Shown piece by piece: positions 1 to 64,000 of a stretch of DNA of 64,000 nucleotides. The translations under genes were made by a program, and so were the position numbers. The notes beneath the pieces were generated by a model. That model ran no database searches. It saw nothing but the letters and a program-made list of their open reading frames with translations, and was not told the DNA's origin. Each line of letters begins with the position of its first letter. The stretch's first letter is position 1. Source of the stretch: Spiribacter sp. 1M189 (GTDB lineage: Bacteria > Pseudomonadota > Gammaproteobacteria > Nitrococcales > Nitrococcaceae); the NCBI RefSeq assembly GCF_040838345.1, contig NZ_JBAKFF010000001.1, positions 682,001-746,000 on the forward strand, in the 5' to 3' direction.

Positions 1-1119
1 TGGATCCGGCAGGGCATCAAGGCCCGGCGAACCCGCAACGAGGGGCGGGTGAGAGCCCTGCAGGCCATGCGCAGGGAGCGGGCGGAGCGGCGCGAGCGTC
101 CCGGGGATGCACGGCTGACGATGGCTGCCGGCGAGCGCTCGGGCAAGCGGGTGATCGAAGCGGAGCATGTGGACTACGCCATTGCGGGGCGACAGCTGGT
201 GCGCGATTTCAGCACCCGGATCCAGCGTGGTGACCGGGTCGGGATCCTCGGCCCTAATGGTGTCGGTAAGACGACATTGCTGAGATTGCTGGTGGGTGAC
301 CTCGTGCCAGACAACGGGCGAGTCATCCAGGGGACGGGGCTGCAGATCGCGTATTTCGACCAGCATCGGGCATCCCTCGACGACAGCCGCAGCGCTCGGG
401 AGAACGTTGCCGGCGGCGAGGAATTCATCGATCTCGGTGCCGACGGGCGGCGTCATGTGATGGGCTACCTGCAGGATTTTCTATTCTCGCCGGAGCGTGC
501 CAATGCGCCGATCAGTCGATTATCAGGTGGCGAGCGTAACCGTCTTCTATTGGCCCAGCTGTTCGCCCGGCCCTCGAATCTGCTCGTCCTCGATGAGCCC
601 ACCAACGATCTGGATGTGGAGACACTGGAGTTGCTGGAGGAACGCCTGGTGGGCTACTCCGGCACCTTGCTGCTGGTCTCTCATGACCGCGCGTTTCTCG
701 ACAATGTCGTGACCAGCGTTCTGGTACCCGAGGGGGATGGTGTGATTGGCGAGTATGTCGGCGGCTATGCGGACTGGCTCCGTCAGCGCACGCCTGCGCC
801 GGCAAAGGCGACGCGGAGCCACCAGCCCACTACCGAGCGTCAGGAGGCTGCGGCGGGTTCGAGCGGAGGGGATCGCCGTTCCAGAAAACCGAAACGCCTC
901 ACCTACGGCGAGGCGCTGGAGCTGGAAGGCCTGCCCGCCCGTATCGAGTCGCTCGAGTCCGCCGTTGACGCCGAACGCCAGAAGGTAGGCGACCCTGCGC
1001 TCTACCAGGCGGACGCGACCACCATCCAGACCGCCATGGCCGACCTGGAGTCAGCCGAAGCCGAGCTCGCGCAGGCCTATGAGCGCTGGGAGTGGCTGGA
1101 GGCCCGGCGTGACGCGTGA
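1..1119 (+). CDS. uup: ABC-F ATPase Uup, 5'-truncated by window edge
   Basis: Cytosolic ABC-F family ATPase. Family members act on ribosomes, and Uup is linked to translation and to suppression of transposon excision; it has no membrane domain. The reading frame is open from base 1, so the gene begins upstream of the window. The visible part starts in the linker after the first ABC domain and contains the whole second ABC domain. That domain has Walker A GPNGVGKTT near bases 250-276, the signature LSGGERNR near 522-545 and Walker B LLVLDEPTNDLD near 583-615. It is followed by a charged C-terminal coiled coil (about 890-1116), which is typical of Uup and absent from most other ABC-F proteins. 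It is convergent with mmsA, with only 5 bp between the stop codons. The assignment to Uup rather than EttA rests on the C-terminal domain and linker. Confidence 0.93.
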   Translation, partial: WIRQGIKARRTRNEGRVRALQAMRRERAERRERPGDARLTMAAGERSGKRVIEAEHVDYAIAGRQLVRDFSTRIQRGDRVGILGPNGVGKTTLLRLLVGDLVPDNGRVIQGTGLQIAYFDQHRASLDDSRSARENVAGGEEFIDLGADGRRHVMGYLQDFLFSPERANAPISRLSGGERNRLLLAQLFARPSNLLVLDEPTNDLDVETLELLEERLVGYSGTLLLVSHDRAFLDNVVTSVLVPEGDGVIGEYVGGYADWLRQRTPAPAKATRSHQPTTERQEAAAGSSGGDRRSRKPKRLTYGEALELEGLPARIESLESAVDAERQKVGDPALYQADATTIQTAMADLESAEAELAQAYERWEWLEARRDA

Positions 1120-1124
1120 GGCGG

Positions 1125-2639
1125 TCAGCGCATGGTTGGCATCACGAACTGATTGTCGTCGCGGACCCCGCGGGGCCAGCGCGCGGTGATGGTCTTCATG
1201 CGGGTATAGAAGCGCACCCCATCCGGCCCATGGGCATGCAGTACCCCGAAACGCGAGCGCTTCCAGCCACCAAAACTATAGAAAGCCATGGGCACTGGAA
1301 TCGGTACGTTGATGCCAACCATGCCTGCCTCGATGGCGACGGCATAGGTGCGCGCGGCGTCGCCGTCGCGCGTGAAGATGGCCGTCCCGTTACCGAACTC
1401 GTGGCGATTGACGATAGCCACCGCTTCATCGAAATCGCTCGCCCGGACCACGGATAGCACCGGGCCGAAGATCTCCTCGTTGTAGATACGCATGTCGGTG
1501 CTGACATGATCGAACAGGCAGGCGCCCATGTAGAAGCCGTCGGGATGGCCGGGGACGTCAACCTCACGGCCGTCATGGACCAGTTCGGCCCCCTCACGAA
1601 GCCCGATCTCGACATACTCCGCCACCTTGTCCCGGTGGTCCCGGGTAACCAGTGGGCCCATCTCCGGCTCATCGGCGTCGAGGCCGTTACCGATCCGAAG
1701 ATTCGCCAGACGCGCCTTGAGCGCCGCCACCAGGCGCTCGGCGGTCTCCTCGCCAACCGGGACGGCCACGGAGATCGCCATGCAGCGCTCGCCCGCTGAA
1801 CCGTAGGCCGCGCCCATGAGTGCGTCGGCGGCGCCCTCGATATCGGCATCGGGCATGATGACCATGTGATTCTTTGCACCGCCAAGCGCCTGAACGCGCT
1901 TGCCATGGGCAGCGCCGGTCGCGTAGATCGATTCCGCAATGGGCGTCGAGCCAACGAAACTGATGGCCCCGACCCGCTCATCAGTCAACAGCGTTTCCAC
2001 CGATTCGCGATCGCCATTGAGTACGTTGAAAACCCCGGCGGGCAGACCTGCCTCTTCCAGCAGCTCGGCGAGCAGCAGCGGCGTGCTTGGCGCCTTTTCG
2101 GAGGGCTTGAGAATGAATGTATTGCCGCAGGCAATGGCGATGGGGAACATCCACATCGGCACCATAGCCGGGAAGTTGAACGGGGTGATCCCCGCACATA
2201 CGCCCACCGGATGCCGTTGCGACCACGAGTCCACGTCGCTGCCGACATTGCCGGAGTGCTCGCCCTTGAGCAGGTGCGGGATGCCGCAGGCGAATTCCAC
2301 GACCTCAAGCCCGCGGGTCACCTCGCCCCGGGCATCCGAGAGGACCTTGCCATGCTCGCGTGTGATCGACTCGGCGATGCGTGACAGATCACGCTCTAGC
2401 AGGGCCTTGAAGCGAAACATCACCCGTGCGCGCCGCAGGGGGGTCATCGCCTGCCACTCGGCCAGGGCCCGGTGCGCCGCCGTGATGGCATCCCGCGTGC
2501 GCTCGGCGTCTGCCAGTGCCACGGCGCCGGTCTGCTCGCCGGTCGCGGGGTTGTAGACCGGCGCGCGGCGATCCGGCTCCTTCGGGGTCCTCGTGCCGTT
2601 GATGTAGTGGTTGATCTCGTGAACGGGTGTCTCGGTCAT
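1125..2639 (-). CDS. mmsA: CoA-acylating methylmalonate-semialdehyde dehydrogenase
   Basis: Oxidises (methyl)malonate semialdehyde with NAD and CoA to propionyl-CoA or acetyl-CoA. This step ends valine catabolism, beta-alanine catabolism and, in some bacteria, inositol breakdown. The 504-residue protein is full length for the ALDH6 family. The catalytic cysteine lies in GERCM (Cys286). The motif ALGGAKNH (about 251-258) has Asn where ordinary aldehyde dehydrogenases have the catalytic Glu, a hallmark of the CoA-dependent enzymes. The start is supported by an AAGGA sequence about 8 nt upstream. No valine-degradation partners (mmsB, acyl-CoA dehydrogenase) are adjacent, so the actual substrate is open. 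The brp/blh gene lies 70 bp upstream on the same strand. Confidence 0.93.
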   Translation of the reverse strand: MTETPVHEINHYINGTRTPKEPDRRAPVYNPATGEQTGAVALADAERTRDAITAAHRALAEWQAMTPLRRARVMFRFKALLERDLSRIAESITREHGKVLSDARGEVTRGLEVVEFACGIPHLLKGEHSGNVGSDVDSWSQRHPVGVCAGITPFNFPAMVPMWMFPIAIACGNTFILKPSEKAPSTPLLLAELLEEAGLPAGVFNVLNGDRESVETLLTDERVGAISFVGSTPIAESIYATGAAHGKRVQALGGAKNHMVIMPDADIEGAADALMGAAYGSAGERCMAISVAVPVGEETAERLVAALKARLANLRIGNGLDADEPEMGPLVTRDHRDKVAEYVEIGLREGAELVHDGREVDVPGHPDGFYMGACLFDHVSTDMRIYNEEIFGPVLSVVRASDFDEAVAIVNRHEFGNGTAIFTRDGDAARTYAVAIEAGMVGINVPIPVPMAFYSFGGWKRSRFGVLHAHGPDGVRFYTRMKTITARWPRGVRDDNQFVMPTMR

Positions 2640-2709
2640 GTCTTTTTTTCCTTCAGGCCCGGATGGCCCTTTGTACAGGCATTGATCGGTCGGGCATCTT
2701 ACCGCGGGG

Positions 2710-3573
2710 TCATTCCGCCCGGCGCGGACTCGCGATGAACTCGAGAATCATGTGCGGCACCGTGAGGGCGGCAAGCCCGATAAAGATGATGCGCATGAGG
2801 ATAGCGTCACTCGGCATACCGATCAGGAAGGGCAGAGCCGCCAGGGCGAGTGCATAGGTTGCCAGCGTGGTTGGTGCGACCGCTCGAAGGCGCTCACGCC
2901 AGCCGTCGAGGCCGAGATCACGGGCGGCGAGCTCAAGATGTCGCGGGCTATGAAGAAAACACCAGTAGGCGATGAAATAGGCGAGTGGGTGCAGCAGCGC
3001 GGCCCCGGCTGCCAGGAGCAGGGGGTCACGCCAGTCGCTGGTGGCGCGGCTTGGGCTCAGCGCCAGCGCGGCGACCAGGATGATGCCGCCGACACCGAGT
3101 GCCCACGGCGCCGCCGCGACGAGGAGATCCGCCCGTGTTGCACCCAGCATCTCAAAGAGCGGCTGGACCGCTTGCGGGTGCAGAGTGACCGGCAGGCCGA
3201 GGATCCATAGTCCATAGCCCACGCCACCGATACGCCCCAGCCGATGGGCGACATCGTCCCCGAAATGCACGGCGGAGTAGAGCAGGAACGCCCCGAGGGC
3301 GGCATTGGGCGCCTGCAGCCAGATCGCAATCACCACCGCGCTCAGTGCCATGTATCCGCCGAGGAAGGCGATGAGGCGCGGCATGCTGTGAAGCCTTAGG
3401 TGGCGTTTGGCAACCGCAGTGTCGAGGCTGCCGTGGGGAAGCCCGAGGACGGCGGTGCTCAATGCCAGGACGACGTAAAGCGGCCATTGCCCCGACAGGG
3501 CCGAGAAACCCAGCGAGAGCAGAAGACCGATCGGGAAAAGCCAGAAGGCTGGGGGCCGGGCACTCGTTTCCAT
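2710..3573 (-). CDS. blh: Brp/Blh family beta-carotene 15,15'-dioxygenase (retinal synthesis)
   Basis: Integral membrane enzyme that cleaves beta-carotene into two molecules of all-trans retinal, the chromophore of microbial rhodopsins. The 287-residue protein is strongly hydrophobic with about seven or eight membrane segments. It carries four histidines with the spacing of the iron ligands known in marine bacterial Blh: His47 in GLPHGSLD, His103 in VHFGDD, and His208 and His212 in FLHSPRH. A further conserved VPHMIL motif is near 273-277. The gene is alone: no rhodopsin or crtE/B/I/Y genes are within this window, so those partners must be elsewhere if the system works. It could form a transcript with the downstream mmsA (70 bp gap), though the functions do not obviously match. 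Family assignment is firm; activity is inferred. Confidence 0.9.
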   Translation of the reverse strand: METSARPPAFWLFPIGLLLSLGFSALSGQWPLYVVLALSTAVLGLPHGSLDTAVAKRHLRLHSMPRLIAFLGGYMALSAVVIAIWLQAPNAALGAFLLYSAVHFGDDVAHRLGRIGGVGYGLWILGLPVTLHPQAVQPLFEMLGATRADLLVAAAPWALGVGGIILVAALALSPSRATSDWRDPLLLAAGAALLHPLAYFIAYWCFLHSPRHLELAARDLGLDGWRERLRAVAPTTLATYALALAALPFLIGMPSDAILMRIIFIGLAALTVPHMILEFIASPRRAE

Positions 3574-3706
3574 GATCGTCTCCGTCGTTGTTACGCCGAA
3601 TCATACGCCAGAGAGATTACCAAGGCGGCCCATGCCCGGCCTATGCCAATCTGCATTCCGCTTGACTTCGCGCAGGACAACCTACGCCCGCCGACCCGCT
3701 CGCGTC

Positions 3707-4417
3707 CTACCATTTCTCCGCGAATGGTCGTGCCTCGACTTCGAATGACCAGGCTGACCGCGGTTGGTGGGTAAGCCACCAGGCCGTTTCCGCAATATCC
3801 TTCGGGTCGAGAAAGAAATCGTCCGGCTTATCCGGCAGCCGTTCCCGGGCCCGGGGGAGATCGACGATCCCGTCGATCATGATGGTCGATACATGGATGC
3901 CCTCGGGCCAGAGCCGCTTGGCGAGCGATTCGGTGAGATTACGCTGGGCGCCTTTGGCGCTGGCAAAGGCGGCGGTCATGGCACCACCCCGGCGCGACGC
4001 CGTGGCGCCAGTGACCACGATGTTGCCGTGGCCCGCCTTGCGCATGCCGGGGGCGACCGCGCGTGTCGCAGTCACCAATCCAAGCACGTTCACCCGCCAG
4101 GAGGCCTCGAAATCCGCCAGGTCCAATGATTCGAAGTCGCCCCAGATACCGGCGCCGGCGTTGTGCAGGAGCGTATCGACCGGGCCGAGTTCGTGGCTGA
4201 TCCGCGCGAATGTCTCGCCGATGGCCTCCGGATCGGCGAGGTCACAGTCGTAGGCCCGCGCCTGTTCGCCGATTTCCTCGGCGAGCGGCCCGGTGGTCCC
4301 GGCGCTGCGGGCAATCAGCGCGACCTGATATCCACCGGCCGCAAAGCGGCGGGCGAAGGCCGCGCCATTGCCTGGGCCGACACCATTGACCACGCATACG
4401 GGATGGTCTTCAGTCAT
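3707..4417 (-). CDS. SDR-family protein with Phe in place of the catalytic Tyr
   Basis: Short-chain dehydrogenase/reductase fold, 236 residues. The nucleotide-binding motif GVGPGNG is at residues 12-18 and the structural HNAGAG motif at 86-91. The usual YxxxK active site reads FASAK (Phe151, Lys155), so the proton-donating tyrosine is replaced. A recognisable subgroup of proteobacterial SDR proteins shares the AFASAK signature, so this is probably a property of the subgroup and not decay. The substrate is unknown. An AAGGA sequence lies 8 nt before the ATG, and the gene starts 13 bp after the alcohol dehydrogenase stop on the same strand, so the two are probably co-transcribed. Oxidoreductase activity cannot be assumed. 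Confidence 0.85.
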   Translation of the reverse strand: MTEDHPVCVVNGVGPGNGAAFARRFAAGGYQVALIARSAGTTGPLAEEIGEQARAYDCDLADPEAIGETFARISHELGPVDTLLHNAGAGIWGDFESLDLADFEASWRVNVLGLVTATRAVAPGMRKAGHGNIVVTGATASRRGGAMTAAFASAKGAQRNLTESLAKRLWPEGIHVSTIMIDGIVDLPRARERLPDKPDDFFLDPKDIAETAWWLTHQPRSAWSFEVEARPFAEKW

Positions 4418-4429
4418 TCGAACAGATCC

Positions 4430-5491
4430 TTATGATGCTGTGCCTTTGAGGGTCGCCATGTCGATCACGAAGCGATATTTCACATCTCCCTTTTTTACCC
4501 GCTCATAGGCCTCGTTGAGTTTACGGATATCGAGCATCTCCACATCGCAGGCGATGTCATTATCGGCGCAGAAATCGAGCACTTCCTGGGTTTCGGGCAT
4601 CCCGCCGATCAGCGATCCGGCGAGCACCTTGCGGCCCATGACCAGAGGGCCAGCCTGCAGCGGCGGCTCCACGGGCTCGAGCAGGCCCACGAGGATGTGG
4701 GTGCCGTCGTAGCGCAGTAGCCCGATGTAAGGATTGAGATCATGCTGAACCGGGACGGTGTCGAGCATGAAGTCGAACTGCCCGGCGGCGGCCTGCATCT
4801 GCTCTTCGTCGGTCGAGATGATGACCTGGTGGGCGCCCTGGGCCTCGGCTTCCGACACCTTGTCGGGCGAGCGCGTGAAGACCGTGACTTCGGCGCCCAG
4901 TGCGCGGGCGAACTTGATGCCCATGTGACCCAGTCCGCCCATACCGATCACCCCTACTTTGTGGCCGGGTTTCACACCGTAGTGGCGCAGCGGCGAGTAG
5001 GTGGTGATACCGGCACACAGTAGCGGGGCGGCGGCCGCCGGATCGAGTTGCTCGGGGATGCGCACGACGAAGTGTTCGTTGACCACGACGGAATCCGAAT
5101 AGCCGCCGTAAGTCACCGTACCGTCATGCCGGTCGATGCCATTGTAGGTCACCACGGGGCCTTCCAGACAGTACTGCTCGAGACCCTGTTGGCAGGGCTC
5201 GCAGTGCCGGCAGGAGTCCACCATGCACCCCACACCGACGGTATCGCCTGGCTGGAAGGCACTGACATGCTCGCCGACCGCGGTCACCCGCCCGATGATT
5301 TCGTGGCCCGGGACCACCGGGTACATGGTCATGCCCCAGTCGTTCTGGGCGAAGTGGATATCGGTGTGGCAAACGCCGCAGTAGTCGATTTCGATGGCGA
5401 CATCATCGCCCCGCAGCTCGCGACGCTCGATGGTCAGTGGCGCCAGACCGGACGCCTCTGATTGGGCAGCATAGGCATTGGCTGTCGGCAT
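4430..5491 (-). CDS. Zinc-dependent NAD(P) alcohol dehydrogenase (cinnamyl-alcohol dehydrogenase/YahK-like)
   Basis: Medium-chain alcohol dehydrogenase of 353 residues that interconverts primary alcohols and aldehydes. Catalytic-zinc ligands are visible as Cys38 (in YCGVCHTDIH) and His63-Glu64 (PGHE). The structural zinc site is the four-cysteine lobe Cys94, Cys97, Cys100 and Cys108. The Rossmann motif GMGGLGHMG is near residue 178. The layout matches the CAD/YahK/AdhA group, which generally prefers NADP(H) and aromatic or medium-chain aldehydes; the exact substrate cannot be read from sequence. It is the first gene of an apparent two-gene unit with the SDR gene downstream. The 156 bp upstream holds no other gene and presumably its promoter. 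Confidence 0.92.
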   Translation of the reverse strand: MPTANAYAAQSEASGLAPLTIERRELRGDDVAIEIDYCGVCHTDIHFAQNDWGMTMYPVVPGHEIIGRVTAVGEHVSAFQPGDTVGVGCMVDSCRHCEPCQQGLEQYCLEGPVVTYNGIDRHDGTVTYGGYSDSVVVNEHFVVRIPEQLDPAAAAPLLCAGITTYSPLRHYGVKPGHKVGVIGMGGLGHMGIKFARALGAEVTVFTRSPDKVSEAEAQGAHQVIISTDEEQMQAAAGQFDFMLDTVPVQHDLNPYIGLLRYDGTHILVGLLEPVEPPLQAGPLVMGRKVLAGSLIGGMPETQEVLDFCADNDIACDVEMLDIRKLNEAYERVKKGDVKYRFVIDMATLKGTAS

Positions 5492-5647
5492 GGTTGGCTC
5501 CGTTTTCCGTCCAAGTGGTGCGCAAGGGTTTCATACGTGGTCGTTTACTGAAAGCGGCATCGCCAACGGGGCCACAATAACCAGGATGAGTGGATGGGCT
5601 GGCTCAACCACCTGATCACGTCTGTTGCCCATCGCAACGCTTGGCTT

Positions 5648-6943
5648 TCAGACCCGATAGCCAAGGGCTTCCGGGAGCCAAAGCGCGATTGCCGGAAAAG
5701 TCACGAGCAGGATCAGTGCGGTGATCATGCTGAGGACCAACCATAGCGTCCAGCCAAGCGTTGATTCGATCGTTACCCCCGCGACTCGTGAAGTGACAAG
5801 CAGGTTCACGGCCACAGGCGGTGTGAACTGGCCGATGGCAATCGTCATGGCCATCACGATGCCGAACCAGACGGTATTCCATTCGAAGGCCTTGACGATC
5901 GGCATAAGGATGGGAATCAGAATGATATAGATGGATACCCCGTCGATCACCATCCCGATGAGCAGCAGGAAAACCAGCACCAGGCCAAGGACGACGATGG
6001 GGTTGTCGGAAATGGACAGGACCGCCTCAGCGGCCTGATCAAAGGCACCCAGAGTGCTCCCGGCCCAAGCGAAGATCCCTGCCATGGAGATGATCAACAG
6101 GATAACGCCCGACATCATTGCCGCATCGACCAGCGCATCGTAAATCATCCGCAGATCGAGGTTACGGTAGACCACAGTGCCGATGAACAGGCCGTATACC
6201 ACGGCGACGACGGCAGCTTCGGTGGGCGTAAAAAGCCCGCTGCGCAGACCGCCGAGGATCAGGACGGGCGCAAACAGGGCCGGAAGGGCATGAATGAAAG
6301 TCTCCCGCACTGAAGGCCGCACCTCAGTGCCATCTGATTCAAAATGATTCCGGCGCGATAGCCAGATCGCGGGCGCCATCACGGCGACACCGGCGATCAG
6401 CCCTGGGATGAGCCCCGCGGCGAAAAGCGCCCGCAGATCGACGGAAGGGACGAGAATGGAGTAAATGATTAACGCGACGGACGGGGGGATCAAGATAGCG
6501 GTCGATGCCGAGGCCGCAATGACCGCGGCCGAGAAAGCCTTCGGATAGCCCGCCCGCATCATGCTTGGCACCATGACCGTCGCTACAGCGGCGGCATCCG
6601 CTGGCCCGGAGCCCGACATGCCGCCCATTATCATGCAGACGATGACGGCAACGGTAGCCAGTCCGCCGCGGCGCACGCCAACAAGCGCGCGAGCGAAGTT
6701 AACGAGGCTTGCGGCTACCCCTGACCGCTCAAAGATAATACCCGTGAGCACGAAAAGCGGTATGGCAACCAACGGATACTTGGCGATCGCGTTGTAGGTG
6801 TTCGTGCCGAGGGTCGCAAGCATGGCGGGCGAGAGACCCGCGATGATGCCGATCACGCCCGCGATCCCGAGTGCCGTGGCGATCGGTGCGCCGATCACGA
6901 TCCCGAGTGCCATGACGATGAAAATGAGTAACTCGGGCGCCAT
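5648..6943 (-). CDS. dctM: TRAP transporter large permease subunit (DctM family)
   Basis: The large membrane subunit that carries out Na+-coupled uptake in a tripartite ATP-independent periplasmic transporter. The protein is 431 residues, about twelve hydrophobic segments, with the DctM-typical opening APELLIFIVMALGI and a GGMSGSGPADAAAV loop. The start at 6943 was chosen because its ATG overlaps the dctQ TGA by one base (TGATG), a normal translational-coupling arrangement; a longer frame upstream would read through dctQ and is not DctM-like. It forms an operon with dctP and dctQ. The transported substrate is not identifiable; the binding protein belongs to the general DctP group, so an organic acid is likely. 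Confidence 0.93.
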   Translation of the reverse strand: MAPELLIFIVMALGIVIGAPIATALGIAGVIGIIAGLSPAMLATLGTNTYNAIAKYPLVAIPLFVLTGIIFERSGVAASLVNFARALVGVRRGGLATVAVIVCMIMGGMSGSGPADAAAVATVMVPSMMRAGYPKAFSAAVIAASASTAILIPPSVALIIYSILVPSVDLRALFAAGLIPGLIAGVAVMAPAIWLSRRNHFESDGTEVRPSVRETFIHALPALFAPVLILGGLRSGLFTPTEAAVVAVVYGLFIGTVVYRNLDLRMIYDALVDAAMMSGVILLIISMAGIFAWAGSTLGAFDQAAEAVLSISDNPIVVLGLVLVFLLLIGMVIDGVSIYIILIPILMPIVKAFEWNTVWFGIVMAMTIAIGQFTPPVAVNLLVTSRVAGVTIESTLGWTLWLVLSMITALILLVTFPAIALWLPEALGYRV

Positions 6944-7443
6944 CAGTCCGGCGTCCTTTGTTTGAGCTGGCGGGCAAATCGCCCCAGTAACCGGAGAATG
7001 ATGACGACTGCAGCAATCGGCAGCCACATGGAATAGATCCATGCCGGGATACCAAGGCCCGGTGTCGTCGCCTCGAACAGCCACTCCTCGTAGGCGAACC
7101 GGCTGCCAAACCAGGCCACCAGGCCGAATATCGTCAGATTAGCGGCCAAAATGACGATGGTGGCGGTCCATCGGGCCGACCGGTTCATACGGTCGAGAAA
7201 AAACGTGATCCTGATCTGCTCGTCACGTGCAAAGGCGATCGCTGAGCCGAAAAACGCCAGGATCACCAGCAGAAACACGGAGACTTCCTCTGTGAATGCA
7301 AACGAGAAGTCAGTGAAGTACCTCACCAGTACATTGGCGAAACTGATCACACAGATGACCGCCAGCGCACCCGCGATGACCGCTCGCTCAATGGCGAGCG
7401 GCATCCTGGGCTCCGCCTGCCGGTCCTTCCGGGGAGGCGACAT
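6943..7443 (-). CDS. dctQ: TRAP transporter small permease subunit (DctQ family)
   Basis: Small membrane subunit of the TRAP transporter, 166 residues. Four hydrophobic segments follow a charged N-terminus, the standard DctQ topology. A DctQ-like region EEVSVFLLVILAFFGSAIA spans the middle of the protein, followed by the conserved RxDEQIRITFF-type stretch. It sits between dctP (22 bp upstream) and dctM (stop and start overlap by one base), so the three are almost certainly one transcript. The first 15 residues are poorly conserved, so a start at the internal Met in EPRMPLAIERA is possible. Confidence 0.9.
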   Translation of the reverse strand: MSPPRKDRQAEPRMPLAIERAVIAGALAVICVISFANVLVRYFTDFSFAFTEEVSVFLLVILAFFGSAIAFARDEQIRITFFLDRMNRSARWTATIVILAANLTIFGLVAWFGSRFAYEEWLFEATTPGLGIPAWIYSMWLPIAAVVIILRLLGRFARQLKQRTPD

Positions 7444-7464
7444 AAGCTTTCCGAGATGTGGCAG

Positions 7465-8472
7465 CTAACGGTTGGCGATGGCCTCTCGGGCGGTTTCTAC
7501 GAGTTCGGCGCCGATCTGTGGGGTCCATTCCTCATAGACGCTCGTGGTTGCATCCCGGAATTCAGCCACTTGCTCATCAGTCAGTTCGGTGATGGTGACA
7601 CCGCGCTCCTCGATAGCCCCCCGCAGGCTCGGGACAGCCGCACGAGACTGCTCTATCTCCCAGAGGCCGGCGTCCACGGCGGCCTGCTTGATCATCGCCT
7701 GGTCTTCCGGGCTGAAGCTCGCCCAGATATTCCGATTCGCGGCGAAAATCAGCGGATCGGCCATGTAGTGCCAGCGGGTCAAGTAGGTTTGGCCTACTTC
7801 ATGGATGTTGGCGATGTGGAAGACCGACAGGGGGTTTTCCTGCCCGTCCACGGCCCCAGTGGACAGTGCCGGCTTGGCATCCGCCCAACTCATCTGGGTC
7901 GGATTGGCGCCGAGGGCATTGAATGTGTCCTCGAATAACGGGGAGCCGACAACGCGAATCTTCATGCCTTCGAGGTCCGATGGTTCGTCAATCACACCGT
8001 TGGAGTTCGATAGCTCGCGAAAGCCATTTTCTCCCCATGCAAGTGGCACGACCCCCTTGGCCCGGACCGCCTCGAAAATCATTTCGCCAGTCTCGCCCCC
8101 GGTCAGCGCATCAATCGCTTCGTAGTCCGGCATGAGAAACGGCAGTGAGAAGAGGTTGAGTTCAGGGACCTGCGGTGACCAGTTGATGGTGGAGCCGATC
8201 GCAAAATCGATCACGCCGCTGCGCAGTGCGGGAAACTCGCGTGTCTGGTTTCCACTCACGAGTTCGGCATTTGGGTAAACCTTGAAGTTGATCTCCCCGT
8301 TGCTGCGCTCATCGACCAGCTCGGCCCACCGCTCGGCGGCCTCCCCCCAGGGGAATGGCGCTGGAAGCACCGTCGAGACCGTGTATTCGTTCTTGTACTG
8401 CGCAAGACCCTGGATCGGGATCACGGCGAGCATCATCGCTGCAGCAGCGCATAGGATCGTTGAGTTGCGCAT
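7465..8472 (-). CDS. dctP: TRAP transporter substrate-binding protein (DctP family)
   Basis: Periplasmic solute receptor that delivers ligand to the DctQM membrane complex. The mature part is about 310 residues after a Sec signal peptide (residues 1 to about 24, ending near IQGLAQ). Family landmarks are GMKIRVVGSP, with the ligand-binding arginine, and the VDGQENPLS segment. The start at 8472 is preferred over an upstream in-frame ATG: it gives a clean signal peptide and is preceded by a strong AGGAGGAGG ribosome-binding sequence. Upstream (8473-8565) is a short non-coding region with two ACCGGT sites 24 bp apart, which could be an operator. Then comes the terminator that ends the GMC gene. 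The ligand is unknown. Confidence 0.93.
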   Translation of the reverse strand: MRNSTILCAAAAMMLAVIPIQGLAQYKNEYTVSTVLPAPFPWGEAAERWAELVDERSNGEINFKVYPNAELVSGNQTREFPALRSGVIDFAIGSTINWSPQVPELNLFSLPFLMPDYEAIDALTGGETGEMIFEAVRAKGVVPLAWGENGFRELSNSNGVIDEPSDLEGMKIRVVGSPLFEDTFNALGANPTQMSWADAKPALSTGAVDGQENPLSVFHIANIHEVGQTYLTRWHYMADPLIFAANRNIWASFSPEDQAMIKQAAVDAGLWEIEQSRAAVPSLRGAIEERGVTITELTDEQVAEFRDATTSVYEEWTPQIGAELVETAREAIANR

Positions 8473-8565
8473 CTTCTCCTCCTCCTTGTGGTTATTACCG
8501 GTGAAATCGTAGCGCCATGAACCGGTGTTGCCCACCCTCGCGGGAGTCATCACCCGCTCTGCCGC

Positions 8566-8617
8566 AATAAAAAACCCCGCCGAAGCGGGGTTCAAGGGGT
8601 ATTGGTGGAGACGGCGG
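8566..8617. repeat. 52-bp direct repeat, copy 1: displaced ssrA 3' end plus terminator
   Basis: 50 of 52 bases match 10680-10731. It contains the last 15 bases of the tmRNA sequence (including the encoded CCA end) and the following terminator. The rest of tmRNA is absent. Such a fragment is what remains at the far end when an element inserts at the 3' end of a tRNA-like gene; no integrase is present here. Confidence 0.85.
8567..8592 (-). terminator. Rho-independent terminator after the GMC oxidoreductase gene
   Basis: On the minus strand a CCCCGC stem, TTCG tetraloop and GCGGGG stem are followed by six T residues. The stem and T-run are identical to the terminator of ssrA at 10683-10706, as part of a longer duplicated segment. 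Position fits termination of the GMC gene transcript ahead of dctP. Confidence 0.88.
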
Positions 8618-8639
8618 CCGGAGGCCGGAGGCCGTCTCC
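8607..8639. repeat. 9-bp perfect inverted repeat built on the displaced tmRNA end
   Basis: GGAGACGGC (8607-8615) and GCCGTCTCC (8631-8639) flank 15 bases of GGCCGGA-type repeats. Read on the minus strand the stem ends in ACCA, like an acceptor stem. The half from 8631 has no counterpart in the real ssrA, so it was added at or after the duplication. Confidence 0.75.
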
Positions 8640-8693
8640 GTGTGCCCTGTTATCGGGTACGCTTATCGCAGACGTATTGCGGTGGTTATCGAC

Positions 8694-10325
8694 TTAACGC
8701 GCCGTGTCGGCCAGGATCATCTCTGCGGCCTTCTCGGCAATCATAAGGGTCGGGGAGTTGGTATTGCCGGAGGTGATGGTCGGCATGACCGAGGCATCCA
8801 CCACGCGGAGGCCGGGCACGCCGTGCACCCGCAGGCTTGCATCGACCACCGCACCTCTCTCGGGGGATGGGCCCATGGCGCAGGTGCCCACCGGGTGAAA
8901 GATCGTTGTGCCGACATCCCCGGCGGCGTGGGCCAGCGCCTCGTCCGAGTCGATCCCCGCGCCGGGTAGGCGCTCGGCCGGCTGATGCGCAGCCAGCGCG
9001 GCGCTCCCCATGATCCGACGGGTCAGTCGAATGGCATCCACTGCCACCGCCCGGTCACCCTCTGTTGAGAGATAGTGCGGCTCGATGCGGGGCGTCGAGG
9101 CCGGATCGGCATCGCGAAGACTCACACGCCCCCGGCTTTCGGGGCGTAAGTTACAGACCGACACGGTAATTGCCGGGAAGGGATGCAGTGGATCACCGAG
9201 GCGGTCCGTGCTCAATGGCTGGACGTGATACTGAAGATTGGCCCGCGCCTGATCCGGGCTGCTTCGCGCGAAGCAGCCCAGCTGGCTGGGTGCCATGGAT
9301 AAGGGGCCGGTGCGGCGCAGCGCGTACTCAAGGCCCATGAGCATCCGGCTCGACAGACGATGAACACGTTCGTTCAGCGTGGATGCGCCCTGGACGCGAT
9401 AAACTGTGCGTAGCTGTAAGTGATCCTGGAGATTTTCGCCAACGCCCGGTAGGTCTTGCTCAACGTCAATTCCCAAGGCATCTAATGCGTCTGCGGAGCC
9501 GACCCCCGAGCGTTGCAACAGCACGGGGCTGTGGACCGCGCCGGCTGCAACGATGAGCTCGGCACCGGCGTTGGCGCTCAGGCGCTGGCCATTCTGGCGG
9601 AAGCGCACGCCGGTCATCCGTCCGTCCACCCGGTGGAGCGTCTCCACTTCCGCGTGGGTGAGCACGGTGAGATTTTGGCGATGACGAATCGGGCGGAGGA
9701 AGGCCCGGGCGCCGCTGACGCGCACGCCTTTTCGCTGATTGACATGGAAATACCCGCAACCCTCGTTATCACCGGTATTAAAATCATCAACGGGCGGGAT
9801 GCCCTGCTCAGCGGCCGCTTTCTGGAAGGCCTCGAGGATCGGCCAGGACAGCCGTTGGCGCTCGATCCGCCATTCGCCGCCCTGATCATGCCACTCATCT
9901 TTGATAAATCCATGGTCCTCGTGGCGACGGAAATACTCGAGCACGTCGGTCCATCCCCAGCCGGGATTGCCGGCATTCACCCAGCTTTCGTAGTCCGCCG
10001 CCTGACCGCGCATGTAGATCATGCCGTTGATCGAACTGCTGCCGCCCAGCACTCGCCCCCGGGGGTAGGCGAGCGCACGGCCGTTGAGGCCCGGGTCCGC
10101 CTCGGTTTTCAGACACCAGTCGGTTCGTGGGTTATTGAGCGTGTAGAGGTAGCCGACCGGGATATGGATCCACGGGTAGCGATCCTTTCCACCGGCCTCG
10201 AGCAAAAGGACGCGATGGTGAGGGTTTGCGCTGAGTCGGTTGGCCAGTAGGCACCCGGCGGTGCCTGCACCAATCACAATATAGTCATACTCGCCAATCC
10301 ACTCGGCCGCTGTGTCATCTGCCAT
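8694..10325 (-). CDS. GMC-family FAD-dependent oxidoreductase (choline/alcohol dehydrogenase-like)
   Basis: Flavoprotein of 543 residues from the glucose-methanol-choline family; members oxidise alcohols to aldehydes. The FAD motif GAGTAG is at residues 19-24. The GMC signature RGRVLGGSSSING is near residues 92-104, and the C-terminal active-site histidine is in FHPVGTCAMG, followed by the SGNTNSPTLMIAEKAAEMIL tail. The sequence resembles AlkJ/BetA-type dehydrogenases. No betB, betI or betT accompanies it, so choline as substrate is not supported. The start at 10325 follows a GGAGGGG ribosome-binding sequence and gives the normal N-terminus; an upstream in-frame ATG at 10475 would add 50 atypical residues. 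The gene is flanked by the 52-bp ssrA-end repeats. Confidence 0.9.
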   Translation of the reverse strand: MADDTAAEWIGEYDYIVIGAGTAGCLLANRLSANPHHRVLLLEAGGKDRYPWIHIPVGYLYTLNNPRTDWCLKTEADPGLNGRALAYPRGRVLGGSSSINGMIYMRGQAADYESWVNAGNPGWGWTDVLEYFRRHEDHGFIKDEWHDQGGEWRIERQRLSWPILEAFQKAAAEQGIPPVDDFNTGDNEGCGYFHVNQRKGVRVSGARAFLRPIRHRQNLTVLTHAEVETLHRVDGRMTGVRFRQNGQRLSANAGAELIVAAGAVHSPVLLQRSGVGSADALDALGIDVEQDLPGVGENLQDHLQLRTVYRVQGASTLNERVHRLSSRMLMGLEYALRRTGPLSMAPSQLGCFARSSPDQARANLQYHVQPLSTDRLGDPLHPFPAITVSVCNLRPESRGRVSLRDADPASTPRIEPHYLSTEGDRAVAVDAIRLTRRIMGSAALAAHQPAERLPGAGIDSDEALAHAAGDVGTTIFHPVGTCAMGPSPERGAVVDASLRVHGVPGLRVVDASVMPTITSGNTNSPTLMIAEKAAEMILADTAR

Positions 10326-10502
10326 ATGCCGCTTCCCCTCCAGACACGGTTTATCAAGCATAACCCCATGGGATGGCTGCCGGATGCTTTTGCCTGGCCG
10401 TAACCCAGTACCGCGGCGGGGGCTGGATGCGGCGAGCCATCCCGGCCTGTTAATGATCGATGGGGTCAGTTCCATTGCCTCGCTGCCATTCCGCTGAGCG
10501 CA

Positions 10503-10661
10503 ATGCGCGTCCCCGGGCGTAAGGGCAGTGAGCTGACGTTGTTCGATGGCAGTGGTGTTGGACTGCAGGATCTTTCCCTTGCGCGCGCTGCGCTGGAGCG
10601 GGCCCGGGCCCGGGCCCGCGTTCGGGGAATGGGTCAGCGGCTGGATCTTACCTGTGAGTGA
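10503..10661 (+). CDS. Possible 52-residue ORF in the GMC-ssrA gap, unrecognised
   Basis: The 390-bp gap between the GMC start and the tmRNA 3' end holds no recognisable gene. Its one notable frame is this 52-codon plus-strand ORF, beginning MRVPGRKGSELTLFDG and ending LDLTCE. The middle contains a run of alternating Arg-Ala codons produced by three tandem CGGGCC units (about 10599-10618). There is no clear ribosome-binding site. It could be the remnant of a gene cut by whatever placed the GMC gene here, or chance in GC-rich DNA. Bases 10326-10502 contain only presumed upstream sequence of the GMC gene. Confidence 0.2.
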   Translation: MRVPGRKGSELTLFDGSGVGLQDLSLARAALERARARARVRGMGQRLDLTCE

Positions 10662-10679
10662 CCACTAGAAATAATTCGA

Positions 10680-10731
10680 AATAAAAAACCCCGCCGAAGC
10701 GGGGTTCAAGGGATGTTGGTGGAGACGGCGG
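10680..10731. repeat. 52-bp direct repeat, copy 2: native ssrA 3' end plus terminator
   Basis: The native member of the pair. It covers the last 15 bases of the tmRNA gene and the terminator just beyond. It differs from 8566-8617 only at two positions in the spacer between CCA and the hairpin. The two copies lie 2,114 bp apart in the same orientation and enclose the GMC gene. Confidence 0.85.
10683..10706 (-). terminator. Rho-independent terminator of ssrA
   Basis: Minus-strand CCCCGC / TTCG / GCGGGG hairpin followed by a run of T, starting 11 nt beyond the tmRNA CCA end. Confidence 0.92.
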
Positions 10732-11075
10732 GAATCGAACCCGCGTCCGAAGGGCCTCCGCCCCAGGGTCTACATGCTTAGCGCCGTCTTTATTTTTAGT
10801 GGCGACCTACCCAACGGCCAGGGTATGGCCACCACGATCCCGAGTTGGGTTTCGCCGCGCGGGTCCGGGCTCCCCGCGGGGCTAGCCTGTGTAGTATGCC
10901 TGTCCAACATCGACCACAGGCGATCAGATGCGGACAGCTCACGGGTTTTTAGGCCGCGAGTGCGTAGTTGTCGTCGTTGGCAACTATCTTTTTTGTCACA
11001 TGATTAACGAGGTTGAGTGACATCCTCGGCATGCACCTGGAGTTTCGTGACCTCCGTCGAAGCCATGTCGTCCCC
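10717..11075 (-). ncRNA. ssrA: tmRNA (10Sa RNA)
   Basis: Transfer-messenger RNA that, with SmpB, rescues stalled ribosomes and tags the stalled peptide for proteolysis. The 359-nt gene starts GGGGACGAC and ends with an encoded CCA. The acceptor ends GGGGACG and CGUCUCC pair over seven positions with a G·U at the third pair, the alanine identity element. The T-arm reads GGGTTCGATTCCC. The tag frame (10949-10981) encodes ANDDNYALAA then TAA; the family norm is ANDENYALAA. It is followed by a strong terminator, and smpB lies immediately upstream on the same strand, the classic arrangement. The 5' end is set by the acceptor pairing and is good to a base or two. Confidence 0.97.
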
Positions 11076-11123
11076 AAGTAATCGATAGGACAGGTTAGCG
11101 TTGAAAGGGTTCCATGGGAAGCG

Positions 11124-11612
11124 CTATACGCGATGCTTGAGCAGGCGTTCCTTCTCGCGCTGCCAGTCGCGCTCCTTCTTGTCGGCGCGCTTGTCGTGCT
11201 GCTTTTTGCCCTTTGCCAGGCCGATGCTCAATTTGGCCTTGCCCCGTGACCAGTGGAGGTCCAGTGGGACGACCGTGTAGCCACGCTGCTCGGTAGCGCC
11301 CACGAGTTTGGCGAGCTCTCTTTGATGCAGCAGCAGCTTGCGGGTCCGGGTGGGGTCCGGGTTGACGTGTGTGGAGGCGGTCGGCAGCGGGGGGATATTG
11401 CAACCGATCAGGAACGCCTCGCCATTGCGCACCAGGACATAGGCCTCGGTGAGGTTGATGCGACCGGCCCTTAGGCTCTTGACCTCCCAGCCGTGCAGCA
11501 CGAGCCCTGCCTCGAAGCGCTCTTCGATGAAATACTCGAACCGCGCGCGGCGATTGACGGCGATCGTGGCGCTCTCGCCACTGGGCTTTTTCTTACCTGC
11601 TTTCTTACTCAC
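11124..11612 (-). CDS. smpB: SsrA-binding protein SmpB
   Basis: RNA-binding partner of tmRNA needed for loading it into stalled ribosomes. The 162 residues include the OB-fold core with [17 protein letters not shown] and [12 protein letters not shown], the HQREL segment and the basic C-terminal tail (from about residue 130, rich in Lys, Arg and Asp) that enters the empty mRNA channel. The start codon is GTG at 11612. The gene lies 48 bp upstream of tmRNA on the same strand, so both are probably expressed together with ssrA processed from or also transcribed separately. It is divergent from ratA. Confidence 0.97.
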
Positions 11613-11732
11613 CGCAGCATTCTAACGGGGCGTCGCCGCTGCATCCAATTCGCCGGCACCAATGAGGGATTGTGGCGAGTCTGGTACCCTTTCCGGCTTG
11701 ATTGGACAGCAACCTCGAGACGAGCGAATCGA

Positions 11733-12170
11733 ATGACCACGGTCTCCCGTTCCGCGATGGTCCGGCATTCCGCCGAGGAGATGTTCGAGCTGGTGGACGA
11801 CGTCCGCGGCTATGAGAACTTCCTCCCCTGGGTAAAGCGCAGCCGGGAGCGGGAGCGCAGCAGTGATGTGGTCATCGGTGAGCTGTTGTTCTCCAAGGCG
11901 GGTTTCGAGAAGTCGTTTACCACGCGTAACCGCCGGCAACCGGGAAAGATGATCGAGATTCGCCTGGTGGAAGGGCCATTCCGTCATCTTGAGGGGTTCT
12001 GGCGGTTTGATCCGCTGGGTGAAGATGCCTGCAAGGTGTCGCTTGATCTGGAGTTCGAGTTCTCGAACCGCCTTCTGGCGATGGCCTTTGGCAAGGTCTT
12101 CACGCAGGTGGCCGGCACGCTGGTGGATTCCTTCGTCAAGCGGGCCAATGAGCGCTATGGCCGCGGCTGA
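11733..12170 (+). CDS. ratA: START/COQ10-like ubiquinone-binding protein RatA
   Basis: Small START-domain protein of 145 residues (polyketide cyclase/COQ10 family). The E. coli homologue RatA (YfjG) has been described as inhibiting 70S ribosome assembly, while eukaryotic COQ10 binds ubiquinone; the physiological role is unsettled. Landmarks are SAEEMFELVDDVRGYENFLPW near the N-terminus, the central beta strands and the C-terminal helix around AFGKVFTQVAGTLVDSFVKRA. The start at 11733 gives the normal family length; the frame is open further upstream but would run across the smpB promoter region. It overlaps or abuts rnfH, as in many gammaproteobacteria. Confidence 0.92.
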   Translation: MTTVSRSAMVRHSAEEMFELVDDVRGYENFLPWVKRSRERERSSDVVIGELLFSKAGFEKSFTTRNRRQPGKMIEIRLVEGPFRHLEGFWRFDPLGEDACKVSLDLEFEFSNRLLAMAFGKVFTQVAGTLVDSFVKRANERYGRG

Positions 12171-12495
12171 CTCGCGGCATGGGCCGGATCGGATGCCGGT
12201 TGAGGTGGCCTATGCTCGGCCCGACAGTCAGCGCCTGATCGCGCTTGAGGTCGCGCGTGGCACGACCGCTGAAGAAGCGATTCATGCATCAGGCATCCTT
12301 GCCGAATGTCCCGAAGTCGATCTCGCTGAGCAGGCCGTGGGGATATTCTCGCTGCCGGTGGGCTTGGATACCGTGCTGTCGCCGGGCGATCGGGTCGAGA
12401 TCTATCGGCCGCTGCAGGTTGACCCCAAGGCGCAGCGCCGCGACCGGGCCCGCGCCCAGCGGGCACGGAATGAGGGTCAGGCCTCTGGTTCGTAG
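12157..12495 (+). CDS. rnfH: RnfH family protein (RatB, ubiquitin-like fold)
   Basis: Small beta-grasp protein paired with RatA in gammaproteobacteria; its function is not established, and the Rnf name reflects association with rnf loci in some species. The conserved core begins PVEVAYARPDSQRLIALEV and includes VGIFSLPVGLDTVLSPGDRVEIYRPL, followed by a basic tail. Two starts are possible: ATG 12157, overlapping the ratA stop, or ATG 12193, exactly at the conserved core. Neither has a strong ribosome-binding site. The 3' end overlaps the convergent bamE gene by 19 bp. Confidence 0.88.
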   Translation: MAAADSRHGPDRMPVEVAYARPDSQRLIALEVARGTTAEEAIHASGILAECPEVDLAEQAVGIFSLPVGLDTVLSPGDRVEIYRPLQVDPKAQRRDRARAQRARNEGQASGS

Positions 12496-12860
12496 AGCGG
12501 ATTGTCGGGCTGTATGAAGCTGCCCCGGGCGGCACTGAGACCGCGCTCATCGAAAAACAGGGTCAGCTTCCGCGAGACAGGCTTGAGGTCGGTGCTCCGA
12601 GGTTCGACTTCATAGACATAGTCCCATCGGCCATCACTGAACGGATCCTCGATGGTCGGCGGCCCGAGCACGAAGCTCACCTGCCGTCGCGTCATGCCGG
12701 GTTCGAGACGGGCGACGCTCTGGGCATCAAAGAACGTCCCCTGGCGCACTTCCGGCTTGTAGAGGATCGGCAGGCGATCCACTGTGCTGGCGCAGCCGGC
12801 CAGGGCGCCGGCCAGGAGGGACACTGCGAGCAGGCGTTTGCCGGTGTATACTGGAATCAT
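12477..12860 (-). CDS. bamE: Outer-membrane assembly lipoprotein BamE
   Basis: Lipoprotein subunit of the BAM complex that inserts beta-barrel proteins into the outer membrane; it stabilises BamA-BamD contacts. The 127 residues start with a signal peptide ending in the lipobox LAGC (cysteine near residue 23). The SmpA/OmlA fold follows, with GMTRRQVSFVLGPP and the WDYVYEV strand. It is divergent from fur with a 36-bp gap, the usual gammaproteobacterial order. BamA is encoded at 36.9 kb in this same window. Confidence 0.95.
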   Translation of the reverse strand: MIPVYTGKRLLAVSLLAGALAGCASTVDRLPILYKPEVRQGTFFDAQSVARLEPGMTRRQVSFVLGPPTIEDPFSDGRWDYVYEVEPRSTDLKPVSRKLTLFFDERGLSAARGSFIQPDNPLYEPEA

Positions 12861-12896
12861 TCTAAACAGGCCGTCGTGCTGACTGGTGGAAGCAAT

Positions 12897-13382
12897 ATGG
12901 TAACGCAGCCCCGTCCAAGCTCACAGATTCCCTGGGAGATCAGTCAGGAGTCCGATGAGCTCCGTCGTGCCGGGCTGAAGGCAACGCTGCCGCGGCTCAA
13001 GATCCTGCGGATTCTCGCCGGACGGGAGCGGGCGCACCTCTCCGCCGAAGAGGTGTATCAGCGGCTGCACGACGCCGGCGACGACATCGGGTTGGCCACC
13101 GTTTACCGCGTGCTCACGCAGTTCGCGGAGGCGGGTATCGTCATCCGCCACAATTTCGATAGCGATCGGGCCGTCTTCGAGCTGAACTCCGGCATACACC
13201 ATGATCACCTCGTCTGCGTGGATTGTGGTCGCGTCGAGGAATTCAAGGACCGGATGATTGAGCGCCGCCAGGCGGACGTGGCCGCCGTTTCCGGGTATGA
13301 ATTGATCAGCCACTCGCTCATCCTCTATGGGCGCTGTCCCGAGTGTGCGAAGGCGCCACGGATGAAAGGCAACGTCCTTTAG
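12897..13382 (+). CDS. fur: Ferric uptake regulator Fur
   Basis: Iron-responsive repressor. The 161-residue protein has the winged-helix DNA-binding half, with LKATLPRLKILRIL and DIGLATVYRVLTQFAEAGIV. The dimerisation and metal half contains the HHDHLVCVDCGRVEEF motif (CxxC) and a second CPEC near the C-terminus. The ATG at 12897, preceded by GGTGGA, is preferred over an in-frame GTG at 12876. The 36 bp between bamE and fur must hold both promoters; an AT-rich tract with GGAATCATTC there is only loosely like half a Fur box. It ends 1 bp from the convergent recN stop. Confidence 0.96.
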   Translation: MVTQPRPSSQIPWEISQESDELRRAGLKATLPRLKILRILAGRERAHLSAEEVYQRLHDAGDDIGLATVYRVLTQFAEAGIVIRHNFDSDRAVFELNSGIHHDHLVCVDCGRVEEFKDRMIERRQADVAAVSGYELISHSLILYGRCPECAKAPRMKGNVL

Positions 13383-13383
13383 T

Positions 13384-15054
13384 TCAGTCGACTCTCTCGA
13401 GCATTTCCCGTGCGTGATTGAGCGTCTTCTCGGTCATCTCCAGGCCACCGAGCATGCGAGCGAGCTCGCGGGTTCGCTCCTCCGGCGAGAGCGGTCTCAC
13501 GTCAGTGACCGTCCGGCCATCTTCCCGGTGGCGTTTCTCCACCTGTAGCTGGTGCATGCCCTGCGCGGCGACCTGCGGCAGGTGCGTGATGCAGAGGACC
13601 TGATGATGGCGGGCGAGGGCACGCAACTGGCGGCCGACCACTTCGGCAACACCGCCGCCAATGCCGGTATCCGCTTCGTCGAATATCAACGCAGGGAGCT
13701 CTGCGGTGTCCGCCGTAGCCACTTCCAGCGCGAGGCCGATGCGCGAGAGCTCACCGCCGGAGGCGACTTTCTGGAGCGGCGCCGGTCGCTGATCGGGGTT
13801 GGTGCGTATGTCGAATCGGATGCGATCCGTGCCGTGGGCGGTAGGTGGGGCTTCGCTGTCCGGGTCCACGACGATGGTCAGCTCGGCGCCAGTCATGCCC
13901 AGCTGAGCCAGTAGATCATCGACCCGCTCGCCAAGCTGCATGGCGGCCGTCCGGCGTGATTCCGAGAGGATCGCCGCCGCATTGCGGTAATCGTCGAGGA
14001 TGCGGTCGCGTTCGGCGTGGAGCTCAAGCAGGCGGCTGTCCGCGGATTCCAGGCGGTTGAGTTCGTCCCGCAGCGCCTCGGCATGCGCGGCAAGTCCCTC
14101 GGGTTCAACCTGGTGCTTGCGCGCGAGGTCATGGAGCCGACTCAGCTGGTCTTCCACCACCTGCAGACGTTCCGGATCCATCTCGAGCCGATCGGCGAAC
14201 TGCCTCAGCCCCTGGCAGGCCTCCTCGAGCTGGACCTGACCAGTGGCCAGCAGATCGCGCGTCTCGGCCAGCGCGCTGTCGACACCGAGATGCGGATCCA
14301 GCTCGCGTTCTGCGGCGGCGATGATGGTCTGGGCGGTCGTCTCACCCTCGTAGAGAAGCTCCAGGCTGCGCTGGCAGGCGATGATGATCTCGCTGGCGCC
14401 GGCGAGACGTCGCTGTTCTTGCTCGAGTTGGCTGAAGGCCTCTTCGGTCAGTGCCTCTTCGTCCAGCTCCTCGAGCTGATAGCGCAGAAGATCGATCCGG
14501 TCCTGATGATCGCCGTCGCCGCCACTCAGCGAGCGGATTTCCGCCTCAACGCGCTGCCACCGCGCATGCAGCGAGGACACGGGCTCCAGCTTATTGGCAT
14601 GCCCCGCGAATCCATCCAGCGTGCGGCGCTGAATTTCGGGGCGCATGAGCGCCTGATGGGCATGCTGTCCGTGAATGCCGACCAGCAGGCGGCCAAGCTG
14701 TTCGAGCTGATGTCGGGTGACCGGTCGACCGTTGACCCAGGCCTGGGAGCGACCATTGCTCTGGATGACCCGGCGCAGCAGGCACTCATTGTCTTCATCC
14801 AGATTCTCCTCAGTCAGCCATGCTCGTGCCCTCGGCGTGTCGCTGACGTCGAAGATGACATGGATTTCGCTGCGTTTTGCCGCCTCGGGGACCATTGAGG
14901 TGTCGGCCCGATCGCCGAGACACAGACCCAGGGCATCCAGAAGGATCGATTTGCCGGCACCGGTTTCGCCGGTGAGGACACTGAGTCCAGGATGCAGGTC
15001 GATGGTGAGTTCATCGATGATGGCGAAGTCACGAATCTCGATGCGATTCAGCAT
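13384..15054 (-). CDS. recN: DNA repair protein RecN
   Basis: SMC-like ATPase that aids double-strand break repair. The 556 residues have Walker A GETGAGKS at 29-36, long central coiled coils (roughly 160-370, rich in Glu, Leu and Arg), and the C-terminal ATPase half. That half has the signature ASGGELSRIGLALE and Walker B ALIFDEADTGIGG. The start at 15054 (MLNRIEIRDFAI) matches the family; an in-frame ATG 21 bp upstream is less likely. It overlaps the end of nadK by 7 bp, so the two are probably co-transcribed, as in many relatives. No LexA box was evident upstream. Confidence 0.96.
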   Translation of the reverse strand: MLNRIEIRDFAIIDELTIDLHPGLSVLTGETGAGKSILLDALGLCLGDRADTSMVPEAAKRSEIHVIFDVSDTPRARAWLTEENLDEDNECLLRRVIQSNGRSQAWVNGRPVTRHQLEQLGRLLVGIHGQHAHQALMRPEIQRRTLDGFAGHANKLEPVSSLHARWQRVEAEIRSLSGGDGDHQDRIDLLRYQLEELDEEALTEEAFSQLEQEQRRLAGASEIIIACQRSLELLYEGETTAQTIIAAAERELDPHLGVDSALAETRDLLATGQVQLEEACQGLRQFADRLEMDPERLQVVEDQLSRLHDLARKHQVEPEGLAAHAEALRDELNRLESADSRLLELHAERDRILDDYRNAAAILSESRRTAAMQLGERVDDLLAQLGMTGAELTIVVDPDSEAPPTAHGTDRIRFDIRTNPDQRPAPLQKVASGGELSRIGLALEVATADTAELPALIFDEADTGIGGGVAEVVGRQLRALARHHQVLCITHLPQVAAQGMHQLQVEKRHREDGRTVTDVRPLSPEERTRELARMLGGLEMTEKTLNHAREMLERVD

Positions 15055-15932
15055 GGTGGTGCTCCGTCCCCCCAATGCAGCTTCGCTCGCAGAATATCGA
15101 AATAGCGGTGGCCTGGTGGGTGCACAAGTCGCAGTCGGTGGGGCGATACCAGGATTTCGAGCCGTCCGTCAGCAGAGAGCGGGAGATCGCTCTGGCTGTC
15201 ACAGCTGACATGGACCTGGTCGATGGAGTCGGCCTGGACGCGCACCTCGATGCGACTGTCCGCGCTGATGACCAGGGGTCGGTTGCTGAGGGTATGGGGA
15301 GAGATGGGGACCAGCGCCACGGCGTTGATGCCCGGATGCATGATGGGTCCGCCGCCGGACAGGGCGTAGGCCGTCGAGCCGGTAGGGGTGCTGACGATGA
15401 GGCCGTCTGAGCGATGACGGTTGCAGGGCTCGCCGTCGATCCAGGTCTCGAACTCGATCATGCGAGCGGTATTCCAGCGTTGCAGAACGACCTCATTGAG
15501 CGCGGTGGACCGGGCGATGACCCGGTCGCCTTCCAGCACGCGGGCCTCAAGCATGAGGCGCTCCTCGACCTGCATATCGCCGTCCACCACGCGGGCGATT
15601 TCGTCGAAGCGATCCGGCGATACATCGACCAGGAATCCCAGCCTTCCCCGATTGACCCCCAGCACGGGGACGGTGTGCGGCGCGACGATCTTCGCGGCGT
15701 GCAGCAGTGTGCCGTCGCCACCGACCACGATGAGTAAATCGATACGGCCGGCGAGGGTCTCCAGCTTGTCGGTGTTGCGGCCATCGTCCGGGTCGGCCGC
15801 CGCGCCCATTGCCGTATCGAGGGAGACCTCGAGGCCATGGGCCTCGAGCCGCTCGATGAGCTTGCGAATGGTATCGATGACCGCGGTGTCGTTCGGTTTG
15901 CCGGTTATCGCTATGCGTTGAAACGCTGGCAT
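15048..15932 (-). CDS. nadK: NAD kinase
   Basis: Phosphorylates NAD to NADP using ATP; cytosolic. The 294-residue protein has the GGDGT motif at 71-75 (catalytic Asp73), GVNRGRLGFL, the LNEVVL segment and the conserved STPTGSTAYALSGGGP block. The start at 15932 gives the family's normal N-terminus FQRIAITGKP; the frame is open 192 bp further upstream, but that region lies opposite the hrcA promoter and CIRCE site. It is divergent from hrcA and overlaps recN, which is downstream on the same strand. Confidence 0.96.
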   Translation of the reverse strand: MPAFQRIAITGKPNDTAVIDTIRKLIERLEAHGLEVSLDTAMGAAADPDDGRNTDKLETLAGRIDLLIVVGGDGTLLHAAKIVAPHTVPVLGVNRGRLGFLVDVSPDRFDEIARVVDGDMQVEERLMLEARVLEGDRVIARSTALNEVVLQRWNTARMIEFETWIDGEPCNRHRSDGLIVSTPTGSTAYALSGGGPIMHPGINAVALVPISPHTLSNRPLVISADSRIEVRVQADSIDQVHVSCDSQSDLPLSADGRLEILVSPHRLRLVHPPGHRYFDILRAKLHWGDGAPPC

Positions 15933-15979
15933 GCATCCCCCTCGCCGATGCCATGACAAGTTAGCATGGCGCCCGCAAA

Positions 15980-16008
15980 TTGACAGCCATCCGGGGCGTT
16001 GATAGCTT
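15980..16008 (+). promoter_or_regulatory. Sigma-70 promoter of the hrcA-grpE-dnaK-dnaJ cluster
   Basis: A perfect -35 TTGACA (15980-15985) lies 17 bp before TAGCTT (16003-16008). Transcription would start at the upstream edge of the CIRCE element, so repressor binding would block it directly. Confidence 0.75.
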
Positions 16009-16011
16009 CGC

Positions 16012-16038
16012 TTGGCACTCTTGATCCAAGAGTGCCAA
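16012..16038. promoter_or_regulatory. CIRCE operator (HrcA binding site)
   Basis: TTGGCACTC, nine bases, then GAGTGCCAA: a perfect 9-bp inverted repeat. It differs from the consensus TTAGCACTC-N9-GAGTGCTAA by one symmetrical pair. It sits between the promoter and hrcA, so the repressor controls its own operon. Confidence 0.95.
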
Positions 16039-16055
16039 CTCCCACGGAGGCTTGA

Positions 16056-17111
16056 ATGGTTCAGCGACATCGCGATGAGCCGCTCACCGAGCGCGCACAG
16101 CACCTGCTCAGAATGCTGGTGCATCGCTACATCCGCGATGGCCAGCCGGTGGGGTCGCGGGCGCTGACGCGCGATGGCGGTCTCGACCTTAGTGCGGCCT
16201 CAATCCGGAATGTCATGGCCGATCTTGAGGAGGCGGGGTACATCCAGTCGCCACACACCTCCGCCGGCCGGATTCCGACGGACCGCGGCTATCGGTTTTT
16301 CGTCGACTCGCTGCTCAGCGTTCAACGCGAAAGCGGGCTGGATGCCGACAGCCTGAGAATCCGGCTGGATGCGGGTAGGGATACCGATTCACTGGTGGAT
16401 TCCGCCTCCAATCTGCTCTCCGGGCTGACCCATCTGGCCGGCGTGGTCACGTTGCCGCGGCGGGATTATGGGGCCATCCGACATATCGAATTCCTGCCGC
16501 TGTCCGAACGCCGCATTCTCTCGATCCTTGTGCTGAATGACTCCGAGGTGCAGAACCGGGTCATCGAAACGGACCGACCCTACAGCGCGGCCGAGCTCCA
16601 GCAGGTCTCGAATTACCTCTCCGCCGAATTCGCCGGCAAGAACGTGGGTGATGTCCGGCGCGGTCTGCTCGAGGCCATGCAGGCCGATCAGCAGCACGTG
16701 AACAGTCTGATGACCTCGGCGATCGCCGTGGCACGGGAATTGTTCGCGGAGACCGGCAACGAGGACGAAGACTTCGTCATGGCGGGTGAGACCAATCTGA
16801 TGACCTTTGCCGAGCTCTCCAGCGTCGAGAAGCTCAAGGAGTTGTTCGAGGCGTTCGGGCGCAAGCGGGACATCCTGCATCTGCTCGACCGCTGCCTATC
16901 GGCGGATGGCGTGCAGATCTTCATCGGCCAGGAATCCGGCTATCGGGCCTTTGATGGTGTCAGCCTCGTGACCTCCACCTATCAGAGTGATGATCAGGTC
17001 CTCGGTGTCCTGGGCGTCATTGGCCCGACCCGCATGGAATATGACCGCGTGATCCCGATCGTCGATGTCACGGCGCGGCTGCTGGGGCATGCCTTGAAAC
17101 CCGATCATTGA
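16056..17111 (+). CDS. hrcA: Heat-inducible transcription repressor HrcA
   Basis: Winged-helix repressor of class I heat-shock genes that binds CIRCE; its folding depends on GroE, which couples repression to chaperone availability. The 351-residue protein has the N-terminal DNA-binding region, with LLRMLVHRYIRDGQPVGSR and LSAASIRNVMADLEEAGYI. The DGYI/HTSAGRIPTDRGYRFFVD stretch follows, then the GAF-like dimerisation core and the C-terminal IGPTRMEYDRVIPIVDVTA block. CGGAGG precedes the ATG. It is first in the grpE-dnaK-dnaJ cluster. Confidence 0.97.
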   Translation: MVQRHRDEPLTERAQHLLRMLVHRYIRDGQPVGSRALTRDGGLDLSAASIRNVMADLEEAGYIQSPHTSAGRIPTDRGYRFFVDSLLSVQRESGLDADSLRIRLDAGRDTDSLVDSASNLLSGLTHLAGVVTLPRRDYGAIRHIEFLPLSERRILSILVLNDSEVQNRVIETDRPYSAAELQQVSNYLSAEFAGKNVGDVRRGLLEAMQADQQHVNSLMTSAIAVARELFAETGNEDEDFVMAGETNLMTFAELSSVEKLKELFEAFGRKRDILHLLDRCLSADGVQIFIGQESGYRAFDGVSLVTSTYQSDDQVLGVLGVIGPTRMEYDRVIPIVDVTARLLGHALKPDH

Positions 17112-17135
17112 TCCCCATTTCTACCGACGAGCAGG

Positions 17136-17154
17136 CGCCGCCATGACGGCGGCG
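17136..17154 (+). other. Stem-loop between hrcA and grpE
   Basis: CGCCGCC (17136-17142) and GGCGGCG (17148-17154) form a 7-bp GC stem with a 5-nt loop and no T-run. It could be a processing site or partial attenuator separating repressor from chaperone mRNA. Confidence 0.4.
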
Positions 17155-17186
17155 TTGAGCCGGATGCCGGAACAGCGGAGCAAGCA

Positions 17187-17768
17187 ATGAGCGAAGAAGA
17201 CAAGCGAGAGAACTCAAGCGAAGAGTCCACGCAGGCGGAGAGCGGGGCGGAGTCATCCGCCACTGGGCCCGATGGCCCCATCGAGATGCCGGAGGGCGAG
17301 GACCTGCAGGCCGCACTGCGTGAGGCCGAAGCCCGTGCCGAAGAGAACTGGAGCCAGTTCCTGCGCGCCCGGGCGGAGATGGAGAACCTACGCCGCCGGG
17401 CGGAAAAGGACGTGGCAGCCGCCCGTCAGCAATCGCTGGAGAAGCTGGCCAGTGAGTTGCTTGGCGTCAAGGACAGCCTCGAGATGGGGCTGCAGGCCGC
17501 CAGCGAGGATGGTGCGGATGTGGCCAAGCTGGCCGAGGGCTCGGAGCTGACGCTGCGCATGTTCAATCAGGCGTTGGAGAAATTCAGCATCGAGGAGCTC
17601 AATCCCGAGGGTGAGCGGTTTGATCCGGAGGCGCATGAGGCAATGGCGGCCCAGGAGGCCGCCGATGTCGAACCCAACACGGTGATCAACGTCGTGCAGA
17701 AGGGCTATCGCCTCGGCGACCGGCTGCTACGCCCGGCCATGGTGATTGTCGCGAAGGCGCCGGCTTGA
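17187..17768 (+). CDS. grpE: Nucleotide exchange factor GrpE
   Basis: Cochaperone that releases ADP from DnaK. The 193 residues begin with an acidic, disordered N-terminus (Glu/Ser-rich to about residue 45), then a long helix with AEENWSQFLRARAEMENLRRRAEKD. The C-terminal beta domain has FDPEAHEAMA and VINVVQKGYRLGDRLLRPAMVIVAK. It lies between hrcA (75 bp) and dnaK (82 bp). The strongly acidic start is compatible with a salt-adapted proteome but is also common in GrpE. Confidence 0.97.
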   Translation: MSEEDKRENSSEESTQAESGAESSATGPDGPIEMPEGEDLQAALREAEARAEENWSQFLRARAEMENLRRRAEKDVAAARQQSLEKLASELLGVKDSLEMGLQAASEDGADVAKLAEGSELTLRMFNQALEKFSIEELNPEGERFDPEAHEAMAAQEAADVEPNTVINVVQKGYRLGDRLLRPAMVIVAKAPA

Positions 17769-17781
17769 TCCGGACCAGGGT

Positions 17782-17810
17782 CTTGAAAAACGCCTCTGGT
17801 GCCTAAATCT
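17782..17810 (+). promoter_or_regulatory. Candidate sigma-32 promoter upstream of dnaK
   Basis: CTTGAAA (17782-17788) is followed after 13 bp by CCTAAATCT (17802-17810), close to the heat-shock consensus CTTGAAA...CCCCATNT. The -35 is a full match and the -10 is partial. If real, dnaK has sigma-32 control in addition to the CIRCE/HrcA control upstream. Confidence 0.4.
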
Positions 17811-17850
17811 CACCAATTGAACCGAATTTGAAATCGAGGAGCATTGAATA

Positions 17851-19779
<1,929 letters not shown>

Positions 19780-19812
19780 CGGCGCTTCGCGGAACAACCG
19801 TTTCGCCGGCAA

Positions 19813-19862
19813 GGCGCAGTGCATCGAATGCTCCGGTCCGCCGGGCATTCGTTGCCTGCGCC
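19813..19862 (+). terminator. Strong two-part hairpin between dnaK and dnaJ (attenuator or partial terminator)
   Basis: An outer stem GGCGCAG (19813-19819) / CTGCGCC (19856-19862) encloses an inner stem CGAATGC (19825-19831) / GCATTCG (19845-19851). The sequence then reads TTTGCTGTTG, a weak U-tract. Likely effects are reduced dnaJ expression relative to dnaK or protection of the dnaK mRNA 3' end. Confidence 0.55.
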
Positions 19863-19918
19863 TTTGCTGTTGACGCCGGGGTGGTTACCCTGCAAACAGA
19901 CCAGTCAGAACGGGCACC

Positions 19919-21058
19919 ATGGCAAAACGTGACTATTACGAAATCCTCGGGGTTTCCCAGAACGCCTCCGAGAGTGATCTGAAAAAGGCGTATCGACGCC
20001 TGGCGATGAAATATCACCCGGACCGCAACCCGGGTGATAACGATGCGGAGCTGCATTTCAAGGAGGTCAAGGAGGCCTACGAGGTCCTCAGTGATCCACA
20101 GAAACGCTCGGCGTATGACCAGTTTGGCCACGCCGGTGTCGATCCCAGCGCCGGTGGTGGGGGTGGCGCCGGGTTCGGTCGCGGAGGCGCCGACTTCGCG
20201 GATATCTTCTCGGACGTCTTTGGCGACATCTTCGGCGGCGGTGGCCGAGGCGGAGCGCGGGCGTTCCGGGGAGCCGACCTGCGCTATCGCATGGAGGTGA
20301 CGCTGGAAGAGGCGGTTCACGGTGTCGAGCGCGAAATCCGGATTCCCACCCAGGTGCGGTGTGAGGCCTGCGAAGGTTCCGGCGCCGCACCGGGAAGTGA
20401 GCCGCAGGCCTGCCCGACCTGCAATGGCCACGGCGATGTGCGGGTCCAGCAGGGCTTTTTCTCGATCCAGCAGACCTGCCCGCGCTGCAGCGGCAGCGGG
20501 CAGATCGTCAGCGATCCGTGTCGGCAGTGTGGCGGCAGCGGAACCGTCCCCGACTACAAGACGCTCAATGTCCGAGTGCCCGCCGGCGTCGATACCGGCG
20601 ATCGCATTCGGCTGAGCGGTGAGGGCGAGCCTGGGGAGCAGGGCGGCCCACCCGGCGATCTGTACGTCGAGATGGTGGTCAAGCCGCATCCCATCTTCAC
20701 GCGTGATGGCGCCGACCTGCGCTGCGATATCCCGCTCAGTGTGACCACCGCTGCACTCGGCGGTGAGCTCGAGGTGCCGACGCTCGATGGTCGGGTCACG
20801 CTGCGTGTTCCCGCGGGCACCCAGTCCGGGAAGGTCTTCCGCGTGCGCGGCAAGGGAGTCAAGCCGGTGCGCGGCGGTACATCCGGCGATCTATTGTGCC
20901 GCGTGGCAGTGGAGACACCCGTTAATCTCACCGGTCGCCAGAAAGAGTTGCTCGAGGAGCTTGCCGACACGCTGGAGCGGGGCGGCGAGCATCACAACCC
21001 CCGCGGCAGCTCCTGGCTCGATTCAGTGAAGTCGTTCTTTGAAGGGATGAAATTCTGA
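19919..21058 (+). CDS. dnaJ: Hsp40 cochaperone DnaJ
   Basis: Stimulates DnaK ATPase and delivers substrates. The 379 residues have the J domain (1-70) with HPD at 33-35 and a Gly/Phe-rich linker (about 73-120). The zinc-finger domain follows with four repeats [24 protein letters not shown] and CRQCGGSG, then the two C-terminal substrate-binding domains. It is a full type I DnaJ. The dapB ATG follows the stop after one base. Confidence 0.98.
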
Positions 21059-21059
21059 C

Positions 21060-21878
21060 ATGACCGCCGTTGCCATTCTGGGCGCCGCCGGGCGCATGGG
21101 CCGGACACTCGTGGAGCTGGTCGCGGCGGCGGATGATCTGACCCTTGCTGCAGCCACTGTCCGCTCCGACAGCGGATGGATCGGGCATGATGCCGGCGAG
21201 CTCGCCGGCTGCGGACGCCTGGATGTCGCCCTCACGGGCGATCCTGCTGGTGCCGCGGCCGCGGCCGAGGTGCTCATCGATTTCACCTTGCCGGCTGCGC
21301 TGGAGGGGAATCTGGCGGCGGCGGTGGCGGCGGGCACGCCCGTTGTCATCGGTACCACCGGCGTGGATGCGACCGGGGAGCAGGCCATCCACCGCGCATC
21401 GGCACAGGTGCCGCTCGTCTATGCCGCCAATTACAGCAGCGGTGTCACGCTGTTGCGCCGGTTGGTGCAGACCGCCGCTGCGGCACTTGGCGACGATTAC
21501 GATGTCGAAATTACCGAGGCGCATCATCGCTACAAACGCGATGCGCCGTCGGGCACGGCCCGGGCGCTGGGCGAGTCGGTGGCGCGGGGCCGGGGTGTGC
21601 GGCTCGAGGATCATGCCATCCAGGCGCGTGAAGGCATTGTCGGCGAGCGCCCGGCCGGCGCGATCGGGTTCCAGGCGCTGCGTGGCGGCGATATCGTTGG
21701 CGAGCATACGGTGATGCTGGCGGGAGACGGCGAGCGGCTGGAGCTCACCCACCGTGCCTCCAGCCGGGCCACGTTCGCCCGCGGTGCCCTGCGTGCCGCG
21801 CGCTGGGCGGCCGAACGCCCCGCCGGGCTGTACGACATGAATGATGTGCTCGGTCTCAACGACCGGGCGCCGGATTGA
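21060..21878 (+). CDS. dapB: 4-hydroxy-tetrahydrodipicolinate reductase
   Basis: Second committed step of lysine/diaminopimelate synthesis, NAD(P)H-dependent reduction to tetrahydrodipicolinate. The 272 residues have the Rossmann motif GAAGRMG at 8-14. The catalytic segment EAHHRYKRDAPSGTA holds the paired histidines and substrate-binding Lys/Ser/Gly. The ATG lies one base after the dnaJ stop, so it is probably read through from the chaperone operon, an order seen in many gammaproteobacteria. Downstream pathway steps dapD, dapC and dapE are 2-5 kb away on the opposite strand. Confidence 0.97.
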   Translation: MTAVAILGAAGRMGRTLVELVAAADDLTLAAATVRSDSGWIGHDAGELAGCGRLDVALTGDPAGAAAAAEVLIDFTLPAALEGNLAAAVAAGTPVVIGTTGVDATGEQAIHRASAQVPLVYAANYSSGVTLLRRLVQTAAAALGDDYDVEITEAHHRYKRDAPSGTARALGESVARGRGVRLEDHAIQAREGIVGERPAGAIGFQALRGGDIVGEHTVMLAGDGERLELTHRASSRATFARGALRAARWAAERPAGLYDMNDVLGLNDRAPD

Positions 21879-21892
21879 CGCGGGAGAGACGC

Positions 21893-22888
21893 ATGCGCAT
21901 TGCCATCATCGGAGCGGGCATTGCCGGTCTGAGTGCCGGCCGTGCGCTTCAGGCGGCCGGGGTCGAGTCGATGATTTTCGACAAGGGCCGCGGGCCCGGC
22001 GGGCGGATGGTCAGCAAGCGCACCGAGTACGGCGCGATCGATCTTGGCGCCCAGTATTTTACGGCTCGGGATGGAGAATTCCGCGCGGCGGTGGATGAGT
22101 GGGAATCCGCCGGCGTGGTCGCGCCATGGCCAGTGAGCCCGCTGGTCCTCCCGGAACGTCAGCCGGCGCGACCGGAGACGCGACTGGTGGCGGTGCCGCG
22201 CATGTCCGCGCTGGCCCGATATCTGGCCGAGGGGCTGGACCTGCAGAGCGGCATACAGGTCAGCGAGATCACACGCGAGCTCTCGGGTTGGGTGCTCAAT
22301 GGGCGCCACGGAGAGTCGCTGGGCGAGTTCGATGCGCTGCTGCTCACTGCCCCAGCGCCGCAGACGCAGTCGCTGCTTGCCGAGCCCTGTCCCAGGCTGG
22401 CGGCGCGGGCGGCCGCCTCAACGATGCAGCCCTGCTGGTCGGTTGGCCTGGTGCTCGAACGGCCGCTCGAGGTCGATTTCGACGCCGGTTTCCCGAGTAG
22501 TGGTCCGCTCGGCTGGGTGGCCCGATCGGGTTCCCGTCCGGATCGGCCTCACTTGCCGGAGATCTGGACCCTGCATGCAACGGCGGCCTGGAGTGAAGCC
22601 AATATCGAATGGTCGCCGGAGGCCGTCGGTGAGTATCTATCCACTGCGTTTACCGAGCTGATTCGGCAGACCCCGGCGGTCACCGCCCGTATTGCCCATC
22701 GCTGGCGCTTCGCCCGCGCCCGAGGCGCCCTCGCCGAGTCGGTCGGATATCTGGAGCACGAGGATGTGCTGTGCGCCGGTGACTGGGTAACGGATGGCCG
22801 GGTTGAGGGCGCATGGCGCAGTGGCCGCGCCGCCGCCCGACGGCTTATCAATCGGCTGATGGAGCGTTCCGGGCAAGACGGCGGATAA
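21893..22888 (+). CDS. Renalase-like NAD(P)/FAD-dependent oxidoreductase
   Basis: Flavoprotein of 331 residues with an N-terminal dinucleotide-binding motif IIGAGIAGLSAG (residues 4-15). The amine-oxidase-superfamily sequence FDKGRGPGGRMVSKR follows, then LGAQYFTAR. The C-terminal segment CAGDWVTDGRVEGAWRSGRAAA closes the FAD site. The pattern matches bacterial renalase-like proteins; renalases oxidise off-pathway dihydropyridine nucleotides, but I cannot assign that reaction here. The ATG at 21893 follows GGGAGAGA; an in-frame TTG at 21875 is an alternative. It follows dapB after 14 bp and its 3' end overlaps the convergent dapE by 41 bp. Confidence 0.85.
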   Translation: MRIAIIGAGIAGLSAGRALQAAGVESMIFDKGRGPGGRMVSKRTEYGAIDLGAQYFTARDGEFRAAVDEWESAGVVAPWPVSPLVLPERQPARPETRLVAVPRMSALARYLAEGLDLQSGIQVSEITRELSGWVLNGRHGESLGEFDALLLTAPAPQTQSLLAEPCPRLAARAAASTMQPCWSVGLVLERPLEVDFDAGFPSSGPLGWVARSGSRPDRPHLPEIWTLHATAAWSEANIEWSPEAVGEYLSTAFTELIRQTPAVTARIAHRWRFARARGALAESVGYLEHEDVLCAGDWVTDGRVEGAWRSGRAAARRLINRLMERSGQDGG

Positions 22889-24008
22889 TCGCCTCATAGG
22901 CAGTGCTCAGGTCGCCAATTGCCTCCACTTTGATGTTCTCGTCGACCTGATGGATGCTCTCGTTCACCGGCCCGAATTCCACGACCTCGGCGCCGAGTGG
23001 GGCGATGAAACGTCCGTCGGAGGTGCCACCGGCCGTATTCGCCGTGGGCCATTGCCCCGTCTGCTCCCGAATGACGGCGATGACGGCCTCCCGTAGCCGT
23101 CCGGGCGGGCTGCCGAACGGCTCCGCGGAGTGCGACCACTCCACCTGGCCGGCGGGGGCATACCTCGCAACGACTGCCTCGATTCGCTCGCGCAGCCCGT
23201 CGGCGCTACTCGCCGGGGAATAGCGCAGGTTAAAACGCGCCGACGCGCGGCCGGGAATAATGTTGACCGCGTCGGTATCGGTATCCACCGCGGTGAGCTG
23301 TAGGCGCGTCGGTGGAAAGTCGGCGGTGCCGGCATCCCAATCGCCATCGACGAGTTCCGTGAGTATCGACGCAAGCCGGTGGAGTGGATTGTCGGCCTGA
23401 TCGGGGTAGGCGACATGGCCCTGCTGGCCCTTGACGACGATTTCGCCGCTCAGTGATCCGCGGCGTCCCACGCGAATCGTGTCGCCCAGTTCACTGTGGC
23501 TGCTGGGCTCGCCGACGAGGCACCAGTCAACGGGCCCGAGTCGCTCCGGCAGCAGGGGCGCGACGGCGCGGATCCCATCCTGCGCGGGTCCTTCCTCGTC
23601 GCTGGTCAGGGCGATGGCAAGCCGCAACCCTTCGTCGCCCGCGGACTCGGACACGCGCTCACAGGCAGTAACGAACGCCGCGACACTTGCCTTCATATCC
23701 GCGCTACCGCGTCCGAAGAGTCGCCCCTCGCGACGGGTCGGTTCGAAGGGCGGTGACTGCCAGGCCTCGGCTGGCCCGGTGGGCACCACATCGGTATGCC
23801 CCAGGAAGAGCAGGACGGGGCCCTGCCCACCCCGGACCGCCAGCAGGTTCGAGACATCCCCGTGGGGTAGCCAGGCGATATCGAAACCCGCCCGCTCGAG
23901 CCGCTCGGCGATCAGCCGCTGGCACCCGGCATCGTCGGGGGTGATCGATGCCCGGCGGATCAACGCCTCGGTCAGCGCGAGTGTAGTCTGCGTGGCATCG
24001 GCGGGCAT
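22848..24008 (-). CDS. dapE: Succinyl-diaminopimelate desuccinylase
   Basis: Di-zinc M20 hydrolase that removes succinate to give LL-diaminopimelate. The 386 residues contain the zinc motif GHTDVVPTG (His71, Asp73), the catalytic/bridging TSDEEGPA, and the C-terminal substrate motif GGTSDGRFIAPLGAEVVEFGP with histidine in NESIHQVDE. It is last in the map-glnD-dapC-dapD-dapE series on the minus strand, 16 bp after dapD. The C-terminal 41 bp overlap the 3' end of the flavoprotein gene on the other strand. Confidence 0.97.
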   Translation of the reverse strand: MPADATQTTLALTEALIRRASITPDDAGCQRLIAERLERAGFDIAWLPHGDVSNLLAVRGGQGPVLLFLGHTDVVPTGPAEAWQSPPFEPTRREGRLFGRGSADMKASVAAFVTACERVSESAGDEGLRLAIALTSDEEGPAQDGIRAVAPLLPERLGPVDWCLVGEPSSHSELGDTIRVGRRGSLSGEIVVKGQQGHVAYPDQADNPLHRLASILTELVDGDWDAGTADFPPTRLQLTAVDTDTDAVNIIPGRASARFNLRYSPASSADGLRERIEAVVARYAPAGQVEWSHSAEPFGSPPGRLREAVIAVIREQTGQWPTANTAGGTSDGRFIAPLGAEVVEFGPVNESIHQVDENIKVEAIGDLSTAYEAIIRRLARNAPSAD

Positions 24009-24024
24009 TCGTGTCGTCCTTCGC

Positions 24025-24843
24025 TCAGGGTCGCAGCAGCTCGTTAATCCCTACTTTGGCGCGGGTCCTGGCATCCACCTGTTTGATGATGACCGCGCAG
24101 TAGAGGCTGTGGGATCCATCCGCCGCCGGCAGGCTGCCCGGCACCACAACCGCCCCCGGCGGCACCTGGCCGTAGGTCACCTCACCGGTCTCGCGGTTGT
24201 AGATCTTTGTGCTCTGGCCGATATAGACGCCCATTGAGATGACGGCGCCCTCGCCGACGATGACGCCCTCGACGATCTCTGAGCGCGCCCCGATGAAGCA
24301 GTTATCCTCGATGATGGTCGGGCTCGCCTGCAGCGGCTCCAGCACGCCGCCGATGCCGACACCACCGGAGAGGTGCACATTGCGGCCGATCTGGGCGCAG
24401 GAACCCACCGTTGCCCAGGTGTCGACCATGGTGCCACTGTCGACATAGGCGCCAATGTTGACGTAGGAGGGCATAAGCACAACGCCGGGCGCGATGTACG
24501 AGCCCCGGCGTGCGGCCGCTGGCGGCACCACGCGGACGCCATCGGCATCGAAATCGGCACTGTTGTAGTCGGCGTACTTCAGCGGCACCTTGTCGTAGTA
24601 GTCCGTCTCCCCGCCGCGGATGCGCTGGTTTGGCGTCAGCCGGAACGACAGCAGCACCGCCTTTTTCAGCCATTCGTTGACCTGCCAGCCATCGCCGGTT
24701 TTCTCGGCGACGCGATCCTCACCGCGGTCAAGCCGGGCCAATGCCGCCTCGACCGCCTCTCGGACCGCCGGCGAGGCGGTTTCCGGGGCCAGGGTGTCGC
24801 GGTTCTCGAAGGCGGACTCGATGGTGTCCTGGATCGATGCCAT
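24025..24843 (-). CDS. dapD: Tetrahydrodipicolinate N-succinyltransferase
   Basis: Succinyl-CoA-dependent acyltransferase that protects the amino group in diaminopimelate synthesis. The 272 residues have a helical N-terminal domain and a left-handed beta-helix of hexapeptide repeats (about 100-220), with [47 protein letters not shown] forming the conserved core. The C-terminus contains [19 protein letters not shown]. It is the trimeric-enzyme family with E. coli-like length. It lies between dapC and dapE in the same operon. Confidence 0.97.
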
Positions 24844-24859
24844 GAAGGGTCTCCGTCAG

Positions 24860-26083
24860 TCATTTCCATTGTTCGATAAAGCGGCGCATCCGCCTGAGCG
24901 CATCCTCGCAGATGGCCTGCTCGGCCACCAGTGCCAGGCGCACATGGCCCGCTCCTGGGTCACCCTCCGGCGTCGGGCGCGAGAGATAGCGTCCGGGTAG
25001 TACCGTGATGCCCGTGTCGGCATACAGCGCCTTGGTAAAGGCTTCGTCATCGCCGCCGGGCACCGGCAGCCAGATGTAGAAACCGGCCTCGGGCTCGTCA
25101 TAAGGGGCGATATCGGCCAGGGTTTCCCGGGCCATGGCGAATTTGTGTCGGTAGGCCGCCCGGTTTTCCCTGACGTGGGTCTCGTCGCGCCAGGCAGCGA
25201 GGCTCGCCTGCTGAGCATGAAAGGGCAGCGCGCAGCCCTGGTAGGTGCGATAGGCGGCGAATGCCTCGATCAAGACCGCATCGCCAGCGATAAAGCCGGA
25301 GCGCAGCCCCGGCACGTTGGACCGCTTCGACAGGCTGTGAAAGACGAGACAGCCCCTGAAGCCATCACGCCTGGCGGCCTGGCAGGCCGCAAGTAGACCA
25401 AGCGGAGGCGCCTGCTCGTCGTGGTAGAGCTCGCTGTAGCACTCATCCGCGGCGATCACGAAACCGTGACGATCCCGGATGGCGAAAAGCTGATCCCAGA
25501 ACGCCTGTGGCAGGACCCGCCCGGTAGGGTTGCCGGGGCTGCAGAGGTAGATCAGGCCGCATTCGGCCCATTCCCGTTCTTCGATGCCGTCGAGATCCGG
25601 TATCCCGCCTCCGCCGGTGTTGAGCATCCGCGGTCGGCCACCGGCCAGCAGGGCCGCGCCTTCGTAGATCTGATAGAACGGGTTCGGCATGAAGACCACT
25701 GGCCGATTGGCCGGATCGATCAGGGCCTGCGTCACGGCGAACAGGGCCTCGCGGGTTCCGGCGGCCGGGAGGACGTGCCGATCCGGATCAATGCGGGCGT
25801 CGATCAGCCCAAAGCGCCAGCGGAGCCAGTCCGCGATGCCCGCGCGGAGTTCCGGCATGCCGGCGGTGGCCGGGTATCGGCCGAGACCGCTATCGACGCC
25901 GGCACGAAAGGCCTCAGCGATGAAATCCGGTACCGGGTGCTTTGGCTCGCCGATGGACAGGGGGACCGGCATGGCCGTCGAGGCCGGCTTTATCCCGTCG
26001 AGCAGGCGACGCAGGCGCTGGAAGGGGTAGGCCTGCAGTCGCGCCAGTCCCGGATTACCGCCGGCGAGCACGTCAGACGCCAT
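24860..26083 (-). CDS. dapC: N-succinyldiaminopimelate aminotransferase
   Basis: PLP-dependent class I/II aminotransferase that converts succinyl-amino-ketopimelate to succinyl-diaminopimelate. The protein is 407 residues from the ATG at 26083, which gives the DapC-typical start NPGLARLQAYPFQRLR. Seen motifs are SIGEPKHPVPDF, YPATAGMPELR, the SPGNPTG turn, the aspartate/tyrosine region IAADECYSELY, and the PLP lysine in SLSKRSNVPGLRSGF. The start overlaps the glnD stop by 11 bp. The order map-glnD-dapC-dapD is conserved in gammaproteobacteria and supports DapC over other aminotransferases. Confidence 0.93.
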   Translation of the reverse strand: MASDVLAGGNPGLARLQAYPFQRLRRLLDGIKPASTAMPVPLSIGEPKHPVPDFIAEAFRAGVDSGLGRYPATAGMPELRAGIADWLRWRFGLIDARIDPDRHVLPAAGTREALFAVTQALIDPANRPVVFMPNPFYQIYEGAALLAGGRPRMLNTGGGGIPDLDGIEEREWAECGLIYLCSPGNPTGRVLPQAFWDQLFAIRDRHGFVIAADECYSELYHDEQAPPLGLLAACQAARRDGFRGCLVFHSLSKRSNVPGLRSGFIAGDAVLIEAFAAYRTYQGCALPFHAQQASLAAWRDETHVRENRAAYRHKFAMARETLADIAPYDEPEAGFYIWLPVPGGDDEAFTKALYADTGITVLPGRYLSRPTPEGDPGAGHVRLALVAEQAICEDALRRMRRFIEQWK

Positions 26084-28784
26084 CACCCCTCCGCATGATG
26101 TCCGATTCACCCTCGAAGGTGCTCAGCAGGTCGCTGCGCAGCTGCTGGCGTGTGGCGCTGGTCAGCGGGTTGTTGTCGTCGTCGGTGATGAAGAATACGT
26201 CTTCCGCCCGCTCGCCGATGGTCGCGATCTTGGCGTTCTGTACCCGCAGACCGTGGCGGGCGAATATATAGCCCACCTGGGCGAGCAGCCCCGGCTGATC
26301 CCCGGTGATCAGCTCCATCGCCGTTCGATGGTTGCGGGTGTCATCGCTGAAGTCCACCTGTGTCGGTGTCTTGAAATGCCGCAGGCGCCGGGGCGCGATG
26401 CGGGAGGAGGGCTCGGGCAATGCCTCCGGATCATGGAGGTGATTGATCAGGGTTGCGCGCATCCGCTCGACCCGAGCTCCGTGGCCTTCCCCTTCGTCGT
26501 GCTCGAATTGGACGAGGAAGCTGTCGAGCGTATAGCCGTTGTCTGTGGTGATGATGCGCGCGTCAAGGATATCCAGACCGAGCTGATCCAGCGCAGAGAC
26601 GGCAATCGCGAATATGTTGGCGCGGTCGCGGGTGTAAATGAAGACCTCCATACCGCCGCGCTTTGCATCGTCTTCGATCAGTACCAGCGGGGCGTGGGCC
26701 GCATCCCCCGCTGAATGGATGGCCTCGGTATGCCACGCCACCTCGGCAGCGGAGTAGCGCAGGAAATAATCCGGGGTAAAGTGCCGCCAGATGGAGCGCA
26801 CGGTCATATGATGAAGCCCGCGGCGCCGCAGGAGCTCGCGGGCCCGATGCTGCGCCTCCGCCACCAGTTCGTCCTCGTCAATGGGCCGCCCGAGACCACG
26901 CCGCACCGCGCGAGCGGTCCGCCGATAGAGCTCGAGCAACAACGACTCGCGCCAGCTGTTCCAGAGTTTCGGGTCGGTGGCGCGGATATCCGCTACGGTC
27001 AGCAGATAGAGATGGTCGAGGTGATTGAGGTCCCCCATCTCGGCGGCGAACTCGTTGATCACGGCGGGGTCGCTGATATCGCGGCGCTGTGCGGTCATTG
27101 ACATCAACAGATGCTTGCGGACCAGCCACGCGACGAACCGGCAGTCATAGCGCGACAGGCCGTGCTGCAAGCAGAAGGCGTAGGCATCTTCGGCACCGAG
27201 CTCAGAGTGATCGCCGCCCCGACCCTTGGCGATATCGTGGAAAAGCCCGGCCAGGTAGAGCAGCTCGGGCTTGGGCAGGCGCGCATGCATCTGGCTGAGC
27301 AGCGGGAATTCAGCCTTGTGCTTCGCGACGCCGAGGCGGCGTAGATTGCGCACGACCATCAGGGTGTGTGTGTCCACGGTGTAGACATGAAACAGGTCGT
27401 ACTGCATGCGGCCGGTGATCTCGGCGAACGCCGGGATGTAGCGGCCGAGGATGCCATGGCCATGCATCCGGCGCAGGGCATGGGTGATTCCACTGGGCTG
27501 GCGGAGGATTTCCATGAAAAGGCTGCGAGCGCGGAGGTCCCGGCGGAATCGGGCGTCGATGCGGTCGCGATGTTCGCGTAGCAGTCGTACCGTCGCGGCG
27601 CGTATGCCGCGAATCTCCGGGTACTGCTGCATAAGGAGAAAAAGCTCAAGCATCGCAAAGGGATAGCGACGGAACACGTTGCGATGCGTGACCTCGATAA
27701 AACCGCGTTTTACCTGGAAGCGCTTGTTCAGCAGGGTCGGCTTTTCATCGACATCCGCGTAGAGGATGGTTTCCTGGTAGAGCTGCAGCAGCATTTCGTT
27801 GAGCCGCGTGAGCCGCATGATCATGCGGTAATAGCGCTGCATGAACTGCTCGACCGCCAGGGTGTGCTCGGTGTCTTTGTAGCCGAACTGGCGGGCGAGT
27901 TCGGCCTGGAAGTCGAACAGTAGCCGGTCTTCCCGGCGTCCGGCGAGCAGGTGAAGTGCGAAGCGGATGTCCCAGAGGAAGTGCTGGCCCTGAATCAGGT
28001 CTTCGTATTCATTCTCGGTGAGAAACCCCAGGCCGACCAGGTCGCTCAGCGCGCGGGCGCTGAAGTGGCGTTTCGCGACCCAGCCCACCATGTGGATGTC
28101 CCGCAGGCCGCCGGGGCTCTCCTTGAGGTTGGGCTCTAGGTTGTAGGCCGTGTCGTGATAGCGCTCGTGACGCCGCTGCTGTTCGGCCAGCTTGGCCTCG
28201 AAAAACGCCGGACCTGGCCATATACGGAACGGGCTGGTCGCCGTCTGCATGGCGTCGAAAAGCTGCCGATCGCCGGCCAGTGCCCGGGATTCCATGAGAT
28301 TGGTGGCAACGGTGATGTCCTTTGCCGCCTCGGTGACACAATCCTCGACACTGCGAACGCTGTGGCCAATCTCGATGCCGATATCCCACAACCGGGTGAC
28401 CAGATCGGTCAGACACGCCTCGAGGCCTTCCGGCAGCGTGTCGGGGATGATGACCATCAGATCCGTATCGGAGGCGGGATGGAGCTCCCCCCGTCCATAA
28501 CCGCCGACTGCGGCCAGGCAGGCCTCGTCGGCGAGGGAGCCGAGGCAGAGCGTCCAGACGCGCGTGACGATTTCATCCATGACCGCCGCGCGCAGCGGTA
28601 CGAGCTCGAAGGCCGGAGTCCCTTCCAGGAAACGTGCCGCCAGCGTGTCATCGGCGTCGCGCAGCGCTTGTTGCAGCAGCGCCGTGGCGTTCTCGCCGGC
28701 CGCCAGGCGCTGGTCCAGCCCATCGAGGTCGAGAAGCTGCCAGTCGATGGCCTCGGCCGGAGACTCCGGCGCAGTCGCTGCCAT
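26073..28784 (-). CDS. glnD: Bifunctional [protein-PII] uridylyltransferase/uridylyl-removing enzyme GlnD
   Basis: Nitrogen sensor that uridylylates PII at low glutamine and removes UMP at high glutamine. The 903 residues comprise the nucleotidyltransferase domain (GGYGRGELHPASDTDLMV, about residues 92-109), a GlnE-like helical region, an HD hydrolase domain (GLFHDIAKGRGGDHSELG near residues 510-527), and two C-terminal ACT domains that bind glutamine. All four parts are present and the length is close to the E. coli enzyme. It begins one base after the map stop and overlaps dapC at its end. Confidence 0.97.
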   Translation of the reverse strand: MAATAPESPAEAIDWQLLDLDGLDQRLAAGENATALLQQALRDADDTLAARFLEGTPAFELVPLRAAVMDEIVTRVWTLCLGSLADEACLAAVGGYGRGELHPASDTDLMVIIPDTLPEGLEACLTDLVTRLWDIGIEIGHSVRSVEDCVTEAAKDITVATNLMESRALAGDRQLFDAMQTATSPFRIWPGPAFFEAKLAEQQRRHERYHDTAYNLEPNLKESPGGLRDIHMVGWVAKRHFSARALSDLVGLGFLTENEYEDLIQGQHFLWDIRFALHLLAGRREDRLLFDFQAELARQFGYKDTEHTLAVEQFMQRYYRMIMRLTRLNEMLLQLYQETILYADVDEKPTLLNKRFQVKRGFIEVTHRNVFRRYPFAMLELFLLMQQYPEIRGIRAATVRLLREHRDRIDARFRRDLRARSLFMEILRQPSGITHALRRMHGHGILGRYIPAFAEITGRMQYDLFHVYTVDTHTLMVVRNLRRLGVAKHKAEFPLLSQMHARLPKPELLYLAGLFHDIAKGRGGDHSELGAEDAYAFCLQHGLSRYDCRFVAWLVRKHLLMSMTAQRRDISDPAVINEFAAEMGDLNHLDHLYLLTVADIRATDPKLWNSWRESLLLELYRRTARAVRRGLGRPIDEDELVAEAQHRARELLRRRGLHHMTVRSIWRHFTPDYFLRYSAAEVAWHTEAIHSAGDAAHAPLVLIEDDAKRGGMEVFIYTRDRANIFAIAVSALDQLGLDILDARIITTDNGYTLDSFLVQFEHDEGEGHGARVERMRATLINHLHDPEALPEPSSRIAPRRLRHFKTPTQVDFSDDTRNHRTAMELITGDQPGLLAQVGYIFARHGLRVQNAKIATIGERAEDVFFITDDDNNPLTSATRQQLRSDLLSTFEGESDIMRRGDGV

Positions 28785-28785
28785 C

Positions 28786-29544
28786 TCAGTCGCCGCCGCT
28801 CAGAGTAAGGATATCCACGCCATCCTCGGTCACGGCGACGGTATGTTCCCATTGCGCGGAAAGGCTGTGGTCCTTGGTCACTACGGTCCACTGATCGCCC
28901 AGCAGACGGGTGTCCGCCCGGCCTGCATTGATCATCGGCTCGATGGTGAAGGTCATGCCCGGGCGCAGCGGCTCGCCGGTGCCGGGCCGTCCGTAGTGCA
29001 GCACTTGGGGATCTTCATGGAACCCAAGGCCGATGCCGTGGCCGCAGTATTCTCTCACCACTGAGCATCCCCGGGCCTCGGCCAGGGTCTGTATGGCATT
29101 TCCGATATCACCGAGCCGGGCGTCGGGACGGACCTCCTTGATACCGGCGTAGAGCGCCTCATGGGCCACCTCGGTGACGCGACGCGCCTGCACGCCGGGC
29201 TCACCGGCGAAGTACATACGGCTCGTGTCGCCATGCCAGCCGTCGTGGATGACGGTCACGTCGATATTCAGTATGTCGCCGCGCTTGAGCTTCTTGCTGC
29301 CGGGGATGCCGTGGCAGATGACGTGGTTGACCGAAATGCAGGTGGCCTTGGGAAAGCCGCGGTAGTTGAGCGGTGCCGGGATGCACTCCAGCGCCTCGAT
29401 TTTCTCATGGCATAGCCGGTCGAGCTCGCCGGTGGTGATGCCCGGACGGACATGCTCACTGATCATGTCCAGCACGGCAGCGGCCCGGCGGCCGGCTTCG
29501 CGCATTTTCTCGATCTCGTCGGGGGTCTTGATGGTGATGCTCAT
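28786..29544 (-). CDS. map: Type I methionine aminopeptidase
   Basis: Removes the initiator methionine from nascent proteins; it has a dinuclear metal centre. The 252 residues show the pita-bread fold landmarks VNHVICHGIPG, the metal-binding aspartates in NIDVTVIHDGWHGDTSRM, EYCGHGIGLGFHEDP with the catalytic histidine, and the glutamates in TIEPM and EHTVAV. The ATG at 29544 follows GAAAGG by 4-5 nt and is preferred to one 12 bp upstream. It is divergent from rpsB, a conserved arrangement, and heads the glnD-dap operon. Confidence 0.97.
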   Translation of the reverse strand: MSITIKTPDEIEKMREAGRRAAAVLDMISEHVRPGITTGELDRLCHEKIEALECIPAPLNYRGFPKATCISVNHVICHGIPGSKKLKRGDILNIDVTVIHDGWHGDTSRMYFAGEPGVQARRVTEVAHEALYAGIKEVRPDARLGDIGNAIQTLAEARGCSVVREYCGHGIGLGFHEDPQVLHYGRPGTGEPLRPGMTFTIEPMINAGRADTRLLGDQWTVVTKDHSLSAQWEHTVAVTEDGVDILTLSGGD

Positions 29545-29557
29545 GCGGCCTTTCAAA

Positions 29558-29586
29558 TTGTCGATTTAAACCGCCTATGGTATAAA
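29558..29586 (+). promoter_or_regulatory. Sigma-70 promoter of rpsB-tsf
   Basis: TTGTCG (29558-29563) and TATAAA (29581-29586) are separated by 17 bp. It lies in the map-rpsB intergenic region and would give an rpsB leader of about 120 nt. Confidence 0.6.
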
Positions 29587-29625
29587 CGGCGCGCCATTTG
29601 GGCAATTCGACAAACCAATACCACA

Positions 29626-29680
29626 CATGCACCGACACAGCTGGCGGGGTGCCCTCAGGGTTGCCAGTTGCGGGTGCATG
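29626..29680 (+). promoter_or_regulatory. rpsB mRNA leader structure (likely S2 autoregulatory element)
   Basis: CATGCACC (29626-29633) pairs with GGTGCATG (29673-29680). Inside, CTGGC (29641-29645) pairs with GCCAG (29663-29667), with a small CCCTCAGGG hairpin at the tip. Gammaproteobacterial rpsB leaders carry a conserved structure through which S2 represses its own operon, and this element has the right place and shape. Homology to that family was not computed. Confidence 0.55.
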
Positions 29681-29711
29681 GAGGCCTAACCCATACAAAG
29701 GAGTATTCGTC

Positions 29712-30554
29712 ATGGCCAAGGTGACCATGCGTCAGATGCTGGAGGCCGGCGTGCATTTCGGCCACCAGACCCGTTACTGGGATCCGAAGATGGCCCCGTA
29801 CATCTTCGGCGAGCGCAACAAGATCCATATCGTCAACCTGGAGAAGAGCCTTCCGCTCTACCAGGACGCGGTCAACTACGCGGGTAAGCTCGCTGCAAAC
29901 GGGGGCCGGATCCTGTTCGTCGGCACCAAGCGGGCGGCCCGTGACGCCGTGCGCGAGGAAGCCGACCGTTGCGGCATGCCTTATGTCAACCACCGCTGGC
30001 TGGGTGGCATGCTGACCAACTTCCGTACCGTCAAGCGCTCCATCCGCCGCTACAAGGAGCTGCAGGAGCAGAAGAAGGACGGCACCTTCGAGAAGCTCGG
30101 CAAGCGCGAAGTGCTCTCCCTGCAGCGCGAGATGGACAAGCTGGAGCGCTCCTTCGGCGGCATCGTCGACATGGAATCGCTGCCGGACGCCCTGTTCGTG
30201 ATCGACGTCGGTTACGAGCGCATTGCCGTGCAGGAGGCGATCAAGCTGGGTATCCCGGTGGTCGCCGTTGTCGATACCAACAACAGCCCCCGCGAGGTGG
30301 ACTACGTCGTGCCCGGCAACGACGACGCCATCCGCGCGATTCGTCTGTATCTGCGTGGCATCTCCGATGCCATCATCGATGCACGCATGGCCACGGCCCA
30401 GGCGCCGGCCGGCGATGACGAGTTCGTCGAGCTCCCCGGCGAGCCTGCCGCAGCGGAGGCCGCCCCTGCAGAAGCAGCGGGTGCCGAGGCCGCTCCCGCG
30501 CAGGGCGAGGCCAGCGAGAGCAAGCGTGCCGGCGACGAGCAGAGCGCCGGTTAA
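29712..30554 (+). CDS. rpsB: 30S ribosomal protein S2
   Basis: Small-subunit ribosomal protein needed for S1 binding and initiation. The 280-residue product starts [22 protein letters not shown] and contains the conserved [12 protein letters not shown] and [23 protein letters not shown] segments. After residue 225 comes an Ala/Glu/Pro-rich acidic tail of about 50 residues, making it longer than the 241-residue E. coli protein. The start at 29712 is set by homology. It is followed 25 bp later by tsf. Confidence 0.98.
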
Positions 30555-30579
30555 CCGGAACAGGACAGAGGACAATCTG

Positions 30580-31464
30580 ATGGCGATTACCGCACAACTG
30601 GTCAAGGATCTGCGGGAGCGTACCGGCGCGGGCATGATGGAGTGCAAGAAGGCGCTGGTGGAGACCGATGGCGATATGGACGCCGCCGTCGAGCACATGC
30701 GCAAGCGCGGGCTTGCCAAGGCCGACAAGAAGGCCGACCGGGTGGCCGCCGATGGGGCCGTGATCGCGGCCCTGTCGGAAGACGGTCGCAGTGGCGCGAT
30801 CGTGGAGATCAACAGCGAGACCGACTTCGTCGCCAATGGTGACGACTTCCAGGCTTTTGCCCGCCAGGTGGCGAATCGAATCCTTGCCGATGACCCGGCG
30901 GATCTCGGTGCGTTACTGGCGATGCCGCTCGAGGATGGCGGCGATTCGCTGGAGCTCGCCCAGAAGGAGCTCGTCGCTAAGATCGGCGAGAACATTCAGG
31001 TCCGCCGTTTCCAGCGCTATGCGACGGACAGTGGCCGGGTCCATCACTACCTCCATGGCAGCCGGATTGGTGTGCTGCTCGAGCTCGAGGGCGGTGACGA
31101 TGCGCTGGGACGGGATCTTTGCATGCATATCGCGGCGAGTCGTCCGGTCTGCGTCAGCGTTGACGACGTCCCCGAGGATCGGGCCGCCAGCGAGCGTGAA
31201 ATCCTCGTGGCCCAGGCGCAGGAGTCGGGCAAGCCGCAGGAGATTATCGATAAGATGGTCGAAGGCCGGCTGCGGAAGTGGCTGAGCGAGATCACCCTGC
31301 TCGGACAGCCATTCGTGAAGGATCCGGATCAGACCGTGGAAAAGCTCCTCGAGGCGCATGGCGCAAAGGTCGTGCGCTTTGCCCGGCTTGAGGTCGGTGA
31401 GGGGATCGAAAAGAAGGAAGAGAACTTCGCCGAAGAGGTCGCCGCAACGGTCCAGGGCAGCTGA
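30580..31464 (+). CDS. tsf: Elongation factor Ts
   Basis: Guanine nucleotide exchange factor for EF-Tu. The 294 residues include the N-terminal UBA-like domain with the [14 protein letters not shown]-type signature (here [13 protein letters not shown]), the TDFVAN motif that contacts EF-Tu (in [15 protein letters not shown]), and the C-terminal coiled-coil region with QPFVKDP. Start and length match the family. It is co-transcribed with rpsB and followed 10 bp later by pyrH, as in most proteobacteria. Confidence 0.98.
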
Positions 31465-31474
31465 GGGTCGCGCC

Positions 31475-32194
31475 ATGTCGGATCCGGTCTATCGACGGAT
31501 TCTGCTCAAGCTGAGCGGCGAGGCGCTGCTCGGTGACGCCGAGTACGGCATTGATCCTGCTGTCCTCCGGCGGCTGGCTACAGAAGTCCATGCCCTGATT
31601 GATCGGGGCGTGGAAGTGGCGCTGGTCATTGGCGGCGGCAATATCTTCAGGGGCGCTGGGCTGGCCGCGGCCGGCATGGACCGGGTCGGTGCCGATCACA
31701 TGGGAATGCTGGCCACGGTGATGAATGGCCTGGCGATGCAGGACGCCCTTGAGCGTGAGGGCGTCTTCACCCGTGTCATGTCGGCGATCAAGATCAACCA
31801 GGTCTGTGAGGATTACATCCGGCGGCGGGCGGTGCGCCACCTCGAGAAGGGGCGTGTGGTCATTCTTGCCGCCGGGACCGGTAATCCGTTTTTCACGACC
31901 GACTCCGCCGCGAGCCTGCGGGCAGTGGAAATCGGCGCCGATATCATGCTCAAGGCCACCAAGGTCGATGGCGTGTACTCGGCGGATCCGGTGACCGATC
32001 CCAATGCCAGGCGCTACGAACGGCTGACCTATGACCGCGTGCTCGACGAGCGCCTCTCGGTGATGGATGCCACGGCGATTGTCATGTGTCGTGACCAGAA
32101 CATGCCCATTATCGTGTTCGATATTAACCGTCCCGGTGCCCTCGCGAGTATCGTGGAAGGCGAGAACGTCGGGACCCGGGTGGAACGAGGATGA
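31475..32194 (+). CDS. pyrH: UMP kinase
   Basis: Hexameric bacterial UMP kinase of the amino-acid-kinase fold that makes UDP for nucleic acid and envelope precursors. The 239 residues have [13 protein letters not shown] at the N-terminus, [10 protein letters not shown], the [15 protein letters not shown] phosphate-binding segment and [10 protein letters not shown]. It lies between tsf and frr in the conserved order. Confidence 0.98.
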
Positions 32195-32198
32195 CTTC

Positions 32199-32756
32199 AT
32201 GATCGATGACATTGCCCAGGACGCGGACCAGCGCATGGACAAGAGCGTGGAGAGCCTGCGGCAGGATCTGCATAAGATCCGCACAGGCCGGGCGCATACC
32301 AGCCTGCTCGATCAGGTGACGGTGAGCTACTACGGTACCGAGGTACCGCTCAACCAGGCGGCCTCGGTGGCAGTGGGCGATGCCCGTACGCTGCTGGTCA
32401 CGCCCTTTGAGAAGAGCATGGTGGCGCCCATCGAAAAAGCCATTATGGAGTCCAACCTGGGGCTGACGCCGAATTCCGCCGGTCAGGCCATCCGCATTCC
32501 TTTGCCACCGCTCACTGAAGAGCGCCGCCGTGACCTGGTCAAGGTGGTGCGCAGCGAGGGGGAACAGGCCAAGGTGGCGGTCCGGAACATCCGCCGGGAC
32601 GCCAATGGCGATCTCAAGCAGCTCCTCAAGGACAAGGACATCACCGAGGACGAGGAAAAGCAGGCCGAGGATCACATCCAGAAGCTCACCGATCGGCACG
32701 TCAAGGCCATCGACGAGGTCCTTGCCGCCAAGGAAGAAGAGCTGATGTCCGTGTGA
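32199..32756 (+). CDS. frr: Ribosome recycling factor
   Basis: Dissociates post-termination ribosomes together with EF-G. The 185 residues form the tRNA-mimic shape: a three-helix bundle ([19 protein letters not shown] and the C-terminal [31 protein letters not shown] helix) with a small beta domain ([16 protein letters not shown]). The ATG lies 4 bp after the pyrH stop. Confidence 0.98.
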
Positions 32757-32781
32757 GGCCGTCAGCGACTTGACGCCCAGC

Positions 32782-33525
32782 ATGAGTGAGTCGCCAAGAG
32801 CGATCCCCCGGCATGTCGCGATCATCATGGACGGCAACGGCCGATGGGCGGCGCGCCACGGCGAGCCGCGGCATCATGGCCACCGGGCAGGCGCGGAATC
32901 GGTTCGTCGGACCGTTGAATGCTGCGCGCGGGCCGGTGTCGAGGCACTGACACTATTCGCGTTCAGCAGCGAGAACTGGCGGCGGCCGGCGGCCGAGGTC
33001 GGCATGCTCATGGAGCTTTTCATGCGCGTGCTCGATCGCGAGACCGATCGCCTGCACCGCAACGATATCCGTCTCAACATCATTGGCGACCGCTCGCGTC
33101 TTGCCCGACGCTTGCGTGCTCGCTGCGCATCGGCCGAGCGTCTAACTGCCGACAATACCCGCATGCAGTTGAATATCGCCGCCAGCTACGGTGGACGATG
33201 GGATATCGCCTCAGCGGCGAGGCGTCTTGCCGAGGCGGTCGCGGCCGGTGAACGGACGCCGGAATCCATCGATGAGAACGCCCTGGGGGCGGAGATCTGC
33301 CTGCATGGCCTGCCGGAGCCCGACCTTTTCGTGCGCACCGGCGGCGAGCAGCGGATCAGCAATTTCCTGCTCTGGCAGCTTGCCTACACCGAGTTGTATT
33401 TCACGCCGGTGCTCTGGCCCGACTTTGATGAAGGCGAAATGAATCGGGCCCTGGTCTGGTTTGGGGAGCGCGAGCGCCGTTTCGGCGGTCTTCGCAATGA
33501 CGCGGGGGATGACACCGGTGCTTAA
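32782..33525 (+). CDS. uppS: Undecaprenyl diphosphate synthase
   Basis: Cis-prenyltransferase that makes the C55 lipid carrier for peptidoglycan and LPS. The 247 residues have HVAIIMDGNGRWA with catalytic Asp17, the FAFSSENWRRP motif, and the C-terminal RTGGEQRISNFLLWQLAYTELYF signature. The ATG at 32782 is chosen over an in-frame TTG 12 bp upstream. Its 3' end overlaps cdsA by 17 bp, indicating coupling. Confidence 0.98.
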   Translation: MSESPRAIPRHVAIIMDGNGRWAARHGEPRHHGHRAGAESVRRTVECCARAGVEALTLFAFSSENWRRPAAEVGMLMELFMRVLDRETDRLHRNDIRLNIIGDRSRLARRLRARCASAERLTADNTRMQLNIAASYGGRWDIASAARRLAEAVAAGERTPESIDENALGAEICLHGLPEPDLFVRTGGEQRISNFLLWQLAYTELYFTPVLWPDFDEGEMNRALVWFGERERRFGGLRNDAGDDTGA

Positions 33526-34339
33526 GCAGCGCGTGCTCACGGCGATCCCGCTGGCGGCGCTGGTACTCGCGGTCGTTTGGTTGCTGCCGGGTATCTGGCT
33601 GCAGGGGCTTTTCGCCGTCGCTGCACTGATCGCGGCCTGGGAGTGGGCCGGACTCTCCGGTCTTGAGGGGGTTGTCGAGCGTCTGGTCTATCTCGTTGTT
33701 CTGGGTGGCCTACTCATTGGCCTCAGTACCATTGACGCGGCGGCCAGCCAGGCATGGCTGATCCCCGGGCTGCTGTGGTGGCTGGCAATCGCCGTCTGGG
33801 TGCTTGCGCAGGCGCGCCGTGGCGAGTGCTACCGGCTTCCATCCTGGCTTGCGGCCCTGGCGGGTCTCATCACGCTGGCACTGGCCTGGCTGGGCATCGT
33901 CGCTATTCATTCGCTGCCGGTGAGCGGCCCGTTCTGGGTAACGGTGCTCATGGTCCTTGTCTGGGGGGCGGATATCGGCGCGTATTTCGCCGGACGGCGA
34001 TTTGGCAAGCATAAACTGGCGGCGGCGATCAGCCCTGGAAAAACCTGGGAGGGCGTGATGGGCGGCCTCGCGCTCGGATTACTGGTGGCCGTGGTCCTCC
34101 AGCTGGCCGCGGCGCCGCAGCTCCCGGGGTTACCGGGGCTTGGCTGGCTGCTGCCCGTGGCGGCAATGGTGATTGCCCTATCAGTCATCGGCGACCTTGC
34201 CGAGAGCGTGCTCAAACGTCAGGCTGATCGTAAGGATAGTGGTCAGCTACTGCCCGGACATGGCGGTATGCTCGACCGCATCGATGCGCTGCTGGCTGCT
34301 GCGCCGGTCCTTGCAGCCGCACTCATGAGGGTGGGATGA
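33509..34339 (+). CDS. cdsA: Phosphatidate cytidylyltransferase
   Basis: Integral membrane enzyme that makes CDP-diacylglycerol, precursor of all phospholipids. The 276-residue protein has about eight hydrophobic segments and the C-terminal CDS signature, [21 protein letters not shown] followed by [15 protein letters not shown]. The ATG at 33509 follows a GGGGG tract inside uppS; an upstream ATG at 33497 is possible. It overlaps dxr by the ATGA at 34336-34339. Confidence 0.97.
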
Positions 34340-35532
34340 CCGATTCTGTGGCGGTACGCGGCGTCGCCATATTGGGCGCCACGGGTTCAATTGGCACCAG
34401 CACACTGGATGTCATTGCGCGGCACCCGTCCCGGTACAGGGCGGTGGCGCTCAGTGCCTGGCGCGATGTAGATGGCATGGAAGCGCTCTGCCGACGCTTT
34501 CGTCCGCGCCTGGCGGCGATGGCGGATGACGATGCGGCGGCGGCGCTGCGCGGCCGGCTCCTGGATCTGGACGATGTCGAGGTGCTGGCCGGTCAGGCCG
34601 GCACGGTGGCGGTTGCAGAGGCGGCGGCTGCCGATACCGTGGTCGCCGGGATCGTCGGGGCGGCGGGCCTCGCGCCCTGCCTGGCGGCCGTCGAGGCGGG
34701 TAAACGCGTCCTTGTCGCGAACAAGGAGGCCCTCGTGGTGGCCGGTGAACTCATCATGTCGGCGGCCCGGCAGAGCGGGGCGCTTCTGCTGCCCATCGAC
34801 AGCGAGCATAACGGCATTTTTCAGTGCCTCCCGCAGGCGCCGGGGGAGACGCTGGATGCGTCGGGTGTGGAGCGACTCGTACTGACGGCGTCCGGCGGGC
34901 CTTTCCGGGATCGTGATCCGGCGACACTCAGTCGCGTGACGGTGGAGGAGGCCTGCGCGCATCCCAACTGGTCCATGGGCCGGAAGATCTCGGTAGACTC
35001 CGCAACCATGATGAATAAAGGCCTGGAACTCATTGAAGCGTGTCGCTTTTTCGGTGCGCCGCCAACCCAGGTCGACGTGCTGGTCCACCCGCAGAGCCTG
35101 GTGCATGCGCTGGTGCAGTATCGCGATGGTTCGACCCTGGCTCAAATGGGAACGCCCGATATGCGGACCCCGATTGCCAATGCCCTTGCGTGGCCGGAGC
35201 GAATCAATGCCGGTGTGGCGCCCCTCGACCTGCTGAGCGCAGGCCGACTGGATTTCTCCGCACCGGACGGGGGGCGCTTCCCTTGTCTGGAACTTGCCCG
35301 TTCGGCACTCAATGCTGGATATGGCGCCACCGCGGCGTTAAACGGCGCCAACGAGGTGGCGGTATCGGCGTTCCTTGACGGTGCCCTGCGCTTTGACCGG
35401 ATAGCGGTGGTGATCGAGGAGACACTCTCAGCGCTGGATGGTGAACCCGAAAACCGGCTCGATGCATTGATCGACCACGAACAACAGGCCCGTCGCGAGG
35501 CCACCGCGTCCCTCAAGCGTTGGAGTCAATGA
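34336..35532 (+). CDS. dxr: 1-deoxy-D-xylulose-5-phosphate reductoisomerase
   Basis: First committed enzyme of the MEP isoprenoid pathway; NADPH-dependent. The 398 residues have the Rossmann motif [14 protein letters not shown], the metal and substrate loop [13 protein letters not shown], the ASGGPFRD segment, and [27 protein letters not shown]. ispD and ispF of the same pathway lie at 56.8-58.0 kb, and uppS uses the pathway's product. Coupled by 4-bp overlaps to cdsA before it and rseP after it. Confidence 0.98.
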
Positions 35533-36896
35533 TGAGCTGGCTGATCAATATTCTCGGATTCCTTCTGGTCATCGGGGTCCTGGTGACCGTCCATGAATTC
35601 GGCCATTTCTGGGTGGCCCGCCGCGTCGGCGTCCGGGTGTTGCGGTTCTCGGTCGGCTTTGGTCGACCGCTGTTGAAGCGCACGGGTGCTGATGGCACGG
35701 AGTATGTCCTCGCCGCGATTCCCCTGGGTGGATACGTCAAGATGCTGGATGAGCGCGAGGGGCCGGTGGCGGAAACCGACCTGGATCAGGCGTTCAACCG
35801 CAAGCCGCTGTGGGCGCGGAATGCCGTGATTGCGGCCGGGCCGGTGTTCAATTTCGCCCTCGCGATCGTGGCGTACTGGCTGGTCTTCGTCATCGGCGCG
35901 ACCGAGGTCCGACCGATCATCGGGCCGGTCATCCCGGATACACCCGCTGCCGAGGCGGGGCTCATGGAGGGAGATGAACTGATCCGGGTTGATGGGACGC
36001 GCGTGAAGGCGTGGGACCAGGCGGTGATGACATTGCTTGACTCCGCGGACAACGAGCCCGTGCGTGTCGAGGTCGCGCGGGGTGAAGGCCAACCGGTCAT
36101 GGTGTCGCTTGACCTGACCGATACACGACTGCTCGACGAACAGGGCGAGGTACTCCAGCGGATCGGCTTACGACCCTGGCAGCCGACGATCGAGCCGGTC
36201 ATTGACGAGGTCGTCTCCGGCAGCAGTGCCGGAGAGGGCGGGCTGCAGTCCGGTGACCGCATCCTCCGGGCCGATGGCAGTGAGATTGGATCATGGCGCA
36301 GCCTGGTGGAGTTCGTGCGCGAGCGACCGCAGACCGCCGTCGATCTCACCATCGGGCGCGATGGCCGGACGCTCGAGCGAAGCGTGACGCTGGGCAGCCG
36401 CGGCGAAGGCGATCAGCGCATCGGAGTGCTGGGTGTCAGGCCCCGCGTCCCGCCGGGTCTCTTCGACGATCTTCGTCACGAGGTGCGCTATGGACCGCTG
36501 GCCGCCATTGGCGAGGCGATGGAATCGAGCTGGCGGGCGGGCACACTGACGATCGATGTGCTCATCAAGATGGTGATCGGCGAGGCATCCGTGAAGAATC
36601 TCAGCGGCCCGATCAACATTGCCCAGTATGCCGGCGACTCCGTTTCCCTGGGACTGATTCCGTTTCTGAAGTTTCTCGCGATCGTCAGCATCAGTCTTGG
36701 TATCCTTAATCTGATGCCGGTGCCCGTACTCGATGGCGGGCATCTGCTGTACAACACGATCGAATGGGTCCGGGGGCGTCCTCTATCGGAGGCGGCACAG
36801 GGGCTGGGTCAGCAGATCGGCCTGGCACTGCTTTTCATGTTGATGACCCTGGCCTTGTACAACGACCTGCACCGTCTCATGGGCGCCGGGGGCTGA
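35529..36896 (+). CDS. rseP: Site-2 intramembrane protease RseP
   Basis: Zinc metalloprotease of the inner membrane that cuts RseA to release sigma-E when outer-membrane folding fails. The 455 residues have the HEFGH motif at 22-26 in the first membrane segment, two PDZ domains (about 115-205 and 210-300), and the second metal motif [13 protein letters not shown] near the third membrane segment. The start overlaps the dxr stop (ATGA); an adjacent ATG at 35532 is equally plausible. It precedes bamA and skp, both outer-membrane assembly genes. Confidence 0.97.
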
Positions 36897-36907
36897 GCGA
36901 AGGGCGA

Positions 36908-39202
36908 ATGATGCGAACACGACTGGCGGCATTCCTGCTGTTACTGACCGTCGCGACCGGAGCGCAGGCGTTCACGATCGAAGAGATCCGCATTCGGGGT
37001 CTGGATCGCATCGCCGAGGGGACCGTCCTGAACTACCTTCCCCTCGAAGTGGGGGATGAGGTTGATGCGCAGGTCAGCGCGGACGCCGTGGAGGCACTCT
37101 ACGACACCGGGTTCTTCGATGACGTGGCCCTGCTGCGCGACGACGACACACTGATCATCGCCGTGGAGGAGCGTCCGGCGGTTGCCCGGATCGAATTCGT
37201 CGGCAACGACGCCATCGCCAGCGACCGGCTGCGCACCGGTCTGACCGCGGCGGGGCTCGGCGAGGGCCAGAGCTTCGACCAGTCGCTGCTGGCCACCATT
37301 GAGCGTGAGCTGGAGCAACAGTACTTTGCGCTTGGCTACTACGACGTGGATATCGAAAGCACGGTGTCGCCGTTGCCACGCAACCGCATCAGCCTGCGGC
37401 TGGACGTCGAGGAAGGGAAGCCCGCCTCGGTCCAGCCCGTGCGCTTCATCGGCAACCGTGACTTCGACACCGACCGCCTGCGCGACCAGTTTCAGATGGG
37501 GCCGAAACCCTGGTGGGCCTTTCTCTCCAATCGGGACAAGTACTCCCGCGAACGCCTTTCGGCCGATCTGCAGCGACTTCGGGCCTTCTATCGCGATCGC
37601 GGATATGCGGATTTCCGCATCGAATCCACCCAGGTGACGATCAGTCCGGATCGTCAGCGCATCCACATTACGGTCAACCTGGATGAGGGACAGCAGTACA
37701 GCATTGGGGATATCGCCCTCGCGGGCAACCTGATCTATCCCGAGGAAGAGCTTCGCGCGCTGGTCGAGCTGGAGAGTGGCGAGATCTACAACCAGCGCAA
37801 TATCACCGATACGACGGAGGCCCTCCGTGACAAGCTCGGTGAGCGCGGTTATGCGTTTGCCCGCATCAATCCGATCCCGGAATTGCGGGAGGCGGAGCGC
37901 ATCGTCGATCTGACGTTCTTCGTCGATCCCGCCGAACGGGTCTACGTGCGGCGTATCCGCATCAGTGGTAATGAAACCACGCGTGACGACGTCATTCGTA
38001 CGGAGCTCAGGCAATACGAGGGTACGTGGCTTTCCACCGCCGATCTGCGCGAGTCGGAGTCGCGCCTTGGTCGGCTGGGTTTCTTCAGTGATGTCACGAT
38101 TGACACGCCAAGGGTGCCGGGGACGACTGATCAGGTTGATGTCGAGGTCAACGCTACCGAACGCCTGTCGGGCAGCCTGCGAGCCGGCGTCGGGTTTGGC
38201 TCGGGCGAGGGGGTCATACTCAATCTCGGCCTCGAGCAGGACAACGTCTTCGGTACCGGTGACCGGGCCGAATTTGTCGCCAACAGCGACAATTCCGATA
38301 CCGTCTATCGCCTCTCGTACCTGGAGCGCAATTTTACGATGAGCGGTATCGACCGGCGCTATGCGCTGTCGTTCCGCGACCGTGATGCCGACGAAGCCGA
38401 CCTGGCGGATTATGGCCTGAAGACAACCCGGGCCTCCTACGGCTACCGCGTCCCGGTCACTGCCAACGACCGAGTGGGAGCGGATCTGACATTCGAGGAC
38501 GTCTCGCTGAGTTTCGATCAGCCAACGCGCATCGAAGAGCGTTTCGCCGAGCGCAACGGCACAAACAACACCAATATCCTGGCCGATCTCTCCTGGACGC
38601 GGGATACCCGGGACTCGGCGGTCTTCCCCACCCGGGGCGGTCGGCAGAGCACCAGTCTGGAAGTGGCGCTGCCCGGGGTGTCCGACCTCGAGTACTACCG
38701 CCTGAGTTATGAGCAATCGCGCTTTTTCCCGCTGACTGACCGCTTCACGCTGGCCCTCGACGGCACGCTCTCCTATGGCGATGCATACGGCGCCGGAGAA
38801 ACCCTGCCGTTCTATGACAATTTCTATGCGGGCGGCATCCGTACCGTGCGGGGCTACGAGCGGAACTCGCTGGGTCCTCGCGACGAGAATGGCGATCCCA
38901 CTGGCGGTAACGTTCGAGCACTGGGGCGTGCGGAGGTGCGCTTTCCGCTGGCACAGGACGACGAGGGCAATAACCTGCGGGTTACAACGTTTGTTGATGC
39001 CGGTCAGGTATGGGATCGCGAGCACGAGGATCTCAATGGGTTCACCGGGATCAGCCTGACCGACGTGCGCTATTCCGCCGGCCTCGGGCTGATCTACTTC
39101 TCGCCTATCGGCCCGCTCACGATGAGCGTGGCACAACCACTCAACGCGGAGTCCGGCGACGAGAAACAGCCCTTCCAGTTCACTATCGGGGCGTCGTTCT
39201 GA
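36908..39202 (+). CDS. bamA: Outer-membrane protein assembly factor BamA
   Basis: Omp85-family beta barrel that inserts other barrels into the outer membrane. The 764 residues have a signal peptide ending TGAQA, five POTRA domains (roughly 22-420), and a C-terminal 16-stranded barrel. The barrel carries the loop-6 motif VRGYERNSLGP and ends in the terminal-strand signature FQFTIGASF with a C-terminal Phe. The barrel and loops are rich in Asp and Glu. The start at 36908 (or 36911) gives the signal peptide. The partner lipoprotein bamE is at 12.5 kb. Confidence 0.98.
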   Translation: MMRTRLAAFLLLLTVATGAQAFTIEEIRIRGLDRIAEGTVLNYLPLEVGDEVDAQVSADAVEALYDTGFFDDVALLRDDDTLIIAVEERPAVARIEFVGNDAIASDRLRTGLTAAGLGEGQSFDQSLLATIERELEQQYFALGYYDVDIESTVSPLPRNRISLRLDVEEGKPASVQPVRFIGNRDFDTDRLRDQFQMGPKPWWAFLSNRDKYSRERLSADLQRLRAFYRDRGYADFRIESTQVTISPDRQRIHITVNLDEGQQYSIGDIALAGNLIYPEEELRALVELESGEIYNQRNITDTTEALRDKLGERGYAFARINPIPELREAERIVDLTFFVDPAERVYVRRIRISGNETTRDDVIRTELRQYEGTWLSTADLRESESRLGRLGFFSDVTIDTPRVPGTTDQVDVEVNATERLSGSLRAGVGFGSGEGVILNLGLEQDNVFGTGDRAEFVANSDNSDTVYRLSYLERNFTMSGIDRRYALSFRDRDADEADLADYGLKTTRASYGYRVPVTANDRVGADLTFEDVSLSFDQPTRIEERFAERNGTNNTNILADLSWTRDTRDSAVFPTRGGRQSTSLEVALPGVSDLEYYRLSYEQSRFFPLTDRFTLALDGTLSYGDAYGAGETLPFYDNFYAGGIRTVRGYERNSLGPRDENGDPTGGNVRALGRAEVRFPLAQDDEGNNLRVTTFVDAGQVWDREHEDLNGFTGISLTDVRYSAGLGLIYFSPIGPLTMSVAQPLNAESGDEKQPFQFTIGASF

Positions 39203-39769
39203 ATGAAACCAGTCATGAAGCAAAAGGCATCGGGGCGCGGGGCACGGCACCTCCTGGCGGCATTATCCCTGCTGCTGGCCAGCCCGTTTGCGTTGGCGCA
39301 GGTCAGTGCGGATCTCAATATCGGATACGTCAATCCGGGCCGGGTGTCCGATGAGGCACCGCAGGCTGACGCGGCCCGGCAGCGCCTGCAGGAAGAATTC
39401 GCGCCGCGCGATGAAGAGATCGTCGCCATGCAGGAAGAACTGCGTGGACTGGAGGATCAGCTTGCCGAACAGCGCATGCGGCTGGACACGGAGGCCGAAC
39501 AGGAGCTGCAGCGTCAGATCGTCAACCAGCGGCGACAGATACAGCGCCAGCAGGAGGCCTTCCGCGAAGACTTTAATCTACGCCGTAATGAGGCCCTTGG
39601 AGACCTGCAGCAGCGGATCCTGCGCGTTGTTGAGACATTCGCCATGGAACAGGGCTATGACCTGGTGGTGAGTGATGGGGTGGTCTTCGCCAGCGATGCG
39701 GTGAACATCACCGATCGCATCATCGAGCGGCTCGAGCGTCAGTACGAGCAGCGCAACGGGACGCAGTAA
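39203..39769 (+). CDS. skp: Periplasmic chaperone Skp/OmpH
   Basis: Trimeric jellyfish-shaped holdase that carries unfolded outer-membrane proteins through the periplasm. The 188 residues have a signal peptide (cut near FALAQ, about residue 33), IGYVNPGRV at the start of the mature protein, and a long coiled coil (about 55-140, rich in Gln, Glu and Arg). The C-terminal beta piece is YDLVVSDGVVFASDAVNIT. The ATG immediately follows the bamA stop with no gap. Confidence 0.94.
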   Translation: MKPVMKQKASGRGARHLLAALSLLLASPFALAQVSADLNIGYVNPGRVSDEAPQADAARQRLQEEFAPRDEEIVAMQEELRGLEDQLAEQRMRLDTEAEQELQRQIVNQRRQIQRQQEAFREDFNLRRNEALGDLQQRILRVVETFAMEQGYDLVVSDGVVFASDAVNITDRIIERLERQYEQRNGTQ

Positions 39770-39782
39770 CGGGGACTGGCTG

Positions 39783-40832
39783 GTGACAACCGAGGACTAC
39801 ACGCTCGCCGAGCTGGCGGCGCTCACTGACAGCCGGCTCGAGGGGAGTGGCGAGCGGCGCATCCACGGCGTGGCTCCGCTGGAATCGGCGGGCCCGGACG
39901 ACATCAGTTTCCTCGCCAACCCCAAGTACCGCGCGCATCTTGGCGAGACCCGCGCGGCGGCCGTCATCTTACCGGATCGGGAATCGGCCGAACCGTACGA
40001 TTTTTCGGTCTTGCGCGCCGATAACCCCTATCTCGTGTTCGCGCGGATTGCCCGGATTCTCAACCCGGTGGCCCATGTCGTCCCCGGCGTGCATGCCTCG
40101 GCGAGTGTCGCTGCAGGGGTGCGTCTGGCGGATACAGCCTGTGTCGAAGCGCAGGCGGTGGTTGGTGAGGGTGCGGTGATCGGTGCCCGATGCCGGATCG
40201 GCCCCGGCGTCGTCGTTGGAGAGAATGTGGTGATCGGAGACGACTGCCGCCTCGATGCGAATGCGTCGGTGCTTGATGGTGCGCGGCTCGGGGCCCGTGT
40301 GCATATCCTGCCCGGTGCCGTGATCGGCGGCGAGGGATTCGGCTTCGCCCATGCGGGGGATCACTGGGAGCCGGTCCCACAGCTTGGCAGCGTGGTCATT
40401 GGCGATGACGTCTCCATCGGCGCGAACACCACCGTCGATCGAGGTTCCCAGGGGGACACGATCATCGGCGACGGCTGCAAGATCGATAATCTGGTGCAGG
40501 TGGCGCATAACGTCCACATCGGCGAGCATACGATCATTGCCTCGGGGACGGGCATTTCCGGGAGCACGCGTATCGGACGATACTGTACGATCGGTGGATC
40601 GGTGGGTTTCGCCGGGCATCTGGAGATCGCCGACGGCGTGACTTTCACCGGCATGGCAATGGTGATCGGCAACGTCCCCGAGGCTGGCGTCTATTCGTCG
40701 GGCATCCCCGCGATGCCAACGCGTGACTGGCGTCGGAGCGCGGTGCGCTTCCGGCAGCTTGACGAGATGGCGCGCCGGCTCGAGAAACTGGAGAAGGCAA
40801 TGCAGAAAACAAAGGAACGTGATGAGCAGTGA
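39783..40832 (+). CDS. lpxD: UDP-3-O-acylglucosamine N-acyltransferase
   Basis: Third step of lipid A synthesis, adding the N-linked hydroxyacyl chain. The 349 residues have the N-terminal uridine-binding domain (DDISFLANPKYRAHL) and a left-handed beta helix of hexapeptide repeats. The catalytic histidine region is VQVAHNVHIGEHTIIAS near 239-255. The start codon is GTG at 39783. The C-terminal helix overlaps the start of fabZ by 11 bp. With two types of LpxA product possible in this organism (see the second lpxA), this single LpxD would have to accept both. Confidence 0.97.
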   Translation: MTTEDYTLAELAALTDSRLEGSGERRIHGVAPLESAGPDDISFLANPKYRAHLGETRAAAVILPDRESAEPYDFSVLRADNPYLVFARIARILNPVAHVVPGVHASASVAAGVRLADTACVEAQAVVGEGAVIGARCRIGPGVVVGENVVIGDDCRLDANASVLDGARLGARVHILPGAVIGGEGFGFAHAGDHWEPVPQLGSVVIGDDVSIGANTTVDRGSQGDTIIGDGCKIDNLVQVAHNVHIGEHTIIASGTGISGSTRIGRYCTIGGSVGFAGHLEIADGVTFTGMAMVIGNVPEAGVYSSGIPAMPTRDWRRSAVRFRQLDEMARRLEKLEKAMQKTKERDEQ

Positions 40833-41310
40833 CCCCTCGCAGCCGGTGACGGAGCGCGTGATCAACCTGGACGGGATCAAGCGCCGTCTGCCGCACCGCT
40901 ATCCCTTCCTGCTCATCGACCGTGTCCTGGATTATTCCCCTGGCGAGTGGTTGCGCGCGGTGAAGAACATCAGCGCCAATGAGCCATGGGCAGTCGGACA
41001 TTTCCCCGACAGGGCCATCATGCCCGGCGTGCTTCTCGTCGAGGCGATGGCTCAGGCCTGCGGGCTGCTCGCCTTTGTCACCGATGAGGCACGGGCCGAT
41101 AAGGAAATGCCCTCCGAGGCGCCGCTCTTCTACCTCGTCGGTGTCGATGACGCGCGCTTCAAGCAGCCGGTAGAGCCGGGGGACAGCCCGCATATGGTGG
41201 CCTCGCTGGAACGGGTGGTGCGTGGCATCTGGTTATTCAAGGCGCGCGTTGAACTGAATGATCGCCTGGTGGCCAGTGCCGGTATCCGCTGCACGATGAG
41301 GACGATGTGA
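40822..41310 (+). CDS. fabZ: (3R)-hydroxyacyl-ACP dehydratase FabZ
   Basis: Hot-dog fold dehydratase of fatty-acid synthesis, which balances phospholipid and lipid A flux by competing with LpxA and LpxD for hydroxyacyl-ACP. The 162 residues carry the active-site sequence GHFPDRAIMPGVLLVEAMAQACG with the catalytic His and Glu. The ATG at 40822 overlaps lpxD. The stop overlaps the GTG start of lpxA. Confidence 0.97.
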   Translation: MSSDPSQPVTERVINLDGIKRRLPHRYPFLLIDRVLDYSPGEWLRAVKNISANEPWAVGHFPDRAIMPGVLLVEAMAQACGLLAFVTDEARADKEMPSEAPLFYLVGVDDARFKQPVEPGDSPHMVASLERVVRGIWLFKARVELNDRLVASAGIRCTMRTM

Positions 41311-42083
41311 CGGCGGTCCATCCGACGGCGGTTATAGACCCGGCTGCCAGACTTGCGGCCGATGTCGAGGTGGGTCCCTATGCGGTCATCGGCCCGGGGG
41401 TGGAGATTGCAGCGGGCTGCGTCATCGGTCCGCATGCAGTGATCCGGGGCCCGACCGTCATTGGCAGCGGCACGCATGTTTTCCAGTTTGCCTCCATCGG
41501 CGAAGTCCCGCAGGACAAGAAGTACGCCGGTGAGGACAGTGCCCTCGAGATCGGCTGCAACAACACCATTCGCGAGTTCGTGACCATTAATCGCGGCACC
41601 CGTGATGGCGGCGGCGTGACGCGCATCGGCGATGACAACTGGATCATGGCCTATGTGCACATCGCCCACGACTGCCTCGTCGGCAACGGGGTCGTGTTTG
41701 CCAATGGCGCCTCACTGGCCGGTCATGTTCTGGCCGGGGACGGCGTCACCCTGGGTGGGTTCACGCTGGTGCATCAGTTCTGCCGCCTCGGCGAGGGCTG
41801 CTTTACGTCCATGGGCAGCTGTATCCGGCGGGATGTTCCCCCGTGGGTCATGGTGGCCGGCGATCCGGCGATACCGCATGGCACCAACAGTGAGGGTCTG
41901 CGTCGCCGGGGTCTTGATGGCGAGGAGCAGCGGCGTCTGCGGGCCGCCTACCGAACGCTCTACAAGCGTGGCCTGCGTCTCCAGGAGGCGATCGACGCCA
42001 TCGCCGCCGACGCCGACGATGATCCGTTGATCGAGCGTTTCGTGGCGTTCCTGCGAGAGTCGCCCCGCGGCATCGTCCGCTGA
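41307..42083 (+). CDS. lpxA: UDP-N-acetylglucosamine acyltransferase LpxA (canonical copy)
   Basis: First step of lipid A synthesis, transferring a hydroxyacyl chain from ACP to the 3-position of UDP-GlcNAc. The 258 residues form a hexapeptide-repeat beta helix. By alignment to the E. coli enzyme, the catalytic histidine is His121 (HIAHD), the important lysine is present (PQDKKY), and the nucleotide-binding run reads NSEGLRRRG with the Glu and Arg pair kept. The start is a GTG overlapping fabZ. It sits in the standard lpxD-fabZ-lpxA-lpxB order and is therefore the ordinary enzyme; a divergent paralogue is at 45.9-46.7 kb. Confidence 0.97.
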   Translation: MTAVHPTAVIDPAARLAADVEVGPYAVIGPGVEIAAGCVIGPHAVIRGPTVIGSGTHVFQFASIGEVPQDKKYAGEDSALEIGCNNTIREFVTINRGTRDGGGVTRIGDDNWIMAYVHIAHDCLVGNGVVFANGASLAGHVLAGDGVTLGGFTLVHQFCRLGEGCFTSMGSCIRRDVPPWVMVAGDPAIPHGTNSEGLRRRGLDGEEQRRLRAAYRTLYKRGLRLQEAIDAIAADADDDPLIERFVAFLRESPRGIVR

Positions 42084-42095
42084 GCCGAGGGCGGC

Positions 42096-43244
42096 ATGCG
42101 GATCGCACTCGTTGCGGGTGAACCCTCCGGTGACTTCCTCGGTGGTGGCCTGATCCAGGCGCTGTCGGCGCGCTTCCCGGGGGCAACCTTCGAAGGCATC
42201 GGCGGCAGTCATATGACGGCCGCGGGGCTTGAGACCTTTCATCCGCTCGATGCCCTCTCAGTGATGGGTGTTGCCGAGGTGCTGCGTCACCTGCCGCGCC
42301 TGCTCGTCATCCGACGTGACCTGCGTCGGCGCTGGATCAGCGATCCGCCGGACGTGTTCATCGGCGTTGACGCGCCGGACTTCAATCTGGGTCTGGCCCG
42401 CTCGCTGCGCTCCATCGGTATCCCGACCCTGCAATATGTGAGCCCGACGGTGTGGGCCTGGCGATCCGGACGGATCCGGCTGATCCGCCAGGCGGTCGAC
42501 CGCATGCTCTGTATCTATCCGTTCGAGGATGACTTCTTCGCCCGATCAGGGGTGGATTCGCGTTTCGTGGGTCACCCGCTGGCTGACGAGATTGCGCTGC
42601 AGACCGATCATGCAGCGGCTCGCGAATCTTTCCGGATGGAGGCCGGCGAGTCGATGATCGCGCTGCTGCCCGGCAGCCGCCGCAGCGAGATCCAGCGCCT
42701 GCTGCCGGTCTTCCTCGAGGTGGCTGACCGGATCACGGCGGTCCTTCCAGAGAGCCGGTTCGTGATCCCCGCTGCGACCCCCGCGCTGCAGACGATGATC
42801 GAGGAGGGCGTTGGCGGGTCCTCCCGCCGGGCGAGAGTGGCGGTGATACCCGGTCAGTCGCGAAGGGTTCTGGCCGGCGCTGACGCCGGGCTGATCGCAT
42901 CCGGGACGGCCACGCTGGAGGCCATGCTGCTCAAATGCCCGTCGGTCATGGCCTACCGCGTCAATGCCATGACCGCGATGCTGGCGCGCCGGAGCCTGCG
43001 GATTCCGTTCTTCGCGATGCCCAATCTCATGGCGGGCGAAATGCTGATGCCCGAGTTCGTGCAGGACAAGGCCAATGCCGAGGCCATCACCCCCGCGGTC
43101 CTCTCGTTGCTCGAGGCACGACGCAAGCGGCGGGAAATCGCCGAGCGCTTTGCCGAGCTCCATGCCCGGCTCCGGCTGAATGCCAGCGAGCAAGCGGCGG
43201 CGGGGGTTGCCGACTTGCTCTCAAGCCGTGGAGAGCGCGATTGA
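42096..43244 (+). CDS. lpxB: Lipid A disaccharide synthase
   Basis: GT19 glycosyltransferase that joins UDP-diacylglucosamine and lipid X. The 382 residues start [17 protein letters not shown] and include the [36 protein letters not shown] and [11 protein letters not shown] motifs of the family. The stop codon overlaps the TTG start of rnhB. Confidence 0.97.
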
Positions 43245-43822
43245 ATAGCCTGATCGATGGTGATGTCGCGGGCGTCGATGAGGTGGGCCGCGGCCCACTG
43301 GCTGGCCCGGTGGTGGCCGCCGCGGTGCGGCTCGACCCCACCGTCAGCTGGTCTGAACTGCGTGACTCGAAGCGGCTTTCACGCCGACGCCGGGAACAGC
43401 TCGATGCCATGATCCGTGAGCAGGCGCTGGACTGGCGAATCGAGATCGCCAGTGTGGAGGAAATCGACCAACTGAATATCCGCGTGGCCAGCCTGCTCGC
43501 CATGCAGCGCGCCGTAGCCGCACTGACACCGGCGCCGCGGGCGATCCTGGTGGACGGAAGGGATGTACCGAGCGTGGCATGCCCCGCCACCGCGGTGGTG
43601 GGGGGTGATGACAGCGTGCCGGCCATTGCCGCGGCCTCCATCATCGCCAAGGTTTACCGCGACCGCTGCATCCTCGCGCTGCATGAGCAGTATCCGCAGT
43701 ACGGGTTCGACCGGCATATGGGTTACCCGACCATGCTGCATCGCGAACGCCTGCGGGCCAATGGGCCCTGTCCGGCGCATCGGCGCAGCTTTGCGCCGGT
43801 GAGAAGGCTACTCAGCGTCTGA
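43241..43822 (+). CDS. rnhB: Ribonuclease HII
   Basis: Removes RNA from RNA-DNA hybrids and single ribonucleotides from DNA. The 193 residues have the DE pair in [14 protein letters not shown] (Asp13, Glu14), the aspartate in ILVDGRDVP, and the SIIAKVYRD and [14 protein letters not shown] segments. There is no ATG in the right place; the start is TTG at 43241, which overlaps the lpxB TGA. In relatives dnaE follows directly; here a three-gene inverted operon is inserted, and rnhB overlaps the convergent gnnB by 11 bp. Confidence 0.96.
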
Positions 43823-44951
43823 TCACGTCGATGACGCGTTCGATATCGGCGTCCGGCATTTCGGGGTACATCGGCAGGGAGAGGCAGCGCGCGGCAGTCG
43901 AGTCCGCCACCGGACAACCCGGACCGTTGCGGTTCATGGTGTGCACCGGCTCCGCTCCGCCGAAGGCCGCCTGGCGGTGCAGGGGGACGGGGTAGTAGAC
44001 GGCGGAGGCGATATGCTCTGCCGCCAGTCGCTCCATCAGCGCGTCGCGCCCGGCCTGGTCGTCGCAAAGCAGGGTGTACTGGTGATACACATGCCTCCCG
44101 ATCCCGTCCTCATGGGGGGTGACCAGACCCGGTCGTCCGGCGAGTCCCTCGCTGTAGCGATGGGCAACCCGACGGCGGCCATCGTTGAAGTGATCGATAT
44201 GGGGGAGTTTGGCCCTGAGGATAACGGCCTGCAGCTCGTCAAGCCGGCTGTTGTAGCCGATACGATCATGGTAGTAACGACGATGACTACCGTGGTTGCG
44301 CAGGGCGCGTAATTCCCGGGCAATGGCCTCGTCCTGGGTGGTCACAAGACCACCGTCGCCGTAGCCGCCCAGATTCTTGCTGGGGAAGAAGCTGAACGCC
44401 CCGGTGACGCCCCGGCTGCCGGTCATGTCGTCGTCGATCGCGGCGCCGAATGATTGGGCGCAATCCTCGATCAGCTGCAGGCCGTGATGCGTCGCCAGCG
44501 CCTGGAGCCGCGGCATGTCGGCGGGTTGGCCGAACAGATGAACCGGCACGATGGCCCGGGTTCGCGGACCGATCGCGGCGGCGACGGCATCCGGGTCAAG
44601 GTTGAAGGTCTGCGGGTCGATGTCCGCGAATACGGGCCGCGCGCCGACGTAGCAGATGGCCTCAGCCGTGGCGATGAAAGAAAAGGGGGTGGTGATCACC
44701 TCGTCGCCGGGGCCAACACCCGCCCCAAGCAGGGCGAGATGCAGCGCATCCGTGCCGGAGGCCACACCCACGGCATGGGCGCAGCCGAGATAGTCGGCTG
44801 CCTCCGCCTCGAACGCCTGGACACCGGGGCCCAGGATAAAGCGTGCCTCGTCCAGCGCCGCCGCCAGGCCGTCATCAATGGCCCCTCGGATCAACGGGTA
44901 CTGTGCCGTCAGATCGACCATGGGGATAGGGTGGGGTGCGGTGTCGCTCAT
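43812..44951 (-). CDS. gnnB: DegT/DnrJ/EryC1 aminotransferase, probable GnnB (UDP-GlcNAc3N synthesis)
   Basis: PLP-dependent sugar-nucleotide aminotransferase of 379 residues. The cofactor lysine is Lys192 in [14 protein letters not shown], and [10 protein letters not shown] supplies the PLP-nitrogen aspartate (Asp163). Predicted role: transamination of UDP-3-keto-GlcNAc from GnnA to UDP-2-acetamido-3-amino-2,3-dideoxyglucose. The evidence for this role is context: its start overlaps the gnnA stop by ATGA, and gnnA in turn overlaps a second lpxA. Gene trios of this type make amide-linked lipid A in Acidithiobacillus and Leptospira. By sequence alone it could also be WbpE-like (diamino-uronic acid for O-antigen), but no acetyltransferase WbpD or UDP-sugar 6-dehydrogenase is nearby. 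Confidence 0.85.
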
Positions 44952-45895
44952 ACGGCATTCCGGTTGAGTTGTTGTCCGATCTCGATGGCCGCCGCCAGCG
45001 CCCGTCGACCGTCCTGCGCATCCACGATGGGCCGGCTACCCCCGTGGACGGATGCGACAAAAGCGCCGATTTCGTCGGCGAGGGCATCCCGGCGTTCGAT
45101 CTCCCGCTTTTCCCGCTCGATCTGGTCCATGGTGGGGGGTCCCTGCGCGTCGACCCGGCGTCGCTGAATATCCAGCTCGCCTGCCTGCAGGTCGAGGGCG
45201 AGGTAGGCGTTGGGCTGGAAGATCCGCATCCGGCGCTCGGCCTTGGGGCTGACGCGCGATGCAGTGACGTTGGCGATGCAGCCGTCGGCGAAGCGGAGGC
45301 GGGCATTGGCGATGTCGATATCCTCGGAAATGACCCGCGCCCCGCTCGCATCCATCTGTTCCAGTGGCGCATCCACCAGCTCGAGAATCAGGTCGATGTC
45401 GTGGATCATCAGGTCGAGCACCACACTGACGTCTGCACCGCGAGGATTGAATGGGGCGATGCGATGTGACTCGATGAACAGCGGCCGATGGATCTGCGTT
45501 GCCGCCGCCACCATGACGGCATTGAACCGCTCGAGGTGCCCGACCTGGATAAGGCAGCCGTTCTCTTCGGCCGCTTCAATCAGTTCGTCCGCTTCGGCGA
45601 GTGTCGTGGTCATGGGTTTTTCGATGAGCAGGTGGAGCCCGGCACCGATCAGCCGCAGCGCCATCTCGTGATGCAGACGCGTCGGCGTGACCAGGCTCAC
45701 GGCATCGACGCGGCCGATCAGTGCCCGGGGATCGGTCGACGCCTCGCAGCCGAGCTCATCGGCCACCTGTCGCGCCCGATCGGCGTCGGCATCCACCACG
45801 GCGACAAGATCGCAGTCGGGGTGCGCTGCGTATTTCTGCGCATGGAATCGGCCGAGGTAGCCGACACCCACCACCGCGGTGCGCAGGCGACTCAT
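44948..45895 (-). CDS. gnnA: Gfo/Idh/MocA dehydrogenase, probable GnnA (UDP-GlcNAc 3-oxidase)
   Basis: NAD-dependent sugar dehydrogenase of 315 residues. The Rossmann motif GVGYLG is at 10-15, the family EKPMTTT motif is at 92-98, and the MIHDIDLILELV segment supplies active-site histidine and aspartate. Predicted role: oxidation of C-3 of UDP-GlcNAc to the ketone used by the neighbouring aminotransferase. It overlaps lpxA2 upstream and gnnB downstream by four bases each (ATGA), so the three are translated as a coupled unit. Generic Gfo/Idh similarity would not settle the substrate; the pairing with an LpxA paralogue does most of the work. Confidence 0.83.
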   Translation of the reverse strand: MSRLRTAVVGVGYLGRFHAQKYAAHPDCDLVAVVDADADRARQVADELGCEASTDPRALIGRVDAVSLVTPTRLHHEMALRLIGAGLHLLIEKPMTTTLAEADELIEAAEENGCLIQVGHLERFNAVMVAAATQIHRPLFIESHRIAPFNPRGADVSVVLDLMIHDIDLILELVDAPLEQMDASGARVISEDIDIANARLRFADGCIANVTASRVSPKAERRMRIFQPNAYLALDLQAGELDIQRRRVDAQGPPTMDQIEREKREIERRDALADEIGAFVASVHGGSRPIVDAQDGRRALAAAIEIGQQLNRNAV

Positions 45896-46677
45896 CGGGT
45901 CAGCCCCCGGCGACTGGCGCGAATGAACGCAGTAAAGACCTCAATCTCCGGCCGCGTCAGCTCCGCATCGGCACTGATTGACGCCAGCGCGGTATCCAGT
46001 GAGTGGCCGCGCCGGAAGACCAGATCATAGACGCGACGGACATCCCGGCGCTGATCCGCGCTCAGCCCCGCCCGTGCCAGGCCGCGGGTATTCAGCCCGC
46101 GGAGGCGGGCGCGGTTACCCGCCACCAGGGTGTAGGGGGCGACGTCCCGGGTCACGACTGCGCCGCCGCCCACCATCGCAAGGCGGCCGATATGCACGAA
46201 TTGATGGATGCCGCAGACCGCCGAGATAGTGGCTTGATCATCGACATGGACATGACCCGCCAGCTGGCTTGCGTTGGAGATGGTGACCCCATCGCCGATC
46301 TGGCCGTCATGGCCGACATGGCTGTAGGCCATTAAAAGATTGTTGTTGCCCACCCGCGTGACACCGTCCTCCTTGGTGCTTGCCCGATGCACCGTCACGA
46401 ACTCGCGGAAGGTGTTGCCAGCGCCGATTTCCAGCGCGGTCGGCTCGCCCTGGTAGCCGGTGTCCTGCGGCGGCAGACCGAGCGTTGCGTGGGCGGCGAC
46501 GTCATTGTCGGGCCCCAGGCGAAGGGGGCCTTCGAGGACCGCATGGGGCCCGATGACGCAGTCATCGCCAATGGATACGTCGGGGCCCACAATCGCATAC
46601 GCGCCAACGCGGCTGCGCTCGCCGATCTCGGCCCGGTCGTCGATGCAAGCGGTGGGGTGGATGCGGGTCTCCTGCAT
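45892..46677 (-). CDS. lpxA2: Second LpxA-type acyltransferase, diverged, probably specific for UDP-GlcNAc3N
   Basis: Hexapeptide-repeat acyltransferase of 261 residues, the same length as E. coli LpxA. The catalytic histidine is kept (His123 in HVGHD), as are the LAGHV histidine and FREFVTVHR. It differs from the canonical copy at positions that matter in the E. coli enzyme by my alignment: the lysine of PQDxKY is Gly (PQDTGY), and the NxEGLxRR run reads NTRGLARA, losing the Glu and the second Arg. With gnnA and gnnB it likely adds an amide-linked acyl chain to the 3-amino sugar. The start at 46677 fits homology (IHPTA); the frame is open to 46782. It is divergent from dnaE. The symbol is descriptive, not established. 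Confidence 0.85.
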   Translation of the reverse strand: MQETRIHPTACIDDRAEIGERSRVGAYAIVGPDVSIGDDCVIGPHAVLEGPLRLGPDNDVAAHATLGLPPQDTGYQGEPTALEIGAGNTFREFVTVHRASTKEDGVTRVGNNNLLMAYSHVGHDGQIGDGVTISNASQLAGHVHVDDQATISAVCGIHQFVHIGRLAMVGGGAVVTRDVAPYTLVAGNRARLRGLNTRGLARAGLSADQRRDVRRVYDLVFRRGHSLDTALASISADAELTRPEIEVFTAFIRASRRGLTR

Positions 46678-46780
46678 GGGTGCATGATGGCGGAAACGGT
46701 CGATCACGGCCAGTCCACGATCTATCATTGCCGTGTCGTTCGGCGGTACGATTAGCGGTCTGACCGGCTCGGGTAGGATC

Positions 46781-49700
46781 ATGTCGCCAGCCTTTGTCCA
46801 TCTCCACCTTCATACCGAATTTTCGCTGATCGACGGGACCGTGCGGGTGAAGCCGCTGGTCCAGACCGCCGCTCGCGAGGGGATGCCGGCGGTGGCGGTC
46901 ACCGACCAGGGCAACCTGTTCGGTATGGTCAAGTTCTACAGTGCCGCAGTGGCCGCCGGCGTGAAGCCCATTATTGGTGCCGACCTGCGTATCGCCGATG
47001 CCGACCGGGACGGCCATCACGTCCTCACTTTCCTGTGCATGGATGACACGGGTTACGCCAACCTCACGCGCCTGATCACGGCGAGCTACCTGGACGGCCA
47101 GGGCGAAGGGCTCCCGCTGGTGGACCGGCGCTGGCTGGACGACTGGAGCGAGGGGCTGATCGTGCTCTCTGGCGCCGCAGGGGGCGATGTCGGCGAGGCG
47201 CTGGTCTCGGGTAACGGTGATCTCGCCCATCGGCGCCTTGCCTTCTGGCAGCAGCGTTTCGGTGACCGTTTCTATCTCGAGTTACAGCGGACGGATCGTC
47301 CGGGTGATGAGGCTCATGTCCATGCCGCCGTGGCGCTCGCCGCGGAGACTGGCACCGCCGTGGTCGCCACCAATGACGTGCGCTTTCTCGAACGCGGTGA
47401 CTTCGAAGCCCACGAGGCGCGGGTCTGCATCCATGACGGCCGGATCCTCCACGATCAGGATCGCCCCCGGCACTACAGCGACGCGCAATATCTGCGCAGT
47501 CCCGCCGAGATGATCGAGCGCTTCGCCGACATTCCCGAGGCCATCGACAACACCGTGGCCATCGCGCAGCGATGCAACCTCTCGCTGACCCTTGGCCAGA
47601 ATGTCCTGCCAGACTTCCCGGTACCCGGTGACCAGACCATCGACGACTACCTGCGCGAGGAATCACGCGCGGGTCTGGCGCAGCGTATCGCGCGGCTGGG
47701 CACACCCGGCGGCGACGAGGCCGAATACTACGCCCGGCTGGATCACGAACTCGATGTGATCATTCAGATGGGCTTTCCGGGATACTTCCTGATCGTGGCC
47801 GACTTCATTCGGTGGGCCAAGTCGCGCGACATCCCGGTGGGGCCGGGGCGCGGATCGGGGGCCGGGTCGCTGGTGGCTTATTCGCTGGACATAACCGACC
47901 TTGATCCATTGCGTTACGACCTGCTCTTCGAGCGCTTTCTCAACCCCGAGCGGGTCTCCATGCCGGATTTCGATGTCGATTTCTGCATGGAAAAACGCGA
48001 CCAGGTCATCGACTATGTGGCCGAGCGCTACGGCCGCGAGAAGGTCTCCCAGATCGCCACCCACGGGACCATGGCGGCCCGGGCCGTGGTGCGCGATGTC
48101 GGCCGGGTGCTCGGGCACGGCTATGGGTACGTCGATCGCATCGCCAAGCTGATTCCCTTCGAGATCGGCATGACGCTGGATAAGGCGCTGGCCCAGGAAG
48201 CCGATCTGCGGGAGCTCGCCGAGCAGGATGAGGACGTGGGCTTTCTGCTCGATCTGGCGGGCCGGCTCGAGGGGCTGTCCCGCAATGTCGGCAAGCATGC
48301 CGGTGGCGTGGTGATAGCCCCCAGTGATCTCACCGACTTCGCACCGCTTTTCTGTGAGCCGGATGGCGGCGGACTGGCGACGCAGTTCGACAAGGACGAT
48401 GTCGAGGCCGTGGGTCTGGTGAAGTTCGACTTTCTGGGCCTGCGCACGCTCACCATCATCGACTGGACGGTGAAGGCGGTGAACGCGCTGCGGGAAGCCC
48501 GCGGTGATCAGGCACTGGACATCGCAACGATCCCGCTTGATGACAAGCCGACCTTCGAGCGGCTCAAGGAATGCCAGACAACGGCCGTTTTCCAGCTTGA
48601 ATCCCGCGGTATGAAAGATCTCATCCGGCGGCTCCGGCCGGATAGCTTCGAGGACATTGTCGCCCTGGTCGCCCTGTTCCGGCCGGGCCCCCTGCAGTCG
48701 GGCATGGTCGAGGATTTCATCGACCGCAAGCATGGCCGCAAGCCGGTGGCCTATCCGACGCCGGAACTCCATCACGATGCACTCAGGCCGATCCTCCAGC
48801 CCACCTACGGGGTGATCCTCTACCAGGAACAGGTCATGCAGATCGCCCAGGCCGTGGGTGGTTACAGCCTGGGCGAGGCGGATCTGCTGCGCCGGGCGAT
48901 GGGCAAGAAAAAGCCCGAGGAGATGGCCAAGCAGCGCACCATCTTCCTCGAGGGCGCGAAGGGGCAGGGCCTGAGGGCCGAACACGCCGAGGGGCTGTTC
49001 GACCTGATGGAGAAGTTCGCCGGCTATGGTTTCAACAAGTCGCACTCGGCGGCGTACGCGCTGCTCTCCTATCAGACGGCCTGGCTGAAGGCGCATTACC
49101 CCTCGGCCTTCATGGCCGCGGTGCTGTCCTCCGACATGGATAACACCGACAAGGTGGTCACGCTCATTGATGAGTGCCGCGCCATGTCGCTCGAGGTTGC
49201 GCCGCCGGACGTCAACCGCTCGGACTGGATGTTCCGGGCCCCGGACGATGGTGGTGTCGTCTATGGCCTTGGCGCGGTCAAGGGCGTTGGTCACTCGGCG
49301 GTGGAGGCCATCGTCGAAGCCCGCCATGAGGGCGGCGCGTTCCAGGATCTGCATGATCTGTGTCGACGGGTGGACCTGCGGCGGGTCAACCGTCGGGTTC
49401 TCGAGGCATTGATCCGATCGGGCAGCCTGGATGGCATTACACCGAACCGTGCCACCGCCATGGCGAATCTCCCCAATGCGCTGCAGGCGGCCGAACAGCA
49501 GAGCCGCAACACGGAGATCGGTCAGGACGATCTTTTCGGTCTGGGCGCTGCCACGGAGGAGCATGCGGGCGAGGGCGGTGCGCATGCGCTCGAACGGGTC
49601 GAGGAATGGCTGGAGCGGGAGCGACTGGCGGCCGAGAAAGAGACGCTCGGTCTCTACCTCACTGGCCACCCAATCAGCGAGCATGAGGCGGAGCTCGCGG

Positions 49701-50311
49701 GCTTCATCAGCGGCCGCCTCAAGCAGGCCGGCACGGGGCTCGAGCGCAGCACCGGGCGTCGCGACAGCGAGCAGCGCGTGGTCCTGGCCGGCCTGGTGGT
49801 GGCGGCACGCAGCCGAATCACCCAGAGCGGCCGAAGGCTTGGGTTTGTGACCCTGGATGACCGCACTGCCCGCATGGAGATCGTGCTCTTCGGAGATGTC
49901 TATCAGCGCCACCGCCACCTGCTGGAGAAGGATCGGCTCATCGTTGTGGAGGGAGACCTCGGCTACGATGAGTTCAGCGATGGCTACCGCGTCTCCGCGG
50001 AACGGGTGTATGACCTCGCGGGCGCCCGGCTGCACTTCGCCCGGCGGCTGGTATTGCGGGTGGATGCCGAGCAGGCGGGCAATGGGTTTGTGCCGGCTCT
50101 TCAGGAGGCACTCGCGCCCTATCAGCAAGGCGAGTGCAGCGTTTGTATCGACTACGAGGGCCCCGACGTCTGCGCCCGGATCCGTCTGGGCGATGAGTGG
50201 CGCGTCCGCCCCGAGCCGGAGTTGATCAATGCACTCGCGCGGCTGTTGCCGGCGGACCGGGTGGCCGTCGACTACCGGCGACAGGCGCGTGGTAGGATCT
50301 GGCAATCTTGA
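46781..50311 (+). CDS. dnaE: DNA polymerase III alpha subunit
   Basis: Replicative polymerase, C-family. The 1,176 residues have an N-terminal PHP domain (FVHLHLHTEFSLIDG), the palm with catalytic aspartates in PDFDVDF (Asp398, Asp400), the fingers, and helix-hairpin-helix. The clamp-binding motif QDDLF is at 915-919, followed by the OB domain. The ATG at 46781 gives the normal N-terminus. It is separated from rnhB by the inverted gnnB-gnnA-lpxA2 operon and followed 16 bp later by accA, its usual neighbour. Confidence 0.98.
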   Translation: MSPAFVHLHLHTEFSLIDGTVRVKPLVQTAAREGMPAVAVTDQGNLFGMVKFYSAAVAAGVKPIIGADLRIADADRDGHHVLTFLCMDDTGYANLTRLITASYLDGQGEGLPLVDRRWLDDWSEGLIVLSGAAGGDVGEALVSGNGDLAHRRLAFWQQRFGDRFYLELQRTDRPGDEAHVHAAVALAAETGTAVVATNDVRFLERGDFEAHEARVCIHDGRILHDQDRPRHYSDAQYLRSPAEMIERFADIPEAIDNTVAIAQRCNLSLTLGQNVLPDFPVPGDQTIDDYLREESRAGLAQRIARLGTPGGDEAEYYARLDHELDVIIQMGFPGYFLIVADFIRWAKSRDIPVGPGRGSGAGSLVAYSLDITDLDPLRYDLLFERFLNPERVSMPDFDVDFCMEKRDQVIDYVAERYGREKVSQIATHGTMAARAVVRDVGRVLGHGYGYVDRIAKLIPFEIGMTLDKALAQEADLRELAEQDEDVGFLLDLAGRLEGLSRNVGKHAGGVVIAPSDLTDFAPLFCEPDGGGLATQFDKDDVEAVGLVKFDFLGLRTLTIIDWTVKAVNALREARGDQALDIATIPLDDKPTFERLKECQTTAVFQLESRGMKDLIRRLRPDSFEDIVALVALFRPGPLQSGMVEDFIDRKHGRKPVAYPTPELHHDALRPILQPTYGVILYQEQVMQIAQAVGGYSLGEADLLRRAMGKKKPEEMAKQRTIFLEGAKGQGLRAEHAEGLFDLMEKFAGYGFNKSHSAAYALLSYQTAWLKAHYPSAFMAAVLSSDMDNTDKVVTLIDECRAMSLEVAPPDVNRSDWMFRAPDDGGVVYGLGAVKGVGHSAVEAIVEARHEGGAFQDLHDLCRRVDLRRVNRRVLEALIRSGSLDGITPNRATAMANLPNALQAAEQQSRNTEIGQDDLFGLGAATEEHAGEGGAHALERVEEWLERERLAAEKETLGLYLTGHPISEHEAELAGFISGRLKQAGTGLERSTGRRDSEQRVVLAGLVVAARSRITQSGRRLGFVTLDDRTARMEIVLFGDVYQRHRHLLEKDRLIVVEGDLGYDEFSDGYRVSAERVYDLAGARLHFARRLVLRVDAEQAGNGFVPALQEALAPYQQGECSVCIDYEGPDVCARIRLGDEWRVRPEPELINALARLLPADRVAVDYRRQARGRIWQS

Positions 50312-50327
50312 CTGAAGGAGCGCGACA

Positions 50328-51293
50328 TTGGCGTCCAGCGATCTGAATTTTCTCGAATTCGAGCGGCCCATTGCGGAGCTTGAGGCGAAGATCGAGGAAC
50401 TGCGTTACGTCAGTGATGATGCCGAGGTCAGTATCAGCGACGAGCTCACTCGGCTGCAGGCGAAAAGCCGACAGCTCACCGAGCAGATTTTCCGCAATCT
50501 GACGCCCTGGCAGGTCTCGCAACTCGCCCGGCATCCCCATCGCCCGTACGCTCGCGACTATATCGATGCGATCTTCACCGAGTTCGAGGAGCTGCATGGC
50601 GATCGTGCCTACGCCGATGATGCCGCCATCATCGGTGGCGTGGCGCGCCTCGATGGCGAGCCCGTGATGGTGGTGGGCGAGCAGAAGGGCCGTGACACGC
50701 GCGAGAAGGTCGCGCGCAATTTCGGCATGCCGCGCCCGGAGGGCTACCGAAAGGCGAAACGGCTGTTCGAGATGGCAGAGCGGTTCTCCCTGCCCGTGTT
50801 CACCTTCATCGATACCCCGGGGGCCTATCCGGGCGTTGGCGCCGAGGAGCGAGGCCAGAGCGAAGCGATCGCCCACAACCTGTTTCTGCTCTCGCAGCTG
50901 CGTACCCCGGTGATCTGCACCGTGACGGGCGAGGGGGGCTCGGGCGGGGCGCTGGCCATCGGCGTCGGCGACCGCCTGTTGATGCTGGAGTACAGCACTT
51001 ACTCGGTGATCTCGCCGGAGGGCTGCGCCTCGATTCTCTGGAAGAGTGCGGACAAGGCCGCGGAGGCCGCCGATGCCATGGGCATCACCGCCACGCGGCT
51101 CAACGAACTCGGCCTCGTCGATCAACTGATCGAGGAGCCCCTTGGCGGCGCCCATCGCGACTGGGCCGAGACCGCGAGACGGCTGGGTGAGGCGCTCCGA
51201 CGACACCACGGCGAGGTGGCAGCCCTGGATGTGGATACCATGTGTTCGCAGCGCTACGAGCGTTTGATGGCGCTTGGGCACTTCAAGGAATAA
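50328..51293 (+). CDS. accA: Acetyl-CoA carboxylase carboxyltransferase subunit alpha
   Basis: Alpha half of the carboxyltransferase that makes malonyl-CoA for fatty-acid synthesis, working with AccD (not in this window). The 321 residues begin [16 protein letters not shown] and contain the crotonase-type core with [24 protein letters not shown] and [15 protein letters not shown]. The start codon is TTG at 50328, with GAAGGAG about 8 nt upstream; no ATG fits. The end overlaps the likely tilS start. Confidence 0.97.
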
Positions 51294-52623
51294 CCCGCCA
51301 ACGAACGGGTCTCCCAACCCGGCACGGCTTTTCGATGCCGTGCCGGTTGGCGCCGTTGGGTGTGTTGTCGCCTTCAGCGGTGGTCTCGACTCTACGGTGC
51401 TCCTGCATCTCGCCACGCGGAGCGACAGGCCCGTCCGCGCGATCCATATCCACCATGGCCTGCAGCCCGGAGCCGAGGAGTGGGCGGGTCACTGCAGCGA
51501 GGTATGTGAAGGCCTCGGCGTTGCCCTGACGATTGTCCGGGTCAACCCTGAGAAGACCGGGCGTGGACTGGAAGATGCCGCCCGGGAGGCGCGCTACGCT
51601 GCCCTTGCGGCACGGCTGAAACCGAACGAGTGTCTGTTGACCGCTCACCATGCCGACGACCAGATCGAGACACTGTTATTGCGCATGATGCGGGGGACTG
51701 GACCGGATGGGCTTGCGGGTATCCCGGTACGGCGCGCGTTCGGCGCCGGCTGGCTGGCGCGTCCGTTGCTGGCCTTTCCACGAGAACGACTGCATGACTA
51801 CGCCCATCACCACCATCTGCACTGGGTGGAAGACCCCACCAATACCGAGCTCTCCCAGGATCGCAATTACCTGCGGCATCGCGTCATCCCGCTGCTGAGC
51901 GCCCGGTGGCCCAGGGCCGCCGAGGCAGGCGGACGACTGGCCGGGCATTCGGCGCAGCAGCGGGATGCGCTGCGGACGTTGCTGGCCGATCATCGTCGTC
52001 AGTGGCCGGGCCCCGAGCATGGCCCGTTACCCCTCGATGCGCTTCGGCAGAGTGAGCCGAGCGTGCGCCCGGCCCTTTTGCGGGAGTGGCTCCGCGCCGG
52101 CGGGATGCCCGCCCCCGAGACATCCCGCCTGGAGCAGGGACTGGCGATGCTGCTGGAAGCCCGCGCAGATCGCCGACCTGCGCTGGTATGGGGGAAGTAT
52201 CAGGTCCGGCGTCACCGCGAATGGCTCTACCGGCTGCCCTGGCCGCTACCGGAGGCCCCGGCGCCGGCGCCGGCCGAAGCCGCCGGAACGGTTTGCTGGG
52301 GCGGGCTCGGTCATCTTGTCGGCAAGACCGGTCCGGGACCCGGGGGATCGATCAGGGCCCCGCGGCCCGGGGAGCGGGTGGTCATGCCCCAGCGGCCGGC
52401 CAAACCGCTCACGGAACTGCTGCGCGAAGCCGGTATTGTTCCCTGGTGGCGCTCGCGCCTGCCGTTGCTCGAAAACGCGGATGGCGAGGTGCTTGCCGTG
52501 GGTGGTCTCGGCGTGACCGCCGCCGGGGTGGCGTTATGGGGAGGCGGCGGTATGGAGCCGGGCTGGATGCCAGTCGCGCCGGCGGATGGCCCCGATTGGA
52601 GGTGGCTCAGATCGCCCGCATGA
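51274..52623 (+). CDS. tilS: tRNA(Ile)-lysidine synthase
   Basis: Modifies C34 of the CAU-anticodon isoleucine tRNA to lysidine so that it reads AUA; essential. The 449 residues have the PP-loop ATPase motif [13 protein letters not shown] near residue 35, the [19 protein letters not shown] segment, the conserved [12 protein letters not shown] stretch, and the C-terminal TilS domain. The start is uncertain: the TTG at 51274 (inside accA) gives a 34-residue lead before SGGLDS, longer than usual, and an internal GTG is possible. It follows accA as in many gammaproteobacteria. Confidence 0.93.
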
Positions 52624-56522
<3,899 letters not shown>

Positions 56523-56530
56523 TCCGGTCC

Positions 56531-56809
56531 ATGCGCTGGCTGGCCGCGGGGCTGCTTCTGATCCTGATCCTGCTACAGTCACGGCTGTGGCTGGGCGAGG
56601 GGAGCATCCCCGAGGTCATGCGTCTTCGCGAGGCCGTGGAGGCGCAACGCACCGAGAATGAACGACTGGATGAACGTAATCGCGCATTGGCGGCCGACGT
56701 GGCGGACTTACGTCAAGGACTGGATGGTGTCGAGGAGCGGGCCCGGCGGGATCTCGGCATGATCGGCGAGGACGAGCATTTCTACCGGGTCATCGAAGCC
56801 GATGAGTGA
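56531..56809 (+). CDS. ftsB: Cell division protein FtsB
   Basis: Small bitopic membrane protein of the FtsQLB division complex. The 92 residues have a short cytoplasmic start, one membrane segment (about 3-17, LAAGLLLILILLQ), then a coiled coil with heptad leucines (LREAVEAQRTENERLDERNRALAADVADLRQG, split by polar residues). The acidic end ARRDLGMIGEDEHFYRVIE is the family signature. It overlaps ispD by 8 bp. Confidence 0.95.
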   Translation: MRWLAAGLLLILILLQSRLWLGEGSIPEVMRLREAVEAQRTENERLDERNRALAADVADLRQGLDGVEERARRDLGMIGEDEHFYRVIEADE

Positions 56810-57518
56810 GCCACGTTACTGGGGCCTGGTCGCGGCGGCTGGACGCGGTCGGCGGATGGGTGACGACACGCGTCCCAAGCAATACCACAGGCTGGCGGGC
56901 CGCGAGGTCCTTGTCTGGTCCGTCGAGGCGCTGCGTCAGGTATCGGGGCTGGCCGGCATCATGGTGGTCCGGGCCGAGGATGATGATAACGACTGGGCGC
57001 GTCTGGACTTGTTGAGCGCCACGGACGTACGCAGCTGCCGGGGCGGCAGGACTCGCCAGATATCGGTGCTCGCGGGGCTTGAGGCCCTGCGTGGCTGGGG
57101 TGCCGAGGATACGGATCGCATCCTGATTCACGATGCCGCGAGACCGGCCGTGACACCAGCCGCCATTCGGCGCCTGATCGAGACCGTCGGCGATGACCCG
57201 GATGGCGGCCTGCTTGCCGTCCCGGCACGCGATACGCTCAAGCGCGCCGGCGAGGACGGGCGCGTCAGTGAAACACCGGATCGAACGGGGCTGTGGCAGG
57301 CCATGACCCCGCAGCTCTTTCCGCTTGGACGGCTTCGTGACGCACTCAAGGCTTGTGCGGATTCGGCGGTCACCGATGAGGCCCAGGCGATGGAGAGACA
57401 GGGTGCCCGGCCACTACTGGTGGTCGGTGATCCGGGCAATGTTAAATATACCTACCCCGAGGATGCGCGCTGGCTGGCGCATGCACTGCACCATCAACGA
57501 GAGGGGGCTGGCGGATGA
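56802..57518 (+). CDS. ispD: 2-C-methyl-D-erythritol 4-phosphate cytidylyltransferase
   Basis: MEP-pathway enzyme that transfers CMP to methylerythritol phosphate. The 238 residues have the nucleotide-binding loop VAAAGRGRRMG followed by the substrate lysine in RPKQYHRLAG, the central HDAARPAVTP motif and VPARDTLKR. It is followed by ispF with a 4-bp overlap, the usual pairing. Confidence 0.97.
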   Translation: MSEPRYWGLVAAAGRGRRMGDDTRPKQYHRLAGREVLVWSVEALRQVSGLAGIMVVRAEDDDNDWARLDLLSATDVRSCRGGRTRQISVLAGLEALRGWGAEDTDRILIHDAARPAVTPAAIRRLIETVGDDPDGGLLAVPARDTLKRAGEDGRVSETPDRTGLWQAMTPQLFPLGRLRDALKACADSAVTDEAQAMERQGARPLLVVGDPGNVKYTYPEDARWLAHALHHQREGAGG

Positions 57519-57991
57519 TGCGGATTGGCCAGGGGGTGGACGCCCATCGACTGGTGCCGGATCGCGACTTGATTCTGGGCGGCGTTCATATCGATTTCAC
57601 CGAGGGGCTTGCCGCGCACTCCGATGGGGACGTCCTGCTGCATGCCATCAGTGATGCACTGCTCGGAGCCGCCGGCGCCGGTGATATCGGCCAGCACTTC
57701 CCGGATACGGATGACGCCTACGCCGGGATCGACAGTCGCATCCTGCTGCGGCAGGTGGCGTCTCACCTGCGTGAGGGCGGCTGGCGGGTGGTCAACGTCG
57801 ACGCAACGGTGATCGCCCAACGGCCGAAGCTCCAGCCCTACCTCGAGTTGATGACGGCGAATATCGCCGGCGACCTTGGGGTCGGCATCGGGCAGGTGAA
57901 CCTCAAGGCGACCACCATGGAGTGGATGGGCTTCACCGGGCGTGGCGAGGGTATTGCCGCCACCGCCGTGGCAATGATCGGGGACGCATGA
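57515..57991 (+). CDS. ispF: 2-C-methyl-D-erythritol 2,4-cyclodiphosphate synthase
   Basis: Forms the cyclic diphosphate of the MEP pathway; a zinc-dependent trimer. The 158 residues have RIGQGVDAHRL, with zinc ligands Asp and His, then LAAHSDGDVLLHAISDALLGAAGAGDIGQHFPDTD, and the C-terminal KATTMEWMGFTGRGEGIAATAVAM. It overlaps ispD by 4 bp and truD by 4 bp (ATGA), so the three are translationally coupled. Confidence 0.98.
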   Translation: MMRIGQGVDAHRLVPDRDLILGGVHIDFTEGLAAHSDGDVLLHAISDALLGAAGAGDIGQHFPDTDDAYAGIDSRILLRQVASHLREGGWRVVNVDATVIAQRPKLQPYLELMTANIAGDLGVGIGQVNLKATTMEWMGFTGRGEGIAATAVAMIGDA

Positions 57992-59046
57992 CCGCCCTGC
58001 CGGCATGGACGCGGGCCTGGGGCGATCCGATCGGGCATGCCCGGGTTGCGATGTGGCCCGAAGACTTTCAGGTCGACGAACGCCTCGGCTTCCTGCCCGA
58101 GGGAGACGGACCGCATCTGCTGGTGCGTATTCGTAAGTCCTGTCTGTCCACGGCCCGCGCGATGCAAGCGCTGGCGGGCTACTGGCAGGTGGAACGTCGC
58201 CAGATGGGCTATGCCGGGCGCAAGGATCGATATGCGCTCACCACCCAGTGGTTATCCGTACCCTGGCCACCCGGCGAGCCGCTCCCCTCCACCGGACCGA
58301 TTCCTCTGGAGCACGAGCCGGACGCGAGCCTTGAGGTCATGAGCATTGCCCGCCATCGGCGGAAACTGCCGATTGGCGCGCTGGCCGGCAATGACTTCCG
58401 GCTGACGCTGCGCGATCTCGAGGTGTCCGCCGACGCGTTGCAGGCGCGTGTGGTGAGGATTGCGCGTCATGGCGTTCCCAACTACTTTGGGCCGCAGCGC
58501 TTCGGGCGCGATGGCGACAACCTGCTCCGAGCCCGTCAATGGTTCGCCGGCGAGCACCGGCCGCGCTCGCGGAATGACCGCAGCATGCTGCTCTCGGCGG
58601 CTCGCGCGGCGGTTTTTAACGCGGTCCTGGATACCCGGGTGCAAGCCGGTGACTGGCGTCGTGCCGAGCCTGGGGAGATCCTGATGCTCGATGGAAGGGG
58701 CAGCGTCTTCCTGGCCGATGCGGCTGACGCACCCCATAACGTTCGGCGGGCCGCGGGTCTGCGCGTGCACCCAACAGGACCACTGCCCGGAAGGCCGGGG
58801 CGGGGCCTCGGACTACCGGCACCCCTTGCGGCGCGGGAGAATCGAGTGATGCAGGATTGGGCCGACCTGGTTGAGGGCCTTTCTGACCAAGGTCTCGAGG
58901 CGGGGCGGCGGGCTCTGCGCCTGAGTGTGGGTGCGCTTGCGGTCAGACGTCTGGATGGGCGGACCTGGCAATTGGCCTTTCGGTTGATGCGGGGTGCCTA
59001 CGCCACCACCGTACTGCGCGAGCTCATCGACTGGGACAACGCCTGA
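57988..59046 (+). CDS. truD: tRNA pseudouridine(13) synthase TruD
   Basis: Converts U13 of some tRNAs to pseudouridine. The 352 residues have FQVDERLGFLPEGDG at the N-terminus, the catalytic aspartate in YAGRKDRYA, and the NYFGPQRFGRDGDNL motif that opens the TRUD insertion domain. The C-terminal GAYATTVLRELI closes the fold. Start overlaps the ispF stop. It is convergent with the Smr gene, whose stop codon lies immediately next to its own. Confidence 0.96.
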   Translation: MTALPAWTRAWGDPIGHARVAMWPEDFQVDERLGFLPEGDGPHLLVRIRKSCLSTARAMQALAGYWQVERRQMGYAGRKDRYALTTQWLSVPWPPGEPLPSTGPIPLEHEPDASLEVMSIARHRRKLPIGALAGNDFRLTLRDLEVSADALQARVVRIARHGVPNYFGPQRFGRDGDNLLRARQWFAGEHRPRSRNDRSMLLSAARAAVFNAVLDTRVQAGDWRRAEPGEILMLDGRGSVFLADAADAPHNVRRAAGLRVHPTGPLPGRPGRGLGLPAPLAARENRVMQDWADLVEGLSDQGLEAGRRALRLSVGALAVRRLDGRTWQLAFRLMRGAYATTVLRELIDWDNA

Positions 59047-59583
59047 TCAGCGTCGCAGGAGGACGTAGAGCGCCCCGGTGCCACCGTCCACCGGACGGGC
59101 GGAGCAGAAGGCAAGGACGTCATCGCGCTGGCGAAGCCAGCGGTCAACCTGTCCCTTCAGCACCGGGCCGGCATTGGATGAACGACGGCCCTTGCCATGG
59201 ATCACGCGAATGCAGCCGAGATGCCGGCGATGACATTCATTGAGGAAATCCGTCAGCAGGCGCCGTGCCGAATCCACGGTCTGACCATGCAGGTCGAGTT
59301 CGGCCATGACACTGAATTCACCGCGACGGAGCCGCCGCAGTGTCCGGCGCTGCAGGCCGGGCCGTGCATAGGCCAGCGCCTCGCCAAGCTCCGCGCCGAG
59401 CTCGCTGCCATCGCGCTCGCCATGGGCAAGCTCCCTTAGTACGGCGCGGTCATCGGCATGGCGCTGGCCCGGCACGGGTGGCGGCCGTCTCCGGCGCAGT
59501 TCGGCGTTCTGGCGGGTACGAATCGGGCGCACGTCGGCCATCGCAGCGCGAAAAAGCGCGGTATCCGGGTCCTCGTCATGCAT
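59047..59583 (-). CDS. Smr domain protein (SmrA/SmrB-like)
   Basis: Protein of 178 residues with a C-terminal Smr domain (about 92-178) carrying LDLHGQTV, VIHGKGRRS and the TGALYVLL strand. The N-terminal half is charged with Arg- and Pro-rich stretches. E. coli SmrB cleaves mRNA at collided ribosomes using an Smr domain with DxH and GxG-type motifs, and these are present here; the N-terminal part does not decide between SmrA and SmrB. The ATG at 59583 is preferred, since longer frames cross into the surE promoter region. It lies inverted between truD and surE, with no gap to truD. Confidence 0.88.
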   Translation of the reverse strand: MHDEDPDTALFRAAMADVRPIRTRQNAELRRRRPPPVPGQRHADDRAVLRELAHGERDGSELGAELGEALAYARPGLQRRTLRRLRRGEFSVMAELDLHGQTVDSARRLLTDFLNECHRRHLGCIRVIHGKGRRSSNAGPVLKGQVDRWLRQRDDVLAFCSARPVDGGTGALYVLLRR

Positions 59584-59653
59584 TGCTGGCTCCCGTGGCG
59601 CTTTGGGATCGGTATAGTACACGGGCGGTAGCGCTAGGAGAAAAGAGCAGCAC

Positions 59654-60403
59654 ATGAGAATTCTCGTCAGCAACGACGACGGTTATCGTTCCACGGGGAT
59701 CGGCACACTCGCCGCGGCCTTGGCCGAGCGGGCCGAGGTGACCGTGGTGGCCCCCGAGCGGGATCGGAGCGGAGCCAGCAACTCTCTGACCCTCGACTGG
59801 CCGGTCCGTGTCCAGGAGGCCTCGCCCGGCGTCTACGGCGTGGAGGGTACGCCCACCGACTGTGTGCATCTGGCCATCACCGGCCTGCTCAAGGCGTTGC
59901 CCGATATGGTGGTCTCCGGCATCAATGCCGGCGGTAACCTCGGCGACGATGTGCTCTATAGCGGGACAGTGGCGGCAGCGATGGAAGGCCGGACACTCGG
60001 GCTGCCCGCCATCGCGATTTCGCTGGTCGGCAGTAACCCCCGGCACTATGATACCGCGGCCGAGGTGGCCCGCCGGCTGATGGACCGACTGCATAACGAG
60101 CCGCTTCCGGCCGATACCATCCTCAACGTCAATGTCCCCGACCGGCCCTGGGATGAGATCGGTGGCATCGAGGCGACCCGACTCGGGCAGCGGCATCGCG
60201 CCGAAGCGGCGATCCATGACCTGGATCCGAAGGGCCGTAGCATCTACTGGATCGGCCCGCCGGGCGCGGAGCAGGATGCCGGCCCGGGGACGGATTTCGA
60301 TGCCATCAACCGGGGATATGTCTCGGTGACGCCCATTGAAGTTGATCTGACCCGTTATCCGGCCCTGGATCAGGTTGCCGGCTGGATCCAGGGACTGCGC
60401 TAA
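59654..60403 (+). CDS. surE: 5'/3'-nucleotidase SurE
   Basis: Metal-dependent nucleotidase and exopolyphosphatase associated with stationary-phase survival. The 249 residues open with [15 protein letters not shown] (metal-binding Asp pair), followed by the [16 protein letters not shown] motif and [32 protein letters not shown] lies about 13 nt before the ATG, and TATAGT at 59613-59618 may be its -10 element. It heads surE-pcm-yqaA-nlpD; its stop overlaps the pcm start by one base. Confidence 0.97.
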
Positions 60404-61065
60404 TGGATGGACACCGGCTGCAGGGTATCGGGATGACCTCGCGCCGGACCCGCGAGCGCCTTGCGGCCCGCCTCGGTGATGCCGGTATCCGCGATGTGCA
60501 TGTGCTCAACATCATCCGCCAGATCCCGCGACATCTGTTCGTCGACGAGGCGCTTGCCTCCCGGGCTTACGAGGACACGGCGCTGCCCATCGGGCACGGC
60601 CAGACCATCTCGCAGCCCTTTGTCGTCGCGCGTATGACGGAAATCCTCATCCGCAACGGCATGCCGGGGCGCGTGCTCGAGGTCGGCACCGGATCGGGAT
60701 ACCAGGCGGCGGTGCTCTCGGCGCTTGTCGAGCATGTGCACACCATCGAACGGATCAGGGCGCTGCACGAGCGAAGCCGGCGGTTGTTCCGTCAACTTGG
60801 CATCAGCAACATCCGCCAGCGACTCGGTGACGGGCATGCCGGCTGGCCCGCGGCGGCGCCGTTCGACGCCATTGTTCTCACCGCAGCGCCACCGGCGATC
60901 CCGCAGGTGCTCTTCGAGCAGCTCGGCGAGGGCGGCAAGTTGCTGGCACCGGTCGGGAATGGCGAGGCCCAGGAGCTGCGGGTCTACCACCGCGATGGTG
61001 ACGCGCTTGTGGAAGAGGCGGTGGAGCCGGTGAGCTTCGTCCCCATGTTGGGTGGAACCGAGTAA
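60403..61065 (+). CDS. pcm: Protein-L-isoaspartate O-methyltransferase
   Basis: SAM-dependent methyltransferase that starts repair of isomerised aspartates in old proteins. The 220 residues have the N-terminal RHLFVDEALASRAYEDTALPIGHGQTISQP and the SAM motif LEVGTGSGYQAAVL, followed by the FDAIVLTAAPPAIPQVLFEQL block. One-base overlaps with surE upstream and yqaA downstream indicate a tightly coupled unit. Confidence 0.97.
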   Translation: MDGHRLQGIGMTSRRTRERLAARLGDAGIRDVHVLNIIRQIPRHLFVDEALASRAYEDTALPIGHGQTISQPFVVARMTEILIRNGMPGRVLEVGTGSGYQAAVLSALVEHVHTIERIRALHERSRRLFRQLGISNIRQRLGDGHAGWPAAAPFDAIVLTAAPPAIPQVLFEQLGEGGKLLAPVGNGEAQELRVYHRDGDALVEEAVEPVSFVPMLGGTE

Positions 61066-61643
61066 TGGCGGTTTTTACGCCGCTGTATGACCGGGTGCTG
61101 CGCTGGTCGGCGCATCGTCGTGCGCCCTGGCTGCTTGGTGCGCTCAGCTTTGCCGAGTCCTCGTTCTTTCCCATTCCGCCGGACGTCATGCTGGCTCCGA
61201 TGAGCATTGCGCGCCCGAAGCGCGCGGTCCGTCTGGCCACGATTACGACGCTGACCTCGGTGGCCGGCGGGATCCTCGGTTATTTAATCGGCCTGCTGGG
61301 TCTGGAGCTGGTCCTCCCCCTGATCATCGATGCCGGGTATGAACCCGCCTATGAGCAGGCCCGGTCCTGGTTTACGCAGTGGGGCTTCTGGGTGGTCCTG
61401 GTGGCGGGCTTCTCGCCGATCCCGTACAAGGTCTTCACCATCGCCGCGGGCGCTATGGCGGTCGCCTGGCTGCCGTTCGTGATCGCCTCACTATTGGGGC
61501 GCGGCGCGCGGTTCTACCTGGTGGCCACGCTGCTGGCCTGGGGTGGTCCACGCGCCGAGCCATGGCTGCGTCGTTACATGGAGCGAATCGGGTGGTTGAG
61601 CGTCATCCTCCTGCTGGTGATCGTGCTCGCGCTGTCACTCTGA
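61065..61643 (+). CDS. yqaA: YqaA family DedA-like membrane protein
   Basis: Inner-membrane protein of 192 residues of the SNARE-associated/DedA superfamily, YqaA branch. About five hydrophobic segments are visible. Family motifs are FAESSFFPIPPDVML near the N-terminus and GFSPIPYKVFTIAAGA with the conserved proline. Related DedA proteins flip phosphatidylethanolamine or undecaprenyl phosphate; for the YqaA branch the function is not established. It lies between pcm and nlpD, as in other gammaproteobacteria. Confidence 0.9.
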   Translation: MAVFTPLYDRVLRWSAHRRAPWLLGALSFAESSFFPIPPDVMLAPMSIARPKRAVRLATITTLTSVAGGILGYLIGLLGLELVLPLIIDAGYEPAYEQARSWFTQWGFWVVLVAGFSPIPYKVFTIAAGAMAVAWLPFVIASLLGRGARFYLVATLLAWGGPRAEPWLRRYMERIGWLSVILLLVIVLALSL

Positions 61644-62386
61644 GGCTGCGGCTGGCACTGGTATCGCTGCTTATCGCCGTTGCCGGTTGCAGCGAATTCG
61701 ACTACGCATCCGATCGCCATTTGCGTGAGGCCGGTATCAGCGCGGGCACGCCGGCGGCACACACCGTTCGTGAGGGCGACACGCTCTATCAGATCGCCTG
61801 GGCCTACGGCCTCGACTTCCGCGATGTCGCGCGCTGGAACGCGATCAATGATCCCTATGTCATCTATCCCAGTCAGCGTTTGCGTCTGCGCCCACCCCAG
61901 GGCACCACGGCGCGGAATACTGTCGCCAGGGCGCCGGAGGCAGCCAGCGGTTCGGATGATCCGGTCCGCCGGGACTCGGAGGAGCCGCGTGCGGTCACCC
62001 CGCGCGAACCCCTGAGCGGGCCGGTGGCATGGCAATGGCCGTCCGAGGGCCGGCTGGTCCGTCAGTATGATCCAGGGGCGCTCGGCAAACGGGGGATCGG
62101 TATCGCAGCGCCACCCGGCAGTCCCGTGAAGGCAGCCGGTGCGGGCGATGTCGTCTACAGCGGAGACGGTCTACCCGGTTATGGCAACCTCGTCATCATC
62201 AAGCACAACGAGCGGTTCCTGACCGCCTACGGCTACAATCGCGAGCTGCTGGTAGGAGAGGGTGATCGGGTTCGCGCCGGACAGACCATTGCGCGGATGG
62301 GTGCGAGCGGCCAGCGCGCGGGCGAGTTGCATTTCGAGGTGAGGGAACGCGGCGAGCCGGTCAATCCGGTCAGCTATCTGCCTTAG
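61592..62386 (+). CDS. nlpD: Lipoprotein NlpD, LysM plus degenerate LytM domain
   Basis: Envelope lipoprotein that activates amidase AmiC during division in E. coli. After a signal peptide with lipobox IAVAGC comes a LysM domain (HTVREGDTLYQIAWAYG, and NDPYVIYPSQRLRL), a variable linker, and a C-terminal LytM domain. The LytM active-site histidines and aspartate are missing (KRGIGIAA, LHFEVR), as expected for an activator and not a protease. There is no ATG near the signal peptide; GTG 61592, overlapping yqaA by 52 bp, is the best start, and CTG codons further down are an alternative. rpoS, normally next, is absent from its usual place. Confidence 0.88.
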   Translation: MVERHPPAGDRARAVTLRLRLALVSLLIAVAGCSEFDYASDRHLREAGISAGTPAAHTVREGDTLYQIAWAYGLDFRDVARWNAINDPYVIYPSQRLRLRPPQGTTARNTVARAPEAASGSDDPVRRDSEEPRAVTPREPLSGPVAWQWPSEGRLVRQYDPGALGKRGIGIAAPPGSPVKAAGAGDVVYSGDGLPGYGNLVIIKHNERFLTAYGYNRELLVGEGDRVRAGQTIARMGASGQRAGELHFEVRERGEPVNPVSYLP

Positions 62387-62395
62387 CGCCGGGTT

Positions 62396-62770
62396 TCATC
62401 GATCGATGATCAGCGCAGCGACGACGCGCCGACCCTCCGACATCAGCACGTTGTAGGTGCGGCAGGCCGAGGCGGTATCCATGATCTCCAGCCCGATGCC
62501 GGCCTGCAGCAGGCCGAGTATCAACTCGCGATCCGGAAACGTCTGCTGGGCGCCGGTCCCCAGCAGAACGACCTCGGGCTCCAGCTCGTGGACTGAGGTC
62601 AGATGCGCTTCATTGAGCGCCTGCAGCGAATCAGGTCCCCACTCGGTGACGAGCGTGTCGAGTGTCACCAACAGGCTCTCCGTGTGGCGGACGTCATTGA
62701 TGCGGATCTCACCGTCCGCATAGCCCTGGATGTGATAGGCGCCCTCGGCGCCGTCTAGGCTCATCTTCAT
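62396..62770 (-). CDS. Mth938/NDUFAF3-like domain protein (DUF498)
   Basis: Small protein of the Mth938-like family, about 124 residues from ATG 62770. The family fold is seen in the segments GYADGEIRINDVRHTESLLV, VVLLGTGAQQTFPD and IGLEIMDTASACRTYNVLMSEGRRVVAALI. The mitochondrial homologue NDUFAF3 helps assemble respiratory complex I; bacterial members have no proven role. A GTG at 62836 would add 22 residues that look protein-like (NDAFWPDLPETLAARYRAR), so the longer form is possible. It is divergent from alaC and convergent with nlpD (9 bp gap). Confidence 0.82.
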   Translation of the reverse strand: MKMSLDGAEGAYHIQGYADGEIRINDVRHTESLLVTLDTLVTEWGPDSLQALNEAHLTSVHELEPEVVLLGTGAQQTFPDRELILGLLQAGIGLEIMDTASACRTYNVLMSEGRRVVAALIIDR

Positions 62771-62829
62771 GCGCGCACGATAGCGAGCCGCAAGGGTCTC
62801 GGGCAAGTCAGGCCAGAACGCGTCGTTAT

Positions 62830-62858
62830 TTGACACTGGCAGGGGGCAATTTTAGCGT
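62830..62858 (+). promoter_or_regulatory. Candidate sigma-70 promoter of alaC
   Basis: TTGACA (62830-62835), 17 bp, then TAGCGT (62853-62858). The -35 is perfect and the -10 weak. It overlaps the alternative GTG start of the divergent DUF498 gene. A TATCAT at 62867-62872 is a competing -10. Confidence 0.35.
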
Positions 62859-62895
62859 TCACCGTTTATCATGATGGGGAGCGGAGGTGTTCCGC

Positions 62896-64000
62896 ATGCA
62901 CACTCAACCATTGGCCCGGGGTACTGCCTTGAACGAGGAATTCCAGCGCATCAAGCGCCTCCCGCCCTACGTGTTCAATATCGTCAATGAACTCAAGGCC
63001 CAGGCCCGCGCCCGCGGCGAGGATATCGTCGACTTTGGCATGGGTAATCCGGACCTCCCGACCCCGCGGCATATTGTCGACAAGCTGACGGAGGCCGCCC
63101 AGCGGCCGGATACCCACCGCTATTCGATGTCCCGCGGCATACCGCGTCTGCGCCGAGCCATCACGCGCTGGTATCACAGCCGCTATAACGTGGCGCTCGA
63201 CCCCGAAACCGAGGCGATTGTGACCATCGGTTCAAAGGAGGGGCTCGCCCATCTGGCCCTCGCCACGCTGGGCCCCGGTGATGCAGTCCTCGTCCCCAAT
63301 CCGGCCTATCCGATCCACCCCTATGGTGTGGTCATTGCCGGTGCGGATATCCGCCATGTGCCACTGGTCGAGGGCGGCGACTTCTTCACCGAGCTGGAGA
63401 AGGCCATCAAGGACACCTGGCCGAAGCCGAAGATGCTGATCATCAACTTCCCGGCGAACCCGACCGCGCAATGTGTCGATCTGGGCTTTTTCGAGCGTGT
63501 GGTCGAGATCTGCCGCGAGCATGGTATCTGGGTGGTCCACGATCTGGCTTACGCGGATCTGGTCTACGATGGCTATGAGGCGCCCTCGATCCTTCAGGTG
63601 CCGGGGGCCCGTGAGGTGGCGGTGGAGTCCTTCTCGCTGTCCAAGAGCTACAACATGCCGGGTTGGCGCGTGGGTTTTCTCTGCGGCAACGACAAACTGA
63701 TCGCTGCGCTGGCGCGGATGAAGTCATACCTCGACTACGGCATGTTCACACCGATTCAGGTGGCGGCGATTCATGCGCTGGAAGGGCCGCAGGAGTGCGT
63801 GAGCGAAATTCGGGATACCTACCAGGGCCGGCGCGATGTGCTCTGTGACGGTCTCGAGGCGGCGGGTTGGCCGGTATCTCGGCCGAAGGCAACGATGTTC
63901 GTCTGGGCGCGTATCCCGGAACCCTACCGCGACATGGGCTCACTGGAGTTTTCCAAGAAGCTCCTGCGTGATGCCGGCGTGGCGGTATCGCCCGGTATCG
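62896..64000 (+). CDS. alaC: Alanine transaminase AlaC-type aminotransferase, 3'-truncated by window edge
   Basis: Fold-type I PLP aminotransferase; in E. coli AlaC makes alanine from pyruvate and glutamate. The first 368 codons are present and the gene runs off the window. It matches AlaC closely: [71 protein letters not shown] and the PLP lysine Lys250 in [21 protein letters not shown] lies 9 nt before the ATG. LL-diaminopimelate aminotransferases are related, but the complete succinylase branch (dapD, dapC, dapE) here argues for the alanine role. Confidence 0.93.

Follow-up and report, generated by a model that had tools for sequence, protein, structure and literature searches.

The GnnA/GnnB/LpxA pathway as such is already known; the route of Acidithiobacillus ferrooxidans was reportedly described by Sweet et al. 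in 2004. In a genome of the A. ferrooxidans type (G396) the block reads lpxD-fabZ-lpxA-gnnA-gnnB-lpxB-rnhB-dnaE, where lpxA-gnnA-gnnB separates fabZ from lpxB and runs in the orientation of the block. A second system is that of Capnocytophaga canimorsus, a member of another phylum than Spiribacter. The excerpted report on this species (PMC3342949) describes gnnA, gnnB and two lpxA genes (lpxA and lpxA', both clustering with lpxC and lpxD) in one genome, a hybrid GlcN3N'-GlcN backbone as the major form (over 95%), and an ester-linked 3-hydroxy acid (i15) whose chain is shorter than those in amide linkage (16, i17). For Leptospira, whose backbone is diaminoglucose, the primary lipid A chains are all amide-linked according to an excerpted source (PMC10248169).

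The locus of Spiribacter sp. 1M189 presented here has the lpxA-gnnA-gnnB order of the A. ferrooxidans type, but a comparison of the lpx blocks showed it as an inverted unit beside a canonical lpxA. It shares with C. canimorsus, as far as the excerpted report goes, the possession of two LpxA genes, gnnA and gnnB; there the product was measured, whereas here it is predicted from the genes. A diaminoglucose backbone like that of Leptospira is predicted, the difference being that Spiribacter keeps a canonical LpxA1. In this salt-loving bacterium the compact set probably provides a second type of lipid A sugar, with amide in place of ester bonds.

Organization of the locus

Within the window, the analyzed stretch of 64,000 nucleotides, annotation covered the lpx block, in which the gene order is lpxD-fabZ-lpxA1-lpxB-rnhB-[inverted trio]-dnaE-accA-tilS, with the following features:

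lpxD, 39783..40832, plus strand: protein family match
fabZ, 40723..41310, plus strand: limits of the ORF; the real start is probably more internal
lpxA1, 41307..42083, plus strand: canonical LpxA (Lys76, Met173, Glu200)
lpxB, 42096..43244, plus strand: protein family match
rnhB, 43226..43822, plus strand: start approximate
gnnB, 44951-43812, minus strand: complete ORF of 379 aa; DegT-family PLP aminotransferase, predicted to perform the 3-keto to 3-amino step
gnnA, 45895-44948, minus strand: complete ORF of 315 aa; Gfo/Idh/MocA family, predicted UDP-GlcNAc 3-dehydrogenase
lpxA2, 46677-45892, minus strand: complete ORF of 261 aa; LpxA paralogue, predicted UDP-GlcNAc3N N-acyltransferase
lpxA2/dnaE divergent intergenic region, 46678..46780, no strand: 103 bases
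dnaE, 46781..50311, plus strand: ATG at 46781

Both junctions of the trio are ATGA overlaps (TCAT on the plus strand at 45892-45895 and 44948-44951), and gnnB overlaps rnhB, which runs towards it, by 11 bases at the 3' end of the latter (43812-43822). ORFs and coordinates thus agree with the preliminary description, which had reported an inverted three-gene unit with two such overlaps splitting rnhB from dnaE. The GC content in 1-kb windows over the trio (65.5-66.8%) is similar to that of the flanks.

Upstream of lpxA2, at 46683-46696, lies a 14-base block, CATGATGGC(G/C)GAAA, which was recovered with at most two mismatches in all nine Spiribacter carriers and was not found in the rnhB-dnaE gap of the five Spiribacter non-carriers. 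Consensus scans disclosed no sigma-70-like promoter in 43700-46900, while two terminator-like sites (1.0 expected) were observed, both within gnnA.

GnnA and GnnB

The solved protein closest to GnnA is 7bvj (E 7.6e-62, 41-43% identity; runner-up E 4.8e-24), which we take to be A. ferrooxidans GnnA and a segment of which is 100% identical to gnnA of G396. In contrast, 3q2k and 3q2i, presumably WlbA, a WbpB-type enzyme, matched GnnA weakly (E 1.7e-10 and 2.3e-08). The EKP and DLMIHD motifs of GnnA are invariant in all 11 aligned sequences. None of its 11 NCBIfam matches reached an equivalog cut-off, the best being the archaeal NF040723 with 183 of 450 bits.

GnnB matched PF01041 with 402 bits and contains the PLP lysine in a 10-residue motif; its 20 NCBIfam matches all stayed below their cut-offs. 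It is 55.4% identical to the GnnB of G396 and 43.3% to WbpE, and in a tree WbpE fell outside the 80-row group holding both GnnB and its A. ferrooxidans-type counterpart (SH-aLRT 90, branch not starred). Since 7bvj is the solved protein nearest to GnnA and WbpE lies outside the GnnB group, a WbpB/WbpE origin of the pair was rejected; the preliminary description had proposed this comparison. Sequence evidence backs its suggestion that GnnA, GnnB and LpxA may form a route to UDP-GlcNAc3N followed by N-acylation.

Two LpxA proteins

LpxA2 passed the LpxA equivalog model TIGR01852 with 304.9 bits (cut-off 231.05). In E. coli numbering it contains Gly76, Gly173 and Arg200, as does the A. ferrooxidans-type LpxA, and His122, His125 and Asp126 are intact. 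LpxA1 possesses Lys76, Met173 and Glu200 with all catalytic residues present. The earlier claim that a canonical lpxA is retained beside lpxA2 was corroborated by these residues and by the presence of lpxA1 in all ten carriers of the family. We infer that Gly76/Gly173/Arg200 may be tied to the amine selectivity of LpxA. The structure 3hsq, which we take to be Leptospira LpxA, scored below E. coli LpxA against LpxA2 (168 vs 214 bits). A recent duplication of lpxA1 as the source of lpxA2 was ruled out by an identity of 44% between the two proteins and by a topology test with 43 sequences (AU p 3e-19).

Lys76 was present in all 53 LpxA proteins of gnnA-negative genomes and in 13/13 Spiribacter-type LpxA1, but in none of 13 LpxA2; for Glu200 the values were 47/53 (six proteins lacking it), 13/13 and 0/13. 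Both sets of 13 include S. salilacus twice (L057, L068), and the 53 proteins comprise those of 13 family genomes plus 40 picked, among those with listed positions, from the 241 gnnA-negative class genomes, the latter being drawn from the best LpxA1 matches and therefore a biased sample. At other gnnA loci, 63 of 64 LpxA rows were readable (all except L194); Lys76 was kept in 43 and Glu200 in 28 of them. In G194 and G048 the lone LpxA match adjoins gnnA yet retains Lys76, and in six of 40 evaluable two-LpxA genomes Lys76 was lost in no copy. The 40 exclude G092, G218 and G368 (incomplete copies), G142 (no gnnA) and the window genome; of the three matches in G215, two were evaluated. The Lys76/Glu200 signature is thus not absolute.

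Among 369 gammaproteobacterial genomes, 45 gave at least two LpxA matches, and 44 of these possess gnnA. Expressed by gnnA status, this amounts to 44/128 positive versus 1/241 negative genomes (Fisher p 6e-22, in a test that ignores relatedness and with the best 6-7 candidates per genome scored); the match counts are possibly inflated by fragmentation, three matches being found in G215, G236 and G368. The gnnA neighbourhoods were taken from all 43 other gnnA-positive genomes with at least two LpxA matches and from 19 of the 84 with fewer. In three gnnA-positive genomes (G301, G194, G048) the gene adjoining gnnA was the sole LpxA match among the best 6-7 candidates. The four best class-wide matches of protein P0001 beyond its own genome were gnnA-adjacent LpxA genes. 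In a class-wide LpxA tree, which included 33 of the 53 gnnA-negative sequences and E. coli and omitted L068, 43 of 117 inner branches were open.

Distribution and conservation

The trio was found beside rnhB, with constant order and orientation, in ten of 23 family genomes, so that the arrangement goes beyond chance. In nine of the ten, dnaE lies on its far side; the contig of the remaining one (G019) stops just past lpxA2. The trio genes are never split in these carriers. In 13 of the 23 genomes rnhB directly adjoins dnaE. The same order also occurs in two Ectothiorhodospiraceae MAGs (L069 and L070). Ectothiorhodospira mobilis and Thioalkalivibrio likewise have an inverted unit near rnhB in the lpx block, but this consists of gnnA-gnnB-lpxB, with lpxB in place of lpxA2, and one LpxA with Ser76 and Val/Ile200 was present per fetched locus.

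Within Spiribacter, the trio is present in nine and absent from five of 14 genomes examined. Pairwise dN/dS values of the trio genes were 0.03-0.21 in three species pairs, in two of which synonymous sites are near saturation; for lpxA1, G000 versus G018 gave 0.056. Gaps were listed alongside these values for 21 of 23 loci. The non-carriers include the saltern isolates S. salinus M19-40 and UAH-SP71. Thus, adaptation to a harsh habitat, which had been put forward as a rationale for the amide bonds, was not supported, as judged from the habitats of these two non-carriers.

The genome of S. salinus M19-40 (G013) disclosed neither a gnnA match nor the trio, and its LpxA1 has Met173. The excerpted structural paper (PMC5923411) gives lipid A ions of m/z 1391.9 and 636.3 and 10:0(3-OH) at positions 3 and 3'. 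These ions fit a GlcN-GlcN backbone (calculated 1391.91 and 636.35); a GlcN3N form would be lighter by about 1 Da. No published lipid A of a trio carrier was found in the literature searched. With nine carriers, five non-carriers and one solved non-carrier lipid A, the genus offers a natural comparison, and presence or absence of the trio among close relatives makes the proposed function easy to test.

Predicted lipid A and alternative explanations

The three genes probably form a full GlcN3N module for lipid A, in which an amine-specific LpxA2 would act beside LpxA1 and lead to a mixed or hybrid lipid A. As predicted from sequence, GnnA would oxidise C3 of UDP-GlcNAc, GnnB would turn the resulting 3-keto sugar into UDP-GlcNAc3N by transamination, and LpxA2 would place a 3-hydroxyacyl chain onto the 3-amino group, with LpxA1 continuing to supply the normal ester-linked UDP-3-O-acyl-GlcNAc. 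Handling of both pools by LpxC, LpxD, LpxH and LpxB would yield mixed lipid A, and selectivity of LpxB or LpxH a hybrid GlcN3N-GlcN form. Since the ruler residue is Met173 in LpxA1 but Gly173 in LpxA2, C10 would be expected for the ester-linked and a longer chain of about C12-C14 for the amide-linked acyl groups, a prediction based on the single position 173.

As the preliminary description suggested, the organism could instead make two distinct lipid A types or switch between them; in this case the trio would be expressed only under some conditions and then replace the ester type. The divergent orientation of the trio with an upstream region of its own, the carrier-specific 14-base block and the conservation of lpxA1 would suit this idea. 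We nevertheless regard it as unlikely, the trio containing no regulator gene and the scan having yielded no consensus promoter. Moreover, in the established pathway LpxB couples a donor and an acceptor drawn from common pools, and hybrids are therefore expected unless the enzyme discriminates. Given the hybrid described for C. canimorsus in the excerpted report, we consider two populations or a switch no more likely than a hybrid GlcN3N-GlcN backbone. An all-amide lipid A like that of Leptospira, with LpxA2 supplying everything and LpxA1 as a dispensable relic, is improbable: the three genomes whose only LpxA match adjoins gnnA speak for it, but LpxA1 is strongly constrained, has intact catalytic residues and Lys76/Glu200, and is kept by every family carrier.

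Still less credible is an N-acylated 3-amino sugar destined for O-antigen or core in the manner of WbpB/WbpE. O-antigen loci often contain members of the DegT and Gfo/Idh families, and GnnB matches WbpE at E 1.9e-85; against this stand the far greater proximity of GnnA to 7bvj than to any other solved chain, 3q2k and 3q2i included, the position of WbpE outside the GnnB group, the full-length LpxA as acyltransferase and the location in the lpx block. We give hardly any weight to the view that the trio is neutral or decaying and that its clean absence from relatives indicates little function. Five of the 14 Spiribacter genomes lack it, two losses inside the genus being the simplest history, but the ORFs are intact, dN/dS is 0.03-0.21 in the three species pairs and all three genes occur together in every family carrier.

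Returning to the mixed or hybrid lipid A, it is conceivable, if somewhat short of probable, that many Gammaproteobacteria possess two LpxA proteins divided by acceptor (hydroxyl versus amine) and by chain length, a large residue 173 going with a short ester-linked and Gly/Ala173 with a longer amide-linked chain. If so, the 3- and 3'-chains of one lipid A would differ in bond type and length, two properties that matter for the stability of the outer membrane and for immune-receptor recognition. The LpxA2 signature would then forecast GlcN3N lipid A from the genome sequence alone; the paired residue pattern of LpxA1 and LpxA2 suggests such a prediction of diaminoglucose lipid A for Gammaproteobacteria.

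History of the trio

Against a recent foreign insertion of the trio speak a GC content like that of the flanks and the GnnA tree, in which the 12 carriers form one clade with the branching order of the core tree where resolved. The history is maybe not purely vertical, because the LpxA2 tree (43 sequences) places G008 within Spiribacter (97/96), in conflict with the GnnA tree and the core tree. This position of G008, together with the GnnB tree, in which the two MAGs are separated, allows for some gene conversion or transfer of trio genes.

Organization of the trio locus

The genes lpxA2, gnnA and gnnB are situated on the minus strand within the block lpxD-fabZ-lpxA1-lpxB-rnhB-dnaE-accA-tilS, where lpxA1 is the canonical lpxA.

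Genes of the trio (positions in the window)
46677-45892, minus strand, lpxA2, intact gene
45895-44948, minus strand, gnnA, intact gene
44951-43812, minus strand, gnnB, intact gene

They are read in this order, and the trio is flanked by convergent rnhB on one side and by divergent dnaE (ATG at 46781) on the other. The preliminary description of three coupled minus-strand genes between rnhB and dnaE in the lpx block was thus borne out, ATGA overlaps being present at both junctions (lpxA2-gnnA and gnnA-gnnB). By base composition, the trio could not be distinguished from its surroundings in a scan of the window, which belongs to a Spiribacter genome of 1.95 Mb. Upstream of lpxA2 (46683-46696) resides the block CATGATGGC(G/C)GAAA, which was detected with at most two mismatches in all nine Spiribacter genomes harboring the trio (carriers). 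At the same stringency it was absent from the rnhB-dnaE gap of all five Spiribacter non-carriers, and it was not found in the family carrier G008 or in two Ectothiorhodospiraceae MAGs with the trio. The block is possibly an operator or part of a promoter.

Identity of the encoded enzymes

GnnA matched 7bvj with an E value of 7.6e-62 across 305 residues, and the next-ranking solved protein with 4.8e-24. The window GnnB shares 55.4% identity with its counterpart in G396, a genome with an A. ferrooxidans-type GnnA, and 43-45% with WbpE, 7b0d and 2oga. The phylogeny proposed earlier as a check against WbpE placed this protein outside the group comprising the GnnB proteins of the window and of G396 (support 90). 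LpxA2 scored above the LpxA cut-off and retains His122, His125, Asp126 and Gly143 (E. coli numbering); the roles of His125, Asp126, Gly143, Gly173 and His191 in LpxA are described in the review PMC6286764. It shares 44% identity with LpxA1 of the same genome. A tree joining LpxA1 and LpxA2 as one in-family clade was rejected (p 3e-19).

Distribution and history in the family

gnnA occurs in 10 of 23 family genomes, each of which also contains LpxA1, LpxA2 and a gnnB adjoining gnnA. In all ten the trio is inverted and adjoins rnhB, with dnaE on the far side in nine; the contig of G019 stops before this point. In the 13 non-carriers rnhB adjoins dnaE, the matched regions lying 44-255 bases apart. 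Within Spiribacter, 9 of 14 genomes harbor the trio. On a seven-protein tree (25 rows) the pattern requires at least three changes, and the simplest history inside the genus is a trio present in the Spiribacter ancestor followed by two losses, one towards S. salinus and the other in the ancestor of G009, G011, G020 and G021, a group that is sister to the window genome plus the carrier G018. G009 is UAH-SP71, presumably now S. curvatus. In the GnnA tree, the 12 carriers form a single clade (SH-aLRT 99), in which the MAGs branch first, then G008 and then Spiribacter. A purely vertical history is disfavored because the two MAGs are set apart from the remaining ten carriers in the GnnB tree and G008 falls inside Spiribacter in the LpxA2 tree (97/96).

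Residues distinguishing the two LpxA proteins

Lys76 is present in all 53 LpxA proteins of gnnA-negative genomes (the family non-carriers, 13 in number, plus 40 drawn from the best-listed LpxA1 matches among the 241 gnnA-negative genomes of the class) and in 13/13 Spiribacter-type LpxA1, but in 0/13 LpxA2, which possess Gly (7), Ser (3) or Thr (3) instead; both sets of 13 count S. salilacus twice. Similarly, Glu200 was found in 47/53, 13/13 and 0/13, respectively, while position 173 is Met in every LpxA1 and Gly in every LpxA2. The A. ferrooxidans-type LpxA (L168) exhibits Gly76, Gly173 and Arg200. According to Sweet et al. (2004), the A. ferrooxidans enzyme reportedly prefers UDP-GlcNAc3N. 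Among 63 readable LpxA sequences at other gnnA loci, Lys76 is kept in 43 and Glu200 in 28, which argues against a simple residue rule. Many such sequences are canonical copies and have their partner at another genomic site; in G194 and G048 the sole LpxA match has Lys76.

Second LpxA copies and gnnA in Gammaproteobacteria

With the best six to seven candidates per genome scored, gnnA was detected in 128 of 369 Gammaproteobacteria (7bvj segment as query, E ≤1e-40) and at least two LpxA matches in 45 (E ≤1e-30), 44 of which are gnnA-positive. This corresponds to 44/128 gnnA-positive versus 1/241 gnnA-negative genomes (p 6e-22 in a test that ignores relatedness). The single gnnA-negative genome with two matches, G142, has Lys76 in both (L267, L309).

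Of the 43 further gnnA-positive genomes with multiple matches, 40 had at least two readable copies. In all 40, at least one copy lacked Glu200, and in 34 at least one lacked Lys76; position 173 was small (Gly/Ala) in one copy and large (Met/Phe/Ile/Leu) in another in 36. His122, His125 and Asp126 (or Asn) were intact in all 81 copies. A strict pair, one copy with Lys76/Glu200 and one without both, was present in 26 genomes. For eight of these (G094, G050, G067, G088, G158, G196, G236 and G327) the second copy was mapped by script to a position no more than 2.5 kb from gnnA.

In Simiduia aestuariiviva and a gammaproteobacterial MAG two lpxA genes adjoin each other, one with Lys76/Glu200 and the other not (L073, from 13285 and 14066; L090, from 6135 and 6918). 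At four loci of Ectothiorhodospira mobilis and Thioalkalivibrio (L083, L091, L093, L094) an inverted gnnA-gnnB-lpxB adjoins rnhB, and the LpxA of the locus has Ser76 and Val/Ile200; lipid A of these bacteria may be all-amide. Searching the fetched neighbourhoods with the window gnnB (tblastn, E 1e-8) gave no match near gnnA at L071, L076, L077, L100, L103, L110, L116 and L142, which include Granulosicoccaceae, Steroidobacter and Legionella. The partner may be located elsewhere, or another aminotransferase may serve.

Predicted lipid A

Most likely, GnnA and GnnB would form UDP-GlcNAc3N, which LpxA2 would N-acylate, and LpxC, LpxD, LpxH and LpxB would be common to both pools and process each. 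The GnnA/GnnB pathway and the two-LpxA state are already in print. A second lpxA is also known from Legionella; the one paper listed in an open-licence search does not deal with it. Among the open-licence papers searched, we found neither carrier Spiribacter lipid A, nor an association of gnnA with a second LpxA throughout Gammaproteobacteria, nor the paired 76/173/200 pattern; these points concern a known kind of system that is easily testable, not a new kind.

S. salinus M19-40 provides a natural control, as its trio site is empty, its genome gave no gnnA match and its LpxA1 has Met173. In its lipid A, as described in PMC5923411, both position 3 and position 3' are occupied by 10:0(3-OH). 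This chain is evidently ester-linked, since it was released as fatty acid in MS/MS and was gone from the ammonium-treated products, which retained the 14-carbon amide chains. The ions published there (m/z 1391.9, 1471.9 and 636.3) fit values calculated for a GlcN-GlcN backbone (1391.91, 1471.87 and 636.35); by mass arithmetic, each GlcN3N unit would shift them about 1 lower. These data fit the prediction from sequence of a lone canonical, C10-type LpxA. For carriers, the sequences predict an extra GlcN3N unit and, on it, a longer chain in amide linkage.

Carriers may also switch between two lipid A types. For a hybrid backbone, and for a shorter ester-linked chain, the best precedent is Capnocytophaga canimorsus. 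PMC3342949 describes for this species gnnA and gnnB alongside two lpxA copies, a GlcN3N'-GlcN hybrid as major backbone (>95%), ester-linked i15:0(3-OH), and amide-linked 16:0(3-OH) and i17:0(3-OH). Inactivation of gnnA and gnnB in Campylobacter jejuni, as reported in PMC8036547, increased TLR4 activation and antimicrobial-peptide sensitivity; the module therefore has phenotypic weight elsewhere.
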